DNA of 64,000 nucleotides from Labyrinthula sp. Ha. Lineage: Eukaryota > Sar > Bigyra > Labyrinthulida > Labyrinthulaceae. The first letter of the stretch is position 1, and each line of letters begins with the position of its first letter. Positions 1-64,000 of the stretch are shown here, piece after piece. The stretch is taken from contig JAALGZ010000017.1 in NCBI GenBank assembly GCA_015227615.1, positions 1 to 64,000 of the forward strand. The letters are read 5' to 3'. A program made the position numbers and the translations under genes. The notes below the pieces were generated by a model, which was not told the DNA's origin, made no database searches, and saw only the letters and a list, made by a program, of their open reading frames with translations.

Positions 1-1621
1 CTTTTAAGTAATCTAATGCATCAGCAGTAGTTTCAAGCCAACTAAGATCATGAGCAACGTCCAAGGATTCCCAAATAACTTCGTAGCTCATTGCAGCCAA
101 AACAATTCGTTGCTTGTTACGGTTCCAACCATAATTATTAGGGAACTTTGCTTGTAAAAATCTTGCAATATCATCATTTGTTAGCCTAAAGTCGGTTCTT
201 ACAACATTTACAACACGTTCCTCATCTTCAGGATACCGACCTTCAATAACTAATCTAACAGTTGAAACCTGGTCCATATCTTTACCTTGATGTTTCCAAA
301 TATCATCTCCTGTCTTCTGCATATATTTCATTACATAGTCTTTGACTACCTCCATGGCATTATGATTATTGTTCGTAAGACCAAGTCCAGTTCTCAGAAA
401 GTAGATATAATTATCTCTCAAAACAGCTCTTCTGCGGCAAAACTCAATACCAATTCCTGTTTTTGCAATATCATAGTACATGGCAGCTGTTTTCTCTAAA
501 TCTAATTCATACAATTTGTAACTTCTTTTTCTCAAGAAATGAAGGACTTCCTGTTTCATCCTTTCAATGCATTCGGTAGTTGGAGCCTTCACTGTAAACT
601 CAACGCGTAAATAAGGACAAACACTGCGTTCAGAACTTTTTATTGTCAAGAAACAATTTTCCAAGGCCTGTTTTTCTCTTCTGTAGTTTTTTCCTCTTTT
701 TACTGGGACTTTTGTTCCTTTCCTTGTTGCCATCTCGTACAAACCATTTAAAGAATGGTAGTGTCCTCCATACATCTTCATCTTTAGAGGAAAATTCAAG
801 TAGTTTCCCATCTGTTGACTTGTCCAATTATCTTTTGAGAGTGTTACCGAAAAAAACTGCTTGTCTAATAAATGGAACATTCTGAATTTTCTCAATTTCA
901 TTCTTCTTCTTTCTTTGTGATAACTGAACCTCTTCTCAAAAGCAATGGTAGATTTTGAGTAAGCAGGAGACTGTAATCTCAGCTCAAATGCAACATCAGC
1001 AGTTAGGAAGGTGTATTTTTCTCTAACCTCATCTGAAAACCAAGAGTCGGAACAACTGCTCTTCATTCCAAACTCTCGGTACCCAATCAATGAAAGTCTA
1101 CTTGTTTCAAAGATTGAAATCAAATCATCCAACATAACCAACATACTAGTTTGAAATGGCATGACTCTCTCTGGGCATCCACTGTTCTTTGCCAAAAACG
1201 TGGAGTTACGAGATGAGCTAAGTTTTCTAATGAATTGATCTACTTCAGTTCTTTTAATGTAGAGGAAAGGATGAACGCTTAACTGGGCCCATCTGGTATC
1301 AAAATTAGAAAATTTCCCTCCTTTCCTCATGGCATGTAATTGGATTGTGAGAAGCTGTCCAGCAAAACGTTGCTTAAATTGTGATAGAGTCATGGTTGCC
1401 GTGATTGCATCTACATCCACAGTAGCTACATTTTCAAATTCAGTTGGATTGATGGGTCTGTAATAGACTGAGGGAGGTTTGGTTTGCTGCTGTCTGAATT
1501 GCATTAGTAAATCTTTTATTTTTACTTTTATTTTGTTTTTCTTTTTTTTTTGTTTAGGTTTGATTTTCAACCTCAGAAATTCTAGAAATTTCCAAACTTC
1601 TAGAAAAAAATTTTTGGGCAA
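1..1621 (-). CDS. Ulp1/C48 protease element ORF, copy 1 (partial, runs off left edge)
   Basis: This is the first 540 codons of the same protein encoded at 3294-5915, displaced by exactly 4294 bp. The reading frame is open from the ATG at 1621 to base 1, and shadow reading frames in the two copies translate identically, so I see no divergence in the coding part. The window edge cuts it just before the catalytic His-Asp-Cys region. A second in-frame ATG (codon 40, at 1504) follows a lysine-rich leader and may be the true start. The function is that of the complete copy; its integrity beyond the edge is unknown. Confidence 0.8.
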   Translation of the reverse strand, partial: MPKNFFLEVWKFLEFLRLKIKPKQKKKKNKIKVKIKDLLMQFRQQQTKPPSVYYRPINPTEFENVATVDVDAITATMTLSQFKQRFAGQLLTIQLHAMRKGGKFSNFDTRWAQLSVHPFLYIKRTEVDQFIRKLSSSRNSTFLAKNSGCPERVMPFQTSMLVMLDDLISIFETSRLSLIGYREFGMKSSCSDSWFSDEVREKYTFLTADVAFELRLQSPAYSKSTIAFEKRFSYHKERRRMKLRKFRMFHLLDKQFFSVTLSKDNWTSQQMGNYLNFPLKMKMYGGHYHSLNGLYEMATRKGTKVPVKRGKNYRREKQALENCFLTIKSSERSVCPYLRVEFTVKAPTTECIERMKQEVLHFLRKRSYKLYELDLEKTAAMYYDIAKTGIGIEFCRRRAVLRDNYIYFLRTGLGLTNNNHNAMEVVKDYVMKYMQKTGDDIWKHQGKDMDQVSTVRLVIEGRYPEDEERVVNVVRTDFRLTNDDIARFLQAKFPNNYGWNRNKQRIVLAAMSYEVIWESLDVAHDLSWLETTADALDYLK

Positions 1622-2516
1622 TGAAATACCGGAACCTATTTGGTATACCGGTATAGCATTATGGTGCCGGTATCTTGGGCCAAATGGCCATTAGAAAATT
1701 CTGGAAAAAATTTTGGGCGAAAAAAATTTTGGGCAATTACAATACTGGAATATATTTTGTATACCGGTATAACATTAATGTTCCGGTAACTTGGGCCAAA
1801 TGGCCATTATTTATACTCAGACAATTTCAAATATACATTTTTGTCAGTTAAAGTACCGGAATTGGTTTGGCATACCGGTATAACATTAGTCTTCCGTTAA
1901 TATAATGTCTCTTTTGGTCACCTAAAAATTTGGGCTATGTGGCCCAATTCGGAACACGTGAATATGCAAAAAAATTTTGGGCAATTTCGGTTTCTGGATC
2001 GGATATAGTTTGGGGAATTTCCAAAATTTTGGGCAATTGGGGTTTCTAAATCGGGTATATTTTGAGCAATTTCAAAAATTTTGGGCATTTAAGGTTTTTG
2101 GATCGGACATATTTTGGGCAATTACAAAATTTTTGGGCAAGAAACAGTCTAAGTGAAGAAATTTTGGGCAATTAAGATCGAGACATCTCGAATCGGTATT
2201 GAAATACTGTTCGATGCAATCAAAACCAAGAATCTCGTTCGAGACAAAGAAAAGTCTCTATATCTCGAAAACTGGAAGGAGAGAAAAATTGAAAATTTGA
2301 TATAAGATGTATTTTTTTGCGTAGAATTCGAATTTATAGGTGAGAAGTGAAAACCAACCCTCGGTGATACCTAAAACCCAAGATTACTGGGTTTTCTCGA
2401 AAACTGGAAGGACTCTCGATTTTTTAAGAGGATGCCATGACTCCTGAGGGTCGAAAACCCCTATTAAAATACTTGTCAAATGAAAACCAACCCTCTGGAA
2501 GACGGGACCCCCTTAT
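1622..2516 (-). promoter_or_regulatory. Leader/promoter region of Ulp1 unit, copy 1
   Basis: This noncoding region lies upstream of the minus-strand Ulp1 ORF. Seen directly: three blocks about 113 bp apart, each with a palindromic ATACCGGTAT core (near 1650, 1760, 1873), two of them followed by a GGGCCAAATGGCCATT motif. Then comes a cluster of about eight TTTTGGGCAATT-like motifs between 1610 and 2170, partly arranged as ~56-bp repeats that include a GGTTTCTGGATCGG-type segment. After that, CTCGAAAACTGGAAGGA occurs twice (near 2264 and 2395). The density of short repeats suggests protein-binding sites. Two of these motifs also occur upstream of host genes in this window. Confidence 0.55.
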
Positions 2517-2540
2517 TAACCCTAACCCTAACCCTAACCC
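2517..2540 (+). repeat. Telomere-type repeats, (TAACCC)x4
   Basis: Four perfect TAACCC units form the C-rich strand of TTAGGG telomeres. They sit between the leader end of Ulp1 unit 1 and the 60-bp satellite. The same position in the second unit also has exactly four units. Confidence 0.95.
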
Positions 2541-2775
2541 TTAAACCTACTACATAAATCATACTACTTAAACCTATACCTACTTCATTCATCATACTAC
2601 TTAAACCTACTACATAAATCATACTACTTAAACCTATACCTACTTCATTCATCATACTACTTAAACCTACTACATAAATCATACTACTTAAACCTATACC
2701 TAACCCATAAATCATACTACTTAAACCTACAACATACTACTTCAACCTACTACATACTACTTAAACATACTACAT
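2541..2775. repeat. 60-bp subtelomeric satellite
   Basis: Tandem repeats have a 60-bp period, each made of a 27-bp and a 33-bp half-unit that share the core CATACTACTTAAACCTA. Bases 2581-2640 and 2641-2700 are identical. The array degenerates towards 2775. The CCTA-rich content suggests descent from variant telomere repeats. The minus-strand reading frame through it (GLSSMIYVVGLSSMMNEVG-type repeats) is a by-product of a period divisible by three, not a gene. Confidence 0.9.
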
Positions 2776-2881
2776 TAATAAGAAGAATAATCTTCATTCA
2801 CAAGTATTTACAATAGAAATATCTGAAGTCCTTTAAACATTCCCAAGTGAAGTTGTTTAGACTTTAATGTTTGCTAGAATC

Positions 2882-3142
2882 TTAGTCTTCTTCATTCCCA
2901 TCCTCACTTTCTGATGTTTCTGGAACTCCAAATGCATGTCTAAGTTCAATGTACTCGAGTACCTCTTCTAGATCATTAGCACGTTTTCTCAACTTTCTAA
3001 TAATAGCTCTTAGCTTATGTCTCTCAGCATAATTCATGTGGTGAACTTCGTACCTCATCAAGTCGCGCAAGAACAGGAGGCTATTAATCTGACTAGCATG
3101 TTCTCTTCTGAAAGCTCTTCTTCTAACGTTCGGTCTTGGCAT
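2882..3142 (-). CDS. Small basic/acidic protein of the Ulp1 unit (86 aa), unknown
   Basis: This 86-codon ORF lies 151 bp downstream of the Ulp1-like ORF on the same strand. The N-terminal 55 residues are strongly basic and predicted helical (MPRPNVRRRAFRREH, then RHKLRAIIRKLRKRAND). The last 20 are acidic (ETSESEDGNEED). A basic helix followed by an acidic tail suggests a small nucleic-acid- or chromatin-associated protein, but I recognise no family. It could instead be a terminal exon of a longer transcript with the Ulp1 ORF. Its counterpart in copy 1 lies outside the window, so conservation cannot be judged. Confidence 0.5.
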   Translation of the reverse strand: MPRPNVRRRAFRREHASQINSLLFLRDLMRYEVHHMNYAERHKLRAIIRKLRKRANDLEEVLEYIELRHAFGVPETSESEDGNEED

Positions 3143-3293
3143 GTTTATATTTGTATTATGTTTTGTTTAGATTTGGTTTGCTTTAGAGAAAGTTCTTCAC
3201 AAATTAGAAAGTTCTTCACAAATAAGAAAGTTCTCAGAAAATAAAAGGACTAGACATTTTTATGACTTAGAACCGACAATTTCATAAATAATT

Positions 3294-5915
3294 CTACAGG
3301 AATTCATCACTGGAACTACTTACAACATCAAAAGTATTGGCTTGTTCACTCATTGACTCATAACTTGATATAACTCTTCTTTCAATAATAGAATTCATTA
3401 ATTCCATGAAATCCGTGCTTCTACCACTATCACCTCCATCGACATCCCCAACCACTTCCTCATCCATTTGCTCAACCACATCATCCACATCTTGTTCGAA
3501 TTGAGTTTCCAAAACTGTCGAAACATCACTTAGGTGAAGATCATTTTGTGTCTCCAATACTGTTGTAACATCACTGAGTGGAGTAGGTGGCTGCCCTTCA
3601 GTACCCATAGCAATCATATCCATTCCTGACGCTCCAACATCATCAAATCTCTGATCAATCATTTGCTGCCCAAGAAATTTTCCACCTTCATCTTCCGACA
3701 TTTGCACGTTCTCTTCATCGTCTTCTTCATTATGTTGTCCATCTTCAGTAGGTCTTGCTTCATCATCTTCATTAGTTTCGGTATCCTCAGACTCATCTTC
3801 TTCTTCTCTGGCAACATCATCTTCTACAAAAGTTTCCACCTTAGCAGTAACTGATTCAGTCTGTAGTACAGTCTCATCATCAGCTCTGAATCTAGGATGG
3901 TTCTCCCATTCAAACAACTGTTCTCTCATTTCCTTTACTGGTTTAGCTCCAACCCTTCTGATGCCCCCTGAAAAGGTAACATTCATAAACTGCAAACAAT
4001 GAATGAGAGCAAAAACTCCACAGTTGTGAGAATCTTGTTGCTCCTGAAATGCCTTCACCTCATAACTCCAATCTCCACCAACATTTTCTGTCCATTTCAC
4101 AAACAAATGCTGCCATAACTCCGCAATTCTATAACTCAACTTGGTATATTTCCTATTGCCAACCATTGAATCATATATTATAACCTTCTTTCCCAACCTC
4201 CCTCTTAAATGAACAGCTATAAAAATAAAATGTTCATCAACAAGTAGCACACTTCCAACAGCTTTGACAGGTTTTTCTGTACTTAACACAGTATCTTTTA
4301 AGTAATCTAATGCATCAGCAGTAGTTTCAAGCCAACTAAGATCATGAGCAACGTCCAAGGATTCCCAAATAACTTCGTAGCTCATTGCAGCCAAAACAAT
4401 TCGTTGCTTGTTACGGTTCCAACCATAATTATTAGGGAACTTTGCTTGTAAAAATCTTGCAATATCATCATTTGTTAGCCTAAAGTCGGTTCTTACAACA
4501 TTTACAACACGTTCCTCATCTTCAGGATACCGACCTTCAATAACTAATCTAACAGTTGAAACCTGGTCCATATCTTTACCTTGATGTTTCCAAATATCAT
4601 CTCCTGTCTTCTGCATATATTTCATTACATAGTCTTTGACTACCTCCATGGCATTATGATTATTGTTCGTAAGACCAAGTCCAGTTCTCAGAAAGTAGAT
4701 ATAATTATCTCTCAAAACAGCTCTTCTGCGGCAAAACTCAATACCAATTCCTGTTTTTGCAATATCATAGTACATGGCAGCTGTTTTCTCTAAATCTAAT
4801 TCATACAATTTGTAACTTCTTTTTCTCAAGAAATGAAGGACTTCCTGTTTCATCCTTTCAATGCATTCGGTAGTTGGAGCCTTCACTGTAAACTCAACGC
4901 GTAAATAAGGACAAACACTGCGTTCAGAACTTTTTATTGTCAAGAAACAATTTTCCAAGGCCTGTTTTTCTCTTCTGTAGTTTTTTCCTCTTTTTACTGG
5001 GACTTTTGTTCCTTTCCTTGTTGCCATCTCGTACAAACCATTTAAAGAATGGTAGTGTCCTCCATACATCTTCATCTTTAGAGGAAAATTCAAGTAGTTT
5101 CCCATCTGTTGACTTGTCCAATTATCTTTTGAGAGTGTTACCGAAAAAAACTGCTTGTCTAATAAATGGAACATTCTGAATTTTCTCAATTTCATTCTTC
5201 TTCTTTCTTTGTGATAACTGAACCTCTTCTCAAAAGCAATGGTAGATTTTGAGTAAGCAGGAGACTGTAATCTCAGCTCAAATGCAACATCAGCAGTTAG
5301 GAAGGTGTATTTTTCTCTAACCTCATCTGAAAACCAAGAGTCGGAACAACTGCTCTTCATTCCAAACTCTCGGTACCCAATCAATGAAAGTCTACTTGTT
5401 TCAAAGATTGAAATCAAATCATCCAACATAACCAACATACTAGTTTGAAATGGCATGACTCTCTCTGGGCATCCACTGTTCTTTGCCAAAAACGTGGAGT
5501 TACGAGATGAGCTAAGTTTTCTAATGAATTGATCTACTTCAGTTCTTTTAATGTAGAGGAAAGGATGAACGCTTAACTGGGCCCATCTGGTATCAAAATT
5601 AGAAAATTTCCCTCCTTTCCTCATGGCATGTAATTGGATTGTGAGAAGCTGTCCAGCAAAACGTTGCTTAAATTGTGATAGAGTCATGGTTGCCGTGATT
5701 GCATCTACATCCACAGTAGCTACATTTTCAAATTCAGTTGGATTGATGGGTCTGTAATAGACTGAGGGAGGTTTGGTTTGCTGCTGTCTGAATTGCATTA
5801 GTAAATCTTTTATTTTTACTTTTATTTTGTTTTTCTTTTTTTTTTGTTTAGGTTTGATTTTCAACCTCAGAAATTCTAGAAATTTCCAAACTTCTAGAAA
5901 AAAATTTTTGGGCAA
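3294..5915 (-). CDS. Ulp1/SENP-like C48 cysteine protease domain protein (873 aa)
   Basis: The C-terminal third matches the Ulp1 fold: His562 in DEHFIFIAVHL, Asp582 in IIYDSM, Gln626 and Cys632 in QQDSHNCGVFAL, with the Q-x5-C spacing of SUMO/adenain-type proteases. Residues 1-39 are a Lys-rich leader encoded by a T-rich tract. The ATG at codon 40 (5798) is a credible alternative start, because the first ATG lies inside a TTTTGGGCAAT promoter-type motif. Residues 60-540 are basic and contain no domain I recognise. Residues ~680-850 are Glu/Asp-rich. Ulp1 domains cleave SUMO-type conjugates in the nucleus and are often captured by eukaryotic DNA transposons (for example MULE, KDZ and Zisupton families), which fits the repeated subtelomeric setting. 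The ORF is intact and presumably expressible. Whether it is a mobile-element or host subtelomeric protein is unresolved. Confidence 0.8.
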   Translation of the reverse strand: MPKNFFLEVWKFLEFLRLKIKPKQKKKKNKIKVKIKDLLMQFRQQQTKPPSVYYRPINPTEFENVATVDVDAITATMTLSQFKQRFAGQLLTIQLHAMRKGGKFSNFDTRWAQLSVHPFLYIKRTEVDQFIRKLSSSRNSTFLAKNSGCPERVMPFQTSMLVMLDDLISIFETSRLSLIGYREFGMKSSCSDSWFSDEVREKYTFLTADVAFELRLQSPAYSKSTIAFEKRFSYHKERRRMKLRKFRMFHLLDKQFFSVTLSKDNWTSQQMGNYLNFPLKMKMYGGHYHSLNGLYEMATRKGTKVPVKRGKNYRREKQALENCFLTIKSSERSVCPYLRVEFTVKAPTTECIERMKQEVLHFLRKRSYKLYELDLEKTAAMYYDIAKTGIGIEFCRRRAVLRDNYIYFLRTGLGLTNNNHNAMEVVKDYVMKYMQKTGDDIWKHQGKDMDQVSTVRLVIEGRYPEDEERVVNVVRTDFRLTNDDIARFLQAKFPNNYGWNRNKQRIVLAAMSYEVIWESLDVAHDLSWLETTADALDYLKDTVLSTEKPVKAVGSVLLVDEHFIFIAVHLRGRLGKKVIIYDSMVGNRKYTKLSYRIAELWQHLFVKWTENVGGDWSYEVKAFQEQQDSHNCGVFALIHCLQFMNVTFSGGIRRVGAKPVKEMREQLFEWENHPRFRADDETVLQTESVTAKVETFVEDDVAREEEDESEDTETNEDDEARPTEDGQHNEEDDEENVQMSEDEGGKFLGQQMIDQRFDDVGASGMDMIAMGTEGQPPTPLSDVTTVLETQNDLHLSDVSTVLETQFEQDVDDVVEQMDEEVVGDVDGGDSGRSTDFMELMNSIIERRVISSYESMSEQANTFDVVSSSSDEFL

Positions 5916-6757
5916 TGAAATACCGGAACCTATTTGGTATACCGGTATAGCATTATGGTGCCGGTATCTTGGGCCAAATGGCCATTAGAAAATTCTGGAA
6001 AAAATTTTGGGCGAAAAAAATTTTGGGCAATTACAATACTGGAATATATTTTGTATACCGGTATAACATTAATGTTCCGGTAACTTGGGCCAAATGGCCA
6101 TTATTTATACTCAGACAATTTCAAATATACATTTTTGTCAGTTAAAGTACCGGAATTGGTTTGGCATACCGGTATAACATTAGTCTTCCGTTAATATAAT
6201 GTCTCTTTTGGTCACCTAAAAATTTGGGCTATGTGGCCCAATTCGGAACACGTGAATATGCAAAAAAAAATTTTGGGCAATTTCGGTTTCTGGATCGGAT
6301 ATATTTTGGGCAATTTCAAAAATTTTGGGCAATTGGGGTTTCTAAATCGGGTATATTTTGAGCAATTTCAAAAATTTTGGGCATTTAAGGTTTTTGGATC
6401 GGACATATTTTGGGCAATTACAAAATTTTTGGGCAAGAAACAGTCTAAGTGAAGAAATTTTGGGCAATTAAGATCGAGACATCTCGAATCGGTATTGAAA
6501 TACTGTTCGATGCAATCAAAACCAAGAATCTCGTTCGAGACAAAGAAAAGTCTCTATATCTCGAAAACTGGAAGGAGAGAAAAATTGAAAATTTGATATA
6601 AGATGTATTTTTTTGCGTAGAATTCGAATTTATAGGTGAGAAGTGAAAACCAACCCTCGGTGATACCTAAAACCCAAGATTACTGGGTTTTCTCGAAAAC
6701 TGGAAGGACTCTCGATTTTTTAAGAGGATGCCATGACTCCTGAGGGTCGAAAACCCC
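5916..6757 (-). promoter_or_regulatory. Leader/promoter region of Ulp1 unit, copy 2
   Basis: This is the counterpart of 1622-2463: three ATACCGGTAT palindrome blocks, GGGCCAAATGGCCATT motifs (near 5970 and 6087), the TTTTGGGCAATT cluster (~5900-6470), and the paired CTCGAAAACTGGAAGGA sequences. Here the ~56-bp repeats are cleaner than in copy 1. No ORF of note lies inside. Confidence 0.55.
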
Positions 6758-6812
6758 TATTAAAATACTTGTCAAATGAAAACCAACCCTCTGGAAGACG
6801 GGACCCCCTTAT

Positions 6813-6836
6813 TAACCCTAACTCTAACCCTAACCC
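6813..6836 (+). repeat. Telomere-type repeats, TAACCC x4 (one variant)
   Basis: Four units, one of which reads TAACTC. They occupy the same position relative to the Ulp1 unit as the block at 2517. Confidence 0.95.
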
Positions 6837-6922
6837 TATACCTACTACATCAATCATACTACTTAAACCTATACCTACTACATTCATCATACTACTTAAA
6901 CCTACTACATTCATCATACTAC
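6837..6922. repeat. Short satellite block
   Basis: Three half-units of the CCTACTACATTCATCATACTAC-type satellite also seen at 2541. The last half-unit ends in CTTAAAC, where it fuses to the truncated retrotransposon through shared bases. Confidence 0.85.
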
Positions 6923-7174
6923 TTAAACAAGGTAAAAAAGACCCTGGTGAGTTGTTACGTCTGAAGTACAAGCTTTCCGTTAGTCTAACGGTACATCGAA
7001 GCTGGGCATTCAAGTTGTGTGCAAGAGGCTGTTAAGGAGAAAACAATCAAAGAAGGACGAAAGAAAGAATAATTTGTGCATTGTTTTAAGAGAAAGAGAG
7101 AAAAGGAAAAGAAACTTCTGTAACATAATTTAAAGTGTGATAAAAAGTTTAACCTTAAGGAGCTGAATTACCCT
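6923..7174 (+). mobile_element. 5'-truncated copy of R2-like retrotransposon
   Basis: These 252 bp match 10844-11095 with a single difference by eye (a Lys/Arg codon change). They carry the last 37 codons plus the 3' UTR. The 5' break shares TTAAAC with the satellite it joins. The 3' end stops at ACCCT and passes straight into the 5' UTR of the full-length copy, giving a head-to-tail pair. 5' truncation is typical of target-primed reverse transcription. Confidence 0.9.
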
Positions 7175-7437
7175 TACTTAATTGCGCAGCTACATTTCTA
7201 ACACGAAACTTGATCTTCTCAAGAAGTGACTACAAATATATTTTTATTAAGAAAGTGGCCTAAAAGAAGATAAATATAACTATTGTGCTACTCTTACCTG
7301 GTTTTACTCCAATCAGAATCGGATTTAATTGCTTTTTGCACTCTGGGTCATTTAATCACCAGCATTCCTTATCGAGATTATTCATATACAAGAAGTCTTT
7401 TAAGCTTATTTCTAAAGACTGTTTCAAATTCTACTCT

Positions 7438-8000
7438 TAAAACTACCCCAGTTTAATATATTTTAGTTCTCTCAACTCGATCTAGAAGGTGATTAAACTA
7501 ACATTGACATTCTTGGCTTTTTAATAAACCATATTCTCTATACATATTTTCTTTTTATTCAAGGAATCTATAAAAGACATTTTCACTGATATATTTATAT
7601 TTATCGCTAAAAACTACCCCAATTTCATATATTTTACTGTTGCTAACTTGTCCTAGAAGTTTCTCAAGCGAGCAACAACTCTTCACTCAGTCTGATTACC
7701 TATTTTTTTGTGTTCAACTCAGAGAAGTTAAAACTTATTGCATTTAATTTTTGGTAACATATTCTTACTTCTCGTTGAAAAATACTCCGTTTTCATATAT
7801 TTAACGTTGCATAACTCATCCTAGAAGCTTCTGAAGTGAACCCAAACTTTTTCATTGAATTAAATTACCGATACTTTCATTCAGCCTTTATTTTCTTAAG
7901 AACTTATTATACTCTATATTTAATTATATATTCTTATTACTCGTTGAAAACTAACCCAGATTCATATATTTAACTTGATATAACTCATTCTAGAAGGTTT
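7438..8000 (+). repeat. ~168-bp imperfect tandem repeats in the retrotransposon 5' UTR
   Basis: Four degenerate copies start near 7440, 7611, 7781 and 7946. Each has an AAACTACCCCA-type box, then a TTTCATATATTTAAC-type box, then AACTCATCCTAGAAGG. The spacing is about 165-171 bp. A degenerate fifth may lie near 7300. Repeated promoter monomers in a 5' UTR are known from several LINE families and would preserve a promoter after partial 5' loss. Confidence 0.7.
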
Positions 8001-8049
8001 TAAAAGTTTGATTCAATTACATCGCCGAATCTTCTGACCCGATATTATT

Positions 8050-10956
8050 ATGGTCTGTAGTACTTGTCCTTTTTGTAAAAATACCTATAAAAATATTCAT
8101 AAACACCTACTGAAGAGACATCAAAATTGCTTTACAACTGAAGTTCTTGCTGATTATGATCTCAAAAAGTGTCGATGTGGTCGTGTGGTTAAGAGTTTGC
8201 CACATCATGCTCGCTACTGCAAACTTGCCTTGGATGTTGAATCTTCTAATGCTTCTACTCCAGTTACAACTTTTATTCAATCTGAAACTATTCAAAACAA
8301 CAAAACATTAAGCTTCACAGCATCATCTCTCTCAAAAAATTCATTTTCTAGCCTAACTGAGGATGATTTAACAACAACTGAAACCATCGAAACCGAAAAT
8401 GGAAGATTCTTACTTTCGGAGTTTAAGTTCCTACTAGATGTCTTACAAGAGGAACAACCCTCCTCTCTTGCTCTTTCTAACTCTCTAAATTTCTTGGCAC
8501 GGCTTCCACGAAAAGACACTTCACTTAATCTTACTGAAACCAAAATATTTTCTAAAACTTTTAACACACTCTGTAATGATTACAACCAATCACCCACTGC
8601 AATCAAGTTGCTCAAAATTCTTTGTCTACCTAAGCTCGTGGCTAATGCAATTGTTACCAAAAACAAGATCTCACATTTTAGAAAGAATGCTACCTCATTT
8701 CCAAACAATTTAGACGCGTCTATTTTACATGCATCTTTTAATGCATCATTTTCTTCTAAGAACACTGACTTGAAAACTAAAGTAAATCATCTACTTAAAC
8801 TTAGGAAGATTAAAAGAGCCTCTAGAGCTCTCTCTGATGATGATTCGCAGATTCAGTTTGATTTTTCTCCAGAGCTAAGGCAGCAACTCATGGAAAAACA
8901 TCCCTTTGAACAACTTTCCACTTGGAAGAACTTACCCATTTCTAATCTAAATTTCTCTCTTGACTTTGTTAAAATCATTTGTAACCAATTTTCTACAGAC
9001 ACTGCAGGTGGGATCTCAGGGTTTGACGGCACCTTACTTAAAACAATTAAGCACCTGGACTCATTTAAAAAATTTTTGCAACTCCTAATGATGGACATTT
9101 CAAAAGGAACTCAACTTTTTAAGGAAGCGTTAACTACCTCTAGACTAATTGTTCTCAAGAAACCCTCTGGTGGTCTGCGGCCCATTGCAATTGGAGAAAT
9201 CTTTTACCGCATTGCAGTGAAAGGAATTTTGCGCATGTTACCGAATTCCTTACTTTTTAACCAACTAGGCTGTGGATCAATTGGTGGAGTAGAACCTTTG
9301 ATTCATCATGCTCGAAAACAGATTTCTGATGGACGTAAAGTTTTTACATTTGATCTTAAAAATTCTTTTAATTCGGTTTCTAGAAATTTTTTAATGAAAG
9401 AACTTAAGCAAAGATGTAAACTACTGTGCAGGACATTTAACTGGAGTTACGGCTCAGCTGCAAAACTTTTCTTAGGCGATGGTAGTTTCTTGCATTCAAC
9501 ATCTGGTGTAAGACAAGGTGATCCCTTAGGCCCTTTACTCTTCTCAATTGCACTTAGTCCAATCATTCAAAAACTAGAACAAGCCCTACCTGAAGATGAA
9601 GTTTCTACTTACTTGGATGATCTAGTAATCTGTTCCAAAACTTCTGATGAAACAATGTTAATCAAGAAAGTTCAAGATGTGTTTACCTCTTTTGAAACAT
9701 CATCACATCTAAAACTCTGTAGTGAAAAGACAAAAATATTTTCCAGCTCTAATGAAGACCAGTTTCTTGGCTCAACACTCTCTCAAAATGAAACACTCTT
9801 CAACAAACACTTAGATGACTTCAATTTAAAACTAGAAAAACTTAAACTTTTGCATCATCAAGATGCCTTTTACCTGTTACGGACATGTGTCCTTCCTCAA
9901 CTTATTTTTTTTCTACGAACAACACCTGTCGATGCCAGACAATGTCAAAAGCTACATTCCTCAATCAACTCATTCATTCAATTCTTAACTTCAAAGTTTT
10001 CCTTTACACAGTTCAATTCTGATTTAATGCATTTACCCATTCGCAATGGTGGATTAGGGCTAATGTCTCCTTCGTTAATCTCTCATCATGGTTTCCAGGC
10101 AAGCAAAGAACTTTCTGAGCGACAAATGGAATCTGAAAATTTTCATTCTGAGCTCGATGTGGTTAAGCAGTCTAGTAGACTCAAGGATGCTTACAAACAA
10201 ATCATGAACAATCTCTTTGATTCATTCAATGACTTTGAAAAACTTTGTTTTGCGGAAAACTCTACTGAAATTGGTTCTAAATGGTTGCATGCACTTCTCG
10301 TAGAAGCTTCAACTAGAATTCTAAATCCAAATTTCTGTGCATCAATTTGCTCTAGATTACTTCTTTCACCTAGCTGTAGGAATGGCTGCTCTGAGGACAG
10401 AATCAACCATTTTGAGCATTGTTCATGTTTTTCTCAAGTTAAGGTTTCACGACATGAAGACATTAAAAAATGTTTAGCTGATTTTTTTAAAGAAACAAAC
10501 TGTGTTGTTTCACTAGAGCCATTTAGCAAGAACAACAATCGAAGAGCTGATCTTTTAATTTCTACTACACAAGGAAAAACCGCATTTGATGTTTCTGTTG
10601 TTTCTCTTACATCTAAAAAAAATTTTAGAACCCTTGATTCTCTGAGGGAAGCTTTGGCCTCTCTACGTTTAAACAATGATTCCAGAGAATCTTCAATTTT
10701 GCTTAGGTTAGCCGAAAATGTCTTAAGGAAAAGAGTGGCATCCAAGACCAGAGAAAATACTGGACTAGATTTTGGTGGTCAATTCCAACCGTTTGTTCTC
10801 TCTACTGGTGGTGTGGTCAGTAAAGAATCATTAGAACACGTCATTAAACAAGGTAAAAAAGACCCTGGTGAGTTGTTACGTCTGAGGTACAAGCTTTCCG
10901 TTAGTCTAACGGTACATCGAAGCTGGGCATTCAAGTTGTGTGCAAGAGGCTGTTAA
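8050..10956 (+). CDS. R2-like ORF: zinc fingers, reverse transcriptase, restriction-like endonuclease (968 aa)
   Basis: This single polyprotein would nick a specific target and reverse-transcribe its own RNA. The N-terminus has a C2H2 finger (Cys6, Cys9, His19, His24) and a second Cys/His cluster (Cys41, Cys43, His53, Cys57) for DNA recognition. The RT motifs include FDLKNSFNSV (434-443), GVRQGDPLGP (486-495) and the active site YLDD (521-524). The C-terminus has a Cys/His knuckle (Cys776, Cys780, His787, Cys791) and the PD-(D/E)xK-type nuclease core (Arg831-Arg832-Ala833-Asp834, then Asp847 in FDVSVV). There is no apurinic endonuclease domain, so it belongs to the early-branching REL-endo LINEs (R2/R4/CRE/NeSL groups), not the jockey/L1 groups. 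The frame has no interruption and the element may be active. It starts at the first ATG after the repeat array and ends at TAA. Confidence 0.9.
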   Translation: MVCSTCPFCKNTYKNIHKHLLKRHQNCFTTEVLADYDLKKCRCGRVVKSLPHHARYCKLALDVESSNASTPVTTFIQSETIQNNKTLSFTASSLSKNSFSSLTEDDLTTTETIETENGRFLLSEFKFLLDVLQEEQPSSLALSNSLNFLARLPRKDTSLNLTETKIFSKTFNTLCNDYNQSPTAIKLLKILCLPKLVANAIVTKNKISHFRKNATSFPNNLDASILHASFNASFSSKNTDLKTKVNHLLKLRKIKRASRALSDDDSQIQFDFSPELRQQLMEKHPFEQLSTWKNLPISNLNFSLDFVKIICNQFSTDTAGGISGFDGTLLKTIKHLDSFKKFLQLLMMDISKGTQLFKEALTTSRLIVLKKPSGGLRPIAIGEIFYRIAVKGILRMLPNSLLFNQLGCGSIGGVEPLIHHARKQISDGRKVFTFDLKNSFNSVSRNFLMKELKQRCKLLCRTFNWSYGSAAKLFLGDGSFLHSTSGVRQGDPLGPLLFSIALSPIIQKLEQALPEDEVSTYLDDLVICSKTSDETMLIKKVQDVFTSFETSSHLKLCSEKTKIFSSSNEDQFLGSTLSQNETLFNKHLDDFNLKLEKLKLLHHQDAFYLLRTCVLPQLIFFLRTTPVDARQCQKLHSSINSFIQFLTSKFSFTQFNSDLMHLPIRNGGLGLMSPSLISHHGFQASKELSERQMESENFHSELDVVKQSSRLKDAYKQIMNNLFDSFNDFEKLCFAENSTEIGSKWLHALLVEASTRILNPNFCASICSRLLLSPSCRNGCSEDRINHFEHCSCFSQVKVSRHEDIKKCLADFFKETNCVVSLEPFSKNNNRRADLLISTTQGKTAFDVSVVSLTSKKNFRTLDSLREALASLRLNNDSRESSILLRLAENVLRKRVASKTRENTGLDFGGQFQPFVLSTGGVVSKESLEHVIKQGKKDPGELLRLRYKLSVSLTVHRSWAFKLCARGC
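10898..10912 (+). other. Short perfect palindrome near the retrotransposon 3' end
   Basis: CCGTTAG-T-CTAACGG can form a 7-bp hairpin stem. It lies in the last codons of the ORF and is retained in the truncated copy (6977-6991), so it belongs to the minimal 3' segment present in both. R2-type RTs recognise structured 3' RNA; a role here is inference. Confidence 0.35.
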
Positions 10957-11090
10957 GGAGAAAACAATCAAAGAAGGACGAAAGAAAGAATAATTTGTGC
11001 ATTGTTTTAAGAGAAAGAGAGAAAAGGAAAAGAAACTTCTGTAACATAATTTAAAGTGTGATAAAAAGTTTAACCTTAAGGAGCTGAATT

Positions 11091-11103
11091 ACCCTAACCC
11101 TAA
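11091..11103 (+). repeat. Two telomere-type repeats at the retrotransposon 3' junction
   Basis: ACCCTAACCCTAA directly follows the element's 3' UTR and then gives way to unrelated AT-rich sequence. It reads as the target site onto which the element was primed. Where element sequence stops and target begins is ambiguous by up to five bases, because the truncated copy also ends ACCCT. Confidence 0.7.
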
Positions 11104-14100
11104 TCTAAGAACAGCAAGTTAGCTATTATAATTATGTTTTCTTGTGATAACAATTTTTGCTAATTTTTGCGAAATATTTGTGCCCTATGCATATTATAGA
11201 GTTTGATCCCTTTTCATTTGGATTTGATATTGTACCTGGAACCATTACTTTAAAACTAGGTATTTTAATCAATGTTATCAATATAGTGTTGCCCAAAATG
11301 TCAAAAAATTGGTCTGATTATTTGATATTGATTTAGTGAACTGTGAAGTGAATAACAAATCACTTTAAATATAAACATAATGGAAACAAAAATCAATACA
11401 ATTCCAAGACTGTGTGACTTAAATATATGTTCATATGAACCAAAAGTATATAGAATTTTAGATTCTAAGTGAGAAGAATGAAGTAACAATTCTTAGCTGT
11501 TGCGACAAATGATTGGTGTTTTAATATTCAAAAAGTTTCAAAAAAATAGATCACTTGTTACTTAAATCAAGTATATATATATATTTCTGTAAAATATTCG
11601 TTGTAAATATTTCAGATACTTTTTATACAAACTGGAAATTTTTATGTAGACTATAAATATTAATAGTCCTACTCATTAATATCTTTAAAATGAATGATAG
11701 AGAAATACCATTTACAAAGTTAAGGAACTTCTAAATTTACGTACTATATACTGGGAAGCTGTATTGTCATACCCCTTCTCATTATGTTATCTCCTTTTAT
11801 CAATACATACCCCCGCCAAAATAAAAAGTTGTGCACCAAATAAATTATTTGAATATTGAATTAACTAGTTTTAGTTATTGATTGTTAAGCTGTTTTTGTT
11901 ATTTTTCACTTTTATTTTAAACTATATTTTGCCATAATTTGTGGGTCTTACCTTATATCAGTTATTTCTTCTAGTTTTAATTCAGATCTGAAACTAATTT
12001 TATTTGTAAAGTAGTATCATATCCAAAATAGAAAAAGTTATTTACATATACAAATTTCTAAGGACAAGTCAATGGTTCGTTAGTTAAAATAATTCCTTTC
12101 CACATTTTCTTCTATTTATAGAATATATTCTTGTTCCTGATTCTTGTATTTCATCTGTAATATTTGTGTTCTTTAATGTTTTCGAAATAAAATTATCCAA
12201 GGATTATTATCCAATAACAGTAATTAACATTTATTTCCGAAAGCAACATGTAAATATTCATACACCAGAAGTACACGACAATGTACATACACTTTGAAAC
12301 AGTTATTTTATTTTCAACCTATTATTTCAGAAACATTTAATAAAGATCTTTGGCGAAGGTTTTACAACTGCATCTAACCTTGCATTATATTCTTCAATAT
12401 CCACGATTCTTGAGTATCGGTTTATTATAGTACCAAATATACAATTCGAAAAAACATGCTCTCAAGGTATTCTTATTCTAGTTATTTCTCTACTATTAAG
12501 ATAAATACATAAATTTTATTTTATTCTACTAAAGATTCGGTATCACTTCCTAACCCTCTTAAAATCTTATCCATGAAATATCATTAACGTAGTTCAAATA
12601 ATAGAAGCTCTGATTAGAACATACTTAACTTCGATAAAGCACACATTATGTGAAGAAAAAGTTATGAAATGTTAAATTTTATTGCGAAAAATCTAAAAGG
12701 AATAAAAATACACCAAAGTTAGTACGACATATTGGGAAATTGCAAGAAAGTTATTCCTGTGAGAAATGAGATTTATTTTAATTAATTGTTGTCGATAGCA
12801 ATATTATCGGATCATAAGTGTAGGAAGGAGTTGCAAAAAATAAAGATGCCCTTAAACATTTGCTTCATTCTTTCTTATTTTTTAACCCAAATGTGTGTGT
12901 GTGTGGGGGGGGTGTTAGTACCAACAATTATGTCAAAAGTTGGTATACGAGCAAAGTTAACCTTATTAAAATTACGAAAATTGCTTTGAACTTATGGGAA
13001 ATAGTTTCTTTCAGAAATATTTTCTATTATTTTCAACGTACATTTCGGAATAATTTCGCTATATAAGCTAAAAGTCGTATTCGAAAATATGGTATCTGAA
13101 ATTATCATACGTTGTGTAAAAAATAAAGGAAATAAGAACTTATTCGCTTATCTAAGTTTTATAGATCAAAGCTACTTATGAAGTTAGATTATCATTACAA
13201 AATGTATTAACCGAATTTACAGGGGAATATGATTGCAACAAAGCTAGGGATTTAATGGGACCCATCTCCAGTCTTTATAAAGGATATTTTTTCAAAACAG
13301 AACCATTTCTTATAAAATTTTCGTTATGAAATTTCATTGAGGAAATGCTATAGCATTCAAAAAACAAAAAATGTTTTTCTTTCATTTTCGATACGAGAAA
13401 CCAAACTCTATCTTTTTTATAACAGTGTTAATTGAAGGAGTTTGTAACATATGATTTGAAAATGACTTCAACAATACCGTAGCGGATTAAGATCCGATAA
13501 TTTACATATTTTAATAAATTCATCTTATAATAGCTTCATCCCTGATTAAAAAAACTGGAATTTGATTATGATTGATCTGATGACTTTTAAACTGAATATC
13601 TTATTATAAATCTGGTAATTTTGTGAGTTAGAGTTCGTAAGAGCTATCCAAGAAATGAGATTGTTTATTCAATTTTAGATTGTCTTGAATTTTTTTTTGT
13701 TTGGATTTATGCTTTTATCTCTATAACTTTCTAAATTATAGGAGAGAGTATATTTGTAGTTCCTTTAGTAATGTCGTATAATAAATATAAACTAGGTTAT
13801 CATAATCAAATCGCCTGTTACTTTAGATTCGTAATATATACCAAGCAATTCTGCTTATAAAAAACTATATTGTCAGCTAATATAGTTACAAAGAATATAA
13901 TAATAACTTTGCTATGTTTAAGAATATGTACTTAGAAATTTGCCTTACCAAGTTTTGTAATTCTTTTATGTCTTCCTAAGTATTATGAGTTATTTTTATG
14001 TACATAAGAGGTTTAAGAATTACACCGGGCCATCAGATGTTGTTGAGTTATAATACTTATAAATTTGGTGCCCAGCTAATATTAAGGTTTTAATCTATTA

Positions 14101-17100
14101 GCCAGAAATAAATGTCTGAAAATATGCAGAACTTTAGCTATAAATACAGAATTTTCCATATTTGAAATTAGAACCATATGATACAATACATGTTTATTTG
14201 TCTTATAAATGTTAACAATTGCTAAAACTGGTTTTATTATTTACAAAATGAATGTCTATTTACAAAAAAAATAACAGAGTTTATATAGTTTTTTGGTCCT
14301 GCACCTGGTTTACGCCCGCTAAATATACAACTGATTTGTCAATGATTTACATTTATATCTCATTAATCTAGGATTAAAACATTCAATTTTTCCAATGTAA
14401 ATATATTATAATAAAACCGTGTTATTGCTTCCATAATAAATTGAATTATTTTAATTCAAATAATACAAGCTCAATTGTTAAAGCTACTAAATCTAACTAT
14501 AACTAATCTTAATCAAAGTTTGTCCTTTGATATTATATCAGTATTCATATTATTCATAAGAGCTTACGTGTCAGAGGAGCTAAATGAATAATAAAAACTT
14601 TTAAGATGGAAGACTCTACACTAGAATATTAATAATGTTTACAGTGTAGAATTTTCATATTCTCAAAATTTTCGTTTTTTTCACTTTTGTTTATCTAGGC
14701 TCATTTCGGTCTAAAACCAGGCCATGTGACGGAGCAGCGGGACAGAAAAGGTGCTATGAATGTCGATTGGTTTTTGTAGGTTAATTTCTCTACCATTGAC
14801 AAGAATTAGAAAACATACTTTACATTAATGAAAGTTTGTTTCCTAAAATGACAATTATAGGGATTAAATAGCAGGTAGTACAGAGAATCAAGAAAAGTAA
14901 TTTATACTTAATAAATTTAATTTAAACATATATGCTAGGCATACATGCAGTTTTTGAATTGTGCTTAATGAACTTACAAATTTTAAAACTTTCTCTCCCT
15001 ATTTCAAATCAAGACCCTAAAAACCATACAGAAAATTCCTTAATCACAGAAACAGACTATGCTATTAGATTTGATAACGGGTTTTATACAATATTAAAAC
15101 ATTTAAGATATACAAGAACTTTAGCCACAACATTTTCATAATTGTCGAAATCATTAATTATGCGAACATTAACATTACTATATATGTCTTCAAGAAGGCT
15201 AACTTTCTTATCTTTATTTTAAGATACATGTTTTGAACGTATAGATGCAAAATTATTGAGAAAAACTTATTGAAGAAAGCATTAAATTGAAAAATGATTC
15301 TTAGAATCCAAAAATATCGTAGTTACTGTTGATAAGAAATCTTTTGTTTATATGTAGCCGATAATAGTTTGGTTGGTACTCATAATCATAATTATTAATA
15401 AAAATATATATTTATCGAATAACAGTTACCATTGTTCATCAGAATTTTAAGGCCTATTAAGGATTTTCTTGCAGTAATAACTATTAATAAAGTTTGAAAA
15501 TCTTCGATTGGGATACTTAACGTTTATCACGATAGAGAATCTAGAAGAATGCACGGCACAAAAAGAAAATATTACAAATCTGTCTAGATCCAAGTTTTTT
15601 TCCTAATTCCATTATCTGAATAGTTTTGTTTTTATCACGAAGCGAGCTTAATAATTTGATTCTACACAAACAAAAGGCTCACTTGCAAAGTCAAACTAAA
15701 AAAAAATAATGGTTCACGTCAAATTATACAGCCTTCTTCGACAAGACAAATATATATCTTAATTTACTCAGCTTGCATACAGTTTCGCTCTATTTGAGGG
15801 AGGGCTTATATACAAGACTTATTTTCGTTCTAACTGAGAATAACATTCATGTTTTAGTCCATAGAGTAGCACAATTTCTAAATCTCATACATATTCCTTA
15901 ACTAATCTAAACCTGAGTTTTTGCCTAACTATGTTCCAGACAGTTGAATATAATTTATCTTCTTTTCAAATCTTCACTAACAAAATATACAGTTTCTACA
16001 TATCCAAAGTATTAAATAATAGCAAGAGAGGTGTAAACCTTAGATTACTTACGTTCACTACAGAGATGCCATGGCTGCAGATTGTTCCAAGAGAATTATA
16101 TACATGATATGAATAACTTAGTGACTTTTAACTGCATAATATGGATGATGCTTTCAGTGCAGAATTATAAAATCATAGGAGAAGCAAAAAAAACTTGAAA
16201 AAGTCTTAGCTCAGCTATATACTGTACCCAATCATTTAGGACTATGGCGTAAAATATTGCAAGAACTTATTAGTCATATCACAGCATACATTTTAGATCA
16301 AATGTTTCCGTCTAGAATTAGTAGCTTCAGATCCGAGTGTGGTGCCCCTTGGATTCATATTGCAACCAATGGATTTAATAAACCCTATATTTTCATAAAA
16401 TTGAAAATGAACAGTTGGTAAGGAAATGAATTTTTTTAAACTTAGTATTATCTTTGGGTTTGGCTATATAGGCGCCAAACCAAGTATTTTTCTGCTTACA
16501 AATATGAAGAATATCTACTTCAGCAATCAGAAGAAAAATTGTATCTAATCATATTCAGCAGATATAATTGCGTTCAAGCCAAACTGGTGTGAAAATGGTC
16601 TCACAAGAATATTGATTACTCGACAAAAAACACTATGGTTCTAACTTACTTCTAGAAGTAACAGGACTCTGGTCTACTCTATAGAATTAAAGGTTTATGT
16701 TGCTTAATAATTATTTTTTCAAAAATTTATACATGGTACTATATCAATATTTAAATTTCTAGTATTAAGTATAATAAGCTTGTTCAAGTATTAAAATAAT
16801 TTGATAATTCTTAGTTTGGTTATCACTTCATTAGTCTTATAATGAATTTATGAGTTGTTTGGGTATCATAAATTGCTCATTGGTGGTACCTGGGGCTCAT
16901 AACTAGTTATACACAATGAGTAAGTTTAAATGTTTCTGAATATAGCTACAACTTGATACCGAGTATTTTATCACATTGGTTACTATTATTTTATTATGTT
17001 TTATCTCTTTTAACCTAAACATAGAAATATAGATGCGGTTACAAGTAGAATATACATACAGTTACAACTGGTATATATATATATAGTTACAGACCTTGAG

Positions 17101-18129
17101 TTATTCACTTAAGGGAACTCAAAGCACTAAGACTTAAATACAAAAGAAAATTTTACTCTTTCATATTTCACTGTCAAAACACCGAGAACTATATTCCTTG
17201 ATTAATCTTGAATCATAGTTTACAAATTAGTTGGTTTTGTTTATGAGTAGATGATAATTTTAATACCTCAAGTAAGCACAGACTATATGTCCTAATTACC
17301 CTTTGTAATGAAGAATATCAACTAGTGCATAATGGGTAAGAAAACTAATCCGCAAATAAAGCTTATTAATTTATTATGAATCTATTTTAATACTCGAAGT
17401 TTTACAGGTAATATGGTTTAGCACTATTCTAGTCTGAGACTAAATCTACATCATTTGTTATTCGAGAAGTTCATACAGTAATATCCAGTGCATCAAACTT
17501 AAGAGTACTAGGTATCTAATATAAAGTAGACATTACTGTTCTCATACAACTTACCAGTTTTCAAGAAGAGTAGGAAGTGAATCTAATCCTTTTCTCTTTA
17601 AGATTGGCTCTAACATGTCAATATGATTTTATGCTAGTTCCTCTCTAATAGGACAACATCAAATCTTTGCACGGGACTGATTATTTCAACTCAACTACTT
17701 TGTATAATGTATTGATTAGGAAAGATGGTGTTTTAAAATCATTGAGAAGCCAATGGAGATATCATCTAGTTTTCACAAGATGATTAATTGTTTGACCTCT
17801 GCTTTTGTCATTGTTCTGCCAAATAATTAAGTCCCGAAGTCAAAGTAAGCTATACTTAGTCCAAGAATCGCTAAGCTTGGAATCTTGAAATTAATCTATA
17901 TCCTTTATAAAAATATTTGGATATTATTCTTACTTTTATGTAGTTATTTCAGGGATCAAAAATATTTAAGTTAATGTACTTCTTTAGAAGGAACCAAATG
18001 GTTGATTAAGCCAGTATACCGGAGAATACGTCAGTAGTTATGGGATTACTCTGTCATTCTCTGAGAATAATATATAGATTGTGTTAATAAAAAACAACTT
18101 AAATACTAGAAAACATCTAAAACAAATCT
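11104..18129. other. Gene-poor AT-rich stretch, 7 kb
   Basis: I find no ORF that looks coding on either strand. The longest are under 75 codons and lack any family resemblance. There are short AT dinucleotide runs and one GT/G-run near 12,895-12,912. No tRNA, rRNA or element ends are recognised. It may be decayed subtelomeric DNA or long intergenic sequence. Genes made of many short exons could escape detection by eye. Confidence 0.5.
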
Positions 18130-19110
18130 CTAAACTTGTCCCAAGACAATCTCACCTACACGATCTCTATGAAAAATGGAGAAAGGAACAAATTTTCTCT
18201 GACTCAGAATAGAGTCCACAATATGTTTGTGAGCCAAATTCCTTGTTTCAACAACATATACACCTTGAGAAACCTCATCAACCAACCTACTTTTTGCTAT
18301 AGTCATTCTTGCACTTCTGAATATTTTAATCAGAAGCCGAAATCCAATGGCTAAAGCTTCTTGAGTTTTCATTTCACCGTCAAGAATCCTTAATCTGGAT
18401 GACGGCTTCAAAAACTCATCATATAGAATGAAGAGCGTCAGCAATTTTGGCGCACTCGCTGGAAGGATCGCCCAACCAATGTCTTCCTCAACACCAGTCG
18501 CATTTAGTTCTTCTACCAAATATTCTTGTTCATCTTCTTGAAGCACATTCCATGCACCAACAAGTAACTCCTTCTGTGCCTTGGTACGGGTTCCTAGCAT
18601 AGCAGATAACCTAAAGTAAGCTAATTTGTATCTGTCATCTAGAGATGAACTCATAAACTCGCGTTTGTAGCCCATCTCCGCTTCCAATAATCTGATATAA
18701 CGTGAATAAATTTCTTCTTCTGTATCACCTTCCAGAAATTTTAACAAAATTTTATACAAAGCAATTAATCTAGTTGCGGGCAAGTTTCTGAACACATTCG
18801 AACCTCTGCTAGAGTATTCTCCCATCTGTCCCATCCATGACAACATAGAGTACTTTAATAAAATTAGAAAAGCTTCTTTGCTTTCTATTGCCAGTTCTCG
18901 AATTCCAGTTAAACTTCCAGGAACAATTTCTAACAGCAGAAGCTGATCCAGATTAAACCTTGCCTCAATGCACCGTATGATAACAACTCTTGAATCATAT
19001 GGTAGGGCAGCAATACTAGGCAAGAACTTCTCACATGCTTTTTTATTTGAAATCAATTTCACGAACAATTCTTCTGGCAAGTCTCCACCAAAGAAAACTT
19101 CTTTACAAAA
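18130..19110 (-). CDS. In-frame continuation of the adenylyl cyclase beyond a TAG (326 codons)
   Basis: After the TAG at 19111-19113 the same reading frame stays open for 326 sense codons (FCKEVFFGGDLPEELFVKL...) to a stop at 18130. Such a long open frame in AT-rich DNA is unlikely by chance. The protein is helical and Leu-rich, resembling the TPR-like C-terminus of the cyclase rather than a new domain. No GT-AG intron of the tiny type used in this genome can remove the TAG, because no GT lies within ~60 nt upstream. Options are a recent inactivating or shortening mutation in a 2165-aa protein, programmed UAG readthrough, a second gene using an internal start, or an assembly error. UAG ends other genes here (for example the anoctamin), so a reassigned code is unlikely. 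Confidence 0.6.
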   Translation of the reverse strand, partial: FCKEVFFGGDLPEELFVKLISNKKACEKFLPSIAALPYDSRVVIIRCIEARFNLDQLLLLEIVPGSLTGIRELAIESKEAFLILLKYSMLSWMGQMGEYSSRGSNVFRNLPATRLIALYKILLKFLEGDTEEEIYSRYIRLLEAEMGYKREFMSSSLDDRYKLAYFRLSAMLGTRTKAQKELLVGAWNVLQEDEQEYLVEELNATGVEEDIGWAILPASAPKLLTLFILYDEFLKPSSRLRILDGEMKTQEALAIGFRLLIKIFRSARMTIAKSRLVDEVSQGVYVVETRNLAHKHIVDSILSQRKFVPFSIFHRDRVGEIVLGQV

Positions 19111-22100
19111 CTAAAATCCGTCGTCTGGGGAGATTATTTCATGCTCAAGAATATATTCATTTGCAGCTGATATATATGGTTCACAATCAGCTAACCCTGA
19201 TATAGCCAACAGAACAAGAATTACTGACTGTATCCAATATTTCTCCACCTTCTTGTCGAAATAATTATACCTGATGATAAGTCTCATTTCATCAAACAGC
19301 CCTTTCTCCAAGATTGCTCCAAGTGTAGAATCATCACTGGACCATCGAAGCATGAAATCAAAGTATGCAACTGGAATATCCTTGCTTCGAGCCTCCTTAT
19401 TTGATTTTTGCCTTGAGGAGTTCCATGCTAGTGCAAAGGAATCCATTTCAACTTGGGGTCTTATCAGGGAGTCAAAGTCAGCTCTTCGAATAAAATAATA
19501 ACACAACATACTACAAAAACATCGTTGCCCTAACTTAGTCAGAACAGCCGCGTGTGCAACTGACCATCCAACGTAAAAGGTTAGTTCTAGAAGGCTCTTT
19601 TTAACCCCAAGAACAAACAACTCAGTTTCTTGCACTCGATGCAGATAGTCGAATTTATTCACAGGGCTGAGAAGCCGAAGCTTTTTTTCTCTAGGCTTAT
19701 CCCACGGCCAGGTAGAACCTGATGAGATTTCCCCCATCAACCTTAACACGTTCATATAGAGACTGTCATGTTCGTCTACTGTAAGCTTTCTTAACGACAA
19801 GCAAGCTTGGGCTAACGAGAGTGAAATGTACCTCAAAGTATTTACAGTGCTTGCTATATCTTCATACTCTGAGTTATCATACACGCCTGCTAACTCATCT
19901 TTCTTGTTATCGCTTTCAACTTTGTAACAATTCGCAAGACCTAAGAGTGCATAACCACTTCTAGGATTGCTACTTCCCTGATCTAACACATAGGAGTCTA
20001 ATGCAGATTTCAGGAATGGCTTCGCTTGTAGCAGATCTTCCTTTAAGTATAAATAAAAATTCCCAAGACTAGTTTGAACCTGCCCTAATTCAGATCGGTC
20101 ATATTTTTCCCTTAGCCGAAAGCACTTCATATAACTTTGTTCGCACGAGAGCTCCAATTTCTTAAGGATAGAATCCATAACATCCTTCAAGTTAGCGTCA
20201 TCTGGCACAATTCCACAAAACTTCTCCGGGACAAGTTGTTTTATCAAAGCTAGCGGCTCCTTAGAAGACTCCAAAGCTGCCAATGTAGAGTCCAAAGATA
20301 ATTTTTTATGCAGCTCTTCATAAAAAGTTCCAAGCCCATTCAAACTCTCAGCGACACCAGGAAAGTCTTTTTCTCGTTCCCTGAGTGCTACAGCTTTTCG
20401 AAAAGACTCCTCCACCTTTTTGACGGAATTAAACCTCTTTGAAGGATCCAACGCTCTGATGAATTCATTAAACTCTCTTGGTAGATCTGAATATAACACG
20501 TTATAAGCTTTTTGGTGACAGACCATAGCTAGACCTCGCGCATTTGGTTTCCCACCATTCAGTTCAGTGAATTTTTGCTGAGCAAGTTCTGCCTTACGCA
20601 ATAGTATCGGTGGTGACAAATTGGTCTCCTTCCTTGGAGGAACTTTATACCTACTATAGATCTGAAACAAGTTGCATAGGTCATCACTTATATCAAGCAG
20701 TGCTTGTGGCAAGCTATTATGGTCGAGTATATCTTGCGTGTTGACAACAAGATTAACACCAGAGAGAAAATCCTTGAAAGAGTCTTGATCCCTTGGGCTT
20801 TTCAAACTTGCATGAGTTCGATTATGCGGGTCGTAAGCATCCCGTGAAGAAGGAGATCCAAATGAACTTCTAGGAGACGGAACCTCAGCTACGCTTATGT
20901 TCAATGAGCTTTCAGAAAAAAAGTCAATCCCTTTTGAGGATATAGTCTTGTGAAGTGTCCTAGGCCGTGGACTTCTTGGCGCATTTGCAACCATTGCGTC
21001 CAACTTAACCCCACTCTTATCAAGGATTTGTGTGGCCATTTTTACAGCAGCGACAAATAGTTCTTCTGCTTGCGCATAGACTCCTATAGATTTTATGTAT
21101 TCAGCTGCTTTTTTTAGATACTTCACAGCAATATGTAACCTATCTGTTCGACTCCAATGATATGCAACTTTCATTAACAAGCTATACTTGCTTTGCGCAA
21201 TGAACTCTTCATCTATCTTCCCAATCTCCAGCTTTCTTCCTTCACTCTCTTCCATAGACAAGGCTTCGTCTATCTCTATTTGTGGAGCCATAAGGTTAAC
21301 AGTTAGCACTGATTCCTTTCGATCATACTTCTTTAACCCTGGAAGAATCATTTGTTGACTCTCAATTAACCAGTTCTTGTATCTCTTATACTCTCGCTGA
21401 TAATATTTGCCAACTGCTTCATGTAACTTTTTTCGTTGATCATCTAGGATTAATTGATTGACAGCATCAAACACAGTCATATGCTCAAAGCTGTACTGGA
21501 ACTCAACTTCCAATATAGAGCTGTCACTAGTTGATTTGCTCAGACTATTCTGAGAAAACCTCTTATGTAACTTATGTTCCACTTCTTCGAGTTTCGCTAT
21601 GAAACGACAGTTTTCGAGCTCAATCAGGCTTTCTTCCAATGAAACGGCATTCTCTTCCCTTATTTGTTTAAGCACAGAGCTGCTGAAATAATAACCAATA
21701 ATGCAACATGTTTTTAAGATGAGTTGTGACTTAACGCTCAACTTATCAAATCGACTGTTTATGACTTGATTCACACTTTCGGGCATAATAGTGTTTAGCC
21801 TTGATAAGAAGCCTGCAATGCTATTGTTCTGTAGGCTTGCACTCTGTTCTTGAATTATCTGAGCAATGCCAAGAAGGAACAGTGGGTTTCCAGAACATCT
21901 ATCATACACAAATGATGCCAGTTCATCTGAATTAAGAAGATCCTTAAGTCTCTCCTTAGCATCCTCGCCCTCTGAATCTTCATCATATTCATCTTCACTA
22001 GAATTCAAAGTATGCATTAAATCCTCATCCTCCTCAAGAAATCCTGCTGTGGTTCCATTCCTTTGTGGTAATGGCACTGCCCTGAAACTCTTGCTCAAAT

Positions 22101-24627
22101 CAGTTGTAGAGTTAAACACATTCTTTAACAGTGCGGTACAGCTGTCCTTGGTCAAAGGCAATAACTCTAGTTTTATACATTTCTCTTTATGCCTTGTAAG
22201 AAGTTTCCTGTAATATTCAATGACGTGAGGGGGATAAGCACTAGAACTCCATACAGGTCGAATAGTAGTTACGACCAGAAAGTTCTCCCGAGATAGGACA
22301 GCTAGTTTTTCTAAGAGTTTCCATGATAACTCATCAAGCCAGTGTGCGTCTTCAACCATGAGTATAATCTTTGATACATGCAGTTCTGAGTATGTAATTA
22401 GGAGACTAATTACCATCTCTAACTGGAGAGAAGTCTCCTGCTTAGAGCCTTGGATGGCCTTAACTTCGGAATTAACGGGAATAGTCTTTAAACAGGGAAA
22501 AAGAGGATATAGAAGAAGGATGATTTTCCTATATTTTTGTCCCAATGCGGCAACCAGAGCTTTAGTGGTCTCTACACTATTCTGAGTTATATCTCTCTTT
22601 CTTCTTGTACCTTTCAAGCCAACATCTTTTACATTTTCCGCACTGACAGTATGTATGATTCCAGTAGAAGCACCGGCAGTGGTCGAAGTTTTCTCCACCA
22701 AGGCCTCATGCAAGAATTTTAATGCATCCCTCACAACATGACCCCACGATGCGAGCGGTATTCCAAAGCTGCCACTTTCCCCTCTTAAACTGAGTATGCT
22801 TGCATGAGTTTCCTCTAAACAATACTGGGCAAAGAACCTGAGCAAAGTACTTTTTCCTGTTCCTGAAGATGCCTCAACAGCAACAAATCTTACTTTTGTA
22901 TCTTCTTCCAGGAGGTTCTGCAGTTGTTTCATTTCTTTCTCTCGCCCGACAAATGCTCCTCGTGCGAATAAGCCAAATTTCCCTTTAGAGTCTTTCGTCA
23001 TAGCATCTACGTCCCTATTGTAATATCTGCTTGTTTTGTGAATTATGCTATCCTTGATAATATTTTTTCTTGAGTCAGTCTTCCTTAGATTTTTTTGAGG
23101 GATGTATACTTTTACAGGTTCAATATAGCCCTTGGCAATTACAGGTTCAATTGCCTCAAAGGTAAACTCACAGAACTGGTCATCAAGGGCTTTTTCTCTT
23201 AAGTCTTCATTGCAAACAATATGCACACCATTTCTTTTGAGTTTCATGCAGGCCCCCATTAATCTAGCAGCCAAGTTCATACTGGCTCCCATAACTCCAA
23301 AAGCTTGGCGGTATTCTGATCCGACAAGGCCGCAATAAACTCTTCCGGTGGTTAATCCAATATGACATGACAAGCCAAGCGAGTTTAGACGATTCACAAC
23401 AAAGAACGCGGCTTTCAACCCACGTTGAATATCATCTTCATGGCTGAATCCTGGAAGGCCAAATGCTCCAATTGCGACAACTCCCTTGTCATCATACACA
23501 AACTGCATGAAAGTTCCACCTTGATCCAAGATTGCTGTAGATACCTGAGTGAAACAGCTTTGAACTCGATCCAGTTCACCTTCATTTAGTGTAGAAATCA
23601 AATCATTTATATTAATAAACATAATAGTCACATTTTGACGAACCTCAGACAAGAAGTAAAGGCTGTTGTTCTCACAGTGAGCTCTTGCAACTCCTGGAAC
23701 CATTCCTCCCAAACTTCTTTCAACTTTTTCAAACTCCTTAACGGACATCTTTTCCTTAAGACCATCCCATACCATCATTTCTTTTTGTCGGTTTAAATAA
23801 AATGTTAATTCATTTTGTGTGCTAAACGGCTTGTTTTCTAACTTGTGTACAATATATATTCCAGATGGATGATCTTTGGCTTCAAGAGCGGAATTCAGAA
23901 TGTGATACAGCTTTGATGAAATACCAATTTGCCCATGCTGAGCATTATCTAACGCCAATGCCATTTCCCCAAGTGGCTGACCAGCAACAATATACTCCCA
24001 GCCGCACCCACGTTGTCCACCAACATGAAAGCACTGTAAAACTCCATGTGTGATCCCTATATGCAGCCTCAGTCTCACCTCAACATCGCCTTCTTGCTTA
24101 TCGTAATGAGAACATTCACTGCCAACAACATCCAGCGCACATTTTACTGCTTTTAGTCCCTTTTCTCTATACTTGTCCGTTAACTCTTCTTCAATATTTT
24201 CAATTTTAAACGGCCATATGACTATAAGTGCATCGCCTATAAATTTATGAACATCTCCACCATGTTTATAAATAATATCAAGAATAAGAGTAAAGTATGT
24301 ATTAATATGTTTCTTAGTGACTTCAGGTTTAAGTTGTGTACAAAGTCTGGTAAATCCTGAAATATCAACAAACATAACAATAGAATTGCATGTAGTCACA
24401 GATGGACTTGGATCGTTAGGGTTTTGAGTAACTGGTGCCACGTCATGGAAGAAACTGACCTGTTTTCTTAATTTTGGCTGCTTTGGCTGCTGTTCCTTGG
24501 GTTTTGGGAAAGCAATCGTTCGATGCAACATTGTTGGAGAAAACTTCGCATAATTATTGATAGATATTCTTGTTTTAATTTCATTCTTTCTTATCTCTTT
24601 ATTATTTTGTCTATATAAGGATGTCAT
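19111..24627 (-). CDS. Soluble adenylyl cyclase, ADCY10-like (1838 aa)
   Basis: The architecture is that of metazoan soluble adenylyl cyclase. It has two class III cyclase homology domains (about 80-260 and 330-510), then a P-loop NTPase (Walker A GTGKST 589-594; Walker B LMVEDAHWLDEL 756-767) and a long helical TPR-like C-terminus. Domain 1 keeps the metal-binding aspartates (Asp88 in FVDISGFTR, Asp132 in IGDALIV). In domain 2 the first aspartate position is Asn (MFININD), as expected for the pseudo-symmetric partner that supplies the other half of the active site. It makes cAMP from ATP. ADCY10 relatives respond to bicarbonate and calcium, which cannot be read from sequence here. There is no membrane segment, so it is cytosolic or ciliary. 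The start is the first ATG after an AT-rich leader containing a GGCCATATGGCC palindrome. The gene is intronless. The ORF ends at a TAG followed by a 326-codon in-frame extension. Confidence 0.92.
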   Translation of the reverse strand: MTSLYRQNNKEIRKNEIKTRISINNYAKFSPTMLHRTIAFPKPKEQQPKQPKLRKQVSFFHDVAPVTQNPNDPSPSVTTCNSIVMFVDISGFTRLCTQLKPEVTKKHINTYFTLILDIIYKHGGDVHKFIGDALIVIWPFKIENIEEELTDKYREKGLKAVKCALDVVGSECSHYDKQEGDVEVRLRLHIGITHGVLQCFHVGGQRGCGWEYIVAGQPLGEMALALDNAQHGQIGISSKLYHILNSALEAKDHPSGIYIVHKLENKPFSTQNELTFYLNRQKEMMVWDGLKEKMSVKEFEKVERSLGGMVPGVARAHCENNSLYFLSEVRQNVTIMFININDLISTLNEGELDRVQSCFTQVSTAILDQGGTFMQFVYDDKGVVAIGAFGLPGFSHEDDIQRGLKAAFFVVNRLNSLGLSCHIGLTTGRVYCGLVGSEYRQAFGVMGASMNLAARLMGACMKLKRNGVHIVCNEDLREKALDDQFCEFTFEAIEPVIAKGYIEPVKVYIPQKNLRKTDSRKNIIKDSIIHKTSRYYNRDVDAMTKDSKGKFGLFARGAFVGREKEMKQLQNLLEEDTKVRFVAVEASSGTGKSTLLRFFAQYCLEETHASILSLRGESGSFGIPLASWGHVVRDALKFLHEALVEKTSTTAGASTGIIHTVSAENVKDVGLKGTRRKRDITQNSVETTKALVAALGQKYRKIILLLYPLFPCLKTIPVNSEVKAIQGSKQETSLQLEMVISLLITYSELHVSKIILMVEDAHWLDELSWKLLEKLAVLSRENFLVVTTIRPVWSSSAYPPHVIEYYRKLLTRHKEKCIKLELLPLTKDSCTALLKNVFNSTTDLSKSFRAVPLPQRNGTTAGFLEEDEDLMHTLNSSEDEYDEDSEGEDAKERLKDLLNSDELASFVYDRCSGNPLFLLGIAQIIQEQSASLQNNSIAGFLSRLNTIMPESVNQVINSRFDKLSVKSQLILKTCCIIGYYFSSSVLKQIREENAVSLEESLIELENCRFIAKLEEVEHKLHKRFSQNSLSKSTSDSSILEVEFQYSFEHMTVFDAVNQLILDDQRKKLHEAVGKYYQREYKRYKNWLIESQQMILPGLKKYDRKESVLTVNLMAPQIEIDEALSMEESEGRKLEIGKIDEEFIAQSKYSLLMKVAYHWSRTDRLHIAVKYLKKAAEYIKSIGVYAQAEELFVAAVKMATQILDKSGVKLDAMVANAPRSPRPRTLHKTISSKGIDFFSESSLNISVAEVPSPRSSFGSPSSRDAYDPHNRTHASLKSPRDQDSFKDFLSGVNLVVNTQDILDHNSLPQALLDISDDLCNLFQIYSRYKVPPRKETNLSPPILLRKAELAQQKFTELNGGKPNARGLAMVCHQKAYNVLYSDLPREFNEFIRALDPSKRFNSVKKVEESFRKAVALREREKDFPGVAESLNGLGTFYEELHKKLSLDSTLAALESSKEPLALIKQLVPEKFCGIVPDDANLKDVMDSILKKLELSCEQSYMKCFRLREKYDRSELGQVQTSLGNFYLYLKEDLLQAKPFLKSALDSYVLDQGSSNPRSGYALLGLANCYKVESDNKKDELAGVYDNSEYEDIASTVNTLRYISLSLAQACLSLRKLTVDEHDSLYMNVLRLMGEISSGSTWPWDKPREKKLRLLSPVNKFDYLHRVQETELFVLGVKKSLLELTFYVGWSVAHAAVLTKLGQRCFCSMLCYYFIRRADFDSLIRPQVEMDSFALAWNSSRQKSNKEARSKDIPVAYFDFMLRWSSDDSTLGAILEKGLFDEMRLIIRYNYFDKKVEKYWIQSVILVLLAISGLADCEPYISAANEYILEHEIISPDDGF

Positions 24628-24672
24628 CTATTTTTGTTTTTGTTGTTTGTTCCTTTTTTCAAAAACTAGATG

Positions 24673-24697
24673 CTATTTGGCCATATGGCCATTATTT
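24673..24697 (-). promoter_or_regulatory. GGCCATATGGCC palindrome upstream of the cyclase
   Basis: It lies 46-70 bp upstream of the cyclase ATG. The run ATGGCCATTATTTA is shared exactly with the Ulp1-unit leaders (near 1800 and 6095), where it also forms a near-palindrome with TTGGGCCAA. A shared upstream element used by host genes and the subtelomeric unit is the likely meaning. Confidence 0.4.
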
Positions 24698-27600
24698 AGT
24701 AAATGAGGAAACTAGATAAATATAAAATATTTTGAATATTATTAAAATAAAATTAGATTAGATATTAAAGGAATTATATTATATTACAAATTGAATTTGA
24801 TAACTTAACTTTGCACTAGTTTGTGGTATTGACTATACTCTTTAAAGTAAAACTATTATTGGTAATACATTAACTATGTTAATATGTGTTTAGAAGAACC
24901 AGAATCCTTAGTGTTCCATTAACTTCTTGCTTGTCCGTGATCCTTGTGCTTGAATTCCCACAATACAATCCAGGATGAATCAATATAGCAATATCAACAT
25001 AAAAGATTCCGATTTTTACGTTGAGGCCAAGACAGGATGATCAAATGATAGAGACTGATAAAGAGTTTTCCAGACGGTCCAAGGGCACATATTTGTAGGT
25101 TTACAGAAGATTTCAGTTAATTTCTAAGTTTTTGCGATCTGCATAGTTTCCGTTGCTTCACTATTCCTATTCCAGTTCGACGAGGGCAGTTTTGAGGTAG
25201 ATATGGCGATTCTGAGCGATCTTGCAGGCTTCAGATGTTCTATCTTGGCGATATTCTGTCTCTCGCTTCGCATTTAGGTTGACATTTGTTCTTAAAAGTT
25301 CTATGACATGAAGGTCACATTTCTTCTGAAGTACTTGTTTCCTGTCTTGCAAGTGAGGTTTATGATGTCTATGTCGTTGCATAACAAGATCCGTTCAGGA
25401 ACATTTCCATTTTCGCTGCTTCTTGAAGATAGTCTATACTTGTAGCTTGCATCTTTTCATGTTTTCTTTACCTGTGCATTTTGGTCTCTGCCAATAACGA
25501 ATAATTTTCTTTATTTCTCATTTTCTATGGCCATTTTCTGTAGCCTCTGTTGGTATTCTTGGACCGAGAGTATACCATGCGGTGCTTAAATATTCATTAA
25601 TAGTAATTTTCCGGTGCTACTTGACCTGAATTTCGAAATAAGGATTCTTTTGGTCATTATGTAGATTTCATTTACATACTGAAAGAGTTATTGATACATA
25701 AGGATCGGCACACCAGTGGAGCTTGGATTCATTTGTGAAATATACCATCTTCATTTTCCGTTCTGACTGACATTTTTATTTTTTTTTCAAATCTTTTAAC
25801 GATTTTCTGTGAAATTTTTCAAGTGAGTTCGGTAAGGACGTAAGTTCATGTGCAAGCGTTACGATTCTAGGGAGTTTTATTGGATAATATAACTGAAATT
25901 TAGTGAGAGCACTTTGACACTTACTTTGTACAGGTTCGTGAAGTTTGGGTACCTTTGGAGGGACTGAATTTACATAAGCTCAGTATGAAAAGCGACTTGT
26001 GCCGTTTCCCCCTGTTAATGCCAAATTTCTTTGTAAAATCATTGCAATCAAGGCAAACCCGTGCATTGGCTAATGTGGTCTACGAAATTTTACTAGGTGG
26101 AATAAACACAGAATTTTATTTGTGGAAAGTGCCTAACTGTTTAATGATAGATTTCAATTTTATTGAGGATCAAAACCAGGGAACCATGTAATAAATTACA
26201 TTAGATCATGCATTGAAAAAAAGAAAAAGATAATATAACCATTAGAATGCCTACGAAAATTTCTAAAAATATAAAATAAAGCTCAGATTTATTGTATTTG
26301 AAAATACATATTTCTGCCCCTCGTGAGGTATAACTGCATGCGAAAAGTTATCAATATTTTAGAAGATTATTGAGTCTAGGGTAACCCTTGAAACTCCAGC
26401 ATCCATCCGAGATTTAGATACGATCACCAGTACATATACTACATACTTCACTACTTCTATTTTCCCCCTCTAATATAGGTAGTTAATTCTATTATTTTAT
26501 ACATATATTACTATAAAATCAAGGTAATCCAAATATAATTGCAATCAAACCAATTTCTCAGCAATAAATGATACATAAAACAAATAGATCTGCACTCCTG
26601 ATAGAAAATAATTTAAATTAACAGGAATATGTCTTAGAATATCAGGGAGCCATGGAAAGACCCAGAGGAAATATACTGGCATTCTATTTTTCTTTGACAG
26701 AATTCTGGGTACTTTTTATTTCAAAGACTTTTTCACCCGAGAAATAAAGAGATTTTGGTTCTCATGCTATCAAATTTTAAGCACAATATATACATTTTTG
26801 CTACATTTCTTACACTCTTACAAGTTAACCTACCGTTTTCAGAGGTTGATAAATATAAAACAGAACAAAAATCTGGTGTAAAAATCCGGTTGCCATTGTG
26901 AATGCTGTACTTAGCGAATGTACTTGTTCCAATTAATAATGTTTAATTATTTCGCAATCATTCATAAAATTTCTGATGTGGGCGAGATTTTTATTTTTAT
27001 TTACAATAAGTCCTTAATAGTACTATTCCTCTTTTATCTATTAATTAAGATATTAAATGGAGAGGATGAGCTGTCCTTTCTGGTCAAACAGTCTAACGTA
27101 TCTTATCTAAATAATGTTACAGAGCCAAGATTTCGTGGTTTCACTCTATCTAGTCAGACCTTTATACATTCCAAGTTTACCAATTGCTAATTTCGTATTT
27201 TTAAGGAAAATAACTTAGAAAATTGAGAATTCTGGGAACAAAGGATCTGGATTGTAGTTATCCTCGTGTTTGACATACTCTGAGTTAATCAAGATTGATG
27301 ATATGCTATTTTATGAACCAAAATGCACACAAATTAATATTAACGACTATTTGGGACCGTTCTTTTATCTATATAACGTTATAGTGTTTTATAAACAGTA
27401 GTTTCATAATTTTGAATTCTATTATTAAAAGGCTAAGAAATCGAGAGCCCCGTCACAATCTTTAAATTTATAACAACTTGAGTCTTATCAGGGGCATAAA
27501 TCATTGAAATCCTCACTAGTAAATATAATTTTTTATTAAGTTTGCATTTTTTGCTATGAAATCCAGGCTCTCAGATCGATATTTCAAACAAGAAGTATTA

Positions 27601-30600
27601 AGAATATATATCTTCCATCGAAATATGTAATTAACTTTACTTGTTCATATTTTCTTTAAACTTTTTCCTTTTCACATAGAGGTTTCAATCTATTTGTCGG
27701 GAAGAAATAAGGCATAACTCGCTAAACCCAAATATTAACATCATGAATTAGGCACTAATCCGATCTTAGTTTTACTAAACTTTGTAATCATATTCTAGAA
27801 CTAACCATTTTCTTTATTTACAGAATTAATGTAATTAAGTTAAAACTATATTTATCTGGAGAATTCTAAAGGAAGTGTGTTATTAAAGAAATGAAACCTC
27901 TTAACTGTTAACTGATTACAGGAATATGACCTGGTAAAGTTATTGCGAATACATAGGAATTATTTTAATCAAGGTGTTTGCATTTTCTTGTTTACATTTC
28001 CCCGTTTCGTGAATATATTCACTGAGGCATATTCAGATGCAAAATCAAAAGTTGTGCTAAGTTTCTATTAAGTTGCTATCCCTTTGTAACCAATAAGTTC
28101 CCTCAAAATTTTGATATTCCTCTTGCTTTTTAGCTACAAGCTGTTCTAGAGCTTGATTAACCCTTTGACATTAATTTATTCTTGGAAACCTACCATACCA
28201 GTTAATTGTAAGTTACTCTCTAAAAAGATATAACCAGGTGTTCAAGATAAGATTGAGATTAATTTAAGAAATACACATTTACCACACTAAAATTAAATTT
28301 GAATTAGTTGATTATGGAAGCATTTGATTTTTACGGAACTAAAAACTATGTAAATATTGTAATTTTAGAGTTGTGTCGTTCTAGGTGATAATTTTAAGAT
28401 TGTTTCATAAAAATATAATAATCAGTCAGTTATTGTTCATCACAAAGCGATTCTAGTTTTTTTTTATAATTTCTTGTTTCAAGAATTCAAGATTATGTGT
28501 ATGGTCTGTTATTAAATAGCTTTTCTTGATATTAACTACACCATTTTTTTTTCTTGTTTACAACGTTCTATCACCAGATAGCGCATAGCTGCCTATATTT
28601 CAATTTCAATTGAACTCATAGCGTTTTTTGTCAAGGATATATTAAGTTTCTCTAAGGTTGGTATCTAAGAATCATTGAAAGTGCTTCAATATATATATAT
28701 CTGATTAATAAAACATATAAATATAATTAGATAATAGTCTTAAAATAGGAATGATACTTACAGAATAACGGTGAAAAATAAGCCATTAAACTGTATCTAC
28801 GCATTCCACAAAAAAATTACCAATAATTTTCTAGGTTTTAATTAGGAGATAGAATCAATACAATACGAATAATAAACTGTAGGAATATCAAAACCAGATT
28901 ATTAATCCTCAATGTTAAGAATTTTATATAAAATAGGATAGATAAAGACATATAACAGTTATGATTAAAGCAAGATACGATACTCCAACTATGATTTAGT
29001 CCTCGGACTTAATAATATATTATCTCCAACTATGTAGTACAATCACAAAAGTTAACGCAACAATCCAAGAAAAATTAATATTTCAGGGTTCTATAATACA
29101 TTCACACCATCCTGCTCCGGTAACACATATTCGCATGGACTAAGGTGTCTGTAATAGGAAAGGTCTCAATATTAAGATGTGTTAATTTCTTCCTAATATT
29201 AGGTTCATTACTTGGGAACCAGGTCGCCAACCTTTCATGTCCTGACAGAAATTTCTGACTGGTATGAATTAAATATTTTTGGTGGCAGCATTTTATATAA
29301 ATTTTATTTCGAAGTCAAAAAATCTGAGGAAGACTATTATATCTGTATTAGTTAAAGATATATCTTCTAAGAAATATAGAGAACTATAAATTATTGATTA
29401 AAAAATGTTAAAAAAATAGTTCTAGATCTGACCGTTTGCGAAGACATTGGTGACTTAATAGCTTTTGAAGTTTTATGTTATTAGTCGTATATAAGGTGAT
29501 TTACCTTTTGAAGTTTGCACTCTTCTGAATTTCACATCGGTTTGGTCGCTGTTTAAAAAATTTCAATAAGTTTGTCTTGATAAAGTAGTGAAATTAAAAC
29601 ATAGTAATAATCAAGGAAATGTAGATTAAGGCTAACCGGTTTTCTTGGTTTAGTTTTTTTACTACATTTCTCAAGAGCATATGTCATTGTATTGGCTGAA
29701 TTTCTAATTGCCCAAGGTGAATATGCAAAATATCGCCAAATAATCCTAGCAACAAAAAATTCATGTGATCGTTCAAAAATTTGACATCTCCTAGGGATGT
29801 ATGTACGCCGGGTATAAAAGACTTCTCGGTGCTAGGGATGAGGTATCTTAACGAAACAATATTTCTTAGATTTTTTGTTCAAGGATTTCTAATTTAAAAC
29901 AATGGTCCAGGAAATTAACTTTCGTTGGAGAAATTTAAAATATGCTTTATATTATTAGAATAAAGTCTTTTGCACGGAATATATATATACGTGTACATAT
30001 ATGTATTTCAAAAACAAAGGGATGGTGTTTAAATTTATAATTAAAAAGGTTATAAATATATGTAAGAACGGATTTATACCTGAAAGAAAAGATAAAATGT
30101 GATGTTTTATATTTAAATCTCCATACTTTGTACTCATACTTGAAACACCTATCCTGCTACAAGAAATTGATTCATCTCTGTCCTCTCTATCTTGTATTTT
30201 CTCAGTGATTTAGAATTTACAATCGAATAATAAGAAAATCTATCCAATTTGATAACAAGTCTACCCCGATTTTTTGCAACACAAAAATCATCCTCGTCAA
30301 TATTTCAAACACCTTCCAAAATCTCGTCTATGAAAATCTGCCTTCGACACACACCGTTTTAAATTCAGTTTGTAACCTTAAGCGTCTTACACCCATTCGT
30401 CTTGGAACCAGGGTAATTTCGTTCTTTCTGACATTCAGTTTAAACACAATTAAATTTGATACCGATAATTCTGGTGTTCCCAAATCTTTTAGCCCCAATT
30501 TATATATTTGATAATATTGATATCTTAATCTATGCAGTAGATTTTTAGAATAGAAATACTATACCTTCTTCCTGAGGTAAACCATATATAGTGTCGATAA

Positions 30601-33600
30601 GGTAGATAGTGATGCAGCCAAGTTGCATATGAGCATCTTTGAACAGATTGACTCTCAACCTTTCCAATGTTTACTAGATATCTTATTTTAACTCCTCTAA
30701 CTGAATCAACTAATACAAATTTATATTCTTCTGAGTGTTGCATAACCCAGTAACGATGGATTAATATTAAATTGATCAGTGTCGTATCTTCAACTTCTTG
30801 TCATATTTTAACAATTTTTTCATTTATTTGTAGATTTTCCATAGTAGTACTAAGTTATATGTCAACTCTTTCCTCATGATGATTGATGAATTCATCAAAA
30901 ATCCATGTATTTATTTATTTTTAATTCATTTAAGTTTTAAGTTAGCGAAAATATCTTGGATCTTTACATTGATCGCTGAGATAACCATAAAGATTTTTGA
31001 ACATGGATCCAATAGATAGTTTCTTCTCTTTTTCATGTGATTATAAATAATATGATTTTATTGAGTTTTTGAAAATTATAATCACTTCTCTAAAAACGAT
31101 GTCTAAAGTATTTGATTTTGAAAATAAAGTTAATGCAATTTCTGCAATTTTTCTGTTTCTCATAATTTTCTATCTTTAAGAGCTCTGATTGCATTAAAAT
31201 ATAAGACCGTAAGATTTTTCAGGTAGCAAATGTATGCATGTCGGCAATTTCTAGAAAGTAGCAACTATAGCTAGTATATTACTTTAATCCGACATTGTGG
31301 CTTTATCTGTGTTAATATTTAGTGCTTCTGTATCACATTCAACAATAATTTAGCTTTCTTTATCCATGATCACGAATTCAAACCTGATTTCCTTTGGGAA
31401 GTAATCAACTTCAAGATGAAACATAGAATCAAGAGAATTTTCTGTAAGTCTATTTGTTGTGTAAATTTAGTTATAATCGTGTAAAGTTTAGATAATCTTC
31501 GTTAAATAGTTTTTTCAAAGCTAACCCCTGTTAATCTAAGTATGGTATTAAATTTTAACTTAAATCTTCCGTTTATCTTAATTCATTTATTACCACAATT
31601 CATTAACATAACGAAATTGTCATTTCAGAATTATTAGTATTGTGTTACCTTATTCAACTTACGCTTAATTAGCTCATTCGAAAATAAAACTCCTCTAAAG
31701 AAGTGGTTTAGTACAACCAATGACGCAGAAATAAGGATTCCAACAACCTCTAGACTATGAATAAAGTTTTGTTGTTTGTCTTTTGGCTCCTGATTTTTGA
31801 AATACTATGTACCTTGACTTCACGATCACTATGATTTTGGCTAACTTCGGTATGAAAACTTTTCATTTTTACTGAATGAAAATTAAGATTAATGCGAAAT
31901 TTATAATTTTTTAGATAACTATATTGAATTACACTTTTTTGTTTCTTGACATTCCTATCAAGAATGACTATGCTAATTACTAGCCAAACAATGAAAATGG
32001 CACGTTTCCCCACTTAAATTGCCCATGTGCTTCGGTTTCAATGTTTGGGAACATATCTTTCATGGCAAAAGCTCTAACATATATCCATGCCTCTAGATTA
32101 TTTGTTTTTGAGCTTTTCGAGGATCATTTCTTCTTAGGGGAACCCTTGATTTGGTATTGATTTTGTGTTATTTTTAATTCATATATTTTACATTGCAGTA
32201 CACAATTATATATCCTAGCCTCAAAGTCTTTGCTAAGTATAGAATCTCAAAATTCGGCCATATAGCTCCAGTTCAGGCTCCACCACCTCAAAATTTTGAT
32301 TAATTATAATTATTTTTTTCTGAGCCATGTGATTACCTTATTTTTCACGCAGCCGACTAAATTCCGTGTGTTTTTTGGCATATTCCAAAAGCTCGACCGC
32401 AACTTGGAGAAACATAAATTCTCACTATTACAAGCTTTGATAAAATAATAATGGTACCAACTTCACCAATTTTGGAAAATATTGAAATTTTCATCTCTCT
32501 AGCTGTTCTGAACACTTGTACTTATGAATTTTGCTTTGATTACCTTTGCCGTCTTATATCACTCAGAAACACTTGATACGATGTACTAAGACAATAATTA
32601 GTAACCATCAGATGTCCAGTACTAAAATCCTGTACAAAAAAAATTATTGCTTGTACAAGCAGTATTGAATAATTCTGGTTGAAAAACAACTGTGAATTGG
32701 TCCCCGGAATGTTCCTCTGACCCCTCTTCATTATCGCATATAATACATACACTCTGAAGAAAGAAGACATGTTAAGTATGGTTAGCTATTTACTTTCCAG
32801 AGAGCAATTATTGTAATCAGCGACAAACTATTATAACAAGATAAAACTATCTAATCACCGTGTATAATTTTACGAAATATAAGACCAAACATGACTTCCT
32901 GGGAAAACAATTGTAAGCACTAATATTGGAGGACGTGGTTTCTTACATTGGTGTATTGTACGTCAGTCTTTGTTTGTTCCATACACTCAAATTGCTACAT
33001 TTTCCATATTATTACTCTACTATAACACAAATCTAAAAGAAAGGGAAACTTTATAGGACAATTCTTGATTGAACGCAGTGGTTTATCTCAGCTAGAGCTA
33101 AAATTTGAATCTTAGTAACTGACAATGATTAATTAATATTAGACATTAGTCCTATTTCAAGCGTTGTTAGGGTTTGATGCGGACAGATTTAAGTTATTGG
33201 GATTTTTCTTTTACTGATTAACAACAGCTAATACTCTTGAAAGGTTTTGAGCTCAGGTCAAAATAATTTGAAGATATAACATTACCTATACATATAACAA
33301 GCAATGTTAACATGACGCTGATAATGAGTGTGAGCCCAATTTTTATATTTATATTTTCATTCCTAACTATTAATATTACTATAGACATAAAGTGCAAGGC
33401 GAGGAAAAGTCAAGTCAGTTTTGAAAAATTTAGATGGAGGTAAATATGGGTCGCAATTCACTACAAATCTAAAACTAGATAACATCTAATCGCTTCGAGA
33501 TATCATTGAGCTCCGTCAAAATTCATTATTCTCTTAAATAATTAATCAATTTTGTGAAAAAAACAGCTGAAACCAAAAGTAATCTCCTAAAGAATAAAGA

Positions 33601-36600
33601 TATAAGAGTTAGTTAAGTGTTGAAGAGCTATCTAAGCACAATAGGAATACTTAATCATCACTTTGATGATACAAATACTGCAAGACCCAAAATTCATGAT
33701 TTAATTCTTCAAGAATCACTGCGAAAAAAAAATACTTATGCCGATAGAATGAAAATGTACAAAATCCACATATTTTTATAGAACAAACTCTTATATATAT
33801 TCCCCACTATAGTAGTCAATTGTTGAAATTATTAATTTCAAGATTATGTTTATGAGACTTGAAAACTACTTTGAGAATTTTGGTGGGTTGAAACATATGT
33901 TAGTAGATGGCGCGGAAGCACTGGTCTCTAATTACAGCGCAAATTTAGCTTTGTATCTTGAACCTATGGAACCGGACGGTGTGCAAATAAAGTATTTCAG
34001 TCATTTTGCAACGTCTTTCCTTCTGTAGCAACTATGCTAATTGGAACCCTTGTTTTTTTGGTTCGAGGGGCATTGTGATCTATAAATGTTGGGTACTTTG
34101 AAGGTCTTCCAAAACTTGATTTAGATTTAAGCAACATGTGGGGTATATATATATATATGTATTCAGAGTTATCTTAATTTTCATACATGTATGAAATAAT
34201 GAAATATATTTAATGTTACAACTAACCCCGAAAATGTGGTCACTTTCTAATTGGTTCAGTTAACATGTAGAACTAGTCCAGGTATTGATAAAATGCGTTG
34301 CTTCTCTAAAGTGAATGATGCAAATCTGAATTCTTGATCGACTCCTTACATTACAATACCAGAGTGTGTAGAAAATAACATATTTCAATAAAATCAAATA
34401 TCAAATTCATCGTTGCAATTAGGAATCAACAGAGTCAAGAGACGAGATGAAACATCAGCCTCATCATACGTTTGGATGTTGCGTCATTGAAAATACTGAG
34501 AACTAATCATCTTTTGTATGAGAAAAGTAGAGAGAAAAGCTGCAGATTTTCTATTGAATATATTCATCGCAAGATGAATATTGGCTCAATATAAAAGTGT
34601 TAATTCTAGAAAAATATACAACTTCCCAGCAGATGTCATAGGCGTATGTATGTAAAACTTTATAGAAAATATACTTCAGGAGAGATAATACTTTAAAGAT
34701 AGAAATATGAATGCCATTCACTGCATGAAGTTGTGGTGTGAGAAAAAACGAGGAAGACTGGTGAGAGATACGATAATTTCAGCTTAGTTTGAGAACAACT
34801 GCCCTAAAATTAACAAGACTTGAACATACCAATGGCAGAACACTTTTTTGAAAATATCTTTTTCCCGAAAAACAGTAGATACAGAAAAGAATGACGATTA
34901 TTGGAGAAAAGTATTTGCAACCCTTTTCGCATGAAGGATTCACTTCAAAATAGTTCAGATGGGAACTATTACAGTCTTGATAAGAATGTGGCGGAAATGA
35001 TGTCAACAGTAATTTCATCTAGACAGCAACGTACCAGAAGGTTAACGGATTGGACTGAAACATGTTGTTGCTGAAATAGTTCTTATCAGTCATTCATCAA
35101 AACAAAAATAATCAAGATTGCAAAAAAGCGCGTAATAAAACTAAGTTCACTCGTTCTCAGTAAATTTTTCGAGTTTGTGAAAGATTACTGAACTCAAAAA
35201 AATCACATTGAAATGGTGAAGACGTTTGAAAATCTAATGCATATACAGCTGCTTTTGTATGATACCTGCGTTCATAGTGAAGATCAGTTAGATTTATAAA
35301 ATGGAGCTCTTTGACTCTGGAGAAAAAGAAAAGCAAAATGAGCAAAAAGAGGAAGATGGTGGAAATAATACCAGATTGCAAAAATCTTTAATCAGTTGTT
35401 TTGGTTTTTAATCACTTGAATGGTGATTCAAGAAGTACCTGGGTTGTCAATGATGGCCGTGGTTACTGGATCATCTGGAAATCATTTGAAAAAGCTAAAA
35501 TTTCTTTCCTAGACGAGATTGACTTCATTAACTTTATTGTCAACAAGGCTTAAGATCTCTTATATTTTTCCACCAGCAGAAAAAATTGCATCATGATGTT
35601 AAAATTGAAGCATTTCCCAAAAATGTTTCTCCATCCTTTGCTGAGAATGTTGTATTGCCTAAACAATAGGGATAAAAGTAATGGTGCTTTAACTTTTTTT
35701 GGCCAAGAAAAACTCAATTGGTTTGGAATTTATAAAATTCCTTAGCAGCTCGCCTACCAGCCTTTCTTGATCGATTCGCAAAGTGTTTTTAATATTTTTT
35801 ATTTAATTTTTTATTTCACTGTGATATTGCTGATATGTTTAAGTTTCCAAGTACCTGAGTCTAAGAAGTATTGAAGGAAGCAAAGAACTTGTTGAGAACG
35901 GGTCAAATTAGTGTTCTTGTCAATCTTGCTGTAATTTTGATTCTATTTGTTTTTATGAACGGCCGATATGGACTGTTTAAGCAAAAAACAAATTTAAGTT
36001 AAGTATCTTCCGTCGTAGAGAGGTGAAAGGTAAATAGAGTTACGTCGGTATTTCCGTTAATCTTTCAATAAATTATCTCTTTAAATTCAGTTACTTTAGC
36101 TTGAATGTAAGAAGTGTGGCCAATTATCTTCGGAATCTAACCCCCCCTACTTATCAATGTGCAGGAGAATCTTATAAAAACTAATTACCGGGACATATCT
36201 CAAGAATTGAAATAATTGATTCGTGTTCCCAGTGTAGATCACCATCCTTTAATAAAAGTTAATTGCAAGTTCAAATGAAAAGCTAGGTAAGTGAATGGTA
36301 GCATCCAAAGGAAGAAAAGTAAAGTCTGTCCCCTTTGGTGTTAACTTTTAGGAAATTATTACCTTTCCTCTTTCCCAGGGAACCTCATTCTTGGATGATC
36401 TGCGATGTTTAGATAAAAGTCGTGTAGTCTTTCCAAAACTTGTGAATCAGACTTAAGAAAAAATTAAAAGGCCATAAAATCATAACAATTTCTCATCAGA
36501 GTTTGTTCAGAGGCACTGGTACCTTCACCAGTAAGGACATATATTGTGTTGCATAGTTCCGTTAAGTAAGTTAGCTATAATCACAACTCACTTTAAATTT

Positions 36601-36941
36601 CCTTGTAAAGCATCCCTTTCTGTTTCTTTGCTGAAGATAATTCTTTAACTTCATACACGTCACATCCGCTTGTTTGTTTGATTTTTTCTCGTGAAATAAG
36701 TGTCATCCACTTTAATGATAATTCGCGAGAATTTCATTTGTTTCTTCTGAGGTTAAAATAATTGAGTTCAATTTCTAGAATACAAATAAATATGTATGAT
36801 AAGGTTTCTCTAGCCTCAAGTATATGTAATATCCAATTTTTTCCTTGCTTGTTGCTACTTTATCCATGTAAATAACATTAATTCATCATCTCATATCTAA
36901 TTTTTCAATTTGTATTTACTGGTTGTAGAAATGATGATTTG
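24698..36941. other. Gene-poor AT-rich stretch, 12 kb
   Basis: No convincing gene is visible. Short open stretches of 60-90 codons occur (25,955; 26,918; 30,525; 33,846; 34,779) without recognisable families. A possible ankyrin remnant lies near 25.2-25.4 kb. The stretch at 33,846-34,028 is somewhat richer in G+C and protein-like (YSANLALYLEP), but I could not assign it. No tandem repeat arrays or RNA genes were recognised. Confidence 0.45.
25160..25390 (-). pseudogene. Possible ankyrin-repeat remnant
   Basis: Two reading frames on the minus strand carry ankyrin-like pieces: NDIDIINLTCKTGNKYFRRN in one, and DLHVIELLRTNVNLNAKRE in the other, which resembles the helix-turn ...VVELLL..GADVNAKD. 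The frames differ, so a frameshift or splice would separate them. The resemblance is short and could be coincidental. Confidence 0.2.
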
Positions 36942-37076
36942 TGAAATACTTCCCAGCAGTTTCGAATTACCACTGGGAATGTTTGTATCTCTTGAAAAAT
37001 TTATCTCGCTTGCATTGCGTATTAACGCTTAATTCGACAACTGCTAACTATGTAACATCATCATGGAATTACCCCA
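36942..37076 (-). repeat. 3' LTR (135 bp)
   Basis: TG...CA ends, about 87% identical to the repeat at 43,930. On the minus strand it is preceded by a purine-rich AAAGGGGCAA, a reasonable polypurine tract. Confidence 0.85.
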
Positions 37077-37129
37077 TTGCCCCTTTAAGGTCAACTCCAT
37101 GATCTCAATCTAATTCCTGAACGCAGCCG

Positions 37130-37790
37130 AAGTATATTTTAGCTCATCTCCGACCATGAGCCTTTTTTTGCCACTTCAGGCTTCCTTCCAAAATTTTCTA
37201 TCTTCGCGCATCCTCTGCAGCATGCTTCAATTCTAGACCTCAACTCGCGAGACTTGATACTGCCCGGTTTTCTGGGTGTCAAGATCACATCGCTCTCTAA
37301 ATATGCTTGCATCATCATCATCGACAACTTTCCCCTCTAGAAGACTATACACTCTTCCGTCACTCTGGCCATCAAGTTTCTTGGTCCATGCTGAACTAGC
37401 TTCTTCTCCAAAAACTTTACCCATACGATGTGGCACTTCTCTCGATTCCCGGCTTGCCTCATCCATTGTCTAACTAGTGTTCCTTTGTTCTTCGCTACCC
37501 AGTAGAAGACGTGGCCCCTAGGAACTAGTCTACTTGTTGGTATTTTCTTGATCTCTTCATCAGGAAGTGTCTTGTGCTTCAGTTTCACTCCTCGTGTAGG
37601 GTTTGCCGACGCGATGTGCCAAGGTGGATTGATAATCATCGTCTCTGTCATACCAAATCCTATTCTCAGCATCGTCCTGATCACTTCGTCCCAATTTAAA
37701 GTCGTAACATTTGCATCAATAGCGTATGCTCCTGGTGGAAGAACCAGTCCTGTTCCCAACGAGATATCTTTATCGAACACTTCATAAATT
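37130..37790 (-). pseudogene. MT-A70-like adenine methyltransferase part of the LTR element (fossil)
   Basis: Conceptual translations show, in the family's order, an NPPW motif (family signature DPPW), a segment like the METTL3/METTL14 'IP.L...G.IFLWV...' core (here KKIPTSRLVPRGHVFYWV), an IVWVK-like strand, and near the end KIENFGRKPE, like the family's RKIELFGR. MT-A70 enzymes methylate N6 of adenine in RNA or DNA. This part lies inside the LTRs, on the element's strand and within about 65 bp of the 3' LTR, so it was element cargo. It is decayed here. Confidence 0.75.
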
Positions 37791-38204
37791 CAGTACACCC
37801 TAATGCATCTCGTCTTTATTCCGTCGCTACCTCTCATTGTGTACTCATCTCGGCCCAGTTTCGACATCCTTCGTGACCTAAACTCCTCGAGGATCTCTCC
37901 CAATCGCTTTTTCTTCTCGGCTTTCTGCATTTTAAAGCACCTTTGTTCCGCGACTTCTTTTTATAGCTGGTTAATTGCATTATCTATATTCAGGCTCTCG
38001 GAAAAAGTACGTTTTCTGTATTTGCTTCTGATCTTAGCCATCTTCAAGTATTGCAGGGATTCCATTTTCTGTTTGAACGTCGTATTCTTCCTATAAAATA
38101 GAATCTTTTTTACCTCCGGCCTACTCCTAAGTCCAAGTCTCTTCAGGTTAAACCATTTTTTGCCAAAGACTCCCATCTCGGGATCACTCTCGTCTTTTCC
38201 TTAT

Positions 38205-38500
38205 AGAACTAGACTCTATACCTCTGACCATTGTATTTCGCTACCTCCCTCGTATCGGGTCTCAAAAATCTATACTCGAATATCGACTGCTTTCCCAGTA
38301 AGTGCTGAACCCTGGAATACAATGCTTGATTTAACCTTCCAAGTAGGTAGTTCTTGCTCATAATCGCAGTATAGTTTCCAACTCCATGTTTCCTTATTGC
38401 CCCTATAAGAACCTTGTCCGCGTAAATATCCCAGAACCTTGCCAATCTTGCTCTCTCTTGTCCAATTCCTAGGTGGAGCAGTGCTTCCTTGGTCAAACTA
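38205..38500 (-). pseudogene. SANT/Myb-like DNA-binding part of the LTR element (fossil)
   Basis: A single helix-turn-helix-like unit is seen: FW..YADKVLIGAIRKHGVGNY, then a TAIMSK..LLGR segment and a final helix ending RVQHLLGK. The spacing and the KHG-G-[WY] signature resemble SANT/Myb repeats. It sits between the chromodomain-like and MT-A70-like parts. Confidence 0.6.
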
Positions 38501-38715
38501 TCCTCTCACCTCCTTTTGAAGAACCTTCCCATCAGTTTCTTCACATCCTCCCAAATTACTTCTTGCGGCTCCCAGGTGTCGTCCTTCTGGGCGAAGCCCT
38601 TCCACCTCGTACACAGCTCGTATCTTCCATTTTCATGTCTTAAATCAATAAACCCTTGGACCTCCAGCAGCCCCCGCATTCGAAGCGAACTGCTTCCTAA
38701 CTTCAACACTGGGAA
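38500..38715 (-). pseudogene. Chromodomain-like part of the LTR element (fossil)
   Basis: The translation shows a chromodomain pattern: a first strand with a polar run, YELCTRWKGFAQKDDTWEP (compare Y.VKWKGY....NTWEP), and a C-terminal helix. In chromoviruses this domain follows the integrase and directs integration to marked chromatin. Confidence 0.75.
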
Positions 38716-38989
38716 CGTACCCCTTCAATTCATATCATAGAAGCCGTGTAGCGTGTGTATTGACCTTCTTCTCCTGCATAGATTCCAATTTTTAGACGTT
38801 CCCCGATAGTTTTTTCACCAATTTATACATGCCTCTCTATTTGAGCTTCGATTTAAACCGGTCAGTATGAGTTTCTGCTCTAGAGAGTATAGCTCAATCT
38901 CCTTCCCCCAACTGCACCATTATAACTGCTTTCTTGTTGTTCCAAACTGCATTCCTCTTGTTCCTTAGTAAAGCTGTGTGATTGTATAT

Positions 38990-39830
38990 GCTCTGTCAAT
39001 CCTCCTCCAGCTTAGTTCGCATCCCTTGGACATTCCTTGTTACTTCTGTGATATCTTCAGGTGTCCTCCAGATGACCTTCTTTGTCTTTTTATCAATCAG
39101 CGGCAAGGCCCAGTCTTCTTTGCTTAGCATGGTGTCCTCGTCCCTTTGAAACATTATCACTTCGTTGGGTGATAGTCCATCATTAGCAGACGATGGACTC
39201 TTGTTCATGTAATACACTACCTGCTCGAGCAAATCTGGTCGTTCGCCCTCCTCAAGACGGTACTCGCTTAGGAAGGATCTCAGGTACTTCGATATCGGTC
39301 CATTTGTAGTTTCAACACCTCCATTAGTAAAGGGACTGTAACTAATCACGAATTGCTGTGTAAACTTAAAGAGACTTTGCATCTGACTAAATAGTTCATT
39401 ACAGAAATGACTGCAACGATTCATAAACAATATGAAGTTTTGAACAAATCCAACACCATTCCTCCACCTCAGCAGGCTTCGGGTTGTACCATATTCCGTG
39501 TACTCCTCGTGGTGTGTAAGCTAGCACTTCCTTGGCAGGGAATCCACAATTACTAAAATGTACCTCTTTTTTTTTTCAATATATAAATAGTCCATGAGCA
39601 GGACTTCTCTTGGCCTTAGCCCCAGCTGAGTAACAATTCTTGGTCTTCTTATTAATTTTGGTTCTTTCTCGTAATGGAGGGATTTCTTTCTTACCTTACG
39701 GATCATCTCTCTCAAATCCTTATTCTTAACTGGTTTGAAAGTGTACTTTGCCTTAAGTGCCTGTAGCTCCCTTTGTTCTGAAAAATGTCCTTCGCTACAG
39801 TGATTGTGTAAGATTAACTTAGCCATTAGG
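38990..39830 (-). pseudogene. Integrase part of the LTR element (fossil)
   Basis: Pieces recognisable as retroviral-type integrase: a His/Cys zinc-binding N-terminus (LHNHCSEGHF), the first core strand with aspartate (LLMDYLYIEKKKRYILVIVD) and the later core helix region with the SPFTNGGVETTN segment. Broken. Confidence 0.75.
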
Positions 39831-40199
39831 TTCTCATGTATCCATATATTCCCCCTCTCTTTTCACAATAAACCTTCTCCTCTCTTTGACAAGTTTCCTC
39901 TCATCTGGGGTTAATAGTCGGCTGTATTTCTGTGCCTTTCTAACCTATGCTTCGGATAATGGATTCCACTTCTTCTTGAACAGGTGATTGAACATTCCAA
40001 TTCTGGCGTCATCTAGTTATTTTAGCTATTTCTTAGCTTTCTGTGTCGCTTTTACTGCATTGGCGGATCTCCTAGTTATCATCCTTACCTTCTGCCCGAT
40101 CTCAATCTAGCCTTCATCATATTCAAACTCTTCTAGACCTTCTGTTCTTACAACTGGTTTCTCACTGGCTGCTTGCTCTCCTGGTAACTGGACTTCGTT

Positions 40200-41580
40200 T
40201 AAGCTATTTTCGCTTCCTCACCTGCTCAGCATGTCGGCAAATACATTCCTCATTCCTTCTATGTGTCTGACCGCAATATTAAATATTTGCATCATCAAAA
40301 TCCACCTACCCAGTTTGTCCATATAGATTCTTTTATCGGCCGCAATATGTAATAATATGTAGACCAAGTTCTTCTGCTCAGTGAAATAGTTTCAAGGAGT
40401 GGGATGACCAAGTATCAAGTAATCTAACCTAAAAGTGCAGGCAAGCATAGGATAAATTTCCCTGTTGCTAATAGGTCACTTCAATTGGTAACCAGTAAAT
40501 TTCACAGAGAACAACGCAATGAATTTATATTATTGTTCCAAAAAATGTTCATAAATTCACTCCTGCTACACTGCGTTACCAGAAAACTCTAGAATAATTC
40601 ACTTGAATTCAAAAATATGTTCAAATCCAATCCTTGGTCATATGTTACTGAAAAGCATATTTGGTACTTTTGAAACATCTTTTAGGAAACTATCCTAGGT
40701 TTCCTTCAACTTTTTGTTACGTTTTAGTGTTATATTCCAAGCCTTCAGTCTCGTCATTGATCCCGTTGGATCAACTGATTCTGTCAAACCTGCTCTGATC
40801 TTCAAAAGCTTTGGTATTGTGGAACTTAACCATGACGCCAGATAAACTATTTCAGCTAACTTATGGTGGTACTTTGACTTGCTTGTTCTGGGTATCTTCC
40901 TGTAGTATTCAGGCAAAAAACTCCATCCTGAACCTTTCAATGCTCTGTCACAGTATGTAACTTTTCTCGCCACAAAGGGGCATTTCATTGGGGACATTAT
41001 TATTCCCCATCCTCCTCAACTGTTTGAGAAACGCTATAAGTACCTGAACATACTTTTCCTCCGAGCTCATGAAGAAACAAAAATCATCTATCCACTGGAT
41101 CATGCCATTGGGCGTATTGGTATAACATCCAGTGTCCTTTAACATCTCTTCTACAATAAGCTGCTGGAGCAGCATTGGGATATTTGTCAAGCCTTGAAGC
41201 AGATACACTGGCGATAGACTGTTCCACATGGCGTCATCAGGCCAAAGTAATTTCTTACTCCCTTCCTTCACCGGTACCTGATCGTACCCTGAACATATGT
41301 CAATGCGTCCATCAATTAACCCGCCTCTGGTATGATTGGGTTGCTGCTCCAAAACAAGAAGTTTCTGTGCTCTTTTTACCGTCAAAGTGTTTATAGGTTT
41401 CATATTACCCTCGAGTCTGAGCTTCGCAGGATCTTTCTTAGGTACCGCGAATATTCTAGCTAAGTAGTTTGACTCTATCTTCTTCGCCAGTCGAATCAGG
41501 TACATCTTCTTCATCATAGCCAGCTTATTCCTTAACCACACCACCATCTGTGCTCCTACTGCTCTAGCCTTCATAGTTAT
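40200..41580 (-). pseudogene. Reverse transcriptase and RNase H part of the LTR element (fossil)
   Basis: Gypsy-type RT core pieces are visible (FAVPKKDPAKLRLEGN, RIDICSGYDQVPV, IQWIDDFCFF), followed by connection/RNase H pieces that end with RWILMMQIFNIAVRHIEG...FADMLSR, like the family's RWALRLQEFDFEI..PGKENVVADALSR. Broken. Confidence 0.8.
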
Positions 41581-41919
41581 GGACTCTGGAGCATTCTTTT
41601 TTAGGACAAACTTAACAGAAGACAGCTTGCTCAGTACAATTCTACTCTGTGGTAGCGCAAAACATTTTTAATATAAAAGTAGAAGGTCTTGAATCTTATC
41701 AACAAATCCCTCTGAAGACGGCATGATCCTTCTCATCTCCTTTATCTTGGCCCTTATCTCGGTCTTAGCTTCCTCTTCCTCGCCCACGTATGTTTCCAAT
41801 TCCTTCAGAACCTCTTCCTCCATCTCTTCAATAGGGATAACTATATTGTCGCCACCACTGGGGTCCTCTAAGTCCTCAAGGTCATCACCTTCGTTTGGGT
41901 CCTTAAATCTTACTGGGTG

Positions 41920-42810
41920 CTCTCACGGCAGTCCCAGCTGTTCCATGAGTCTTCTCTGCCTTATTCTCTCTTGAAGGTCTTTTTGTTCTTCCTCTGAAGC
42001 TCTTCCTTCCTTCTCCTTCTTTAAAGACTCGCCATCTCCATCAGCTCTTCTTAATATTATTCCCGCTACCTCGATACTATTTGTTGCTACCACTTTTCTC
42101 TTTTCTGGAGCCTCCTTGTTCATTTCCTCTTCTGTCAAATTCCTAAGTATCTGCTCCGACAAGCAATCGAAGTTTTCCAATACTCTTCTCCCAATAAATA
42201 TCTCCGGGAATTCTGAATCTACAAGGAATATTCGGGTTTGACCGAAAAATGTAGACCCTTTCTCGTCCGCGAGGGTCCGCAGTTCTATAAAACCTTCTTT
42301 CGGCGCATATACTATCGTTTTCTTGTCTGCTAAAGATACTGGTATCGGCGAGCGTCGCTTCATTCTTGGGCAAAAGTCACCAAATAAATCTAATCCAGCC
42401 AGCGTATGCGTAGCTGCACTATCCATGCAACCCTCTACTACAACCCATGTCTCTTTTATGGAATCCAAAGCTTCTATTTTGGTCGTTCTTTCTGTTCTCG
42501 TTCACTTCACAAATATGTTCCCTACACTTCTGTCCCTGTATCCACTTCCCTCTTCAACCTTCGCACGCGAAGCGGACGTGCCTGAGGAACCATCTTCTTC
42601 CCTCGCGTCTGCGGTCAGGTTATCCTCTTCTGTATCCTCTTTTGGTTCTAAAACAGTTTGCCCTGCTCCACCTTTCTTCTTTTTCTCTCTTCCTTCTCGT
42701 TTGTCTTTGTTGTTGACAGAGTTCTTTTTGTTGTTTTGTGGACAGTTGTGGGCTATGTGGCCCTTTCCTAAGCACTTGTAGCACTTCAAGTCGGGACATT
42801 GAAGCATAAG
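41920..42810 (-). pseudogene. Zinc knuckle and protease part of the LTR element (fossil)
   Basis: A CCHC knuckle (CYKCLGKGHIAHNC) lies near 42,740-42,790. A retropepsin-like start (GCMDSAATHTLAG) lies near 42,400-42,440. The order fits the gag-to-pol boundary of a Ty3/gypsy element. Broken. Confidence 0.7.
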
Positions 42811-43309
42811 GTGTGTTACAGAACCACATATTCTGCGTTTCTTTTTCCACTACATTCTCTTCTTCCCATTTCCTCTGAGAGGACGCTGTGGTTGTTCTGT
42901 CCTACGGTTTTTCTTCTCCAACTCTTCAATTTTCCTATTTAATTCCGCAACCCGTACTTGTGCGTTTCTGGAAGAGAGAGTTTCCTGCTCACTGATTTCT
43001 TCTTCCTGCGCTCCCTAATCTTAATGTTCTCGACTGCGGTGTAGCTCTCCATGGCCTTGCTAAACTTGCCTCACGTGCTAACTTCAGGGTTTTCTTTCTT
43101 GAAATCCGCGTAAGACATTGTAACGTAGGGTGGGAGCTTCTCCACTAGAGTTCTCAACATCTGCTTCTGGACCGTTCGATTACTAACTCTTGTGGTCCCT
43201 ACCAGATCTCTAACCTTCTAGATGTACCTCTCCAGGACTTCCTTTCCGGTAAATGCGCCATTAGGCCGTTTCAGCTCTCCCCTGAGCTTCCCCAATGCCT
43301 GAGTCTGGT

Positions 43310-43900
43310 GCTACCCATTGAGAACCTCGAGGTGGAGCTTCAAGTAGTTCATGATCGCCTCGTCGTCACTGATGTTCACCTCCTGAGCTTCCGCTAGCTC
43401 CAGAATATGGATTGACATCCAATCTGTGACGCTAATGTCAGCGCCGGCTACTCTGGCACACTTCCTCATCTTCTCCATCCTTAAGACGAACTCGCCCAGT
43501 TTGTCCCTGTCCAGGGCATCATGTTTTTGGATCTTCGGGGGTCGGAATCCCCCTCTACTGCCCACGGCTTCTCTACCTAGTGACGCGTGGATGCTCGTAG
43601 CCATGTTCAGCCTCCTAAACTGGTTCATCATAGATGTGAGGAACTCATCCGCCGTGATGCTTCCTAAGGGAGACCCAGGGTCAGAGACTCTCCCACCTCT
43701 AGGATCTTCCGCATCTGGCTTAGGACCCACTTGAGGTGGTACTTCCTCCACCACCCTGCTCGGTGATTCCGGATCTGAACCTACATGACCCCTCCCTGCT
43801 GTACTCTCTGGTATTTCCAGTCCACGTGCGCTTCTAGGTCTAGGTACTCGAGGCCTCGGATTGCCTTTTTCGTCTAATTCATAAAATTCTTCACTCATTT
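43310..43900 (-). pseudogene. Gag part of the LTR element (fossil)
   Basis: A Pro/Arg-rich N-terminus is followed by a helical region typical of Gag capsid. It begins about 30 bp inside the 5' LTR. The family call rests on position, composition and the zinc knuckle further downstream. Confidence 0.6.
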
Positions 43901-43929
43901 TCTATACTCTTTTCGCTAAGCTATAGCTT

Positions 43930-44064
43930 TGGCGTACTTCCAAGCGGTTTCGGATTACCTCTGGGGACGTTTGTATCTTTTGAAAATTTTCTCTCGCTTG
44001 TATTGTGTATTAACGCTTAACTCGACAACTGCTAACTATGTCACATCAACATGGAATTACCCCA
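43930..44064 (-). repeat. 5' LTR (135 bp)
   Basis: Partner of 36,942-37,076. Just inside it, on the minus strand, is a perfect AAGCTATAGCTT palindrome where a primer-binding site would be expected. I cannot match a tRNA. Confidence 0.85.
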
Positions 44065-45471
44065 TTTGGGAAAACATATCTTTTGGTAATTGAATAATCC
44101 AATCAAACAAAGTGGTGTACAATAACCCAGAGTTTGAAAATCATAATCTAGAAACAAAATATATACTCAAATCTAAACTAGAAAATGAGTTATGATACAT
44201 GTTCTAAGAAGTTTTATGTTGCAGAGAAAGTGCAAATAGAGAAAACTTTTTTCTTAAACTTCACTTCAAGTACGTTTTCTTACACTTTCATGGTTTCTTG
44301 GAGCTTTTAACTTCTCGAGAAAGCTAGTCAGAGGAAATCAACCCAACATCAAGGGAGACTTCTTGCGAAAATTATGTTTCGATGAACTTTGCTGCTATGC
44401 ATGAATAAATTCAACTCACCAGTTAAACGCAAAATTGACCCTTCAAAACCTTCACTTGCTTTAAGTGAAGAATGAATGGCCCATCAAAAAATGTTCCAAC
44501 CCGAAAAGTATCTAAGCTACCCGAAAAATGCGAAATTTTTGTATATCCCTCTCATGAAAAAAAATCCACAGATCATACCTAGAATAGGAAAAGAAAGAAA
44601 GCATATTAAACTTTAGCCGTATCCTTATGCTCCAGTGGGTAGACTTATTATGGAACAAAGAATAGCTAGTCTAATAATAGTGAAATATCATATATACATA
44701 GGATGTTTTTGAATCAAAATTTCCTGAGGAAGAAGAGGGGAAAATGTAGCATGTTCAATGAATAAAATTTCTATTCCTTTTGTGAATTCATCACCTATCT
44801 CTGTTCTGTCAACAAACGTTGTTCTTTCTTGAAAACACAATGGGTCTTAGAGTAGCTAAGTCAACACCACAATTGTGATGTAATAATTGTGATAAAAAGT
44901 TGGAATACGAATCTACAATGGATGTTACACATCTTGATTTCATTGTAATTAAAAATTAAGTCATGGTTCTTGTTTCAGTATGTGGAAACCTTCTGATACA
45001 GTGACGTTGCTCCGGCTGTAGAGTCTTTGTTTGGAGATTTTCAATGGGTTGAAGGAGGTCTTGAATTGACCAATTGGTCAATGAGGGAGGTTAATTTTAA
45101 GTTTGGGAAGAATTTGTTTTGTTGTTCAGTGTTAATTCATTACTTGAGCAACTACAGTAATGCAGCACTGTATTGCTACTAACTTTAGAACTTCGAACAT
45201 CAAAGGAGTTCTTTGAGTCCATTTCCGCTTTACTTTTTTGCTTAACTTGTTTGCGGTAATTTGTTGTCATCAATGTTATTAGTTTACATTATAGAACAGT
45301 GTTTACGTTTTCCGCTGTTGTTTGCTTTGATTAGAAAATGCCCATCAAAGGAATTATTTGAGTAACTATTTGCTTTATTTACCTTGTAATGAGAAAACGA
45401 ACTTCAAAACTAAATGTTAATTAACTTTTTTTCTTTCACATTCTTCTAAAACGAACGGTTAAATAACTAAC
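44065..45471. other. Intergenic, between LTR element and receptor gene
   Basis: No clear gene. A short open stretch at ~45,010-45,182 (+) reads protein-like (FGDFQWVEGGLELTNW) but has no recognised family. The downstream part is the 3' flank of the minus-strand receptor gene. Confidence 0.4.
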
Positions 45472-48376
45472 TTATATTCTAGTAGTGGGGTAATGCACTG
45501 TTGAGTTTTGTTTCTTTTTGAGTAAAGTGTGAAATGTTTTGAAATCAACTTCAGTAGTAAAACTGGGAGACAGATGAACTAGATTTGCAAGAACATAGAG
45601 TTTTTTCGCTTCTTCATGGCAACAATTAAAATACCAGTAAACAGCAAGAACTCCAACAAGTAGAGAAATATCTTTCAAAAGTTCAAATGCAACAGAAACG
45701 GGTGTTGATTGCTCTTCAACTAAATCCTCCACACTTTTCACTTTGACTGCAAAATAAACTTCAGTTAAAAAAACAACAAGACAACTAAACATCACAAGTA
45801 AAGATAAACCATCTATAAGTTCAATTAATTTTATCACACTTCCTGAAGTAGTCTTTTTATCATTACTAGATCTAGCGAGCTTTTTAACCCGATATGTCCC
45901 GATAATATAACATAGTACTATAAACAATGAAAATCCTGAGACGAGACCATGCATACTATCATCATAACTCTCGGAACTTGTTTTAATATATCTCCATGTA
46001 AATATACACATATAAAATACTAAAACTATTTCAACTAAATATAAAACATTTCTGATTCTTTGAATAAAAGTATTTCTACGTTTTTTATTAGTTGTTGCAT
46101 TTGTACTATATAATTTAAGCCATACTATACTTATACTAAGAAATAACCATAATGCAAAACATTGCATTAAAACTTCAGTAATTCTAGAAAAAAGTATTGC
46201 TATTTGTAAAGTGTTGAATTTGATAGTTAAAGCAGGAGGATAAAATGTTGATGGATGTGAAAGTGAAGAAGGTGGAAATATAGGTAAAGAGTTGTTGAAG
46301 TTGAAAGTTTGAATATTTGATGTTGTTTGAAGAGTAAAGGAATATAAGAGGTATAATTTGTGAAAATATTGAACTGGTTTGTCAAGACAAAGGTCCAAAA
46401 TAAAGTAGATTAAAGATACTAGAAGATAAGATAAGAGAAGCATCCAATGTGAAAGGTTGATATCGTGTTTTACAAATTCTAAAAAGAATGAAAAAAATAA
46501 GAAGAATATACCTCTTAGACTAGAGAAAGTCACAAGTTCACGAATTGGTGTAAATGTTGAAAGTAGAGCGAGAATACAGATGATAATAAGGCAGATGAAA
46601 CTTCCTTTTCTTAGGCCATTGAATACTTCACTTTTTGCTTTGCTGTTGCGTAATTGTGTGCACAGAAACTGAGTGCAATGACAAATAGTTTCTGCTTCTT
46701 CGATTGTCCAATCTCGATCCTCCTAAAGAAGTAAAGTGACAGAAATGTTTTACATCTGGTGCAAACTCAAGTTGGCAGTATACGAGTGTACCAGACTCAC
46801 ATCCTTCATGAAGAAGAACAAAAGGATCATACATACATTGAGCATATGGATTTTCCATATCTACATATGTGGTCACCTCTTCATCACCATTTGAACCAAG
46901 AATTATATAATCAACTTCCTCTACAGAAAGTTCAAATGAACCAACAACTGGAAAATCATCGTCTAAGAGAATATTTGGCTAAAGTTCAATAAGAAATAAA
47001 ACATATACCTTAAGGCTGGAAATGCAGAGAAGCAAGGTCATATCTTCTTCAGGAATAAAGGTAAGGGAAGTGTAATTTGTTCCAAATACATCAAAAGAGA
47101 TAAGCTCAGAGGAATGGAATGTTTTGTAAGTTAATGAGCTCTCAAAAACGTATTGGACTTCACCTGATTGTAGATCAGTTAAGATAAGAGAAATTCCAGG
47201 ATAAAATGCAGGTGTGTTTAAGATTTTGCCATCGCTTAACTTTTCTATACGTCTTAAAGAGTATAAAAGTGGATCAAACTCTGTGTTAATAAAAAACTTG
47301 TAATATAAATCTCTTTTTACAGATAAGAGTGTGTTGAACGAATTAATTTCTGAGAAATTTTGAAAGAAATTTACGCTGTTTGCTTGATCAAAAGTTTCAA
47401 CTTCATAATCTAGGACTTCTTTCAAGGTTACAATAAATTTACAATCATATTCTCCAAAGCTACGAATTTCAAGAAAAGAAACTGAAGATTGAGGAGTAAA
47501 CAGAAGCTTTCCAGATACAAAGTAATCGTTGCTTCGAACTCCAGAAGACACAACTTCTCCAACTGAGTTTCTCAAACGTAGGAGAAGATCAATATCATTT
47601 TCCTGAAGAACTGATGTTATTATAGGTAAGACAGAAACCGTGTAGCTCAAATTAGAATACGTTTCAACAGGAATTATCGATACTTGAGCTTGTTTTAAGT
47701 TGATCTCTCTCTTTTGTTTTGTAGTTAAGAACTTTTCCGAAGAAGTATCAAGTCGATTCAAAGAAAGATAAATAGAACAAGTTGTGTTGATACCATCAAA
47801 AGTTACTTGACTAATATAATGTTGTACACTTTCAGCTTTAAACAAAATTATTGGATGTGTGTCTGTAAGTTGATTATCTGAAGCTATTTGAAGCAATGAA
47901 TCGGGATAACTCCACAGAGATAGAACAGGTGAGTTTTCATCAGTTTTTCGTCGAAGATGTGTTGTCAAAAGATAAAATTCTTCATCAGAATCTATGTTTA
48001 TATTCTTAAAATAAGAATACCTTGAAGTTCAAGCTGTACATTGACTGCCGAAGCTTTTCCAATTTTTAGAAGGACAGTTTCATTCAACTAAATATAAGAC
48101 AAGAAGAAATAATACGTGTAGAGAAAAAGAAACATTAGAAAGTGAATTAGTTTCTGAGCTGAAAAGTGCAGTTAATAAAAGAAGAGCAAAAAAGTAGCAA
48201 ACAAAGAAAATAAGAAGGTGCTCCTTTCTTTCAGAAATTTGTTTTACTATTGTTGAACACCGAAAATGTTCAGAGTTGTTTTGTTTAAAGTTTTGTTTTG
48301 GTTTAACAGTAAGAAGTTTAAGTTCATCTGAAGCTTCAGAAGTAGTGATCGTATTAAACCAACTATCTGTTTTCAT
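45472..48376 (-). CDS. GPS-motif seven-transmembrane receptor, adhesion-GPCR-like (six exons, 917 aa)
   Basis: Four adjacent open stretches join perfectly in frame if five tiny introns are removed. Exons are 48376-48116, 48087-48021, 47991-47009, 46978-46754, 46722-46512 and 46478-45472. Introns are 28, 29, 30, 31 and 33 nt, all GT...TAG, mostly GTATNT. The product has a cytosolic N-terminus, a signal-anchor-like helix (about residues 53-73) and a ~400-aa extracellular region. Next is a Cys/Trp module (EGC, YCQLEF, DW, TICHCTQF) resembling the GPS of adhesion GPCRs and polycystins, followed by seven hydrophobic segments and a short polar tail. The usual HL-T/S cleavage site reads QF-L, so self-cleavage is doubtful. 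The ligand and coupling are unknown. A polycystin-1-like or other GAIN protein is the alternative, but seven segments favour the GPCR-like reading. The first intron has a second possible donor (46 nt), also in frame. Confidence 0.75.
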
Positions 48377-48478
48377 TTTCCATTTATATATTATTCTTAA
48401 AGGATTCTTTTATAAACGGATATTGAATTTGTGAGTCTATGTTCAGGGAAATAAATTAGACGCAAGATTAATCAATAT
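48377..48478. other. Receptor gene upstream flank
   Basis: AT-rich leader directly upstream of the receptor ATG. No TTTTGGGCAATT motif is seen here, unlike the anoctamin and WD40 genes. Confidence 0.4.
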
Positions 48479-49433
48479 ATTTCTTAACGTTTTTAACGTT
48501 AAGAAATACGTTAGTTAACGTTTATTAGTGGAAACTAACGTTAATCACGATAAGAATAATAGCTTTTGATGTTCCCAAAAATTTTTAACAATTTAATATT
48601 TTGTTCTAAATCATATTCCCATAATATATTATGTATATATTTTTCCTTTAAAGAAATAAGATGGAAATAAAGGCTGATTTAGAAGTAAATGCAAAAAAAA
48701 GAATCAATATCATAAGCAGATTATTTTAGATGAAAATCTTCTTATGACTACTAACCTTACCCTTACACCTATCTCAATCTAACTTCAAAATAAACTCCTA
48801 GAGAGTAGTTATATGTTCCAAATATCTTTTCTAAGTAATTCTAAAGAACTAATTCAACTCTCTGAGAGAAAATACAACTGAGAAAATAGAGGTAAAACCT
48901 TGGCCATAGCCAGAATTTTGCATAGTCTTCATATACAAATGCTTGTATCTTGGCTCAAACTCTTTTTTTACAAAAATTAACATAGAAGAATATAAAATTC
49001 TACTTAAGGAAATTTATTTGACATCATCTTAGTACAATTGACAAGTCTTCTTTTCTTTAGCCCAATCTTAGTGTTTCTCCTCTCAAGCAAACACGTTTCC
49101 CAGACAGTTCGGTTAAGCAAAATCTCGAAGTAGAAGATAGCTGGTTTTGAAGCTTCGACGAGCAAAGTATTCTTTGTTCATATTCGAAAACTACTTTTAA
49201 TTTTCTTTGCACCACCTTTTTTGTTCACGCAACGAGTTTTTCTGGACTTGTTTTGTTTTGATTTTCATCATGAAAAGAAAACTTGGAATTTGTTGAATTT
49301 CCTAATATTTACCGTTACCTACCGTTATGTAACATTAACTTTAAAAGTAACGTTGGTTTTACGTTATTAACGTTAAGCAAAAATTAGCAAGAAATTAACG
49401 TTAACTATCGTACTTAACGTTACGTTAAGAAAT
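48479..49433. mobile_element. Possible MITE-like element with AACGTTA-rich inverted ends (955 bp)
   Basis: The left end (48,479-48,530) and the complement of the right end (49,385-49,433) align over about 50 bp with small gaps. Both start ATTTCTTAACG and share TTAACGTTAAG, TACG[TA]TAGTTAACGTT and related runs. The interior has no coding potential. I could not find a clear target-site duplication. Alternatively, the two ends are separate clusters of an AACGTT binding motif. Confidence 0.4.
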
Positions 49434-49913
49434 CTTAAATGTATTATTAATTTCAATACAGTATTGATATAGAAAAATAATATTAAAATTTGATATTGAT
49501 TCCATTAACTAAAATCAAATATGATATTACCCTGACTTGGTTTTACTTCGACCATATAGAGCAGAATTGAAGGTTTGAAACGTTTTCTTTAGATGAGAGA
49601 GCTAACTAATGTAAAGCAGAATTGCATAATGGGAAAATAAAGTTTTTTTTGCTTGAATTTATAATTACCGTAAATCATTAATTTTGAATTTTAAGAATAC
49701 AAAGTGGCAGCGAATTTTTTGAAAAGAAACAAGAAAGTTATATATTTTATTTGTTAGAGTTCAGAAGCTATTCTTTGTGGAAGTTTTTATGGATACACAT
49801 TTATAACAGCGGGCTCTAGTTGCGCTTGGTAATTAACTGAGATATCTCACACCTTTGTGTGACATATTCAACTGTTCGGTACCCAGATTAATTTGTTTTG
49901 CTCTCTTTTTAAG

Positions 49914-49998
49914 ACAGAAATGGTGATGATCGCATTGATTCAGCTGAAGAACGAGCCTATATGCGTTTATTAACGTTATTATCTAGTCAACTATCAAG
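49914..49998 (+). other. Isolated EF-hand-coding exon or remnant
   Basis: An 85-bp stretch between a pyrimidine-rich AG acceptor and a GTAATA donor encodes a perfect EF-hand loop (DRNGDDRIDSAE, with the Asp contributed across the 5' junction) and a following helix (ERAYMRLLTLLSSQLS). No neighbouring exon could be assigned on the + strand, so it may be all that is left of a gene. It is not the anoctamin EF-hand, whose sequence differs. Confidence 0.35.
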
Positions 49999-50009
49999 GT
50001 AATACTTTA

Positions 50010-51800
50010 TTAAGATTTTTCTTTTTTACAATCTTTTTGTTCGGCTACCCTAGGCTTATCTTCTTCCTTTGTTAAAAAAGCTATATGCTGTTGCGCTTTT
50101 TGTGTCGTACTAGATAAAGCTAAGTTGCCTGCACGTAGATAAAGAACAATAAGGCACAAAATAAACTGACACCATGCTAAGCTTAAGTTTTTTTTCTTAT
50201 CTATAAATCTTTTTTTCGCTTAATCACTATGTCAAAGTTACATATCTTCACAACCACTTAGTAATATTCTGCAAGAATAGGTCCTATATTGTTATGCTAT
50301 TAACACTGCTAAAATTAATTTTCATGATTCATTAGTATTGACTCTGCGAGTGCTTCAGCCGATAGGAAGAATCAACGCTATATCCCAACAAAGCTCTTCT
50401 CCCATATTATTTCTTGGAGTCCATAGACGACGTTTGAAAATCGGAACTGCTGAAATAAAATATTCATATTTACAGGTATTACCTTATGCTCTTCATCATG
50501 GTTTCTAATTACAATTCGCTCTCCATAGTGAACCCATTTAAAGTGCAAACTGCTTCTTCTATAGTAAATATACAACTAAATCTTAGTACCCTTACTACAA
50601 CTATGTTATAATAATTCATAAAGTTCCATAAGTTCTTGTTTGCATTTCATATATTTTCCCTGTAACGTTTTCTTTCCCAACGATTCTATATTCAGCCTCG
50701 CTGGGAATGAATGATAAACTCAAAAATAAAACTGTTCGCTGAATTTCATTGTCAAATTTCCCAGTGTAGACAATGTTTTATCCCTGCCATTTATGTTAAC
50801 ACAAAATTGTCCGTATTCTCTTTGCTCCAACCAGCACCTGAAAAACGGTAAACCGTGCTCCAGAATAGTTAAGCGAAGCTTAGTGAATAGAAGCTTGCAT
50901 TCCTCATCTTTGTATGCAGTCAATCGTTTGATTCTAAACCAATATCATTGACTAGACATCGTGGATGGTGTAACATGTTCTGATTTGATACCTCAGTTGC
51001 ATCATTGGTGACAGATACATAACTCACGGTAAACATACGGTGGGATCCAGTACTTCTTAAGAACTCTTGTGCTACTCTTGGTATAAAATATGACCCTCTT
51101 TCTTTAGATCAATAAAATTGTATTTAAATCAAAAGTTGCCAAGCCAATCTTACAGGATTGGTACTTAATTTTCTGCTGAAGCGTTCTCCCAGTAATACAG
51201 TTTTTTTTTAACTAAATTATCAACTAGTTTTAATGCCCATACCTTTGTGTTAATATAAGAAAAATCTGACTACTGTGGTTGCCCGAACTGGCTATCTCAT
51301 TTCTTAATGTGTACGGTTCTTTTTACTATAAGACTTTGTTTCTGGAAATGCATAAACTTTTTCTGAATATAACATATGTTTCATCGTACAATGTTCGCAT
51401 CCCTCTCCTAACTGAATGATTATTCTTCATAAATTCAAGTTCCTTGCCCTTAGCACCATGAATAAACACCAAGTGAGCATGCAACATAATAGCCTGATTC
51501 AAAGATGATGCTACCACAAGCATTTCTTTCTTAGGCTCGATATCCACCAAGTCTTTAACTAAGCATTTCCTTTGAAACTTCAAAATTAATTTAAAATCGA
51601 TTTCTCACTCTCTGATGCCGAGACACTCCATGCGGAGGAGTAGCACGGATATATTTGTGCCTGATCATTACTTCCCCCAAAACCCTTTTCGGTCAACCAT
51701 TCCCAACTCATTGTGTTGGACTACATATTTCTTTGATCTCCACTGCTTCTCTCTGATACCTCAGACTCAATCAGTAAACTAAGCAATCAGTTGGAATATT
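50010..51800 (-). pseudogene. Unidentified spliced or decaying gene
   Basis: Several protein-like stretches follow one another on the minus strand. They lie near 51,780-51,610 (LTEKGFGGSNDQAQIYPCY), 51,583-51,326 (SSLNQAIMLHAHLVFIHGAK), 50,923-50,720 (LEHGLPFFRCWLEQREYGQF), 50,700-50,620, 50,575-50,340 and 50,133-50,010 (NLALSSTTQKAQQHIAFLTK, ending TAA). A 33-nt GTAATA...CAG intron at 50,483-50,451 would join EEHK to QFRF in frame, matching this genome's intron size. I could not build a complete set of exons, so it may be a real gene with more introns or one that is decaying. No domain recognised. Confidence 0.35.
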
Positions 51801-53210
51801 TTCATAATAACTAAAGTGATAAGCTCTCTGGTTCAATTCCATGAACTTCCACATCCGTCTACTTTAGCTATTCCATGAATTGTTAGCTTCACTGTCTTTA
51901 TGTTAAGTATGAAGATAAAATTCTTATACCCATGAGAACACCTAATCGTTGATCTTGCACTAAAAAAAAGCAAAAACTTCTAGCAACGAGCGTTCTTCTA
52001 TATTCCTATTTGCTTAAACAAATCTCACAGGTACCAAATAATGACAGTTGTTACATTCGAAACATTCTTTAACTTATATAGCAAAAGTTAGGAACAGAAT
52101 TACATGGATAACATATTATTAAAGAGAAAAAAACTCTGTATTCAAATAATTCTCTCATATATCACTACCTTGAGCAATGATGAGACTTCTGTAAGATTTT
52201 GATAGGAGTGAACCAATGAAACCAACCATTTCAGAAAAGTTTTATTTGATTACCTGACTTTTCCCTTATCTGTAATCAAGTAAGGTTGTTCATTTGAGCC
52301 TATAAAGAGTTCGTGTTCTGCAAGAAAAGCATCCTATAACTAATCTTCGTAGCAAGAGAAAACAATTACCAGCTAAAACATTCTATAAATTTTATCCTGG
52401 TACAAAGAAATTTCTATTGGTGACATTATATTTCTAGAAGTGTTTGTTTACACCGAAAAGTTTTATGTATAATATGCAAATCCAGAACAATATAATTGTG
52501 TGAAACTTAATTCATAGACTATAAATGTTAACCTAACTAGTTAGATTCCACATCATTATCTCAGGCTGTATTATAATAACTTATTTCTATATTCTCCTAT
52601 CTGAAGTCTAATAAACAAAAGCGAATGTAAATCATGAACTTCTCTATACAAGAGTGCGAATCCCCATAAGAATTAATTATATTAGCAAGTAAGAGCATTT
52701 GCGATGAAATTATAATCTCTGTAGCCGATGCACACAGTAAAATAAGTTAACGTTTTTGGACAATACTTTAGAGTATAGTAGTTTTCTAATTGAAAGGCAT
52801 ATAGCAGAATAAATTATATGCTTAAAGAGGTTCTTAAGCTGGTCTACTCTAATTCTAAGCAAGCATAAGGTCTACTAATTGTTTCTCCCAAAGGGGATCT
52901 CTTTTAATATGAGCAAAATAATCTTCACCAGATAGTCAGCAGCTGAAAAACTTTAAAGTGAGTAATTAGAGTTTAGAATAAAACAAAACAAGACATTTCT
53001 GTCATATTCGTCAAAATAGTAAATTTGAAAGTACATCCTAAATATGGAAATTAAGTAAACTCAAGAAGTTGAAAAAGAATATGTAAAATATATAATGTCT
53101 ACCTTGATTTGATTTTTCTCCTTAAGAATTTTAATTTTTTTACATCATTAGCCATGAGTTAAATTGAAGGGAGAAATATAAACATAGGAAATTCAAGTAA
53201 AAACATATTT
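51801..53210. other. Intergenic AT-rich sequence
   Basis: No gene seen. The part near 53,210 is the 3' flank of the coiled-coil gene. Confidence 0.4.
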
Positions 53211-54545
53211 TTAGAGTTCATCCAAAACTTTTCCAAATAAGTTGTTCAACTCAGAACTCATACTTTCCAAAGCTCTTTTATATCCAACTTTCATCTCTTT
53301 ATTTAAAGATCTCAACAATCTAATCTCTTCATTCTTTCCTTTCAAAAACCATTTTACATTTCCTCTCACAACTTGTAACTCCTTTTTTCTCTTTTCAACT
53401 TCACTTTCCATCTCCATCCATTTTTCAATCTTACTCAAAACTCCTGATCTTCTATTCTTTTTTCTTCTTTCACTTAATTCAACAATTTTTCTCATCTCCA
53501 AACACTTTCCTACTACTCTTTCTTTTTCTATGCTTAATCTTTGTACTTCATTTTCCAATAAATCAACTAAATCATTCAACCGCATATTTTCTTTCTCAAA
53601 CAAAGTTGCACTAAATTCTTTTTCTTTATCTTTCAATAAATTTCCATAAACACTTAAATTTTTTTCAAGTGTTTTTCTTTTTAAATTTTCTACATTATCT
53701 TCAAGAGAAAAACATCTTTTTCTTAAACTATCAACCTCAACTTCAGATTTTTGTAATTGTTTTTTTACTTGTTCAAAACATTTTCTATCTATTGAATTTA
53801 CTATTTTACATCTATTTTTACTAAACTCTTTTTTTACTATTTCAAGCTCTTTATTTAACTCATTTACTAAAAGATCATCATTATCACTTTTTTCAAGTAA
53901 AGGTTTAAATCTACTTTTTAACTTTGTATTTTCTGTTTGTAAATTATGTATTCTTGCTATTAAACTTTTTTTAGTTGTTTTTATTTCTTCATTTTTATTT
54001 TTTAAATCTGTATTTTGTTCTTGTAGAAAATTAATTTCCTCTTTTGGATTAATACTTGGTAAAAAATGTTCTGTTTTTTTCTTATTTGGCATTTTTTCTA
54101 ATAATGTTTTTATTTTTGCTTCTAATTTTATTATTTTTTGTGCTCTTGGTTTCCAAGTTTTACTTTGTTCTTTTCCTTCAAGTAAATCTTGTACAATTTC
54201 TTCATTTCCAATTTCCAAAACTAATAAATTTTTCAGTTTCTGTATTTCAATATTTTTACTGTTCAAAGATAAATTTAAAGAAGCATGTCTTTCTTCATTA
54301 TCTTTACATAACTGTTTTAATAAACTAATTTCCTTTTCTTTTCCTTCTATTGTACAAAGTAAATGCGCATCACTAAATTCTTCTCTTCCAAGTTTTAACT
54401 GACCGACTTCACCCAGAAGAGATCTATTTTGCGTTTCCAAAGATGATATTTGAACTTTCATCTCTTTATTTTCTTTTAAAATCTCTTTTAATCTTCTATT
54501 GACTACATTCTCCTCTAAAGAATCTAGATCTTCTTCTTTTGACAT
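53211..54545 (-). CDS. Long coiled-coil protein (444 aa), unknown
   Basis: Almost the whole length is a Glu/Lys/Leu heptad-like coiled coil with Asn-rich breaks, lacking signal peptide or membrane segment. It starts MSKEEDLDSLEENVVNRRLK at an ATG and ends TAA. Such proteins act as cytoskeletal, centrosomal/basal-body or tethering rods, but I recognise no specific family. It lies 124 bp downstream of the anoctamin gene on the same strand, close enough that the two may share regulation, though eukaryotic co-transcription cannot be assumed. Low-complexity composition makes homology calls unreliable. Confidence 0.75.
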   Translation of the reverse strand: MSKEEDLDSLEENVVNRRLKEILKENKEMKVQISSLETQNRSLLGEVGQLKLGREEFSDAHLLCTIEGKEKEISLLKQLCKDNEERHASLNLSLNSKNIEIQKLKNLLVLEIGNEEIVQDLLEGKEQSKTWKPRAQKIIKLEAKIKTLLEKMPNKKKTEHFLPSINPKEEINFLQEQNTDLKNKNEEIKTTKKSLIARIHNLQTENTKLKSRFKPLLEKSDNDDLLVNELNKELEIVKKEFSKNRCKIVNSIDRKCFEQVKKQLQKSEVEVDSLRKRCFSLEDNVENLKRKTLEKNLSVYGNLLKDKEKEFSATLFEKENMRLNDLVDLLENEVQRLSIEKERVVGKCLEMRKIVELSERRKKNRRSGVLSKIEKWMEMESEVEKRKKELQVVRGNVKWFLKGKNEEIRLLRSLNKEMKVGYKRALESMSSELNNLFGKVLDEL

Positions 54546-54669
54546 CTCTTATCTAACCGACAAGAAAATGCAACAACATATTAATGCACCATTGAGTAAA
54601 TTAAATTGATGACGTGGCATAGTGAAAAAACTAACCAAATAAAGTTAATACAATAAAATAATACTATCA

Positions 54670-57600
54670 CTAAACAGGTGAATCTTCTTCATTATCCTTT
54701 GCACCTGCAATAGTTACTTCACTATCCTCTTTCTCAATCGTTTCTTCTTCTTCTTCTTCCTTTTCACTCTCTTTCAACTCTTCTTCACTCGTTCCAAAAA
54801 ATCTCAACACTTCTTCTTTCTCTACTTTTCCATCTCCATCAAAATCCAAACTTTGTACAACAAAGTTAATTTCTGCTGGAGTCATTTCATTCTCCAAATA
54901 TGTATCCAATACAGCTTCTAACTCTTTCAAACTAATAATCTGGTTATTATTCTTATCCATTTCTTTCAAAATCATAGCTGGTGTTTGTCCTGCTTCTTTC
55001 ACTTTTCTTTTAAAATCCTCAACCAAACCTTCAAGATATGGATCTTGAAGAAGTGGTTCAAACTCTTGTAAGTCCTTCAAAAGTTGTTCTCTCTCACTAT
55101 TATAATGTTCTTTAAACTCTTTTTCTAAATCATCACTTTCTTCATCATCATAAAATATTTTTTGTTCAAAATAATGTTGTCTTCTATTTTGTATTTTTAC
55201 CCAATATGGAATATCACTGATAAAAAAATCAGTTAAATATTTTACAAAGTAAATTCCAACAATAAATCCTAAAAAAGCCCAAACTCTATCAACTTCATCA
55301 TCTACTGGAATTAACTCAATAGAAGAAAATACTAATACAGCAGAATTTACAACAACTGCAATATAACTTAATATAGTAAAAACTTCTAACCAAGTTCCAA
55401 TATCCATAGCTTTTTCAACATACGGTCTTCTAGATAAAGTACAAACTTTTTTTGCATCAACCCAAACTTCAACAAAATTATTTAATAAAGCTAAAGTTGG
55501 TGCTAAAGGAAAAGCAGATACAAATAAAGTAACATATCCAAATTGAATAGCTAATTCAAGATAATCATTAAAAGGTGTTAAATATGGAGATAATAAAAAT
55601 TGTGTTTCGGCAGGTGATATTAATCTTTGCTGTAACGTTTCTTGTTGTTCATAATATTCTGGATCTTCAGCTTTTTCTTCTAATTCTAAATGAAAACCAT
55701 CTCTTTTAACTAATCTTGTATTTGCAACAGGGGAATTTTCTAACTCTCTAGCTGCTTTTTTTACACTTGATGAACTAAACATATTTGTTATCATAGGTAA
55801 ACCAATCTCAATTGCATTATTCATAAATATTTGTGTCATAAAAATAATAATAAGTGAATATCCAAGTGCACCATAACAAGTATCTACATTTAACAATTCT
55901 TCAGAAGCAAATAATATATTTGAACTTCCATCTGGAAAATTATTTTCATCAAACTGTTCTAAATCTGTTACACAAAATTGTGATTGTCCACGTAATATTG
56001 TACCTCTTTTAAAAAAAGCAAAATATGCTAGTGTTGTATAACTATTGAAAAAACTAAAAACAAAAGTTTTTCCTATCAAATAGTTTTCATATGCTAAATC
56101 TGTTCTATGGTTTTCCCAATCTGTTAATATTTTAGCAAGATATTTAAATACATATTGTAAAATATATATAGCAACTGCATTTATAACTAATGCAATCATA
56201 ACAGCAATAGTTGGATCAATACCTTCTTGTGAAGACATAACAACACGAAATACATATGTACCAAAAAAAGCAGCTATAGTTATGCCAACAGCTGTAAGTA
56301 TAATAGATGAAGAAGTTGCAACACGTAATTTAAAAGAATTTTGATTTGAATACTTTACTGGTAATCCAGTTACTGCATCTGGAATAGTAAATTTACTTTC
56401 AAATTCTGGTCTTACAACTGCTTCTCTTGTATATCCACCTGTACCCCATTTAAAACTTAATATATTTTCTCTTCTTTTCCAAAATTCTAAAAAAAAAGCA
56501 GCCCAAAGTGCTATTAATACAGAATATGCAGGTACTAAATGTGGAAGTTCAGTTGGTACTAAGTTATATAATATAAAATTTTCACTTAAATCAACAGCAA
56601 AAGGTGTTCTTTCAGTTGTAAAAGGTTGTTCTTCGACTAAATCTTCAAGTTCTTCACGTGATATTGTAGAAGCAGGTTGTGTCAAATTAACAAGTTGTAC
56701 AGCTACTGAATTTGTGACAATATTTAAAGATCCTGTTTGTCTGTATAAATCAGATAATTGAAAAGCAAATACAATAATTCCAGCAAGTGCAGTTGGAATT
56801 AACCACATAGAATAAAATTCAAGAAAAGCAAAATAATATGCTATTTTTTCACCTGTATAATTCCTTAAATCTTCAATAGGTTGTCTCCAAGGAATACATA
56901 AACGAAAATTACATATTCCACTATCTGAAAAAAACTTACTAAATAATTCTCTTGAAGTTAAATCTTTTGCTTTTGAGGCTTGTTTACTAAATTGTATTGG
57001 AAAATGTGCAGATATATTTCCCTCAAATTGTAATCTCATTAAATCTAAACCAGCACCTCTTACACCTCTAATCTTTCGGGTATCTTGTTCAAGAGCAACT
57101 TGTGTTAAATATATTCTATCAGTTGTCTTTAATATAGTTTTATCTCTATATCTCCTATAAAATTCAACTCCATGTTCTTGAATAATTTTTTCTTCCCACT
57201 CTTCATCATATTTCATATGAATATGTCTATATGCTTTTTTTTGACTTTGTGTAAGAAAAGCTTTTTTTACTTCATCTAAACTAACCTCATATTTAGCATA
57301 ATTTGTATCTGTTCCTTCATAATCATATTCATCTGTTATAAATAAAGGTGGATATTCTTTTCCATGTGGATATTGAATATCATCATATTGTTTTTCTGTA
57401 TATTTTGTATAATCTAAATATACTCTTTCTGCTGGTTTTTTAGGATAAAAACCTTTTTCTTTTGCTTTAAGTTCTAAAATATATTTTAAACTTCTAGATG
57501 ATATTTCTAATTTATAATTCATAAATTCTGCTTGATCTAATAATCTTTTATCATTACATCCAACTTTACATATTATATTCTTCTTATTAGAAGTATAAAT

Positions 57601-57936
57601 TAATTGCGTTACAAATCCTGCTTTTTGTATTTTCCTTAATATTTCGAACCTCATATTTTCTAATTTTTTTACTCTTTCTTGATATTCTTCTTCTGTTTCA
57701 TTCTTTATTAATTTCATAGCCATATTTCCTTCTGTTGGTTTTACTGGGAAAATTATACAGTACAAATATATCGTTTCTTCTGGTGAAGTTGAACTTCTTC
57801 TACTCAATTCATCTGCATATTCTTCTGATGACATTTGGAAATCTATTGATTCCTCAGCTTTATCTTGTACACCTTGAATGCCATCAGGAGATGCAATATT
57901 TTCAAACTTTTCAAGTCTTTGGTGAGCTCTTGACAT
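54670..57936 (-). CDS. Anoctamin/TMEM16 family channel or scramblase with C-terminal EF-hands (1088 aa)
   Basis: A cytosolic N-terminus (~1-365) leads into the anoctamin entry motif (NYTGEKIAYYFAFLEFYSMW), then about ten membrane segments. Family signatures include EFWKRRENILSFKWGT, WENHRTDLAYENYLI and QFGYVTLFVSAFPLAP. Residues that form the calcium site in TMEM16 proteins are present: NNAIE in TM6, the Glu in YLELAIQFG in TM7, and Glu and Asp in NNFVEVWVDAKK in TM8, so calcium gating is likely. The C-terminus adds a pair of EF-hands (loops DKNNNQIISLKE at ~994 and DFDGDGKVEKEE at ~1031) and an acidic tail. Animal anoctamins lack these. TMEM16 proteins are calcium-gated chloride channels or lipid scramblases; sequence alone does not decide which. 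The gene is intronless. It starts at the first ATG 53 bp downstream of a TTTTGGGCAATT motif and ends TAG. Confidence 0.93.
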   Translation of the reverse strand: MSRAHQRLEKFENIASPDGIQGVQDKAEESIDFQMSSEEYADELSRRSSTSPEETIYLYCIIFPVKPTEGNMAMKLIKNETEEEYQERVKKLENMRFEILRKIQKAGFVTQLIYTSNKKNIICKVGCNDKRLLDQAEFMNYKLEISSRSLKYILELKAKEKGFYPKKPAERVYLDYTKYTEKQYDDIQYPHGKEYPPLFITDEYDYEGTDTNYAKYEVSLDEVKKAFLTQSQKKAYRHIHMKYDEEWEEKIIQEHGVEFYRRYRDKTILKTTDRIYLTQVALEQDTRKIRGVRGAGLDLMRLQFEGNISAHFPIQFSKQASKAKDLTSRELFSKFFSDSGICNFRLCIPWRQPIEDLRNYTGEKIAYYFAFLEFYSMWLIPTALAGIIVFAFQLSDLYRQTGSLNIVTNSVAVQLVNLTQPASTISREELEDLVEEQPFTTERTPFAVDLSENFILYNLVPTELPHLVPAYSVLIALWAAFFLEFWKRRENILSFKWGTGGYTREAVVRPEFESKFTIPDAVTGLPVKYSNQNSFKLRVATSSSIILTAVGITIAAFFGTYVFRVVMSSQEGIDPTIAVMIALVINAVAIYILQYVFKYLAKILTDWENHRTDLAYENYLIGKTFVFSFFNSYTTLAYFAFFKRGTILRGQSQFCVTDLEQFDENNFPDGSSNILFASEELLNVDTCYGALGYSLIIIFMTQIFMNNAIEIGLPMITNMFSSSSVKKAARELENSPVANTRLVKRDGFHLELEEKAEDPEYYEQQETLQQRLISPAETQFLLSPYLTPFNDYLELAIQFGYVTLFVSAFPLAPTLALLNNFVEVWVDAKKVCTLSRRPYVEKAMDIGTWLEVFTILSYIAVVVNSAVLVFSSIELIPVDDEVDRVWAFLGFIVGIYFVKYLTDFFISDIPYWVKIQNRRQHYFEQKIFYDDEESDDLEKEFKEHYNSEREQLLKDLQEFEPLLQDPYLEGLVEDFKRKVKEAGQTPAMILKEMDKNNNQIISLKELEAVLDTYLENEMTPAEINFVVQSLDFDGDGKVEKEEVLRFFGTSEEELKESEKEEEEEETIEKEDSEVTIAGAKDNEEDSPV

Positions 57937-57988
57937 TGTTTATCAGGAGTTGTTTTGATTCTCTAGTTTTGCAGTTTTGCTTTTTTAA

Positions 57989-58066
57989 TTTTGGGCAATT
58001 CGACTATACGTTAAATTATGGGAATGGGATGATGCGGATAAATTTTGGGCAATTGTTAAATTGCCC
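57989..58066 (-). promoter_or_regulatory. TTTTGGGCAATT motifs upstream of the anoctamin gene
   Basis: TTTTGGGCAATT occurs at 57,989-58,000 and 58,043-58,054. A reverse-facing AAATTGCCC follows at 58,058, forming an inverted pair. They lie 53-130 bp upstream of the ATG. The same 12-mer is the main repeated motif of the Ulp1-unit leader. Confidence 0.5.
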
Positions 58067-60758
58067 ATGTAAAATTATACCGTTTATACTGGCTATTAAC
58101 TGGATATTTTATTATTTAATAATGGGTATATTGGGATTTAACAAACTTCTTTTATACCCAACTACAAGAAAACAAAAATAGTTAGATTAGATATGTTTAC
58201 AATGATTCTAGATATGGAATTTGTTTTTTCATCAGCTTCAGACAACATGTACCTGACCTTAGATCTTTAATTAAGAATTATTTTGCCCACGTTTAGGTTA
58301 GAAGAATAGTATTCTCTGTCAATATAGATTTAGCTATCTCTCCAAAAGAACTCACAGTTGCAAAAACTAAAGAGATGTTTTATATTTAAGGATTTGAGGA
58401 TAATGGAATAAACCGGCCTATTAAGGAGAAAATGGAAACAGGCTGTAAAATACTTATTTGGGAACTGTATAACTAAGTTTATGATTATGTGAACTTGAAT
58501 ATCAAAATTTAATAGAATAGTAAGACAGTTAGACTGCTATTAGGGCTGTAGAGAGAAGTATTGCAATAGTTTATGTCTAGGGCGATTAATTCAAAAGTAA
58601 CAGTAATAACAGAAGAAAAAAAGAAACTACTTTCAAGATTCAGATGATCAAAAATTATACTAAGAAAAGCAAACAATTGCATTTGAAGGTCACAATTAGT
58701 GATTCAAATACATCTTAGAATCTGTTCATGTATTGAAATCGCAGAAGCAACTTCATTTGATCAAGTAAAATGCTTCTATTGCGAAAAAGGCAAATTTAGC
58801 TGGTGTTAGTAGCGCTTATAGACACTAAATTTATTAAATAACTAACTAGCAATCAATAAATAAAGATAAAGGTCAAAATCTTCAACGCTTCCAGCCGAAA
58901 CTTGTTGTGTTCACAAAGATGAAATCTACACTCCTTAGTCTAGCTTTAATTTACCTCAATCATAGACATGTAGTCACCTAAACTTCTTCAGTTTTGCGTC
59001 AGCTGGAAAGAAAAATGACCAAATTCTTTAAAAAGAAAGAATGATTTAAAAAATTTTGTCAGCAAGAGTTTTTATTGATTGAGGGGAAAAATGCATCTTC
59101 ATTGCTGCATATGGGCTTTAGAGAAAAAAAAGAGATGCAGGTTCAAACATAAGAACCTTTAGTCATCAAATGCTAGATGCGCACTTGATCCGAGAACGGG
59201 TGAGCCAAACTAGGAACACATATGAGCCTTGTTGCTGTAATGCGGCCTTATTTAATTTGCAATCTGATTGTTGGCCATCATGGCTTGTGTTTCTCAAGCC
59301 GACAGCTATCAAGCAGATCCTGTTACTCCAGAAGGTACAGACCTGTAGCTGAGGGAATTTTTCTTTCCACCATGATAGGATATAAGAAATTCAAATGAAT
59401 TTGGGAAAACATAAGAAACCCCTTGCAAGAAAAGTCTCCTGATTCAAACTGTAAATAAACCAAATATCAGGTAACTCCTCGCCTTAAGCAAAGTGTTATT
59501 GTGTTAGGCTTCTAGCGTGTCAATGTATAAATTGGGAAATAAAGATACAGTTATTTACATAAGCTTAAATTTTTTATCCAAGATGTTGGACTTAGAGCGA
59601 TATTGACTAGAGTGATGAAGACAATGTTTTGCAAAAACAGATAAGTCCTGTTGTTATACTATTCTAGACGTGAGAGAGGCTCTGCTTGTAACAGAAAAGA
59701 ATACTATCCGGTCAAATAACAGAACAACATTTTTTTCTTGTGCCTACCTCTGAAGGCCATAAGGCATTCGATTAGACCAGATCATTGACATTAGGTACTT
59801 TATTACTGATTTAATGAACTTGCAATTAATAATTTTGATCTTATATGTGCCCGGATAAAAAGTATCTAAATGAAAAATATCTTGAATGATAAGCGTGAAA
59901 CAAATGTATTTTAACAAAATAGGGTACAGGTATTTGGTAAATGGTAGCAAGATTCCTTTCTCTTTCCATTACAAATTTTTGCTAGATACTCTGTGACAAG
60001 AAAATTCTCGAGGATGTTTGTAATGGAGCAATATTTCTAGTACGCATCATAGAGCTGTCATTCCAATTTCCTATTTGCTCTCTAATGCACCAGAATGTCA
60101 TGTTTTATCATTATTCCGTTACCATATAATTTGCTTCTTGGTTTCAAATAGTACCTGGATTCTTTCAATTAATTAAGCCAAAATAAGAAAATAACAAGAG
60201 TGAAGAATTATTGTGCTCAAGAAGAAGTGGCACTTTTAACAGTTCTTGTTTCCACCTAGAATAGAGTATTGTATGAAAGTTTTTTTACGCTCTAAATTAT
60301 TCAAGGTGAACTTTTCTGAGCATATCATACTACAGCAGTTAATTTTACATGAGACTATAGGTAAATTGGATCAATCATGAAAATTTGAATTAAGTTAAGT
60401 ACTTTCATTCTCTAAGAGTTGAAGAAGCTCCCATAGCAACAACTATTCTAGTTACATATGACTTGATAAAACTTAGAAATACTAAATTTAACACAGGATC
60501 AGATGCACTTTCTATAGAATTCCAAGCCTTAATATATACGGTAACTAATTCGGTATTGAGTACTTAATAACATACAATGGTGCTTTATCGGTTGCGTTTC
60601 ATGTGATGCGTCAAGTAAAAAACCACCGAGAATTCGACATTTTTTTTCTTCTTTATTCTATTTAGTATTTGTTTTTTATTTAAGTATTTGTTATTTATTA
60701 ATCAATCACCTTAAATAAAATTATTGCATTATCTTAGAAATAGAAATGATCTGAAAGA
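58067..60758. other. Intergenic, between anoctamin and WD40 genes
   Basis: No gene can be supported. A segment at ~59,160-59,350 is richer in G+C than its surroundings and open in both directions (for example DCKLNKAALQQQGSYVFLVW on the minus strand), without a recognised family. The two genes are divergently transcribed from this interval. Confidence 0.4.
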
Positions 60759-60770
60759 TTTTGGGCAAAT
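60759..60770 (+). promoter_or_regulatory. TTTTGGGCAAAT motif upstream of the WD40 gene
   Basis: Eleven of twelve bases match the TTTTGGGCAATT motif, 91-102 bp upstream of the ATG and in the opposite orientation relative to transcription compared with the anoctamin motifs. It is part of the shared-motif observation. Confidence 0.4.
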
Positions 60771-60860
60771 TAACTTGTCTACAAAGATGTCGAACATATT
60801 TTAAACTCAATAAAGCATTACCACAGAAACACCTTTCCATTCAAGAAAGAAACAACAAAA

Positions 60861-62378
60861 ATGTCTTTAAATTCAGATGAGTTAAATCTACTTATTCTAC
60901 GCTATCTTGAAGAATGTAATTTCACACATTCCTCATTCACATTTCTAAATGAGTCAATGCTATCTAAATCAAGCCTTACAGAACATAATCTTCCACCAAA
61001 TTCTTTAATCAACCTTGTACAAAGAGGAATCCTTTACACAGAAATCGAACAAGATCAAACAAAAAAACCATCTTCACAACCAATAAAAAGAAAGAATATT
61101 CAATCCAAACCAGTTAATCAAAAAAAAAAGAAAAAGAAACGTAAACAACTTGAATCCTTTATTCTATCAACAAAAGAAAACGAAGCGTTAACTTCTCAGT
61201 GGAATCCAAAGAAACCAAATCTTCTTCTTTCTGGCTTAGGTAAAGCAAAAGCTATCTTATGGAATTTATCAAAAAATACAGAAAATAAAGAAACACAAAG
61301 TTTAAATTTATCTTTTGATTCACCTTTACTTTCAAGAAAAAAGAAACAATTGTTTGATGTAACTTCAGTTCAATGGAGTAATGATGGAAATTTATTAGTT
61401 ATTGGTGATTCACAAGGATTTTTAACTTTATGGAAATTAGATGGTAATGAATTAAAAAAGCTTTGTGCTTTTCGTGCACATAAATCTTGTGTATTTGCAG
61501 CAAAATTTAATTTTTCTTCTAGTTTACTTGTTTCTGCTTCAAATGATAAAACTTTATGTTTATATAATGTAAAAGAATTAATAAATAATAAAGAAAAAAA
61601 TATATATGAAGAAGTTTTAGAAGATATAGTTGAAAAAGTTATTGCAATAAGTGGTGAAGTTGTTAAAAAAGGTTTAAAACAAGTTATTAGAATACATGAA
61701 GCTGCTGTACTTGATATATGTTGGAAACCAACAAAAGAAGATATTTTTGCTTCTTCTTCAGCTGATAAAACAGTTGGTATTTATAATGTATCTTTACAAA
61801 AGAATATTATTATTCGTGGACATGGTGGTGAAGTTAATGCAGTAAGATATAGTCCATGTGGAAATATTCTTGCTTCAGCAGCTGAAGATAAAACAACAAA
61901 ATTATGGTTAGTTAATATAAATAAAGAAGAGCAACCTGTAACAACACTTATGGGACATAATGAAGAAGTTTTTAGTTTAAATTGGGCACCAAAAGGTATT
62001 GAAAGAGAAAATATATTGGAAAATAGACTTGGTACAACTTCTTTTGATTGTACAGTACGTTTATGGAAAGTATTATATGATAAAGAAACAAAAACTATAC
62101 AAGCACATAGTTTATTTGTATTAAGAGAACATAAAGGTCCTGTTTATTCAGTATGTTTTTCACCTAATGAAGAACAATGGCCGTATGTTGCTTCTGGTGG
62201 AATAGATAAAAATGTTCATATATATGATAGTCAAACTGGTGGTTTATTATATAAACATACAACACTTGGAACTGTATATGAAATGACATTTGGAATTGTA
62301 GATGATAAATTGTTATTAGCTGCAAGTTGTGGAAGAGGAGAAAATCATGTTAATGTTATAACTTTACCTAAGGAATAA
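60861..62378 (+). CDS. LisH/WD40 corepressor subunit, TBL1/TBL1XR1-like (505 aa)
   Basis: The N-terminus is a LisH dimerisation motif (SDELNLLILRYLEECNFTHSSFTFLNES, residues ~4-31), followed by a Lys-rich linker with a nuclear-localisation-like run (residues ~90-96) and seven to eight WD repeats to the C-terminus. The repeat sequences and length match TBL1X/TBL1XR1 and yeast Sif2, for example GHGGEVNAVRYSPCGNILAS, GTTSFDCTVRLWKV and GPVYSVCFSP...VASGGIDKNVHIYDSQTG. These proteins sit in the NCoR/SMRT-HDAC3 or Set3 complexes and bind histones. An insertion of about 45 residues (NNKEKNIYEEVLEDIVEKV...) between WD repeats is unusual for the family. The gene is intronless and strongly A/T-biased in codon use. 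The start is supported by the LisH beginning at residue 4. Confidence 0.92.
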   Translation: MSLNSDELNLLILRYLEECNFTHSSFTFLNESMLSKSSLTEHNLPPNSLINLVQRGILYTEIEQDQTKKPSSQPIKRKNIQSKPVNQKKKKKKRKQLESFILSTKENEALTSQWNPKKPNLLLSGLGKAKAILWNLSKNTENKETQSLNLSFDSPLLSRKKKQLFDVTSVQWSNDGNLLVIGDSQGFLTLWKLDGNELKKLCAFRAHKSCVFAAKFNFSSSLLVSASNDKTLCLYNVKELINNKEKNIYEEVLEDIVEKVIAISGEVVKKGLKQVIRIHEAAVLDICWKPTKEDIFASSSADKTVGIYNVSLQKNIIIRGHGGEVNAVRYSPCGNILASAAEDKTTKLWLVNINKEEQPVTTLMGHNEEVFSLNWAPKGIERENILENRLGTTSFDCTVRLWKVLYDKETKTIQAHSLFVLREHKGPVYSVCFSPNEEQWPYVASGGIDKNVHIYDSQTGGLLYKHTTLGTVYEMTFGIVDDKLLLAASCGRGENHVNVITLPKE

Positions 62379-62577
62379 CTATTGTTTTTAATTTGGTTAA
62401 ACAAGTGATAAATAGGTCAAATATTGTTAAAAAACATAAAGTGAGAAGTTTTGCTGTAGATAAAAGACATTTATAAACTTTGGAAGGGGGTTTCGGGTGT
62501 TCAAGTACGGTATCTACACGATCAAGGAGATTCTCATAGTAGTCATTTTCTTCTCCAATGTCTTTATCATTCATCAT
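62368..62577 (-). CDS. Possible small membrane protein (69 aa), convergent with the WD40 gene
   Basis: An acidic, Asn/Asp-rich N-terminus (MNDKDIGEENDYYENLLDRV) is followed by a Pro/Lys segment and a hydrophobic stretch (LLTLCFLTIFDLFITCL). The sequence looks protein-like, but the frame overlaps the last 11 bases of the convergent WD40 ORF, which is unusual. It may be chance or the first exon of something longer. Confidence 0.25.
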   Translation of the reverse strand: MMNDKDIGEENDYYENLLDRVDTVLEHPKPPSKVYKCLLSTAKLLTLCFLTIFDLFITCLTKLKTIVIP

Positions 62578-62749
62578 TATTCAACTATGGTAATGTCATC
62601 CTGAGTTCACAATCAGTAAATTAAATGTTAAATTACCAGTTTACTTGTGAAGTATAAGCATGATTAACCTTTGGGCTGCAGTTGAAGAAAAGTAGATTAT
62701 TTATACTAATGATACTCATATGCAAACAGTTTTCTTCTTCATATTGACC

Positions 62750-63980
62750 TTTATGGTGAGAAAATGCTTTTGAGGAGATCTGGAAGTTTCTTGTAGTTGT
62801 TTGTCCAAGAGAGCTTCAGCTTGACCGTTCTCAGTCCACGAGTCTTGTTTAACCTTTATTTTATGTTTAGAATTTAAAATCATAAACTGAAAGTTTTCAA
62901 AGTTTTTTTCTCCTCAAATGAAATAATTTTACTTTCCACTTAATACTTTTAATTTTTCTCAATATATTGTTCAAGTTCATAATCATTGTTCCTGTTACTA
63001 GATGCCAGAACTCAGATAAATAGCTGATTCGTGAGAGCACAAAAGAATTTATCACATCATATTTATTTTTTATAAAGGATTTAGTTCTGAAATTTCTTAG
63101 AGAGTTGTTTCAGCAATTGTATAGCCTGTTGAGTTTGGAGTTTGAGGTGTCCTTGGTCGATGCCTTGTCTTCTCTTCACTCCTAGAAACTTGAGGCCTTT
63201 CACTACACAAATAGTTGCTGTATCTATTTCTAGCTTTAGATCAAGTAAAACATGGTTCTAGGTTTACTAAAACGGCTACATATGCGGATCTAGAAATACT
63301 CCTACATCTTACTGTTGAGATTTCTTTGCCCACAAAGTAAGGTTGATACCCAAACAAGGTAGACTTGGACATAGAATATCGGTTATAACAGTCACGCACA
63401 AAGTCACAAATAAATGCATCTATGTTATTTATAGAAATTATTTAAATAAATTTCTACCTTGGAATATGAGCATCCAGTTCATGTTGGTCACATGTCTCTT
63501 CAGAAACCGTTTCAGTCTCATTTATACACGGCGTATATGGATAAGGGTATCTTATAATACCCCCGGAAAAAGATGGTGTCAGAAAAAAGCAATGATGTTA
63601 GGAATGAGATTGTTTTCTTCTAGGTAGTCTTCCTGGCGAATATATGAAACCTTATTTAGTATATTATCCATTAATATGGCGAATAATGCTGGTGTCGGGT
63701 TATTTTGCTATATTATCTATAGGGCAATCCTGAACCTTTTTTATGAGTACAGCTAAAATGGGAATTTTTCCTATTTATACAGATATGTAATTATCTTACT
63801 GAGAGGGTGATTCAGTTTCCGTTTATTTAATCAGGTTCTTTAAGACAATCCCAATTTTTAAAAGCGTTCTGTCAGTCTGCAAATAAGAAGTACACTTTCC
63901 TTTCTTCACACTGCCTTTCTTTACAGGGTTTAATACTATTGTCGTGTTTTCTGTTATTTCATCTTCTTCCGACATACTTG
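62750..63980 (-). pseudogene. Decayed LINE (non-LTR) reverse transcriptase
   Basis: Minus-strand pieces resemble an APE-type LINE RT in the right order. First (63,701-63,579) is TPALFAILMDNILNKV...YLEENNLIPNI, like the family's 'P...KI.EKI...L...LEENNLIP.QFGFR'. Then (63,255-63,090) comes a thumb-like VVKGLKFLGVKRRQGID followed by a helix, and then 62,860-62,780. Several frameshifts and stops separate them (for example TGA after IIAFF at 63,579 and TAA after KKFQN near 63,090). It is unrelated to the R2-like element. The remainder of the region has no other gene. Confidence 0.45.
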
Positions 63981-64000
63981 CTTAGTATTATAATATGATT

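Follow-up and report, generated by a model that had tools for sequence, protein, structure and literature searches.

A Ty3/gypsy-type retrotransposon lineage of Labyrinthula sp. Ha whose Pol ends in a chromodomain, a SANT/Myb-like domain and an AMT1-like MT-A70 domain

We analysed a stretch of 64,000 nucleotides from Labyrinthula sp. Ha (the window), which is contig C63 of a 50.8-Mb genome. The element at positions 44066 to 36947, on the minus strand, is a dead copy within a large Ty3/gypsy-type lineage. Its LTR pair is a 132-bp direct repeat with 89.4% identity between the 5' LTR (43935..44066) and the 3' LTR (36947..37078); the extent of the 5' LTR is that of the match between the two window LTRs, and it may reach 43930 according to the alignment with C65. 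This younger element aligned with the window element in a single BLAST alignment over 36947-44064 at 70.6% identity. No target-site duplication was found for the window element, and clear duplications were seen in some of the other elements only.

Read 5' to 3', the window element consists of a protease motif, reverse transcriptase (RT), RNaseH, integrase, a chromodomain, a SANT/Myb-like domain, an MT-A70 domain and the 3' LTR. All parts are on the minus strand, and the coordinates of those from RNaseH to MT-A70 were obtained by tblastn with segments of C65. The frame 41923..42501 contains the protease-like motif CMDSAATHTLAG, for which a motif scan of C65 gave CLDSGATHTLAG; a Pfam scan of the window frame gave no match. 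The RT frame of 239 aa (40948..41667) matched RVT_1 with E=6.5e-5 and 23.2 bits, under the cut-off of 29.6, the segment search with C65 placed RT at 41005-41466, and the window RT showed 69-76% aa identity to the four nearest elements. RNaseH (40269..40727) has 8 stops and 48% aa identity to C65, the zinc-binding part and core of integrase (39320..39892) have 2 stops and 70% identity, and the integrase C-terminal or SH3-like part (38705..39079) has 5 stops and 56% identity. The chromodomain (38494..38673; 1 stop, 65% aa identity to C65 by tblastn) is followed by the SANT/Myb-like domain (38194..38463; 1 stop, 71% by tblastn) and a linker to MT-A70 (37760..38182; 2 stops, 48%). Finally, the AMT1-like MT-A70 domain with its upstream strand region (37113..37759) showed 71% aa identity to C65 by tblastn and 66-75% to the nearest copies in the genome; it contains one in-frame stop and a frame change near its 3' end. 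Its catalytic position is N (NPPW), where C65 has D (DPPW). Because NPPW stands in place of DPPW and most parts carry stops or frame changes, we regard the window copy as dead, and functional evidence was therefore taken from its relatives.

The first-pass annotation had placed chromodomain, SANT and MT-A70 parts on the minus strand within the LTR pair, which the tblastn searches with C65 segments confirmed. It had read NPPW, KKIP..LVPRGHVFYWV and KIENFGRKPE as signatures of the three parts; all three sit in MT-A70. It had also proposed a search with PF05063 and would have counted a lack of any match against itself. Pfam found no MT-A70 at E<=0.1 in the one window frame tested (37337-37789, 150 aa), which an in-frame stop ends before the end of the domain, and the family was matched in the intact relatives. 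The window domain was assigned to MT-A70 on the basis of its 71% identity to the C65 domain, which Pfam recognises (PF05063, E=1.1e-23), and of a phmmer score of 68 bits against the genome's own AMT1. The chromodomain is the usual chromovirus-type part, and the cargo proper is SANT/Myb and MT-A70.

We examined eight elements at full length, picked because their frames are long or because they are related to the window element, so that their youth is not typical; all eight have an LTR pair. In C101, C122, C140, C95, C127 and C1, a single open frame of 2,180-2,660 aa is flanked by LTRs of 364-602 bp with 97.5-99.8% identity within each pair. The LTRs of C65 (137 bp) and C2 (124 bp) are 100% identical within each pair, and in these two elements stops separate Gag from Pol. 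In 8/8 elements the MT-A70 frame closes in or near the 3' LTR, its final sense base falling anywhere from 24 bases within the LTR to 60 bases short of it. In addition, 18 of the best 150 MT-A70 places had no stop in the match and lay within open frames of 2,061-2,660 aa. The earlier claim of an LTR lineage with chromodomain, SANT/Myb and MT-A70 between integrase and the 3' LTR thus held, as copies elsewhere in the genome share this cargo.

Pfam recognised MT-A70 (PF05063) above its curated cut-off in 12/12 Pol-containing polyproteins. Chromo scored above the cut-off in six of the 12, at E<=0.01 but below the cut-off in five, and not at all in one, and Myb_DNA-binding scored above the cut-off in one, below it in three and not at all in eight; all 16 aligned elements nevertheless share the W and the G.G of the SANT-like part. 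RVT_1, RT_RNaseH and rve followed in that order in the scanned polyproteins. When compared with the PDB, the RT-RNaseH of C65 matched best the entry 8r0s_A (named enzymatic polyprotein; 1.8e-24), which we take to be that of cauliflower mosaic virus, and next the Ty3 RT (4ol8_A; 3.5e-17).

A protease motif precedes RT in C1, C65 and C2. In C101, C122, C140, C95 and C127, the sole retroviral-protease motif (DSGA) lies after integrase, between SANT and MT-A70. That is, in 5/8 full elements (L041+L011, L013+L042, L014+L043, L015+L044 and L018+L045) DSGA follows integrase rather than preceding RT, which is an unusual gene order. Pfam RVP reached E=0.0012, just under the cut-off, in C140 (L014), and the protease motif of C76 (L022) likewise lies between SANT and MT-A70. 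The C2 element (L048+L024, C2:876697-883979) has a Gag-protease of 573 aa and a Pol of 1756 aa in the same frame with a single TAG codon between them, which is the single-stop arrangement of readthrough retroviruses; places with the same 1756-aa frame were found on C37 and C148. The C122 element has, at its 5' edge, a remnant of another MT-A70 domain (L042:2049-2375, minus strand; 38.5% to L017, 2 stops), as if this element had inserted into or next to an older copy.

We then counted MT-A70 places in the genome as joined matches of five queries (PF05063, the window domain, METTL3, AMT1 and the C46 domain). At least 279 distinct places were found in 50.8 Mb, and at least 195 of the 279 listed have RT, RNaseH or integrase on the 5' side, on the same strand and within 5 kb. 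Among the 279 places listed, a pol domain lay on the opposite strand in none and on the 3' side in four. The other 84 of the 279 had no scored pol domain upstream among the best 150 matches each of RT, RNaseH and integrase; because only these best 150 were compared, such places are expected and are no proof of host genes. Of the best 150 matches to the window RT, 135 had MT-A70 on the 3' side, on the same strand and within 4.5 kb, and none had it on the opposite strand. A count of 61/150 RT matches without MT-A70 was discarded, as further MT-A70 queries reduced it to 15/150 among the best 150. MT-A70 lay downstream of 123 of the best 150 RNaseH matches and 87 of the best 150 integrase matches. 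At least five elements were split into two pieces in the RT list, so the true number of elements is slightly under the number of RT matches. The C46 subfamily comprises at least 18 full-length domain matches (the query counted) that are 90-100% identical in aa sequence to the C46 domain, and this similarity suggests a recent burst.

To relate the enzyme to the element that carries it, we compared pairwise identities of RT and MT-A70. Across 20 elements the Mantel r was 0.961, and across 16 representatives, whose RT identities span 26-79%, it was 0.854; 0 of 9999 permutations reached the observed value. Similarly, the RT-RNaseH and MT-A70 trees contained the same small groups. This correlation suggests that the enzyme predates the split of these subfamilies or has rarely been exchanged. 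C76 grouped with C140 and C122 by RT (100/99) and with C115, C77 and C46 by MT-A70 (88/86), a conflict among deep branches that may reflect exchange or poor resolution. In tests on a short alignment with long branches, a single clade of all element MT-A70 domains against host and reference sequences was borderline for rejection (AU p=0.0497), and, with the same short alignment and long branches, a clade of the elements plus AMT1 was not rejected (p=0.103).

The MT-A70 of the elements is under purifying selection. Its dN/dS was 0.053-0.216 in ten pairs with dS of 0.1-0.3, 0.089-0.188 in four pairs at dS 0.08-0.1, and 0.135-0.464, on few changes, in the nine listed pairs with dS <0.08. The corresponding values were 0.047-0.055 in four pairs for RT-RNaseH and 0.061-0.194 in five pairs with dS <0.1 for RT. 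The listed pairs span dS 0.02-2, those with dS >1.4 being near saturation and unused, and they share sequences and are not independent. The window domain and its nearest partial copy (L033) gave dN/dS of 0.315 at dS 0.44, which fits a decayed copy.

Next, we asked which MT-A70 enzyme the elements carry. The comparison set for 30 element domains, near-copies and partial rows excluded, contained AMT1, METTL3, METTL14 and METTL4. AMT1, i.e., the genome's own (L008) or Tetrahymena MTA1, gave the top score in 30/30 domains, at least 21 bits above METTL3, METTL14 and METTL4. The P.RG that follows the catalytic motif is present in 30/30 element domains and in both AMT1 rows and is absent from METTL3, METTL14 and METTL4. 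When two element domains were compared with the PDB, Tetrahymena MTA1 matched at 5.8e-38 and 1.6e-35 and human METTL3 at 5.5e-29 and 3.7e-21; METTL14 and plant METTL4 were weaker, and MTA9 gave 0.009 or no match. On these comparisons, the element MT-A70 resembles AMT1/MTA1 more closely than METTL3, METTL14 or METTL4, in a family set without AMT6/7 and AMT2/5. Of the captured m6A writer proposed by the first-pass annotation, the MT-A70 identity stands, and in 30/30 domains the affinity is to the eukaryotic DNA-6mA writer AMT1/MTA1 rather than to the RNA writer METTL3.

An AlphaFold2 model of the C65 C-terminus (mean pLDDT 72.6) was searched with Foldseek; the best 11 rows were chains of MTA1 complexes, with a TM-score of 0.80 by target length. 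With the C122 model (mean pLDDT 74.8), MTA1 and METTL3 tied. The catalytic motif of the 30 domains reads DPPW in 18, DPAW in five, NPPW in three (the window included), DPPY in two, DAPW in one and DPPG in one; the D and other conserved positions are invariant in 16 aligned elements. L008 (C91:220767-221270), which shares 57% identity with Tetrahymena MTA1 over the domain and is the sole AMT1 candidate seen in the genome, is likely the host AMT1. The assembly showed no METTL3 gene, although introns could conceal one; its best match to human METTL3 was the AMT1 candidate (44%). With a host AMT1 candidate and no METTL3 seen, machinery for DNA 6mA may exist without an RNA writer. Searches of viral contigs with patterns of two polyproteins returned no relatives, and an AMT1 search there returned three distant MT-A70 loci, which we took as outgroups. 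Bacterial MT-A70 enzymes have been described; one AMT1 pattern scan of prokaryote contigs returned no relative, a result that reflects the reach of that scan only.

The reading we favor, and consider somewhat better than an even bet, is that Pol in this lineage ends in a chromodomain, SANT/Myb and an AMT1-like MT-A70, and that the enzyme travels with integrase and cDNA and methylates the DNA of the element. We infer an active enzyme, DNA as its substrate, self-methylation, a benefit to the element and possible partners; beside these stand the architecture, the copy number, the co-inheritance of RT and MT-A70, purifying selection, the AMT1-like sequence, the predicted fold and a mostly kept motif as observations. 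The enzyme would be made as part of Gag-Pol and carried along with integrase and cDNA, and it would methylate adenines on the new DNA of the element and perhaps also on chromatin at the target site. The chromodomain and SANT/Myb may form the targeting half, which would read chromatin and bind DNA, by analogy with the bdelloid 4mC enzyme and its chromodomain (PMC8885841). Where a species has AMT1, 6mA at ApT marks expressed genes and colocalises with H3K4me3, Trichomonas being partly different (PMC12695648). A new copy would thus carry the 6mA typical of transcribed genes in AMT1-bearing eukaryotes and may resist silencing. More tentatively, and at somewhat less than even chances, the superfamily may have owned a eukaryotic-type 6mA writer before the present subfamilies split, such that one polyprotein reads chromatin, binds DNA and writes 6mA, and most MT-A70 sequences found in the genome (by location, at least 195 of 279 places) would belong to transposons that mark their own copies as active chromatin.

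The enzyme could instead place m6A on RNA, namely on the transcript of the element itself, e.g., for a choice between translation and packaging or for evasion of RNA surveillance. METTL3 belongs to MT-A70 and came second in the PDB comparison, and Gypsy elements of orchids carry the gene for a functional m6A RNA demethylase (PMC9289625), indicating that RNA marks matter to some LTR elements. However, all 30 domains are nearer AMT1 than METTL3, METTL14 or METTL4, all have the AMT1-type P.RG, and METTL3 was not seen in the assembly (introns permitting); we consider this reading unlikely. Less likely still is a decoy or regulator that pairs with the host AMT1 or its partners and does not need catalysis. 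MT-A70 enzymes act as heterodimers (PMC12695648), DPPW is altered in some copies, and the genome offers one AMT1 candidate as a partner (L008), but a pure decoy would need neither the D that is invariant in 16 elements nor the DPPW kept in 18/30 domains. It is very improbable that a host MT-A70 gene lies beside or has recombined with an LTR copy, as the first-pass annotation had considered: Pfam alone sees no MT-A70 in the window frame and 84/279 places have no scored pol domain upstream, but the part order is the same and the spacing similar across many diverged elements, 0 opposite-strand cases occur among the matches listed, and the intact copies, which carry the same cargo in one frame with RT, refute it. 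Chance similarity was rejected on the same domain order, the frame shared with RT in intact copies and the 0 opposite-strand cases among the matches listed.

Returning to the self-methylating element that we favor, several known systems resemble it in part. KnitGypsy-Dnmt3 and SymbioDIRS-Dnmt3 are likewise methyltransferases captured by retrotransposons (de Mendoza et al. 2018, PMC5890265), and in KnitGypsy-Dnmt3 the enzyme also lies within the Gypsy Pol polyprotein with Ka/Ks < 0.2 (PMC5890265). They differ in that Dnmt3 enzymes are cytosine-5 enzymes, termed structurally unrelated to the adenine ones (PMC5890265), and the main text of that paper has 0 occurrences of MT-A70 or chromodomain. 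The Dam-like methyltransferase of DIRS elements (cited in PMC5890265) is likewise an N6-adenine enzyme in a retrotransposon; it is of the bacterial Dam type, whereas the elements described here are of Ty3/gypsy type with an integrase and a eukaryotic AMT1-like MT-A70. The orchid Gypsy elements with an AlkB m6A RNA demethylase (PMC9289625) show that Ty3/Gypsy elements can capture a working enzyme of an adenine mark, but theirs is an RNA eraser in an extra reading frame of a 25-kb element and ours is a putative writer, a writer-type domain within Pol.

Among characterised enzymes, AMT1/MTA1 (7f4r, 7yi8, 8xyl, 9u9e; PMC12695648) is the closest relative by sequence and gave the best Foldseek rows for one of the two models. 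It is a host gene product in complex with MTA9 or AMT7, p1 and p2, whereas the element enzyme is fused to Pol, a chromodomain and SANT/Myb. The bdelloid N4CMT (PMC8885841) likewise fuses a chromodomain to an amino-methyltransferase, a design that reads histones and writes on DNA; it is encoded by the host, derives from bacteria and produces 4mC, and it is not borne by a transposon (PMC8885841). The Ectocarpus Sola1-1_Ec32 (PMC12477816) is likewise a transposon with a DNA-binding domain (ParB) and an amino-methyltransferase (N4C/N6A), but it belongs to the DNA transposons, and its enzyme is of prokaryote type and encoded by a gene of its own (PMC12477816). Among the papers listed by our literature search, no listing named an MT-A70 in a retroelement, an earlier description in print being possible; in PMC1282579 and PMC11441545, MT-A70 was found in the reference list only.

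Eukaryotic MT-A70 families have been described as relatively static after an early diversification (PMC12695648). In the one 50.8-Mb genome analysed here, at least 195 MT-A70 places are, by location, on retrotransposons. Transposons may also inflate the counts of MT-A70 genes from which the capacity for 6mA or m6A is predicted. If the enzyme is active as proposed, transposons may write their own epigenetic marks. Because one genome holds intact and dead versions of the enzyme on many copies, the use of a host active-gene mark by a transposon against silencing is testable.

A further feature adjoins the 5' LTR on its inner side. The window element has a 12-bp perfect palindrome, AAGCTATAGCTT (43918..43929, minus strand), at its primer-binding position, and perfect palindromes of 12-18 bp occur at the junction of the 5' LTR and the internal region in 9/9 elements (the window element and the eight full ones). 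Among control 30-mers, 0-2 of 1000 per element were as good. The cores vary by subfamily, e.g., TTGAATTCAA, TTGGATCCAA, AAGCTATAGCTT and TTGTTTAAACAA. The palindrome is a possible priming or RNA dimer site. Self-priming through LTR complementarity was rejected, the longest stretch found being <=8 nt, and no enrichment of ApT was seen in the LTRs.

Two other long frames were seen in the window. The frame at 8038-10953 (plus strand, 972 aa) matched reverse transcriptase (RVT_1, 1.3e-22) and a CoiA-like nuclease (1.1e-4, above the cut-off) and may be a non-LTR retroelement whose endonuclease is restriction-like. The frame at 19114-24627 (minus strand, 1838 aa) matched a nucleotide cyclase, AAA_16 and, weakly, TPR, and is apparently a host gene with a long unbroken frame.
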